Of a stretch of 23,325 nt of DNA, positions 1-23,325 are shown piece after piece. This DNA comes from a virus, in IMG/VR virus record IMGVR_UViG_3300006734_000042, positions 1 through 23,325 of that record. One strand, written 5' to 3'. A program made the position numbers and the translations under genes. Positions within the stretch are counted from its first letter, which is position 1, and each line of letters opens with the position of its first letter. The notes below the pieces were generated by a model. The model was not told where the DNA came from. It saw only the letters and a program-made list of their open reading frames with translations, and ran no database searches.

Positions 1-4
1 TAAA

Positions 5-100
5 GGCTTAACTAGATTATGTATGCAATTAGCTCCGTAATCTCTTGCACCTGCAGACAGTGAGGTGGTTAAGTCTTTTTAAAAAGTAAGGCTAAAGACT
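5..100 (+). ncRNA. Candidate structured leader RNA (three-way junction)
   Basis: No gene is visible in 1-138. By eye, 5-12 pairs with 68-75 (8 bp, one G-T), enclosing a 7-bp stem (15-21 with 36-42, one G-T) and a 5-bp stem (48-52 with 63-67), which makes a three-way junction. A T-run follows the outer stem at 76-80. A competing hairpin pairs 72-78 with 94-100 and would break the outer stem, an arrangement like an attenuator or riboswitch. It lies just upstream of the first gene of the block. It is not a tRNA, because no T-arm is present. No known RNA family was recognised, and chance pairing in AT-rich DNA remains possible. Confidence 0.3.
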
Positions 101-138
101 GATAAAAAGTGTAATAAAGTAAGATTATAAACTGAAAA

Positions 139-384
139 ATGATGAAAATAACACTAGAATTTGACGGAGTAGAAGAGGCAGAAGATGCTAGAACAGCATT
201 GGATGGCTATAAATGGAAACTAGCAATGTGGGACCTTGACCAAGAACTAAGAAGCATAGCTAAGTACCAAAACTCAATTATTAACCATAATCAAACAGCA
301 TCCTCAGAAGAAATGGAAACAGCTGATAAGATTAGAGAAGAGATTAGAAGACTACTAGAAAATTATAATTTAAGTTTAGATTAA
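139..384 (+). CDS. Small acidic conserved phage protein, function unknown
   Basis: 81 residues. A short beta-like start (MKITLEFDG) is followed by a charged, mostly helical body rich in Glu, Lys and Arg and ending in a probable amphipathic helix. No catalytic motif or membrane segment is visible. Two Met codons in tandem (139 and 142) make the exact start uncertain, and no Shine-Dalgarno sequence precedes either. Similar short proteins opening with the same strand and an EEAE/ARTALDG-type segment recur in phage genomes as hypothetical proteins; that is recalled, not searched. It is the first gene of the + strand block, 11 bases before the HELLH gene. Confidence 0.75.
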   Translation: MMKITLEFDGVEEAEDARTALDGYKWKLAMWDLDQELRSIAKYQNSIINHNQTASSEEMETADKIREEIRRLLENYNLSLD

Positions 385-395
385 AAGAAAGAAAA

Positions 396-662
396 ATGAT
401 TAACAAATGGCTTAAGAAGTTAGAGTTAACTGATTGGACAGTTAGATTAGAACCCTTAAGTAATGAACAGGTTTTATGTGATTGTCCACCAGAAGATTGT
501 TACTTTATAGGAGTTAAATATGATTCTTTTACCAAAGATGCAGTAATATACCATGATAGAGATCTAACTGAAGAGGATATAGTGCATGAGTTATTACATG
601 TTAAGTATCCTGACTGGACAGAAGATCAAGTAAATTTAGAAACTGATAAATTATTAAAATGA
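396..662 (+). CDS. Minimal HELLH metallopeptidase-like protein
   Basis: 88 residues. An N-terminal segment (LKKLELTDWTVRLE, about 6-19) precedes a cysteine pair (CDC, 28-30) and a beta region. HELLH then occupies 64-68, the HExxH zinc-binding and catalytic signature, with Glu82 as a possible third ligand. Order and size resemble the very small phage gluzincin/SprT-like proteins that keep only the core strand and HExxH helix. Whether it cleaves protein cannot be told; it could be a structural zinc protein. It ends in an ATGA overlap with the next gene, which suggests translational coupling. Confidence 0.75.
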   Translation: MINKWLKKLELTDWTVRLEPLSNEQVLCDCPPEDCYFIGVKYDSFTKDAVIYHDRDLTEEDIVHELLHVKYPDWTEDQVNLETDKLLK

Positions 663-910
663 CTGAAAGACAATTAGAATTATTAGAGTTTGAAAAGCAA
701 ACAATATTAAGTGAAGAATCTGACAATGGTTATGACTACCATTATTATACAAAAGATGTAAGCGGTGTATTATTTTCATCTTGTTCAAATGATGAAACTA
801 CAGATGGTGATTGGTTTATACATATTATAGACACACCAACTAAATTCAGACACTTTGGTGTAGTCCAAGCTTTATTTAATATATTAGAAAAAGCAGCTAA
901 TGAAGAATAA
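659..910 (+). CDS. Hypothetical protein
   Basis: 83 residues, acidic, with a Tyr/Asp-rich stretch near 25-30 and a predicted C-terminal helix. No family was recognised and no motif, signal or membrane segment is visible. The start overlaps the stop of the HELLH gene (ATGA), and its end overlaps the next gene by 11 bases, so it sits in a tightly packed operon and is likely translated by coupling. Confidence 0.65.
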   Translation: MTERQLELLEFEKQTILSEESDNGYDYHYYTKDVSGVLFSSCSNDETTDGDWFIHIIDTPTKFRHFGVVQALFNILEKAANEE

Positions 911-1283
911 TATATTTTTAAAGCTCTCTGTTAAAGATGGAGAGCTTGATTTTCCTGCTAAAATTCAACAAACAAGATTCAATACATTTTTAAAAGATTT
1001 ACCTGATGGTGCAAATTTAGAAATGTTTATAAGTGTAACTACCGGAAAAGGTAGTAATGCACAACTTGCAAGATTGCATGTTATGATAAGAGAGATTGCA
1101 AATGATCTTGGTTATACCTTTGAAGAAGTAAAACTTATGGTTAAACGTAATGTTGGACTATGTTTTATGAAGGATAAACAAGAGTATTGTAAATCTTTTG
1201 CAGACTGTGATAAAGATGATTTAAATCTATGTATCCAGGAGTGTGTGAGATTAGGAGATGATCTTGGTATTCAATTAAGATAA
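900..1283 (+). CDS. Possible NinB-like recombination protein
   Basis: 127 residues. After an N-terminal beta region comes GKGSNAQLARLHVMIREIA (about 49-67), a pattern like the 'N-A-x-L/H-x-I' helix of NinB/YbcN-type phage proteins. A segment on the pattern 'GYTFEEVKLMVKR' and a C-terminal helix about serial residues, ending DDLGI, follow. NinB (lambda Orf) proteins bind ssDNA and assist phage recombination. The resemblance is of pattern and length only and may be wrong. The gene overlaps its upstream neighbour by 11 bases, and its 3' end overlaps the convergent - strand gene tail-to-tail by 9 bases. Confidence 0.6.
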   Translation: MKNNIFLKLSVKDGELDFPAKIQQTRFNTFLKDLPDGANLEMFISVTTGKGSNAQLARLHVMIREIANDLGYTFEEVKLMVKRNVGLCFMKDKQEYCKSFADCDKDDLNLCIQECVRLGDDLGIQLR

Positions 1284-1697
1284 CTGTTCATTAAGCTGAT
1301 CCTGCATTTTTTTATTAATCTCATTAAATTTATCATAATCATTTGCCTCAGTAGCCTTAAGAAGCTCAGTTATTAAAGATTGATCTATAGTAGCATTAAC
1401 TTTTATATTAAGACCCTGTTCATAAGCCTTAGCTTTTAACAGCTGTTGTAAAGAAAAGATTGTATATAAATGAGCTTCTTCTTCTGTGAATGGATCTTTT
1501 TCAGTGTCTAGTTTGCCATCAACATATTTATTAAATTTGTCAAACATTACTGAAATTCCAGAAGGATCATCCTTCTTCATTAAAAAGTATACCATCAACT
1601 GTTCAAGACCAAATATATACGTTGTACTCAAAGATATATCTTCAATGTTCTTTGTAAAATCATATGTATCTTGCACTGGTATTTTTTCCTCAGACAT
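1275..1697 (-). CDS. Hypothetical acidic protein on the opposite strand
   Basis: 140 residues starting MSEEKIPVQD. The frame extends 27 codons further upstream, but that extension is Phe/Ile-rich, overlaps the divergent glycosylase start and is unlike the rest, so the internal Met at 1697 was chosen. The protein is acidic and helical with no recognised motif; helical segments with Gln and Asn dominate the C-terminus. It is the only - strand gene within the early block. It is convergent with the gene ending at 1283 and divergent from the gene starting at 1725, with only 27 bases between the two starts. An independent promoter must lie in or next to the glycosylase start. Confidence 0.7.
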   Translation of the reverse strand: MSEEKIPVQDTYDFTKNIEDISLSTTYIFGLEQLMVYFLMKKDDPSGISVMFDKFNKYVDGKLDTEKDPFTEEEAHLYTIFSLQQLLKAKAYEQGLNIKVNATIDQSLITELLKATEANDYDKFNEINKKMQDQLNEQLS

Positions 1698-1716
1698 AAT
1701 TATAAACTTTAATAGT

Positions 1717-1726
1717 ATAAATTTAT
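1717..1726. promoter_or_regulatory. Palindrome ATAAATTTAT in divergent start region
   Basis: The perfect 10-base palindrome ATAAATTTAT lies between the divergent starts at 1697 and 1725 and overlaps the glycosylase ATG. The same palindrome recurs at 2430-2439, just past that gene. It could be an operator, or chance in AT-rich DNA. Confidence 0.25.
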
Positions 1727-2423
1727 GAATAAAATTGATATTAACATAAACAATATAAGAAAAAAGTTCAAAACACAATTAAATAGCAGTGGTTGGAACA
1801 AGATAATGGATCCTATAATTGATTCAGAAGCATTTGAGATTAGCATATATAAACTAAAATCTTATGTAGAAAATGATCAGAGATTTACACCCAAATTATC
1901 TGAGATATTTAGAGCATTTGAAGAATGTCCATTTGATCAGCTGAAAGTTATAATAATTGGCCAAGATCCATACCCACAGTTAGGTGTTGCAGATGGCATA
2001 TCTTTTAGTTGTAGTAAAACAATGAAATTACAACCATCATTGCGTTATATATTTAAAGCACTAAATGGAAGTCAGTATGATAGCATGAATCCAGATCTTA
2101 GTAGATGGTCAAAACAAGGTGTTTTAATGCTTAACACAGCATTTACTGTAGAAATAGGTAAAATTGGTAGTCATTATGACGTATGGAAGCCTATAACTCA
2201 AATGATACTATCAGCAATAAATAATAATAATAAAGATTTAGCTGTTGCATTATTAGGCAAAAAAGCTGAAGAATGGCAACTACGTCTTAATAATCAAAAA
2301 ATATACAAAACACCTCATCCAGCATCTGCTGCATATAAAGGTGGAGAGTGGGATTGTAAGGATGTATTTAACAATATAAACAGCCATTTATTGACCCAAA
2401 ATCATCAACCAATAACTTGGTAA
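1725..2423 (+). CDS. ung: Uracil-DNA glycosylase, family 1
   Basis: 232 residues, the usual length for family-1 UDG, which removes uracil from DNA to start base-excision repair. The water-activating motif is GQDPYP at 79-84 (Asp81; usually GQDPYH). ISFS at 92-95 matches the uracil-binding Phe region. LMLNTAFT at 134-141 matches the LLLNT motif with the uracil-recognising Asn. HPAS at 198-201 stands for the HPSP DNA-intercalation/catalytic His loop, and the protein ends in the family's typical I-T-W. The catalytic set therefore looks complete, with small substitutions after the Asp and His motifs. In a phage it may limit uracil in replicating DNA or act at the replication fork. Confidence 0.93.
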   Translation: MNKIDININNIRKKFKTQLNSSGWNKIMDPIIDSEAFEISIYKLKSYVENDQRFTPKLSEIFRAFEECPFDQLKVIIIGQDPYPQLGVADGISFSCSKTMKLQPSLRYIFKALNGSQYDSMNPDLSRWSKQGVLMLNTAFTVEIGKIGSHYDVWKPITQMILSAINNNNKDLAVALLGKKAEEWQLRLNNQKIYKTPHPASAAYKGGEWDCKDVFNNINSHLLTQNHQPITW

Positions 2424-2429
2424 AATCAT

Positions 2430-2448
2430 ATAAATTTATTAAATTTAT
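2430..2448. promoter_or_regulatory. Tandem TAAATTTAT repeat
   Basis: Two back-to-back copies of TAAATTTAT (2431-2439, 2440-2448), the first embedded in the palindrome ATAAATTTAT, lie in the 33-base gap before the DnaA-like gene. This could be an operator or a binding site for the adjacent DNA-binding protein. Support is by sequence pattern only. Confidence 0.25.
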
Positions 2449-2456
2449 AGTTCACT

Positions 2457-2924
2457 ATGATTATAGAATTACAAGAAGAAATTGACAATAAAATTGTTGA
2501 TTTTAAATCTGAAATGTTTAACAAATACGGTATAACGCTGTATGTATATTGCAATAGTGTGAAAGAAGCTGGATATGTATCATTATCTGGTTTGTGGAAT
2601 CTATTTTCTGAATATGTAACAACTAATTATCCTAAGTATATAAAGTATCTTGACTTACAGAAAAAAACTAGAAAGAGAGAATGGGTTACAATTAAACAAT
2701 GTTATATATACATAGCATGTGAAGATCTAGGCTTTGGTGTAAGTGAAGTATCAAGATTTTTAAATTCTCATCATGCTACTATACTTTATTCTCGTAGAAA
2801 AGTGAAAACTTTTCTAGAGTATGGGGATAAATTTTATTTAGAAATACATGATGAAATAATAAAAAAATACAAAGATTATGTTAGAACTATTTCAAAAAAT
2901 ACAGAAGTACGGAATAACTCCTAA
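2457..2924 (+). CDS. DnaA domain-IV-like DNA-binding protein
   Basis: 155 residues. The N-terminal half (1-65) was not recognised. Residues 70-139 follow the pattern of DnaA C-terminal domain IV: a helix carrying TIKQCYIYIACEDL, a second with GVSEVSRFL, then HHATILYSRRKV at 105-116, which matches the DnaA signature region (H-x-T-V-L-x-x-x-x-K-V) that reads the DnaA box. No Walker A or AAA+ domain is present, so it would bind DNA without remodelling it. Just upstream of helicase genes, it is a good candidate for phage origin recognition or for recruiting or competing with host DnaA. It overlaps the next gene by 47 bases. Confidence 0.75.
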   Translation: MIIELQEEIDNKIVDFKSEMFNKYGITLYVYCNSVKEAGYVSLSGLWNLFSEYVTTNYPKYIKYLDLQKKTRKREWVTIKQCYIYIACEDLGFGVSEVSRFLNSHHATILYSRRKVKTFLEYGDKFYLEIHDEIIKKYKDYVRTISKNTEVRNNS

Positions 2925-3459
2925 TCAATGCATGATATTATTTGCATTTAATGAAGGAATAACTCCATATACATGGGGAGAATTTGATATAAAAAGTCTT
3001 GTAGAAGAAGGATATATCAATAAAGATAACTCCATAACTGTTGAAGGTGAAAAAGTAATAGCTACTTTGAATAATTACTTCACTGTAAATAAAAATAAAA
3101 CAAATAAGCAACTGTTAGGAAATTCCGGACAGTTGAATGTTAGTCAATACAGAGATATATTTCCCAAAGGTAAATTACCATCAGGTGTACCTGCAAGAAA
3201 TAATGTTAAAATACTAACTGAAAATTTTAGATGGTTCTTTGCAGAGTATGATTATAGCTGGGAAGAGATTATAAAGGCTACTAAAATGTATGTAAATGAG
3301 TATCAAAGAAACAATTATCTTTACATGCAGAATAGTCAGTATTTTATATCTAAACAAGACAAACACAAGGTCAAAACTTCAAAACTTGCAGACTACTGTG
3401 ATATGATTAGAGATGGTATAACTACTGAAAGTGATCATTTTAAAGAAAAAGTAGTATGA
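2878..3459 (+). CDS. Hypothetical replication-associated protein
   Basis: 193 residues. The N-terminal part (about 1-70) looks like a winged-helix fold: short helices followed by an EEGYIN turn and strands with ITVEGEKVI. A polar Asn/Lys linker follows. The C-terminal helical region (about 105-175) carries an aromatic series including WFFAEYDYSWEEII and a later LADYCDMI. No named family was recognised. Its position between a DnaA-like protein and a DnaB-type helicase makes a helicase-loader or replisome-organiser role plausible; that is context only. The start at 2878 lies inside the upstream gene (47-base overlap), and the next gene starts in an ATGA overlap. Confidence 0.7.
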   Translation: MLELFQKIQKYGITPNQCMILFAFNEGITPYTWGEFDIKSLVEEGYINKDNSITVEGEKVIATLNNYFTVNKNKTNKQLLGNSGQLNVSQYRDIFPKGKLPSGVPARNNVKILTENFRWFFAEYDYSWEEIIKATKMYVNEYQRNNYLYMQNSQYFISKQDKHKVKTSKLADYCDMIRDGITTESDHFKEKVV

Positions 3460-3683
3460 AAGATCAAACGGTTGAAGAAATTGATAAAGACTTGGTAATT
3501 GAATTTGTTAATGGATTAATAAAAGAACATAAGAACTTCAGTAAAGAAGATTTTAGTAGCAGTATGAATAAAAATCAAGCAATATGGGCAACCCATGTTA
3601 CTTGCAAAAGACTTGCTCAAGAATCAGGAAAGAAGTTTTATTATGAATGTTTAAGATATATAATGGAAATACCGCATGAGTAG
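3456..3683 (+). CDS. Hypothetical small helical protein
   Basis: 75 residues, charged, probably all helical, with no recognised motif. It overlaps the upstream stop by ATGA and the downstream helicase start by 8 bases, so it is embedded in the helicase operon and probably coupled to it. A small helicase accessory role is possible but not shown. Confidence 0.65.
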   Translation: MKDQTVEEIDKDLVIEFVNGLIKEHKNFSKEDFSSSMNKNQAIWATHVTCKRLAQESGKKFYYECLRYIMEIPHE

Positions 3684-4632
3684 ACAAAAACCAGCATGGG
3701 GTGGTCAATATGAATCATTCAATGAAGCATTGAAATATATGCTAAATAGACAAAAAGGACTTGAAAAGTCTGTATATACCCCGTGGCCTAAGTTTAATGA
3801 CGCAACCACAGATGGTTTAGAGTGGAATACTTTAACTGTTATAGGGGGACGTCCTGGCTCAGGTAAAACTCTTATTAAAGATCAGATCATAAGAGAATCA
3901 TTTGATTTAAATCCAGATGATAATTTTAGAGTTCTAGAATTTCAATTTGAGATGGTTGGTAGAACCTCAGCTATGCGTGAATTTAGTTCACTAACTGGAA
4001 AAACTTATAAAGAATTATGTAGTGCAGGTAGTAAATTATCTACGGATGTAATAAATACATGTCATCAATATGCAAAAGATAGGGTTAAGAATCCTGTTGA
4101 TATTATCAGCAGACCTATGACCGTAAATCAGATGCGTGAACAGATTGATATGTATATGGATGAACACAAGGGTGCCAAAACTATTATTACACTGGATCAC
4201 ACTATACTTGTAAAAAGAGCTCCTTATCAAAACAATAGATTAGATATGCTATTTGAGTTAGGTGAGTTTTTTACACAATGTAAAAGAGATTATCCGTGTT
4301 TATTTATTGCACTGTCTCAGCTTAATAGGAATATAGATAATCCTGACCGGGCTGTAGATGGTAAATATGGCAACTATGTATTAGAATCAGATATATTTGG
4401 TTCAGATGCAATGTTACAACACGCAGATAACTTAATTGGTATTAACCGTCCTGCAAAACAAAAGATCAGATATTATGGCCCAGACAGATATATAATAAAA
4501 GATGATAGAACTCTTGTATTACACTTTCTTAAAGCAAGAAATGGTGATACACGGATGAGTTTCTTTAGAGGAGAATTTGAAAAAATGCAGATATCTGAAA
4601 TGGCCACACCAGAACAACAAGATAGAAGATGA
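3676..4632 (+). CDS. DnaB-type replicative helicase (RecA-like core only)
   Basis: 318 residues. Walker A GGRPGSGKT is at 57-65, Walker B ITLDH at 171-175 and SQLNR at 214-218 (helicase motif H3). KARNG at 287-291 is the beta-hairpin/arginine-finger region typical of the DnaB C-terminal domain, followed by FFRGEF like the F-x-x-x-x-x-F end of the family. The N-terminal DnaB helical domain, which binds primase in full-length DnaB, is missing, so this is a short phage version of the 5'-3' hexameric helicase. Primase contact would need another surface or partner, perhaps one of the two small genes upstream. It ends in an ATGA overlap with the next gene. Confidence 0.92.
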   Translation: MSRQKPAWGGQYESFNEALKYMLNRQKGLEKSVYTPWPKFNDATTDGLEWNTLTVIGGRPGSGKTLIKDQIIRESFDLNPDDNFRVLEFQFEMVGRTSAMREFSSLTGKTYKELCSAGSKLSTDVINTCHQYAKDRVKNPVDIISRPMTVNQMREQIDMYMDEHKGAKTIITLDHTILVKRAPYQNNRLDMLFELGEFFTQCKRDYPCLFIALSQLNRNIDNPDRAVDGKYGNYVLESDIFGSDAMLQHADNLIGINRPAKQKIRYYGPDRYIIKDDRTLVLHFLKARNGDTRMSFFRGEFEKMQISEMATPEQQDRR

Positions 4633-5132
4633 TAAGTACTAAAAGTAAAGTAATGACTCCAGCCGAAAGAAAAAAGAAAGTCTCTGAACTTAGAGAAGAG
4701 CATGAAGATTATTTTCAAACAATTGGAAATCTTAATGCATTATACATACCAAAAATGGCTTATAGGCCAAATGGCAAAGATGATTTATATGTATCATTCT
4801 TTCCAAGTGAACTTGAGAAAGGTGAAGACATATATACAGAATTTGTAAGTATTGATTATGAATCAGAAGATCCTAAAAGAACATTATATCTTCATAAATA
4901 TAATGCTCACTGGAAGGAAGAGTATGAACTCATAACCAGTAATTCAGGTTTTGAAAGACATCTTATACCTGTAAATGAGCTAATTGTTATAAATGATGTA
5001 ACAAGCAGGAAAGAAGAATCTAAAACTATATTTGAATTAGAAGATCTTCCTAATCCTGATGATAATATGAAACAATATCTTAAAAGAATAGCAATAGCTT
5101 TAGAATCAATAGCAAAACAATTAAATAAATAA
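4629..5132 (+). CDS. Hypothetical protein in replication operon
   Basis: 167 residues. A basic/acidic helix (MTPAERKKKVSELREEHEDY, about 9-28) is followed by a beta-rich middle, an acidic linker and a C-terminal amphipathic helix (about 147-167). No family was recognised. The start at 4629 overlaps the helicase stop by ATGA; Met9 at 4653 is an alternative. The C-terminal helix could serve oligomerisation. It lies between helicase and Sak4 genes, so an accessory role in replication or recombination is likely by context. Confidence 0.7.
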   Translation: MISTKSKVMTPAERKKKVSELREEHEDYFQTIGNLNALYIPKMAYRPNGKDDLYVSFFPSELEKGEDIYTEFVSIDYESEDPKRTLYLHKYNAHWKEEYELITSNSGFERHLIPVNELIVINDVTSRKEESKTIFELEDLPNPDDNMKQYLKRIAIALESIAKQLNK

Positions 5133-5135
5133 ATA

Positions 5136-5819
5136 ATGGCAGAAAGCGTTTTAGTAATTGCTGACTCAGGGTCAGGTAAATCTACATCTGGTAGAAATTT
5201 AGATCCAAAAGAAACATTTTGGATTAATATTGCAAATAAACCCTTACCTTTTAAAGGTTGGAAATCTAAATACACATTGATTAGCAAAGATAATCCCACG
5301 GGTAATATGACAAATGCGTCATCAGCTACAGGGATTATGAAAGCTATACAACATGTAAATGATAAAATGCCACATATAACTAATTTAGTTATTGATGACT
5401 GGCAATATATGTCTGCTTTTGAATACTTTGATAGAGCAAATGAAAAAGGATATGATAAATTTACCTCAATAGCTTCAAACCTAGCTCAGGTTGCAAAAAT
5501 GCCAAAAGATTTGAGAGATGATTTGTTTTGTTTTTTTCTAACTCATTCAGAGGAGTCAACTGATATAAATGGCCATAGAAAAGTTAAAGCAAAAACTGTA
5601 GGTAAGATGATAGATAATGCATTAACTTTGGAAGGCTTATTTTCTATTGTACTTTTTGGTAAGGTTATCAAAGAAGAAGATGGAACATTAAGATATGGAT
5701 TTGAAACACAAACTAATGGTGAGAACACATGTAAATCACCAATGGGTATGTTTGAAGAATCCTTCATTGAAAATGATTTGCAATATGTTAAAGATTGCAT
5801 CATTGAGTATAGTAAATAA
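5136..5819 (+). CDS. Sak4-like RecA-fold ATPase (AAA_24 type)
   Basis: 227 residues. Walker A DSGSGKST lies at 10-17, right at the N-terminus; Walker B LVIDD is at 84-88 and THSEE at 136-140. A later stretch with GKMIDNALTLEGLF and VLFGKV matches the strand order of the PF13479/Sak4 group. Sak4 proteins are short RecA/Rad51-like phage recombinases that anneal single strands, usually working with a phage SSB. The next gene looks like such an SSB, which supports the assignment. Alternatively it may be a generic P-loop NTPase. The start MAESVLVIAD leaves the usual few residues ahead of the P-loop. Confidence 0.82.
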   Translation: MAESVLVIADSGSGKSTSGRNLDPKETFWINIANKPLPFKGWKSKYTLISKDNPTGNMTNASSATGIMKAIQHVNDKMPHITNLVIDDWQYMSAFEYFDRANEKGYDKFTSIASNLAQVAKMPKDLRDDLFCFFLTHSEESTDINGHRKVKAKTVGKMIDNALTLEGLFSIVLFGKVIKEEDGTLRYGFETQTNGENTCKSPMGMFEESFIENDLQYVKDCIIEYSK

Positions 5820-5840
5820 ATAATTAATTAATTAAAAAGT

Positions 5841-6506
5841 ATGTTAAGTACAAAAGACATGAGTGCCGGTTCAGGCAAAGCAAGACCTGTTATCGGAGTA
5901 GGTAATCAGAAAGTAAAAATTAATAGCATCACATTTGATCAAACACCTTATGATAAGGATGCATATAATGTAGTATTGCATGTAGAATCAGAGCCAGTAG
6001 GCGGAGAGTTTGAGGGTTTTCTTATAGACCCTAATGATGCAAATGGGCCTAGATATGAAGGTCAAGTTGGTAGGATTAGATTAAGTCCATATCCGTTTAA
6101 AGATGCTACTTTACCAAGTGGTAGAGAAGTAAAAAGAGATACAGAAGTTCTTAAATCTATGATTTATTTATCTGAAGTATTAAATAAGCGTGATGACTTA
6201 GATATGATTGAAGCTGACACTATTGAACAATTTATGAAATCTGCAGATTCCGTTTTATCTGGAGATACATTCATAAATGCATGTGTTGGCGGTAGAGAGT
6301 GGGAAAATAAGGAAGGTTATATTAACTATGACTTATTCTTACCAAGAAATTCTAAAGACGGAGTTTCATTAGAAGCTTTGGATGTAGAAAATTCAAAATT
6401 ATATAAGTTTTCTAAAGAAGATCATGTAAAAGAGTTAAAGAAAACTCAAACTACATCAAGTTTTGAACCTGCTAGTTCTAATACAGGGGATGACTTTGAT
6501 CTATAA
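5841..6506 (+). CDS. SSB-like single-stranded DNA-binding protein
   Basis: 221 residues. A long beta-rich region (about 14-85: VKINSITFDQ, YNVVLHVES and further strands) suggests an OB-like domain. A helical segment with conserved acid residues follows. A Ser/Thr-rich linker ends in the acidic tip GDDFDL at 216-221, the hallmark of SSB proteins, whose acidic C-terminus docks partner proteins. The position next to a Sak4-like ATPase fits the known Sak4-SSB pairing. No OB signature can be confirmed by eye, so the call rests on tail, length and context. Two hairpins downstream (6516-6529, 6588-6610) probably close this transcript. Confidence 0.7.
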   Translation: MLSTKDMSAGSGKARPVIGVGNQKVKINSITFDQTPYDKDAYNVVLHVESEPVGGEFEGFLIDPNDANGPRYEGQVGRIRLSPYPFKDATLPSGREVKRDTEVLKSMIYLSEVLNKRDDLDMIEADTIEQFMKSADSVLSGDTFINACVGGREWENKEGYINYDLFLPRNSKDGVSLEALDVENSKLYKFSKEDHVKELKKTQTTSSFEPASSNTGDDFDL

Positions 6507-6515
6507 ATTTTTTTT

Positions 6516-6535
6516 CCTGCGTGCGCGGGTGTTTT
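6516..6535 (+). terminator. Short GC hairpin after SSB-like gene
   Basis: 6516-6520 pairs with 6525-6529 (CCTGC with GCGGG, one G-T) around a GTGC loop, just after a T8 run and before TGTTTT. It is a weak terminator or processing hairpin. Apart from this and the next hairpin, nothing was seen in the gap 6507-6644. Confidence 0.35.
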
Positions 6536-6587
6536 AATGTAAAACATAACAAGCAAGTAGTTTTAGTAGGCCTAAATCACTAATTCA

Positions 6588-6621
6588 GGGGGACTGTTTG
6601 GCGTGTCCCCTCTACTTTTTT
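6588..6621 (+). terminator. Intrinsic terminator before lipoprotein gene
   Basis: GGGGAC at 6589-6594 pairs perfectly with GTCCCC at 6605-6610 around a 10-base loop; TCTAC and a T-run (6616-6621) follow. It lies 24 bases before the lipoprotein ATG and would separate that gene from the recombination operon. Confidence 0.6.
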
Positions 6622-6644
6622 ATTAATCCCTTAATTTTTTTATT

Positions 6645-6827
6645 ATGAAAAAGTTATTTTTAAGTTTTATTGCGGTAAGTGCGTTAACTCTTGTGTCTTG
6701 TAGCAAAGGAGAATGCACAGATTCAGCTGAAAAAGTAGAAGTTTCAGAAAGTTCTAGTGTAGAAGAAGCACCAGCTGAAGAACCAGCTGTAGAAGCTGAT
6801 TCATTATCTATAGAAACTGTAGAATAG
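6645..6827 (+). CDS. Small acidic lipoprotein
   Basis: 60 residues. MKK plus a hydrophobic core forms a signal peptide; LVSC at 16-19 is a lipobox, with Cys19 as the lipidated residue after signal peptidase II cleavage. The mature part is about 42 residues, very rich in Glu, Ala and Ser (PAEEPAVEADS near the end), with no fold expected. No acidic or Lys-led surface-export signal directly follows the Cys, so an inner face of the envelope is more likely than the cell surface. Flanking terminators make it a separate unit, like a 'moron' gene. Envelope alteration or superinfection exclusion is possible but not shown. Confidence 0.8.
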   Translation: MKKLFLSFIAVSALTLVSCSKGECTDSAEKVEVSESSSVEEAPAEEPAVEADSLSIETVE

Positions 6828-6838
6828 TTTAGGGTTTG

Positions 6839-6872
6839 AAATTGCCGGTCTTGTGCCGGCAATTTTTTTTTA
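6839..6872 (+). terminator. Strong intrinsic terminator after lipoprotein gene
   Basis: AAATTGCCGG at 6839-6848 pairs perfectly with CCGGCAATTT at 6856-6865 (10 bp, 7-base loop), running into a T-run to 6871. This is a textbook Rho-independent terminator closing the lipoprotein unit. Confidence 0.9.
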
Positions 6873-6878
6873 AATTTG
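6851..6878 (+). promoter_or_regulatory. Possible Bacteroidetes-type promoter before primase gene
   Basis: TAAATTTG at 6871-6878 matches the Bacteroidetes -7 element TAnnTTTG exactly. A TTG lies at 6851-6853, with 17 bases between, slightly short for the -33 element. The start ATG at 6883 is only 5 bases downstream, so the transcript would be leaderless or nearly so. It overlaps the terminator stem, which weakens the case. Confidence 0.25.
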
Positions 6879-6882
6879 AAAT

Positions 6883-7860
6883 ATGATTAGTACAAAAAAC
6901 TTAGTTGCAAACGAATCATCTGTTCCTAGCTATTGGGTTTTTCAGTATTATTTAAAACTCAATGAACATCTTAGTGGACAGGATATAAAAATAAAATCTA
7001 TTTGGAATCCTTCAGAACGTACAGCTAGTTTATGCATATATGTAGATAAAATGAAACGTTGCTATATGTATAAAGACTTTTCAACCGGTAAAGGTGGTAA
7101 CAAGATTAATCTTATACAAGATATATTTGATTTAAATTATGCTTCTGCAGTTGAAAAGATGATCAATGACTATAATAAATTTGTAGCGCAAAATGGAGCA
7201 GTTAAGATAGAATTTAAACCTCAACCTAAATGGGAAGTTGAACTAGTAAAGACACGGTCCTGGAACCAGGATGATGCGGTTTACTGGTTACAATACAGGA
7301 TTGGTAGCTCTATGCTATCTAAATATAATGTTAGACCTATTGATTACTATAATTTAATAAAGTCTGATAATGGGACCGTGGAAAAAAAGACTATACGTGG
7401 TAAGAACATGTATGGTTATTACAATAAACATGGTCAGATATTTAAAATCTATCAGCCTCTTCGTGATGGGTTTAAGTTTTACAAAATTGAATCTTATATT
7501 CAAGGTTTAGATCAGTTGGAGTATAAGCAGCCTTATTTGGTTATTGCTTCTTCATTAAAAGATGTGATGTCTCTAGCCGGATTTGGTTATAATCTTGAGG
7601 TCATTGCTCCAGACAGTGAGAATACTTTGATTAAGCCTTATATAATTGAGAATCTAAAGAGTAAATATAAAAAAGTAATAACTTTATTTGATAATGATGA
7701 TGCCGGTAAAAAAGCAATTGCTGTTTATAAAAAGAACTATGATATAAATGGTTGTGCTTTAGATCTAGCAAAAGATATATCAGATGCAGTAAAAGAGTAT
7801 GGCTTTGATGAAGTTCATGCTAATTTAAAACCTCTCCTTAAGGAGACTATACATAAATAA
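6883..7860 (+). CDS. DnaG-like primase with Toprim domain
   Basis: 325 residues. The N-terminal region (about 15-95) follows the CHC2 fold order (NPSERTASL at 42-50, then KDFSTGKGGNKINLI at 64-78, like the 'CFgCgkgGdaidfv' strand), but the zinc-binding Cys/His set is absent. The Toprim part shows LVIASSLKDVMSL at 219-231 and LFDNDDAG at 268-275 with the paired Asp residues, then KDISD at 297-301. Where Toprim usually has Glu-Gly, this has Ser-Ser. It most likely makes RNA primers for the DnaB-type helicase and the family-B polymerase encoded here. A degenerate primase or another Toprim enzyme is the alternative. The RusA gene starts one base after the stop. Confidence 0.82.
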   Translation: MISTKNLVANESSVPSYWVFQYYLKLNEHLSGQDIKIKSIWNPSERTASLCIYVDKMKRCYMYKDFSTGKGGNKINLIQDIFDLNYASAVEKMINDYNKFVAQNGAVKIEFKPQPKWEVELVKTRSWNQDDAVYWLQYRIGSSMLSKYNVRPIDYYNLIKSDNGTVEKKTIRGKNMYGYYNKHGQIFKIYQPLRDGFKFYKIESYIQGLDQLEYKQPYLVIASSLKDVMSLAGFGYNLEVIAPDSENTLIKPYIIENLKSKYKKVITLFDNDDAGKKAIAVYKKNYDINGCALDLAKDISDAVKEYGFDEVHANLKPLLKETIHK

Positions 7861-7861
7861 T

Positions 7862-8311
7862 ATGGCTAAATATTTTATACCAGGTAATGTACCTAGTAGT
7901 AAAAATGGAAGAAGATGGACAGGCAAGTACTTCATATCTAGTAAAACAGTTATGAAATATAGAAAGGACACAAAACCTTTCTATCAAAAATATGCATCTC
8001 AGTTTCAGAAGGAACTAAAGAAGCATAAACTACCGGTCACAATTGCTTTCACTTTTATTCGTGGTACTAAACATAAGTTTGATTACATAAATCCTGCACA
8101 AACAGTGCAAGATGATATGGTAACACATGGTTGGATAGAAGATGATAATATGGAATTTATCATTCCCATATTCAAACCATATCAATATGATAAAGAAAAG
8201 CCAGGAGTAATAATTGAAATTATAAATTATGGCAAAACAAAAAGAACCAATGGAACTGCTACCACTACTGAGCAGATTAATGGATCACGGAATAGAAAAA
8301 GTAATAGCTGA
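7862..8311 (+). CDS. rusA: RusA-like Holliday junction resolvase
   Basis: 149 residues. The start GNVPSSKNGRR (8-18) matches the RusA opening. The acidic core is HKFDYINPAQTVQDDM (71-86), followed by EDDN at 93-96. Asp74, Asp84/85 and Asp94/95 fit the metal-binding Asp triad of RusA endonucleases, which cut four-way junctions and thus clear recombination intermediates before packaging. The family core ends near residue 122; the last ~27 residues (from KTKRTNG) are polar, low in complexity and overlap the next gene in another frame, so they may be a non-essential tail. Confidence 0.88.
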   Translation: MAKYFIPGNVPSSKNGRRWTGKYFISSKTVMKYRKDTKPFYQKYASQFQKELKKHKLPVTIAFTFIRGTKHKFDYINPAQTVQDDMVTHGWIEDDNMEFIIPIFKPYQYDKEKPGVIIEIINYGKTKRTNGTATTTEQINGSRNRKSNS

Positions 8312-8585
8312 CTTTGATGGTCAAGGTGATTCTGGAGAAGTTCATGATTATACTTTCTATGATATTGATGATAATCTAATAGACTATAGAGCAGATCAAA
8401 ACTTAGAAGATTATATATATTCTTTAATTGAAGATTGTGTTAATAGCTATGGTGGAGATTGGGTAAATAATGACGGTGGATATGGCAGTGTAACAATTAA
8501 TGTAAAAGATAAATCCATTGAGGCTGATTATAATCAAAGAACTGTAGATCCATACTCATGGGATGCTTTAATATTTGATGATTAA
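8229..8585 (+). CDS. DUF6878-like small acidic protein
   Basis: 118 residues. GQGDSGEV at 31-38 and DWVNNDGGYGS at 77-87 match the two conserved blocks (GxGDSGxI and GWxNxDGxxGxF) of a protein family seen in phages and mobile elements that I associate with DUF6878; its function is not known. The protein is very acidic. The start at 8229 lies 83 bases inside the RusA gene in another frame; Met8 at 8250 would not remove the overlap. The stop overlaps the next start by one base (TAATG). Confidence 0.72.
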   Translation: MAKQKEPMELLPLLSRLMDHGIEKVIADFDGQGDSGEVHDYTFYDIDDNLIDYRADQNLEDYIYSLIEDCVNSYGGDWVNNDGGYGSVTINVKDKSIEADYNQRTVDPYSWDALIFDD

Positions 8586-8932
8586 TGGCTCATCCTTCTT
8601 TACATGCTAAATCCTCAGTGAGAAAATGGGGTGGCATTCCTGAAGATTACATTAAAATACATGAGTGGTTTGATGAAACTAAAAAGTGGATAGGTCATTC
8701 TATGCACAGATTATATCGTCATCACAGTGAAGGTATTTTTGAATGTGAAATAATCTTTGGTAAATCATTTATTAATTCAGACGGTAAGACCGTGTATACA
8801 AGATATGTTGGTGAACAACATGTCAAAGAAGATTGCAATAATTACATCCCATCTGCAAAGGAATGGATTGTTCATATGAACAGAAAGGAAAAACCAGATT
8901 GGATGAGAAAAACCTTAAAAATAGAGGACTAA
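8585..8932 (+). CDS. DUF6915-like protein
   Basis: 115 residues. The pattern MAHPSLHAKSSVRKWGG at 1-17, then a WFD-containing segment (EWFDETKKW), HRLYRHHSEGIF at 41-52 and GEQHVKED at 76-83 match a well-conserved family of unknown function found in phages and bacteria (DUF6915, recalled). Many conserved His, Trp and Glu residues hint at a metal-binding or enzymatic site, but none is established. It is linked by TAATG overlaps to the genes on both sides, so all three are probably translated together. Confidence 0.75.
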   Translation: MAHPSLHAKSSVRKWGGIPEDYIKIHEWFDETKKWIGHSMHRLYRHHSEGIFECEIIFGKSFINSDGKTVYTRYVGEQHVKEDCNNYIPSAKEWIVHMNRKEKPDWMRKTLKIED

Positions 8933-9309
8933 TGGATACAAAAGAAATATTAAAAATAGATTTAGAGGTATTTAATAATTTATCTAAGATGTTAAACTCT
9001 TCAAATACTGAAGATGTTGAGATGGCCTTGGAGACAATTAAAAACTTAAACCCTGAGGAAGAGATTATAAGGCTTATTCTTAAAAAAACTTCATATGGTG
9101 GCAGACGTCATCTTATAGAGATGCTTGGTCAGAGCATGTGGAATTATCAAGATCTCACAATGCAAGAGCTGTATAACAGCATATCAAAATTAAAAAGTGA
9201 TAATATAGAAAATATAAAACTCATTTATGAATCATTGGTTGTTGAGCATTTTCATGCTTTAACAGAAGAATATAAATTCATAGATGGTAAATTCAAAGTA
9301 AAATGGTAG
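8932..9309 (+). CDS. Helical protein sharing a motif with two cassette genes
   Basis: 125 residues starting MDTKEILKID. A longer frame upstream (from 8863) overlaps the DUF6915-like gene and has an unlike composition, so the TAATG-coupled start was chosen. It is almost fully helical. Residues about 11-40, ending SSNTEDVEMALETIKNLN, align with segments of the proteins at 11740 and 12753. The rest has HEAT-like helices. Family and function are unknown. It overlaps the VWA gene by 7 bases, which places it at the head of the MoxR-VWA cassette. Confidence 0.7.
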   Translation: MDTKEILKIDLEVFNNLSKMLNSSNTEDVEMALETIKNLNPEEEIIRLILKKTSYGGRRHLIEMLGQSMWNYQDLTMQELYNSISKLKSDNIENIKLIYESLVVEHFHALTEEYKFIDGKFKVKW

Positions 9310-10457
9310 CAAATTTAGTTTCAAAAGCAAGTAAAACCCTAATTTTTACAGAGCCCTTTTATGGGCTCTTTTTAGTTGGCCTTAATAAGGTTTATACAGA
9401 TAAGCTTCCTACTGCTGGTGTTAGTAAACACGGCATTGGTGTACAGCTTGCAATTAACCCTGAATTTTTTACAGGATTGAATGATAAACACAGGATTGGT
9501 TTATTAAAACATGAACTTCTTCATATATCATTTGGGCATTTGTTGGTCAGAGATCAGTATGCAGATAAGAAGTTATTTAATATAGCTGCGGATTTGGAGA
9601 TCAATCAATACATTGATCAAGATTATCTTCCTGATGGAGGTATAACAATGGATTCATTTCCAGAGTTAGATCTTCCTGCAAGAGCTGGTACTAAAACATA
9701 TTATGAGTTATTACAACAAGCTCGTCAAGATGGCTCATCTCCATCTCTTGATGAATTAATGGATCAAATGGATGGAAGTACTCCATATGATCATGCCACA
9801 TGGGAAGAGATTGAAGATTTATCTGAAGCAGAAAAGAAGTTAATCCAAAAGCAGGTTGAGCATCAGCTCAAAGAAAATGCTGAGATGACTGAGAAGAGAT
9901 GCGGTAATATTCCAGGTGAGTTGGCGGACTTAATTAAAAGACTCCGTCATGTAGAACCACCCAAGTTTGATTGGCGTGGTTACCTTAGAAGGTTTGTTGG
10001 TAATTCATCTATAGTTTATACAAAGAAGCTAAGAAGAAAGTATAATAAAAGGTATTCTGAAAATCCAGGACTAAAGATTAAATTCAAAAATCACATCTGC
10101 GTAGGTGTTGATACTTCAGGATCTGTAAGTCAAAAGGAACTTGAGGAATTTTGGTCTGAGTTAACACATATGCACAAGACTGGTCATCAGATTACAGTAG
10201 TGCAGTGTGATACAAGTATCAATTCAATTGAACCTTTTAATCCTAAGCGTGATTGGCAAATACATGGTAGAGGTGGTACATCATTTCAACCTGTCATAGA
10301 TCACTACAATGAACACGGGCGTTATACAGCTCTTATATATTTTACGGATGGTGAGGCATGGGCCCCAGAGAACTGTCCAAAGAATGCTTTGTGGGTACAT
10401 AGCAGTCATTGCAGAATAAACGAAGAATTACCCGGAAAAAAAATACAATTAAATTAA
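9303..10457 (+). CDS. Metallopeptidase-VWA protein (DUF2201 type)
   Basis: 384 residues. The N-terminal putative metallopeptidase domain has PFYGLFLVGLNK (18-29), NPEFF (52-56), HELLH at 70-74 and NIAADLEIN (93-101), the order of the DUF2201 N-terminal family. An acidic linker (about 150-200) leads to a VWA-like domain whose MIDAS is DTSGS at 270-274, with GGTSF at 324-328 and FTDGEA at 347-352, all needed for metal-dependent partner binding. VWA proteins of this kind pair with MoxR-type AAA+ ATPases, and the next gene is one. The pair probably remodels or matures a protein target, with the HELLH site possibly cutting it. An unusual intragenic hairpin lies at 9350-9373. Confidence 0.88.
   Translation: MVANLVSKASKTLIFTEPFYGLFLVGLNKVYTDKLPTAGVSKHGIGVQLAINPEFFTGLNDKHRIGLLKHELLHISFGHLLVRDQYADKKLFNIAADLEINQYIDQDYLPDGGITMDSFPELDLPARAGTKTYYELLQQARQDGSSPSLDELMDQMDGSTPYDHATWEEIEDLSEAEKKLIQKQVEHQLKENAEMTEKRCGNIPGELADLIKRLRHVEPPKFDWRGYLRRFVGNSSIVYTKKLRRKYNKRYSENPGLKIKFKNHICVGVDTSGSVSQKELEEFWSELTHMHKTGHQITVVQCDTSINSIEPFNPKRDWQIHGRGGTSFQPVIDHYNEHGRYTALIYFTDGEAWAPENCPKNALWVHSSHCRINEELPGKKIQLN
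9350..9373 (+). terminator. Terminator-like hairpin inside VWA gene
   Basis: AGAGCCC (9350-9356) pairs perfectly with GGGCTCT (9363-9369) around a 6-base loop and is followed by TTTT. It lies 47 bases after the VWA start codon and encodes TEPFYGLF. If ribosomes lag, it could terminate transcription early; if they follow closely, it would not form. Confidence 0.45.
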
Positions 10458-10463
10458 ACAATT

Positions 10464-11738
10464 ATGGCACAAGTAAATTTAAACATTGATGACTTAAGAG
10501 GCTTTATGGGCCACATTATAAACAATAATAGATTTCTACAGGGACAGGGAAAACTTCCTGTTGCTATAGAAGTTCTAGGTGAATCAGGTATTGGTAAAAC
10601 ATCCACAGTAAAACAAATTGCTGAGGAACATAACCTTGATTTTGTAAAACTAAACTTAGCTCAGATTGAGGAGCTAGGTGATCTCGTGGGTTTCCCAGTT
10701 AGAGAGTTCCAAATGTATAAAGAGAAAGTTGTATCTATTAATAACAACAAAGACGCTGTAGCTTACGGTGCAAAGACTGCCGCATCTAAAGATGTTGCCC
10801 AGCTAGCCAATAATGCTTCTGTTACAAAGAAGATTGGGCAGTGGGTAAGTGAGCTCGCAGTAAGTGACTATTTAAGCAATGGTTACAAGATGACAGGTAA
10901 GAACCGTATGTCATATGCTGCACCTGAGTGGATCTCAGACAAGAAGAAAGGTGGTATCCTACTTCTTGATGACTGGAACCGTGCAGACGTTAGATTTATT
11001 CAGGCCGTAATGGAACTGATTGATCGTCAGACGTACATCTCGTGGTCACTACCGCAAGACTGGCATATTGTGTTAACCGCAAATCCAGATAACGGAGACT
11101 ATATGGTTAACTCTATTGATGCTGCACAGAAAACACGTTATATTACTGCTAACTTGCAGTTTGATGTAAACGTATGGGCTCGTTGGGCGGAAGAAGAAGG
11201 AATTGATACACGTTGTATTAACTTCATGCTACTACACCCTGAGCTTGTGACTCAAGAGACAAATGCTCGTGCAATCACCACTTTCTTTAATTCTATCTCT
11301 AGCTTTGAAAGCTTTGAGGCTAACCTTTCATATATTCAAATGATTGGTGAAGGATCAGTAGGTGAAGAGTTTGCTTCTATGTTTACTGTATTTATTAATA
11401 ATAAGTTAGATAAACTAGTTACACCAAAAGATCTATTGACTCATGACAATGAGCAATATATTCTTGGTGAGTTAACCGGTTGTATTGGTAAAGATGATAA
11501 CTATCGTGCAGATATTGCATCTACCCTAGCAACCAGACTTGCAAACTTTGCAGTAGTATATTCTAAGGATAATACAATTAGTCAAAAGATTACTGATAGA
11601 TTGGAAACTCTTTGCACAAAAGAGTATTTCACTAATGATCTTAAGTACTTAGTTGTAAGAACTATTTTTAACGGGAACAAGCAGAAGTTTAATAAGCTTA
11701 TGATGAAGCCTGAAATAATTAAAATGACTGTAAAATAA
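10464..11738 (+). CDS. MoxR-type AAA+ ATPase
   Basis: 424 residues. Walker A GESGIGKT is at 39-46, Walker B ILLLDD at 165-170 with the following WNRA, and sensor 1 TANPDN at 205-210. An insertion of about 60 residues lies between Walker A and B (90-150), and an extended helical C-terminus follows. This order fits MoxR/CbbQ/RavA-type ATPases that work with VWA proteins to remodel other proteins. Six bases separate it from the VWA gene. Codon use differs from the early genes: 8 of 15 Arg codons are CGT, whereas AGA dominates there, which may reflect stronger expression. Confidence 0.88.
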   Translation: MAQVNLNIDDLRGFMGHIINNNRFLQGQGKLPVAIEVLGESGIGKTSTVKQIAEEHNLDFVKLNLAQIEELGDLVGFPVREFQMYKEKVVSINNNKDAVAYGAKTAASKDVAQLANNASVTKKIGQWVSELAVSDYLSNGYKMTGKNRMSYAAPEWISDKKKGGILLLDDWNRADVRFIQAVMELIDRQTYISWSLPQDWHIVLTANPDNGDYMVNSIDAAQKTRYITANLQFDVNVWARWAEEEGIDTRCINFMLLHPELVTQETNARAITTFFNSISSFESFEANLSYIQMIGEGSVGEEFASMFTVFINNKLDKLVTPKDLLTHDNEQYILGELTGCIGKDDNYRADIASTLATRLANFAVVYSKDNTISQKITDRLETLCTKEYFTNDLKYLVVRTIFNGNKQKFNKLMMKPEIIKMTVK

Positions 11739-11739
11739 T

Positions 11740-12756
11740 ATGGCAAATAAGAGTGTATATCAAGAATACAATCAAGATGCACTAGATCATTTTAAATTGG
11801 ATAAAGAGCCCCTTTATGGGGTTCTTTCATCTGATTTTGAAGTGTCTGATGTGCTTATAACACAAGATGAAACTAGATATGAGAACATTAAAAATATGCT
11901 TTCTATACAGAATATAAAACCAACAGCTCTTAATAACTATAAGAGGGCTTTTATACTACCAAGATCTCCAATAACACAGGATAGATTAAAAGCTGTAGCT
12001 AAAGAAAAAGGTTTAACAATTACTAATGATTATGAAAAAGCAGATGTAATTATTACACATGATGAATTTTTTCAAAGATTTGAACATGGAGAAAAAATTC
12101 AATCTACTGTAATGATGTACAGGCTTTGGAATTATGAAGCATTTACCGGAGGTCATCATATGATAGATAATCATGATAAAGCTGTAATTTATGATGAGAA
12201 ACTTGAAGGAAGAATAAGTTCATATAACTGTTCTGGACAAACAACTCTCATTGATGAGTGGGGTATTTCAGCCTTAGCTTTAAACATAGCATATCTTATA
12301 GATATAGGTGAATTAAAAGTAATCGGTGGTGAAACATTGTTACATGCTTCTGCAAATCTAATAGATCTAACTGAAGACCTTCTTAATGAAATAACGCAGT
12401 GGGTAAATTCATATGATGAAGAGAACATAGCTGTAGCAGCTAAGATTCTTCCTACAATAAACTATACAAAGAAACCACATTTAATGTGGCAATTGGCTCA
12501 AAATATATATTCTTATATACATAAGTTTAGTAGAGATAAAGATGTACAGTTTTGGGAGGAACAATCAGATCTAAGTAAATTATATCATAATTCAGCTGAA
12601 GATATGATTCTACAGTTGGAAGTAGAAAATAGATTAGACACTGAATCATTTAAATATTTAGAGAAAATAGTTAGAAAAGATATTTCAATTCATAACCGCA
12701 ATCTTTATACGTTTAAAGTGAGTGTAAAACCAGAATATAAAAAGTACTTAAAATGA
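11740..12756 (+). CDS. KADxIIT-motif protein, paralogue A
   Basis: 338 residues, not recognised. EPLYGVL (23-29) sits over a strong hairpin. ILPRSP (72-77) and KADVIIT (100-106) form a small alpha/beta unit resembling a BRCT or nucleotide-binding lobe. Residues about 210-241, ending SYDEENIAVAAKILPTIN, align with the 8932 and 12753 proteins. The C-terminus is helical. The layout (KADxIIT unit, middle domain, shared helical motif, variable end) matches the next gene, so the two are paralogues. The start is one base after the MoxR stop, and the stop overlaps the next gene by ATGA, so it belongs to the cassette. Confidence 0.75.
   Translation: MANKSVYQEYNQDALDHFKLDKEPLYGVLSSDFEVSDVLITQDETRYENIKNMLSIQNIKPTALNNYKRAFILPRSPITQDRLKAVAKEKGLTITNDYEKADVIITHDEFFQRFEHGEKIQSTVMMYRLWNYEAFTGGHHMIDNHDKAVIYDEKLEGRISSYNCSGQTTLIDEWGISALALNIAYLIDIGELKVIGGETLLHASANLIDLTEDLLNEITQWVNSYDEENIAVAAKILPTINYTKKPHLMWQLAQNIYSYIHKFSRDKDVQFWEEQSDLSKLYHNSAEDMILQLEVENRLDTESFKYLEKIVRKDISIHNRNLYTFKVSVKPEYKKYLK
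11803..11827 (+). terminator. Hairpin inside paralogue A gene
   Basis: AAAGAGCCCC (11803-11812) pairs with GGGGTTCTTT (11818-11827), 10 bp with one G-T and a 5-base loop. It encodes KEPLYGVL, 64 bases after the start, in the same frame as the EPFYGLF hairpin of the VWA gene. The T-run is short and broken, so it is more likely an RNA structure than an efficient terminator. Confidence 0.35.
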
Positions 12757-13904
12757 AAATAGAAAAATTATATACATTAAGCATTTACCCAACTGATTCA
12801 TCGTGGGTAAAATCTGTTTTAGTTGATGAAGATGCCATTACCTTTGTAAATAAACATAAAAATTATCATGTAGGATCTAATGAAGACTACTCATATATTG
12901 GGGGTCTAAGTTCTATTTCTAACGGTAGAAGATCTAATCCAGCATTTAGTATACCTAAGTTTGATAAAAACAATTTACAAGATACAAGTTTCTATAGAAC
13001 TCCAAAATTAGCATTGCCGCAAGTTAAATTGCAACTTTTAAAAGATAAGTATAATATAAAAGTTGTAAGAGATATGGATAAAGCAGATTATATTATTACA
13101 TCAGATAAATATTTTGAAAGTTTAACTGAATATAACTGGCATAGCTTTTACTCAGGATCAGATATAAAAGAAGTATATCTACCTAAAATAAAAGCTTATG
13201 TTTCTGAAACTATATATGATAAAATCTGTCACTTTGTTGATCATGTTATAAATAAAGATGGTTTTATTTTTATTGATAATAGAATACCTTATGGCTTTAA
13301 TCATACTGTTAGAGATGCTTTTAGTGATAGACATGATAAACTTAGAGATAAAGGTCATGAATTTTGGTTAGTTACACACTCTGAAAATTTAACTTATTTA
13401 ATAAATAACCCTGATAAGTTAGTTAAAGATACTGATCTTATAAACTATTGTAATGAAGATTCGGTTGTTCTTACGCCAGAAGAATGCAAATCTATATCTC
13501 AGATGATTAAATCTGGTGATAGAGATAGTATAGCTTTAGCTTTAGAAATGATGGCTAATTGCAATATTGAAAAATCATTTGATAAATTGGCTTTAATATT
13601 TGCATTCTATAAAGAGTTACTTGGTAATGCAAGAAACTGGAATAGTGTAAATGTAAAATCATTAAGGAAACAATTAGTAGATATTCCTTATGTTGAGGGT
13701 AATAATGGATATGGTTTTAATATGTTAGTTAGAGCTTTGCATGTAAAAGGTTGTTTAACTCCTTTTGCTGTAGGTGCAATATCTAATAAAATGTGCAAGA
13801 CTATATTGAGTCATGTAGGCCTTACAAACTCTGAGTCTGTATTTGATATAAGACCTAAAGATTTAAAACTGAAGTCTGAATATACTGAAGACTTACCGTT
13901 TTAG
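12753..13904 (+). CDS. KADxIIT-motif protein, paralogue B
   Basis: 383 residues, not recognised. The N-terminus is beta-rich. ALPQVKLQLLKDKY (87-100) leads to KADYIIT at 110-116 and then SDKYFESL, matching paralogue A. Residues about 240-271, ending SGDRDSIALALEMMANCN, carry the shared helical motif; a C-terminal region (275-383) has no counterpart in A. Proteins with a 'KADy.It.kY' segment recur in Bacteroidetes phages as hypotheticals (recalled). It starts in an ATGA overlap with paralogue A and is the last gene before a strong terminator, so it closes the cassette. Confidence 0.75.
   Translation: MKIEKLYTLSIYPTDSSWVKSVLVDEDAITFVNKHKNYHVGSNEDYSYIGGLSSISNGRRSNPAFSIPKFDKNNLQDTSFYRTPKLALPQVKLQLLKDKYNIKVVRDMDKADYIITSDKYFESLTEYNWHSFYSGSDIKEVYLPKIKAYVSETIYDKICHFVDHVINKDGFIFIDNRIPYGFNHTVRDAFSDRHDKLRDKGHEFWLVTHSENLTYLINNPDKLVKDTDLINYCNEDSVVLTPEECKSISQMIKSGDRDSIALALEMMANCNIEKSFDKLALIFAFYKELLGNARNWNSVNVKSLRKQLVDIPYVEGNNGYGFNMLVRALHVKGCLTPFAVGAISNKMCKTILSHVGLTNSESVFDIRPKDLKLKSEYTEDLPF
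12784..12811 (+). other. Hairpin inside paralogue B gene
   Basis: TTTACCCA (12784-12791) pairs perfectly with TGGGTAAA (12804-12811) around a 12-base loop, 31 bases after the start codon. TCTGTTTT follows a few bases on. It is weaker than the two hairpins in neighbouring genes but in the same relative place. Confidence 0.3.
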
Positions 13905-13963
13905 GGGTAGCCATAATTGATTAGAAATGGTGTGCAGAACGTCTGCACACCACCCCTTTTTTT
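13905..13963 (+). terminator. Strong terminator closing the MoxR-VWA cassette
   Basis: TGGTGTGCAGA (13928-13938) pairs perfectly with TCTGCACACCA (13942-13952), 11 bp with a 3-base loop. GGGGT just after the gene stop can also pair with ACCCC at 13952-13956. A T7 run (13957-13963) follows. Confidence 0.9.
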
Positions 13964-13983
13964 ACTAAACTAAAGTTAGATGT

Positions 13984-14169
13984 ATGGATAAAGAATATAT
14001 TTGTAGTATATGTGGCAAAAACTTTGAGCCCATTGGGCATAATGCTGAGCCTGTAAATGATGGCAGATGCTGTGATAAGTGTAACTATGGAGTTGTACTA
14101 CCAGAAAGATTAAAAAGAATCTATGATCAAAGAACAGAAGACAAAGACTCTAACAACAAAGAACAATAA
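13984..14169 (+). CDS. Four-cysteine zinc-finger protein
   Basis: 61 residues. CSIC at 7-10 and the later CCDKC group give two CxxC-type knuckles, a zinc ribbon. The remaining block GHNAEPVNDGRCC and VVLPERLKR match a small zinc protein common in phages and Firmicutes (recalled). Function is unknown; nucleic-acid or protein binding is typical of such folds. It is the first gene after the cassette terminator, and its 3' end overlaps the radical-SAM gene by 47 bases in another frame. Confidence 0.82.
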   Translation: MDKEYICSICGKNFEPIGHNAEPVNDGRCCDKCNYGVVLPERLKRIYDQRTEDKDSNNKEQ

Positions 14170-14956
14170 CAATAGTGCTAATTGCATAGCTCCCAATTTA
14201 ATCTACGGATGCTTTGGTGGCTGTGTAAATACTTATTGTTACATGTCCCGGTATAACGGTACAAGAGTCTTTGTAAATACAAATGTAGATGACATATTTA
14301 ATTCGGTTGTTAAATGGGAAGAGGGCTTTACTAAGGTACCTGATCAACAAGACCCTATATATACTATGGTGGATATTGCATGTAATACTGATTTAGTATT
14401 GATGCAAAAACATACACCAGAACCATTGATAGACTATCTTAAAAGATATGATGATCATCCAAGACTTAATACAACCATGGCTACTAAGTATCCAGGTTTG
14501 TTAAATTTAGATGTTAATCATTTTAATAAGAAGCCTAGAGTTAGAGTTAGTCTAATGCCTCAGATTTTTGCTGATGTTCTTGAACCTAAAATGCAAAAGA
14601 TAGAAGATAGGATACATGATATTAACCGTCTTAAGAAATTAGGATGGGAAGTTCATATAAACTACAGTCCTGTGGTATTTGATTATAAATGGTCAGAACG
14701 TTATTCTGATCTATTTAAAATGGTTAGAGCTATAGCCGGTGAGAATAAGTGTGAAGTTATTGCATTAACTAATCACGCTAATCAGATGGCTAAAGCATCA
14801 GAACAAGCACAGAAGTTAATGGCTGCTTCATGTGAAGTAAAGAATGAATCTGGTGTAATGAGATATCCGCTTAAAGATAAAGAAGCATATCTTGATCATT
14901 GGAAGTTTTTATATTCAGCCTATTTTAATATTGATACAATTAGATATATATTTTAA
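14123..14956 (+). CDS. SPL-like radical SAM protein with CX3CX4C motif
   Basis: 277 residues. GCFGGCVNTYCYM (29-41) resembles the [4Fe-4S]-binding start of spore photoproduct lyase-like radical SAM proteins, but the spacing Cys30-Cys34-Cys39 is CX3CX4C, not the usual CX3CX2C. Downstream, the SPL-like order is kept: FVNTNVDDIF (50-59), a TDL segment after VDIAC, a T-x-K segment (TKYPG), RVSLMP, EPKMQKIEDRI and a NYSPVVF segment. It could act on a nucleic-acid or protein substrate by SAM chemistry, with no partner or substrate visible here. The start is taken at 14123, inside the zinc-finger gene; no other Met precedes the cluster. Confidence 0.72.
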   Translation: MIKEQKTKTLTTKNNNNSANCIAPNLIYGCFGGCVNTYCYMSRYNGTRVFVNTNVDDIFNSVVKWEEGFTKVPDQQDPIYTMVDIACNTDLVLMQKHTPEPLIDYLKRYDDHPRLNTTMATKYPGLLNLDVNHFNKKPRVRVSLMPQIFADVLEPKMQKIEDRIHDINRLKKLGWEVHINYSPVVFDYKWSERYSDLFKMVRAIAGENKCEVIALTNHANQMAKASEQAQKLMAASCEVKNESGVMRYPLKDKEAYLDHWKFLYSAYFNIDTIRYIF

Positions 14957-14959
14957 AGT

Positions 14960-15946
14960 ATGATTGACAAACAAAAAGAAGAGGAGTTCTATGCTAAAGA
15001 CTTTAACTTTAGCTACTCCTCTATAAATAAATTATTATTCTCTCCTTCTATATTTTATAAGGAGTATATATTACAGGACCGTGAGATCCGTACTGACAAA
15101 CATCTAGTTGAAGGTAAGCTTGTTCATTGCTTATTGCTAGAACCTGAAAATCTTGAAAAGAAATTTAAGATTGTACCAGGTAAAACTCCTACAGATAGTG
15201 TAAGAAAAGTATTACACATACTATCTGAGAAAACAGATGCTGCAAAGTTAGAAGATATTAATGATGAACTAATAATAGATGTTCTGAAAGAAGTGAATTT
15301 GCATCAGTCACTTAAGACTGATGAACAAAGAATTGCTAAAATTAAAATTGATGATTATGAAACATATTGGAAATTTATTCTCAATAAAACTGTGGATGTT
15401 ATTGACCAAGATACCCTTGCTCGTTGCAATGACTACGTGGATATTTTAAACTCACACGCTGATGTGAAGGAACTATTTACAAATAATGAGACTGACTTTG
15501 AGTTAGATTCAGAAGAAAGATATGTGGAAAAATATTTAAAGTGTACACTTAAACAAAAAAAGTTTGGCTTACACGGCTACGTAGATTTCTATAAAATAGA
15601 CCATGAAAATAAAACTGTCACAATTTGTGATCTCAAGACTACATCTAAGACTATAGTTGAGTTTGAGGAGACTGTTGAGTATTATAAATATTACTTGCAG
15701 GCTGCAATATATTTTAAACTTGTATATGAAAATTTAGATGAAAAAATACGTGATGATTACAAAATTTTGTTTAAGTTTGTTGTAATAGACAAGTATAATC
15801 AAGTTTACATTTTTGAAGTTCTTGATGATACTATGAGAGGATGGGCTTTTATGTTAACCGATGCATTGAACGTAGCTGAGTACCATTATAATGAGAAAGA
15901 TTATAGCCTTCCTTATAATTTTGCAACAAATAAAATAAAATTATAA
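14960..15946 (+). CDS. PD-(D/E)XK exonuclease (RecB/RecE-like)
   Basis: 328 residues. SYSSINKLLFSPS (18-30) and EGKLVHCLLLEP (51-62) form the opening of the RecE/PDDEXK_1-type nuclease fold. GYVDF (206-210, Asp209), DLKTT (224-228, Asp224 and Lys226) and QAAIY (247-251) are the catalytic core and trailing Q-x-x-x-Y motif. Such nucleases resect DNA ends to expose single strands for annealing, which fits the Sak4-like ATPase and SSB-like protein encoded about 9 kb upstream. It sits three bases after the radical-SAM gene and one base before the next. Confidence 0.88.
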   Translation: MIDKQKEEEFYAKDFNFSYSSINKLLFSPSIFYKEYILQDREIRTDKHLVEGKLVHCLLLEPENLEKKFKIVPGKTPTDSVRKVLHILSEKTDAAKLEDINDELIIDVLKEVNLHQSLKTDEQRIAKIKIDDYETYWKFILNKTVDVIDQDTLARCNDYVDILNSHADVKELFTNNETDFELDSEERYVEKYLKCTLKQKKFGLHGYVDFYKIDHENKTVTICDLKTTSKTIVEFEETVEYYKYYLQAAIYFKLVYENLDEKIRDDYKILFKFVVIDKYNQVYIFEVLDDTMRGWAFMLTDALNVAEYHYNEKDYSLPYNFATNKIKL

Positions 15947-15947
15947 T

Positions 15948-16529
15948 ATGACTCAGGCTTATATGCAGTATTTTCAAAAATCAAAGATTTTTTTGTATCC
16001 TTTATTAGACATAAGGAAAGGTGAAGATTACGTCCCAGTAGAAACATATATCTGCTGGGATGGTCTTTATCAGCCACATGACTATAGGTATATCTGTATT
16101 TATCATACAAATGCAAACTTAAAGTTCAGAAATTTTGAGAGAAGACATTTGGATTCACATCCATTGTTAGATCATAAAGAAAGAATGAAGGACAAGCAAA
16201 TTTACATTTTTGACTATTCTAAATATGAGCATGACTTTGATATGTTCGTAAAAGGACATTACTCTAAATTTTCAGTTAAAACAAAACATAAGATATTAAA
16301 ATACTTTGGTAAGGTTGGTAGAATAAGTAAGTATATACAATCTTACCTGGATCCAAGTGAACATCATGAAACATATGCAGAAGCATTAGATGTAAGCTTA
16401 GATATTATAAAGGAAACACATGAACTATGCACACCTCCTGATCTAGAAAAAGAAACACTATTTGAAAAAATTCCAGATGAGTTTGCTTTATTACACAATA
16501 ATTCTATATCTTTAGAAAAAAATAATTAA
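15948..16529 (+). CDS. Hypothetical protein
   Basis: 193 residues, not recognised. The first part (FLYPLLDI, YICWDG, YICIYHTNANLKFRNFE) looks beta-rich with aromatic strands; IFDYSKYEHDFDMF and a GHYSKFSVKTKHKI segment follow, then a helical C-terminus. No catalytic motif is visible. It starts one base after the exonuclease stop and overlaps the next start by one base (TAATG), so it belongs to that transcript. Confidence 0.72.
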   Translation: MTQAYMQYFQKSKIFLYPLLDIRKGEDYVPVETYICWDGLYQPHDYRYICIYHTNANLKFRNFERRHLDSHPLLDHKERMKDKQIYIFDYSKYEHDFDMFVKGHYSKFSVKTKHKILKYFGKVGRISKYIQSYLDPSEHHETYAEALDVSLDIIKETHELCTPPDLEKETLFEKIPDEFALLHNNSISLEKNN

Positions 16530-16954
16530 TGAGTGTAAAAAAACTAATTGGTCAGAACATGATGTTAATATCCTCTTCATTTAGAGGAGTTAAATCATTT
16601 AACATGATTGCAGTCAGTGAAGACTGCCCATATGTGGAAGCAATGTTTGATCCTGCTAGCGGGATTATAGTAGTTATTTCCAAGAATAAAAAACAAACGT
16701 TTACCATGATGCCTAGATTAAATGATGATGGTGAACCTCAAAAATTAAAGTTTCCTAATAACGAAACTGGCAAGGTAATGAAAGAACAAAGAGTTATGGT
16801 TGAAACTTTTTCTGAATTTTATATTACAGAAAAAGAAGAGATTGAAAACTTTATTGAATTATTTGCAATTAATGCAGGCTCATTTAATTATAAAGACTTT
16901 ATGAATGTTGATGCTAAGGAAACTAAAATATCTAACATTATCATGCCAGCTTAA
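16529..16954 (+). CDS. Hypothetical protein
   Basis: 141 residues, not recognised. A beta-rich N-terminal half with VEAMFDPASGIIVVIS and an extended middle is followed by a helical segment (ITEKEEIENFIELF). No known motif, signal peptide or membrane segment is visible. It is translationally linked to the preceding gene by TAATG and is the last gene before a clear terminator, so it ends the transcript that began at 13984. Confidence 0.7.
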   Translation: MSVKKLIGQNMMLISSSFRGVKSFNMIAVSEDCPYVEAMFDPASGIIVVISKNKKQTFTMMPRLNDDGEPQKLKFPNNETGKVMKEQRVMVETFSEFYITEKEEIENFIELFAINAGSFNYKDFMNVDAKETKISNIIMPA

Positions 16955-16973
16955 ACTATATCAAATAAAAAAG

Positions 16974-17002
16974 AAAAGAGGTATTATAACCTCTTTTTTT
17001 TT
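16974..17002 (+). terminator. Intrinsic terminator before polymerase gene
   Basis: AAAAGAGGT (16974-16982) pairs perfectly with ACCTCTTTT (16989-16997) around a 6-base loop, running into a T-tract to 17002. It ends the upstream transcript 16 bases before the polymerase start. Confidence 0.85.
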
Positions 17003-17017
17003 GCTTAAAACTTTAGT

Positions 17018-19018
17018 ATGGATCACTACATAATGGATTATGAAACATTATCAAATTGTTTTGTAGCAGTATTTCAGCATTATAAAACCTCTGAGGAAAG
17101 AGTATTTATAGTACATGAGTTACAAAATGATTTTGATGATTTCATAGAATTTTTACATACAAATAGAGATGAGAAGCAATGGCATATATCATATAATGGT
17201 TTAGCTTTTGATGCTCAAGTGACTCAGTATATACTAAATAATTACCATATGTGGCATAGCATGTGCGCTGAAGACATAGCTGGTATTATTTATGACTTTG
17301 CTCAAGACACAATAGCTAGGCAAAATAAAAAAGAATGGGGAGTATTTGCACCGTGGCATATACAAATAGGTCAGATTGATTTATTTAAGTTACACCACTG
17401 GGACAACCCAGCTAAACGTTCTAGCCTTAAATGGATTCAGTATAGTATGGATTGGGAAAATCTTTTAGATATGCCTATACATCATACTACAGAAATCAAA
17501 ACCCAAGAGGAGCTAGATACAATAGTTAAGTATTGTGTTAATGATGTTGCATCTACTAAAGAAATATTTAATAGATCTAAATCAGAGATTAAGTTACGCA
17601 AAGAACTTACATCTCAATATGGTATAAATCTATTTAGTGCTTCTGAACCAAAGATTGCTAAAGAACTATTTGCTTATTATTTAGGTAAGAAGTTGGATAT
17701 GAACCCGGGGGAAATCAAGAACATGAAGACTTATAGAAATGTAATTAAGGTTAAAGATCTTATATTACCTTACATTAAGTTTAATGCTCCTGAATTTAAA
17801 GCTGCTCTTGAAAGATTTAAATCTCTTGAGCTAGATGCAATGAGGCTTAAGGGTCAGTTTAGATATGAGATGGAACACAAAGGTGTACACACAACGTTTG
17901 CATTAGGTGGCATTCACGGTGCAAGAAAAAGTGGTGTATATAAATCAGATGATGATCATATTATTATGTCTTCGGATGTTACATCTTTCTATCCAAATCT
18001 ATGTATTCGGAATAAGTGGTCACCCGCACACTTTCCAAAAGAAGAGTTCTGTGATCAGTATGAATGGTTCTTTAATGAGAGAGTTAAAATCCCAAAGTCT
18101 AATCCAATGAACTATGTATATAAAATTATACTTAATAGTACATTTGGTTTGAGCAATGAAGAGAATAGCTTCTTTTATGATCCTGAACTATGCATGCGTA
18201 TAACACTCAATGGTCAGCTTAGTCTGATGATGTTATATGATATGATACTGGACGCAATACCAGAAGCATTTGGCTTATTGCAAAATACAGATGGTGTAGA
18301 GATTAGAATTCCAAGAAACAAAAAAGATCTATATTTAGAGATCTGCAAACAGTGGGAAGATCTAACTCAACTAAATCTTGAGCATGACACATATCAAAGA
18401 CTTGTTCTTGGTGATGTTAATAATTACATTGCAGTAAATGATTTTAAATCTGTTGATATAACTAACTGGAGAAAAGCAAAAGAAGAGAATCCACATTACT
18501 TATTTAAAGTAAAAGGTTCTGATTTTATGTATGCTCCTGTAAAGTTAAAAGGTAGATTTAATTTTCATGAACTTCAACTCCATAAGAATAAATCTAAACT
18601 AGTAGTTAAAAAGGCTATTTATAATTACTTTGTTAAGGATGTCTTACCAGAAGACTATCTTGCAAAGAATAAAAATATACTTGACTACTGTATAGGTAAA
18701 AAATCAAAAGGTGATTGGAAGCAAGTAGCTATATCATCAAATAACGGTATATATAAAGAAGAAGATCTTCAAAAGATCAATAGATACTTCATATCCAAAC
18801 ATGGTGAAAAAAGCGTTAAAATACTAAGGATTAATAATAAAGATGGAAGAGAAATACAAAATGAAGCCGGAAGATGGATGCAAACCTTATTCAATGAAAT
18901 AAAGTTAGAACCCAAGTGGGAAGATTATAATATTGATCTTGCTTATTATATTAAAGCTATTGAATCTGAAATAAATTCAATATTACATACTAGTATTAAT
19001 CAATTAGAATTATTTTAA
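17018..19018 (+). CDS. Family-B DNA polymerase with 3'-5' exonuclease
   Basis: 666 residues, compact for the family. Exonuclease motifs: MDYET (6-10, Asp7 and Glu9), NGLAFD (60-65) and YCVND (172-176). Polymerase motifs: A, SSDVTSFYPN (318-327); B, KIILNSTFG (369-377); C, QNTDG (422-426). Motif C has Asn where most family-B enzymes have the first Asp of DTD; the second Asp (Asp425), which is the metal ligand, is kept. Such NTDG forms occur in other phage enzymes. No terminal-protein domain is obvious. It copies the phage genome with the primase, helicase and SSB-like protein here. A 27-residue micro-ORF overlaps its stop. Confidence 0.92.
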   Translation: MDHYIMDYETLSNCFVAVFQHYKTSEERVFIVHELQNDFDDFIEFLHTNRDEKQWHISYNGLAFDAQVTQYILNNYHMWHSMCAEDIAGIIYDFAQDTIARQNKKEWGVFAPWHIQIGQIDLFKLHHWDNPAKRSSLKWIQYSMDWENLLDMPIHHTTEIKTQEELDTIVKYCVNDVASTKEIFNRSKSEIKLRKELTSQYGINLFSASEPKIAKELFAYYLGKKLDMNPGEIKNMKTYRNVIKVKDLILPYIKFNAPEFKAALERFKSLELDAMRLKGQFRYEMEHKGVHTTFALGGIHGARKSGVYKSDDDHIIMSSDVTSFYPNLCIRNKWSPAHFPKEEFCDQYEWFFNERVKIPKSNPMNYVYKIILNSTFGLSNEENSFFYDPELCMRITLNGQLSLMMLYDMILDAIPEAFGLLQNTDGVEIRIPRNKKDLYLEICKQWEDLTQLNLEHDTYQRLVLGDVNNYIAVNDFKSVDITNWRKAKEENPHYLFKVKGSDFMYAPVKLKGRFNFHELQLHKNKSKLVVKKAIYNYFVKDVLPEDYLAKNKNILDYCIGKKSKGDWKQVAISSNNGIYKEEDLQKINRYFISKHGEKSVKILRINNKDGREIQNEAGRWMQTLFNEIKLEPKWEDYNIDLAYYIKAIESEINSILHTSINQLELF

Positions 19019-19101
19019 TGAATCATAAACTTCATACAATATTATCTGCTATAATATTCGGCATAATATGCTTGATTGTTATGTTTTTAATAATTGTATA
19101 A
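19018..19101 (+). CDS. 27-residue membrane micro-ORF
   Basis: ATG at 19018 overlaps the polymerase stop (TAATG), the same coupling used elsewhere in this window. The product starts MNHKLHTILS and continues with an almost unbroken hydrophobic run of about 19 residues to the stop at 19099-19101. It is a plausible single-pass membrane peptide. It could be a small holin-like or inhibitor peptide, or a chance open frame in AT-rich DNA. Confidence 0.4.
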   Translation: MNHKLHTILSAIIFGIICLIVMFLIIV

Positions 19102-19102
19102 T

Positions 19103-19133
19103 TTGGAATAGTCCAACATTATTAATATATTTA
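19103..19133 (+). promoter_or_regulatory. Candidate Bacteroidetes-type promoter for DUF932 gene
   Basis: TTG at 19103-19105 and TATATTTA at 19126-19133 lie 20 bases apart, near the Bacteroidetes pattern TTG / TAnnTTTG (last base A instead of G). Transcription would start about 10-15 bases before the DUF932 ATG at 19153. Confidence 0.35.
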
Positions 19134-19152
19134 CACTTATAAAGTTTAATTT

Positions 19153-20034
19153 ATGAAAAGTCAAATAGAAGTAACAAGAGACTTTGTAGTAAACGCACCG
19201 TTGCCATCACATGCTGATACGTATACGGTTATATCACACAAATTTGTAATTGATACCACTAAGCAAATGCTTGCTAATAGTGGATTTATTGTTACAAATG
19301 AATTATATAGAGCTAATAATCGTGGAGAAGTAGCCCAAGGTATTTATCATATAAAACCTTTATCAGGTCATGATGACAATGAAATAGGTATGATGTTTGC
19401 CTGGACAAACTCTTATGATAAATCTATCAGATTCCAATGTGCTATTGGAGCACATGTATTTGCATGTAGTAATGGAATGGTTTGTGGAGAACTGAATTAT
19501 GCTAGAAAGCATACAGGTACCGCAGATCAGGAAATTAAAATGCAGATATCAAGTCAAATTAAAAATGCTCAGAAAGCATTTGACCGGATTAAAGATGATA
19601 GAGATAATCTAAGAAATACTCCTCTAACATTTAAAGAGCAAGCTCAATTACTTGGACGCATGTATTTTAATGAAGATCTTATTAGTCCAAGACAAATGAG
19701 TTGTGTTAAAGATGAGATGGAAAAACCATCATATGATTACCAATGTGATCAAGAGAATGCATGGGCTTTCTATAATCATGTAACACACTCGTATAAATCA
19801 GTTCATCCTAGAGCATGGTTAAGTGATACAAAAAACTTCCATGACTTTATGGTAGCTAATGTATTAAATGGAATGGGAGTTACTCCTAGAGATTCAGTTA
19901 ATACAGAAGATCAGATTGAAGATGAAATTACTGAAGATGAATTATCATCCCAATTATATGGAGTTGATAATAACCCTGAAGTCATTCATGTTCATGAAGA
20001 TGAGATTAATGATGAATTTGATTTTGAGATTTGA
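19153..20034 (+). CDS. DUF932 phage protein
   Basis: 293 residues. Beta-rich blocks with SHKFVIDTTKQML (28-40), MMFAWTNSYDKSIRFQCAIG (79-98) and VFACSNGMVCGE (102-113) fit the DUF932 family, common in phages and plasmids and of unproven function; ties to DNA recombination have been suggested. A helical middle follows. The last 40 residues are very acidic and end DEINDEFDFEI, like the protein-docking tails of SSB-type proteins. It has its own candidate promoter and precedes a bidirectional terminator region, so it may be a single-gene unit. Confidence 0.85.
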   Translation: MKSQIEVTRDFVVNAPLPSHADTYTVISHKFVIDTTKQMLANSGFIVTNELYRANNRGEVAQGIYHIKPLSGHDDNEIGMMFAWTNSYDKSIRFQCAIGAHVFACSNGMVCGELNYARKHTGTADQEIKMQISSQIKNAQKAFDRIKDDRDNLRNTPLTFKEQAQLLGRMYFNEDLISPRQMSCVKDEMEKPSYDYQCDQENAWAFYNHVTHSYKSVHPRAWLSDTKNFHDFMVANVLNGMGVTPRDSVNTEDQIEDEITEDELSSQLYGVDNNPEVIHVHEDEINDEFDFEI

Positions 20035-20040
20035 TAGACT

Positions 20041-20116
20041 TAGGGCTCATATTAAAGGCATTAATTGCCATCCTTTTAATTTACTTAGTAGCTAGTAGAA
20101 AGGATCCACAGCCCTA
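20041..20116 (+). ncRNA. Possible structured RNA in convergent gap
   Basis: TAGGGCT (20041-20047) pairs with AGCCCTA (20110-20116). Inside, 20054-20058 pairs with 20072-20076 and a GGCA/TGCC hairpin nests within. It could be the 3' end structure of the DUF932 transcript. Not tRNA: no T-arm. The gap 20035-20202 otherwise holds only the terminator. Confidence 0.25.
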
Positions 20117-20157
20117 GTGGAATTTAAAAACACCATACCCAATTCTGTGTACATAAT

Positions 20158-20204
20158 AAAGGTAAACCAACCCCATCAGTTAAGGTGTTCTGATGGGTAC
20201 CTTT
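20158..20204. terminator. Probable bidirectional terminator between convergent blocks
   Basis: CCCATCAG (20172-20179) pairs perfectly with CTGATGGG (20190-20197) around a 10-base loop. AAAGGTA (20158-20164) and TACCTTT (20198-20204) add an outer stem with a bulge. T-tracts are short on both strands. It lies exactly between the convergent + and - transcripts. Confidence 0.65.
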
Positions 20205-21699
20205 AAAAACTTGTTTCGTTGGAGAATGTATTCTGAACTAATATACCAGCAGAACCTTCAATTTCCCAATCTGTACCTGATTGATTTTCTAATGCAAAGT
20301 AAAAACCTCCTAATACAAAACTATCTACAGGACTTGCAGTGTAAGTTACAAAATTGTGCTGCTGTCCTGTAATTCCAGAAGTATTATCATATCTTTGAAC
20401 AGGTATACCACTACCAATCACAGAGTCATTTGCATATCTACGTAATTGTAAAGTTGCATATTTTACAGGCCCTGTATTTACATTAAAGTTTACTCGGATA
20501 ATATGCTGTATTCTTTTACCAAAGTATGGTTTGCCTACATAAGGTATTAACAAATGATCAGGTTGCGGAAGTGTCCCTCCAGTAAATTCATTTAATATAG
20601 TTCCACTTAAGTCTCCTGATACATTAGCTATTGATAAAGTTAATAATGTAGCTCTTGGCGCACAGAATCTTATTCTAGCATCTGTACCACTTCCTAAAAC
20701 AAAAGATCTAATATTTAAAGCTCTTAAAGTATCTCCATATAAATCTTCCCAATCTTGTGCTGTTGTAAATAAATCAGTATTGAACGTAGCTAAATAATCT
20801 GACCCTCCAATACGGATATTTGCCGTTCCGCTTGTACCACTTAAACTAACACTAAGACCATAAGCTATATTGTACTGATCATATACTGTTGTACCTGCCT
20901 CATAACAAGTTAAAGTTAAAGTTGCATCACGGTTTCCAGACTCTACTGTAACTGAATCACCATTTGTATATCTGTCACCTTTATCATTAATTGATACTCC
21001 GGTAATCTCACCACTTCCACCAACAGAATCTATGTTTACTAATAAACCAACTCCAGTACCTCCAGATACTTGTATTGCTGTACCAGTACTATAACCAGTT
21101 CCAGGATTATCAATAGTTAGTATAGCTACAGATGGTAAAGACTTATCACTTGCTACATCTGTTATAGTAGCTGTTTGATCATTTGTTGATCCAGCTTGAG
21201 TTATTGTAATTGTATCACGTAACGTATAACCAAATCCAGGATTAGCTACTTCTAATTGGGTAATTCGCCCTCCTGCAACAGCTAAAATATTTACTGTTAA
21301 ATTATTATCTCCTGATCCAGTAGTAGTAGTAGGAACATCATTGGCAATTGTATAACCAGAACCAGTTGGGGTGCCCAATGTCAACTCACTAGCGTATAAA
21401 TCATCTCTAAAAAAAGTAAAACCGTTGGCAGTTTGACCATCAAGTAAGTTTGTTAATGGAGCTGTTCTACTCCACTGACTAGATGATATATTAAATGTAT
21501 TTAATACTCCTTCTTCACCACCTGCATAAGCACCATATACACCACCATTGACATCTTTGTAATAAACTTGTCTCTCTGTTTTATCAAAGAAATAAGTTTC
21601 ATTAGGTACACTCGCCCAATCAGCACTACTATCTGTAGTACCTGTGTACTCATAACCTGCTGTTGGTATATATCCTAAGTTTAATGCTGTATATGCCAT
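20203..21699 (-). CDS. Tail-fibre or baseplate structural protein with GxGY repeats
   Basis: 498 residues. The N-terminus (MAYTALNLGY) has a short head region. Residues 105-263 contain four copies of about 34 residues on the pattern 'ITxVxIxNPGxGYxxGDTITVxG...A.LTV' (copies near 105-139, 146-180, 191-223, 231-263), a repeat common in phage tail-fibre and virion proteins. The C-terminal 230 residues are beta-rich and may bind a receptor or form a trimer tip. It starts two bases after the stop of the upstream fibre gene, so the two are co-transcribed. Ser/Thr/Gly/Asn-rich content is typical of extracellular fibres. Confidence 0.8.
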   Translation of the reverse strand: MAYTALNLGYIPTAGYEYTGTTDSSADWASVPNETYFFDKTERQVYYKDVNGGVYGAYAGGEEGVLNTFNISSSQWSRTAPLTNLLDGQTANGFTFFRDDLYASELTLGTPTGSGYTIANDVPTTTTGSGDNNLTVNILAVAGGRITQLEVANPGFGYTLRDTITITQAGSTNDQTATITDVASDKSLPSVAILTIDNPGTGYSTGTAIQVSGGTGVGLLVNIDSVGGSGEITGVSINDKGDRYTNGDSVTVESGNRDATLTLTCYEAGTTVYDQYNIAYGLSVSLSGTSGTANIRIGGSDYLATFNTDLFTTAQDWEDLYGDTLRALNIRSFVLGSGTDARIRFCAPRATLLTLSIANVSGDLSGTILNEFTGGTLPQPDHLLIPYVGKPYFGKRIQHIIRVNFNVNTGPVKYATLQLRRYANDSVIGSGIPVQRYDNTSGITGQQHNFVTYTASPVDSFVLGGFYFALENQSGTDWEIEGSAGILVQNTFSNETSF

Positions 21700-21701
21700 A
21701 A

Positions 21702-23325
21702 TTACCCTATTAAAACGTTACCAAATTTATCATGTTGATTTGCGGTACTTTGAATATTTGTTGTATTACCATCTATTGCTGTAGCCATACCATTAAAAGT
21801 ATTACCAATTAAATAAACATCTGAAGCTACAGTTGATGCAATTCCAAAATCAGTTGAAGATTGTACTTCAAAGTTACACATTGAAAATATATTTGCTCCT
21901 GCAGTACCAGTTGCAGTTATTGTACAAGCATCTGTAGTTGCAAATAAAGAAGTTATATTACAACCATAAAAGTAATTAGCTCCTTCTGCACCTGTTTGCA
22001 CTCCTCCATTTGTTAATGAATACATATTACAATTATGGAATTTAGATCGTTGAGCATCAACAGCTACTCTAGATACAGAATAAAAAGTACAACCATAAAA
22101 ATAACCAAGTGTAGTTTCTACTGCATTCTCTGCAGTACTTTCAAAATAACAATTATGGAAAAATGATATTGATGTATTTTGAACTAAGGCAGGAGTACCT
22201 CCTATAGATCTTACTACACAGTTAGTCATTTTACCATTATTTGATACAGTATTTTGACAGTTTACTGCTGCAAGTGATCCAGATTCTCCTATAATTGTAC
22301 ATCTTTCTAATATTCCAGAGAGACTAAGATCTACATATGAATTAGTAGAAACATAACAATTTTCTAATTTACCACCCTTAACTTCAACTCTACCGCCAAG
22401 TATTATTGCATTATATATTTCACTAGTGGAACTATTTGCTAAAACTGCTCCTACTGGGGAACCACTTTCGTATATACCACCATAAACTTTACCTGCAGTA
22501 CTTAAAGCAATACCTGCTGCTGCTTCTATAACTTTTACATTATCAAGAATAATTTCACTGGATGCGTTTGTAAATGCGGCAGCTATCGCTAATCCTGCAC
22601 CATTTAATCTTTGTATAATTCCATTTGATATTTTACATTCAACCGCAACTGCATTATCTGTAATTGCTGCAATAGCTGCGGCATTATCTAAAGTGTAAGT
22701 ATGACCATTTAAATTTATATTTACACCATTAACAAGATTCCAAGTAACTGCACCTGTTTCAGTAACATTTGTAAATAGTACAATTGTATCTCCTGCACTA
22801 GCTGCAGCATTAGCTAAAGCTATTGTAGAATAAAAAGTATAAACACCAGCCGCATTAGCAATTCCCCATATACCTGATCCACCAGAACCACCTGCTGCAT
22901 CAATGGTAATTGTATCTGTTCCTGAAGTTAAAGTTATATTTGTACCTGCAACTAATGATTTAAACTCTAAATCTACTCCAGTTTTTTGCTTGAAAACTCC
23001 ATCTCCAACTCCAACATTAGATGCTGTATTAACTTCACCACTGCCACCTGTTGCATCAATTGTTATATCATCTACATTATTTGTAACAGTAATGTTAGTA
23101 CCAGCTTTTATAGTCTTGAGTTCTAGATCAACACCCGTCTTTTGTTTAAAGACTTGACCTGCTCCTGTACCTACATTAGAAGCAGTGTTTGCCTCACCTC
23201 CACCGGCAGCATCTATTGTAACTTGATTGGTGCCGCTATCAGTTAGTGTAATATTAGTACCAGCAACAAGCTTTACTGTATCTGTAGTAGCATCAGATCC
23301 TGTAAGTGTTATATCAACATCAGAA
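21702..23325 (-). CDS. Tail-fibre protein, repeat plus beta-helix (5' end off window)
   Basis: The frame is open from the stop at 21702 to the right edge (at least 541 residues); an ATG at 22229 is internal, not the start. The visible N-terminal part has repeats of 52-53 residues containing GTNIT, NTASNVG and [10 protein letters not shown], as in tail-fibre shafts of marine and T4-like phages. A short linker (about 22700-22880) leads to a right-handed beta-helix of Gly, Asn, Cys and aliphatic turns (for example [13 protein letters not shown] and FHNCNMYS), like pectate-lyase-type receptor-binding domains. It probably recognises or degrades a host surface polysaccharide. Confidence 0.85.
22884..23264 (-). 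repeat. Tandem repeats in fibre gene, 159 and 156 bases
   Basis: Read on the - strand, one unit runs from 23264 to 23106 (53 codons) and the next from 23105 to 22950 (52 codons), each opening with AGTNIT and carrying NTASNVG and [10 protein letters not shown]; a partial third unit follows to about 22884. The repeats could support copy-number change by recombination. Confidence 0.85.

Follow-up and report, generated by a model that had tools for sequence, protein, structure and literature searches.

Positions 8932-13904 of the window, the whole 23,325-nucleotide stretch of viral DNA analysed here, hold five head-to-tail genes on the + strand in the order P1-VWA-MoxR-P4-P5, with a terminator at the end, and this five-gene block is a rigidly conserved unit in a group of crAss-like phages. 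The VWA and MoxR proteins have intact catalytic motifs, and P1, P4 and P5 have a domain in common. The block may encode a single phage-borne, ATP-driven protein-remodelling machine, equipped with P1, P4 and P5 as a dedicated partner family, a reading that we put forward tentatively, at a little under an even chance.

Organisation and conservation of the block

The five open reading frames described in the initial annotation as lying head to tail with small gaps or overlaps all exist, with junctions of -7, +6, +1 and -4 bases, and the strong terminator noted at the end of the block was also found. The start of P1 is taken as 8932, near the start of most homologues, within an open reading frame listed from 8863. 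The features are as follows.

8932..9309, + strand: P1, a 125 aa helical protein containing the domain common to P4 and P5
9303..10457, + strand: zincin-like metallopeptidase and VWA fusion (DUF2201_N + DUF2201, phrog_1314; Pfam, PHROG)
10464..11738, + strand: MoxR-type AAA+ ATPase (phrog_1297; PHROG, E 2.7e-34)
11740..12756, + strand: P4, tentatively BRCT-like (62-207) and ARM/HEAT-like (208-284), with a conserved C-terminus (AF2, VIA)
12753..13904, + strand: P5, a faster-evolving P4 paralogue, tentatively BRCT-like (72-237), helical from 238
13928..13952, + strand: intrinsic terminator closing the block, 11 pairs and then the tail CCCCTTTTTT

All five genes were present in this order in 219/251 related loci gathered by VWA-, P4- and P5-anchored scans. 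Of the remaining 32, 29 were interrupted by the end of the locus and three (on two contigs) lacked only a recognisable P1. The three large anchored scans used the best 80 of 211, 255 (P5) and 357 (P4) relatives, such that linkage here means linkage within the best-scoring matches; in that scope it leaves the proposed cassette standing. After dereplication to one locus per distinct VWA DNA sequence, or else per first available gene, the plain five-gene pattern was seen in 112/139 loci, with median gaps of -7, 8, 1 and -4 bases. MoxR lay downstream of VWA in every VWA-holding locus pattern, and three matches from assembled bacterial genomes carried the same five genes. A search of public phage records with the cassette DNA found no relative.

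The block is assigned to a crAss-like phage lineage of ~115 kb. The terminase of a relative, G004 (not that of the window's own record), matched 134 records, the best having 26% identity among the 30 listed; of five examined, four are classified under Crassvirales and the fifth, FPSV-S29, under Fipvunavirus. The same relative has giant ORFs (4988, 2057 and 1698 aa); its five-gene block lies within one strand block, and the genes for terminase and major head protein are on the opposite strand, in line with the earlier placement of the cassette in a replication block away from structural genes. Genes near the block encode a DNA polymerase and a PDDEXK/exonuclease-VIII-like protein.

The zincin-VWA and MoxR proteins

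The VWA protein matched Pfam DUF2201_N and DUF2201 (E 8.3e-19 and 2.1e-17; both pass the curated cut-offs), the latter match stopping at residue 370 of 384, and PHROG phrog_1314 (E 4.2e-66); its sequence found no match among solved structures. The HExxH and MIDAS motifs (DxSxS, T, D), both recognised at the outset, were invariant in 37/37 aligned proteins. Classification of the adjoining protein as a MoxR AAA+ ATPase is upheld by its phrog_1297 match, and the Walker A GESGIGKT (G39-T46) and Walker B D169-D170 were invariant in 36/36 proteins; the closest solved-structure match was midasin (E 3.7e-7). In relatives, insertions occur in the MoxR Walker B region and within the VWA HExxH codons, and two insertions at these sites are confirmed group I introns. 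A literature search combining group I intron, MoxR and phage found nothing related.

The partner proteins P1, P4 and P5

P1, P4 and P5 look like homologues built on one helical domain, in keeping with the earlier view of them as three motif-sharing proteins: HHalign gave E 3.7e-6 (probability 87%) for P1 with P5, 1.9e-4 (48%) for P1 with P4, and 3.2e-5 (73%) for P4 with P5, the last spanning 123 C-terminal columns. The KADxIIT motif by which P4 and P5 had been named as paralogues fared less well, being present in the window (KADVIIT in P4, KADYIIT in P5) but reduced in relatives to a conserved ‘AD’ (47/47 P4, 39/41 P5). P1 matched no Pfam family above cut-off; its D28 was invariant among 50 aligned sequences. 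Profiles of P1 and P5, run on 16 phage records (some partial), matched only P1, P4 and P5, bar one weak match.

Structural models suggest, tentatively, that P4 and P5 consist of BRCT-like plus ARM/HEAT-like domains. AF2 models had pLDDT 89.6 and pTM 0.77 for P4, and pLDDT 80.8 and pTM 0.66 for P5, in which residues 27-61 scored below 50. VIA aligned P4 with the MCPH1 BRCT (Z 7.1, 69 residues) and beta-catenin (Z 6.7), and P5 with the PARP1 BRCT (Z 7.0, 80 residues) and ZYG11B (Z 5.7), Z values of 7.1 or lower being, according to the aligner's notes, common for unrelated folds and below the level that excludes common arrangements. BRCT chains top the lists for P4 and P5, occupying 22 and 24 of 50 rows; identity to BRCT proteins (MCPH1, XRCC1, PARP1) was 4–21% over those rows, and the aligned range is split by an insertion. 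The Pfam BRCT family was matched at E ≤ 1 by 5/47 P4 members, weakly (best E 0.0083), and was absent from the 25 families listed, of 30 in all, for P5 members. Foldseek found no match to the P5 model in the PDB at E ≤ 0.001, and profile searches of PDB sequences recovered no BRCT protein for either (P4, one chance match at E 2.1; P5, none). No Pfam or PHROG family exceeded the cut-off for P4 or P5 of the window, and family matches in relatives were weak and scattered (best E 0.00078 in 1/41 P5 and 0.0015 in 1/47 P4). Four BFVD proteins (A0A8S5TL70, A0A8S5TKB2, A0A8S5QMV2 and A0A6J5LXR8) match the fold of both. Among public phage records P5 found no relative, and P4 three weak matches at E 3, none convincing.

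Mean column identity was 84% for MoxR (36 proteins), 82% for VWA, a figure inflated by the choice of part of the loci for VWA similarity, 57% for P4, 34% for P5 and 24% for P1. In the phage pairs compared, dN/dS was below 1 for every gene of the block, and between the same pairs it ranked the genes as identity did, P1 excepted. A motor that is nearly frozen while P1, P4 and P5 diverge is what would be expected if these partners track changing clients; relaxed constraint may also underlie the low identity seen in P1 and P5.

Hairpins within coding sequence

Two terminator-like hairpins, absent from the initial annotation, were located inside genes of the block.

11794..11837, + strand: predicted mRNA hairpin within P4 codons 19-33, 19 bp with one bulge, covarying in relatives
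9350..9374, + strand: terminator-like hairpin at VWA codons 16-23, with T5 after it

The P4 hairpin is, as predicted from alignment of relatives, a covarying mRNA element inside coding sequence. With free register, stems of at least 8 bp were formed in 28/38 P4 sequence clusters, compared with 7.3% when arms were swapped. Shuffle controls ignore relatedness, and the structure was derived from these same sequences. The ten clusters with fewer than 8 pairs are all counted, and include L118, L175 and L180 (at most 4 pairs); L168 scored 0 through anchoring, though 18 pairs were found in it separately, and is kept in the 38-cluster count. An earlier fixed-register test (stems of at least 7 in 54/109) is superseded by the free-register tests. 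The RNAalifold consensus energy was weak (-3 kcal/mol), and the four homologues that were folded had been selected for strong stems. A DNA palindrome was rejected as the cause: wobble pairs suit the mRNA strand (64 G.U against 9 A.C), and the mean stem, counting G.U, was 9.7 on that strand and 4.6 on the other. The hairpin in the window was flagged as terminator-like; a transcription terminator was nevertheless rejected, a T-run occurring in 0/34 homologous segments bearing the [ED]PxYG motif, the class to which the count was confined (161 P4 entries lack the motif). Ribosomal frameshifting from MoxR into P4 was rejected too, as the hairpin begins ~55 bases past the junction, which is too distant for frameshifting. 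Among the literature matches listed for intragenic hairpins, nothing plainly concerned such an element, and absence in print is not claimed.

The VWA hairpin had an RNA fold z of -4.7; among distinct homologous segments, 51/91 formed stems of 7 or more pairs, 25 with a T-run. Against synonymous resampling it gave z 2.0, and no covariation was detected (at least 7 pairs in 11/25 clusters, compared with 36% with swapped arms). It is apparently maintained by codon choice, with synonymous conservation only.

Relationship to other MoxR-VWA systems

Phage pairs of MoxR and zincin-VWA proteins have been described before, in N4 (gp24/gp25) and in jumbo phages, and it is the three co-inherited partners P1, P4 and P5 that appear to be the new part. 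As here, N4 gp24/gp25, the group 2.2 jumbo phages and Bacillus phage AR9 (g028/g029) have a DUF2201_N + DUF2201 protein adjoining a MoxR-like ATPase, which makes good the resemblance to known pairs claimed at the outset. The VWA protein matched 439/50,697 phage records, all below 60% identity, and the MoxR of the window matched only two phage records by tblastn. VWA is upstream of MoxR here and in Alteromonas phage AD45-P1, and the order is reversed in Piffle, AR9 and a Moorella phage. In ten VWA neighbourhoods of other phages, a MoxR match (E < 1e-3) was present in 7/10 (in L105 none was seen adjoining VWA), and profiles of P1, P4 and P5 found no detectable relative (best E 0.17), indicating that such motors manage without these partners elsewhere. 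The top match of the P1 and P5 profiles there, which was not significant, was AR9 g030; downstream of its MoxR-VWA pair, AR9 has two ORFs of its own, alike in a C-terminal region (46% identity over 84 residues).

Cellular pairs such as NorQ-NorD and RavA-ViaA likewise couple an AAA+ motor to a VWA co-chaperone with an intact MIDAS. The VWA protein described here differs in having an N-terminal zincin domain, and the block in having three extra homologous partners; no gene for a respiratory or metal-cofactor client was recognised among ten genes scanned near it. MoxR-vWA-VMAP ternary conflict systems also combine MoxR and vWA with a rapidly evolving further component, but are ordered VMAP-MoxR-vWA in the available part of PMC7159879, as opposed to P1-VWA-MoxR-P4-P5; moreover, the third component is different, and the block has no effector domain C-terminal to vWA and is phage-borne.

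N4 and AR9 prompted the idea that MoxR-VWA pairs accompany phages with their own RNA polymerase. The accessible text of PMC7886860 states that crAss-like phages, too, encode their own RNA polymerase; seven crAss-like or related records had no VWA or MoxR match, and the idea was rejected. The P5 profile also found nothing in twelve records, but as none of these was known to carry P5, that blank carries no weight.

Possible functions of the block

In the remodelling machine that we tentatively favour, MoxR would be the AAA+ motor and the zincin-VWA protein its co-chaperone, gripping an acidic target site through the MIDAS metal and possibly also cleaving the target with its zincin domain. P1, P4 and P5 would be dedicated partners on one helical ARM/HEAT-like domain, to which P4 and P5 add the BRCT-like domain. 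P4 and P5, perhaps paired, would deliver clients to the motor, and are most likely its putative client adaptors; P1 is perhaps a bare docking unit. Clients would probably be phage complexes for DNA replication, repair or recombination. As the genes abut, any signals governing the ratio of subunits or the processing of the mRNA would be confined to codons, and two hairpins, in VWA and P4, do lie within coding sequence.

It is also conceivable, though unlikely, that P1, P4 and P5 are themselves the clients, MoxR-VWA assembling, activating or processing a P1-P4-P5 complex that acts, for example, on DNA. Co-inheritance of the five genes is consistent with this, as is the fact that NorQD shares an operon with its client cNOR (stated in the portion of PMC9976466 available), and a BRCT-like domain would fit repair or replication, given the nuclease-like and polymerase genes nearby. 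Clients are, however, expected to change at the pace of their chaperone, and divergence is far greater in P1 and P5 than in the motor; the lack of families above cut-off in P4 and P5, beyond those scattered weak matches, also counts against it. We consider it still less probable that the block is a virion assembly chaperone with a peptidase. Virion assembly with peptidolytic processing has been proposed for the MoxR-VWA of jumbo-phage relatives (group 2.2; excerpt of PMC7824862), whose VWA domain architecture and MoxR partner are the same; virion structural genes are annotated near the pair in Klebsiella phage K64-1 and cyanophage S-TIM54, and in roseophage RPP1 four virion proteins, a second structural module, are encoded near the gp24/gp25 homologues, according to the part of PMC4193335 at hand. 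That same part describes N4 gp24/gp25 transcripts as middle, not late, and the block shares its strand with the replication genes, opposite the head and terminase genes of the relative. The seven records without a VWA or MoxR match further indicate that crAss-like virions can form without the pair. In N4-like phages, gp24 was counted as a core protein by 2/3 methods and gp25 by 1/3, as given in the accessible section of PMC7650795. The literature found does not state the targets of phage MoxR/zincin-VWA pairs.

Least probable, and to our minds very unlikely, is a machine for host takeover or counter-defence that works on host proteins, akin to a reversed MoxR-vWA conflict system. A frozen motor surrounded by fast-evolving partners would suit it, and bacteria do possess the ternary systems mentioned above (PMC7159879, as far as the text available goes), but PADLOC returned two weak matches only, both at the MoxR P-loop region, and the same five families recur with no swapping of effector parts.

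A wider form of the preferred reading, that of a remodelling machine with dedicated partners, joins it to the P4 hairpin, and we regard it as rather unlikely. The block would on this proposal be a new kind of phage AAA+ machine, a MoxR/protease-VWA motor with built-in paralogous BRCT-ARM adaptors, in which an mRNA hairpin in P4, selected over protein sequence, acts as a control element between cistrons, pushed into coding sequence by the tight packing of the genes, that sets the ratio of motor to adaptor. Such an element could serve in processing, in pausing or in binding one of the machine's own proteins.

The P4 hairpin is a finding in its own right and open to test, being an RNA element that would have been retained across divergent relatives at the expense of amino acid sequence. 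As for the partner family, P1, P4 and P5 were not seen without the motor in loci with available flank, which makes both partner and client directly searchable.

Composition and conservation of the cassette

The five open reading frames proposed in the initial annotation were all recovered, in the same direction and with junctions of -7, +6, +1 and -4 bases:

8932-9309, (+) strand, P1
9303-10457, (+) strand, zincin-VWA protein (VWA)
10464-11738, (+) strand, MoxR AAA+ ATPase
11740-12756, (+) strand, P4
12753-13904, (+) strand, P5

A hairpin scan also bore out the strong terminator at the cassette end (13928-13952). The HExxH and MIDAS residues ascribed to VWA were invariant across 37 relatives, both halves of DUF2201 were present in the protein, and the MoxR motifs were invariant among 36 aligned relatives. 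The KADxIIT motif credited to P4 and P5 fared less well: it is not general in its full form, although its ‘AD’ pair was kept in 47/47 P4 and 39/41 P5 proteins. In pairs of relatives, dN/dS was 0.04–0.12 for MoxR, 0.09–0.13 for VWA, 0.11–0.24 for P1, 0.16–0.27 for P4 and 0.36–0.68 for P5, and on these values all five are genes under selection. The PHROG match of 9303-10457, phrog_1314, is labelled ‘HNH endonuclease’, a name also carried by many phage records among the VWA matches listed; for a zincin-VWA family the label looks wrong. In a subgroup of homologous loci (L061, L065, L074, L081 and L179), the VWA-MoxR gap held an additional open frame of ~120–130 aa (GRYYTGDIEGKF...).

The proposal that these genes form a cassette held when linkage was checked among best-scoring relatives. 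Five viral scans (P5, 14 loci; P4, 7; VWA, best 80 of 211; P5 alignment, best 80 of 255; P4 alignment, best 80 of 357) were pooled to 251 distinct loci, some contigs giving several, and the five families occurred together in 219/251. In 29 loci the absent members lie past the locus end, and three loci, on two contigs, were without recognisable P1 only. When each unique VWA DNA was counted once, the first gene present standing in where VWA was lacking, 112/139 showed the plain five-gene pattern, the remaining 27 being truncated, split, duplicated or without P1. All five genes were also present in three matches from assembled bacterial genomes, which are probably binned phage contigs. The P5 profile, run on 16 phage records of which some are partial, recovered one P5 gene in each; in one record that gene is cut by the record ends, and in another a P1 gene gave an extra weak match. 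On these records the P1 profile recovered P1, P4 and P5, plus one weak match (E 8.5e-5) at 25487-25624 of G011, where an open frame of 84 aa lies apart from the cassette. Tandem copies were seen of P1 in L029 (7090-8011) and of P5 in L175 (6956-9128).

Insertions of ~1 kb split the Walker B region of MoxR at three nearby sites (L017, L175, L019/L096, L176 and L177), and in L223 VWA was interrupted within the HELLH codons. Among seven insert-bearing loci scanned, only L017 and L175 matched an Rfam group I intron; the insert ORFs carry what we take to be GIY-YIG or LAGLIDADG endonuclease motifs. Escherichia phage Pollock similarly has an HNH ORF just past Walker B in its own MoxR. Such elements prefer conserved sites in needed genes, and we read their position at MoxR and VWA motif sites as a sign of importance.

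Hairpins within coding sequence

Two terminator-like hairpins were found within coding sequence:

9350-9374, in VWA at about codons 16–24, terminator-like, T5
11794-11837, in P4, homologues at nt ~50–95 of the gene, covarying, mRNA strand

The P4 hairpin (fold z -5.9 in the window) was far the strongest among 24 testable block genes, with z 4.05 against at most 1.8 for all others in a survey that left out five genes with too few homologues. Synonymous resampling within the five genes gave z 3.4–3.7 for P4, 1.5–2.0 for the start of VWA, and at most 1.3 for other windows. The best P4 stem begins at nt 50–79 of the ORF in 104/108 distinct homologues, the sequences of the stems themselves differing widely, and stems of at least 8 pairs formed in 28/38 sequence clusters, compared with 7.3% when arms were swapped between clusters. 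Against shuffles that ignore relatedness, the covariation score was 0.437 versus 0.206 (0/500 shuffles scored as high as 0.437), and 79% of cells paired versus 64% (at most 58% when slid). Both sides had changed somewhere in 11/12 pairs. From the same alignment RNAalifold predicted 8 pairs, of which 7 show compensatory change; the consensus energy was weak. G.U outnumbered A.C by 64 to 9, which places the pairing on the mRNA strand.

The VWA hairpin, of the form GAGCCC-loop-GGGCTC and often ahead of a T-run, is maintained by codon choice; at least 7 pairs were present in 51/91 distinct relatives, and cluster comparison gave no covariation. With low confidence, we favour a role for both hairpins in controlling expression, shifted into the codons since the genes directly adjoin one another. 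A further strong hairpin lies at 16031-16062, ~84 nt into gene 15948-16529, and 12/40 homologues had one in that part of the gene.

Phage lineage and relatives of the motor pair

An IMG/VR contig of 115,584 bases (3300025057_000003) carries P5, VWA and P4 each 100% identical to those of the window, itself a record of 23,325 bases; the lineage is, we presume from sample numbers, marine. The terminase of a relative, G004 (117,829 bases, read as six pieces), matched 134 phage records; among 30 listed, the best had 25–26% identity and were gut crAss-like, Azobacteroides and Flavobacterium phages, and 4/5 of the terminase-matching records examined were filed under Crassvirales. G004 also has its genes in two blocks of opposite direction and contains giant ORFs, as in crAss-like phages, and we take the lineage to be crAss-like. 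Seven records of crAss-like or related phages (cr50_1, cr1_1, ProJPt-Bp1, FPSV-S29, phi14:2, cr52_1 and crAss001) yielded neither a VWA nor a MoxR match in searches that recovered known pairs in control phages (VWA 5/5, MoxR 4/5), so the block is not shared by crAss-like phages at large. Among the genes that Yutin and colleagues give as conserved within the crAss-like replication block is an AAA ATPase, ATP_43b (PMC7886860).

The motor pair of MoxR and VWA is itself not new. VWA matched 439/50,697 phage records, including N4-like, jumbo and AR9-type phages; N4 gp24 and gp25 are given as N4-like virus core proteins by two and one of three methods, respectively (PMC7650795), and a jumbo-phage survey proposes virion assembly for a MoxR and metallopeptidase-vWA pair (PMC7824862). 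Relatives of P1, P4 or P5 were not detected in ten VWA neighbourhoods from other phages. Bacillus phage AR9 has, directly after its MoxR-VWA pair, g030 and g031 (L107 5741-7585), which have a C-terminal region in common (46% over 84 aa), perhaps an equivalent layout made of other components. No published description of the five-gene block was found in a search of largely open-access literature.

Partner proteins and a proposed mechanism

HHalign detected a helical domain common to P1, P4 and P5 (P1 versus P5, E 3.7e-6, probability 87%; P4 versus P5, E 3.2e-5, 73%; P1 versus P4, E 1.9e-4, 48%). In AF2 models (pLDDT 89.6 for P4, 80.8 for P5), residues 62-207 of P4 and 72-237 of P5 aligned to BRCT (Z 7.1 and 7.0), and the next ~75 residues to ARM/HEAT proteins (best Z 6.7 and 5.7), values that, by the aligner's own notes, may reflect common arrangement. 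BRCT chains top both structure lists (22/50 rows for P4, 24/50 for P5), and Pfam BRCT matched 5/47 P4 proteins weakly. Counting against BRCT, Foldseek of the P5 model versus PDB gave no match with E ≤0.001, and PDB sequence profile searches with P4 and P5 found nothing. In a viral structure library just four proteins had E ≤0.001, the identical set for P4 and P5; two came from one phage and one was labelled crAss-like.

The mode of action proposed for NorQD is that the VWA protein holds its target via MIDAS and the AAA+ ring acts on that target (PMC9976466). The identity of the genes, the integrity of their motifs, their homology and their linkage are established here, and the remaining steps we infer: by analogy with NorQD, the phage MoxR/VWA pair would grip a client, and that client would be chosen by P4 and P5, which combine the common helical domain with a BRCT-like one.
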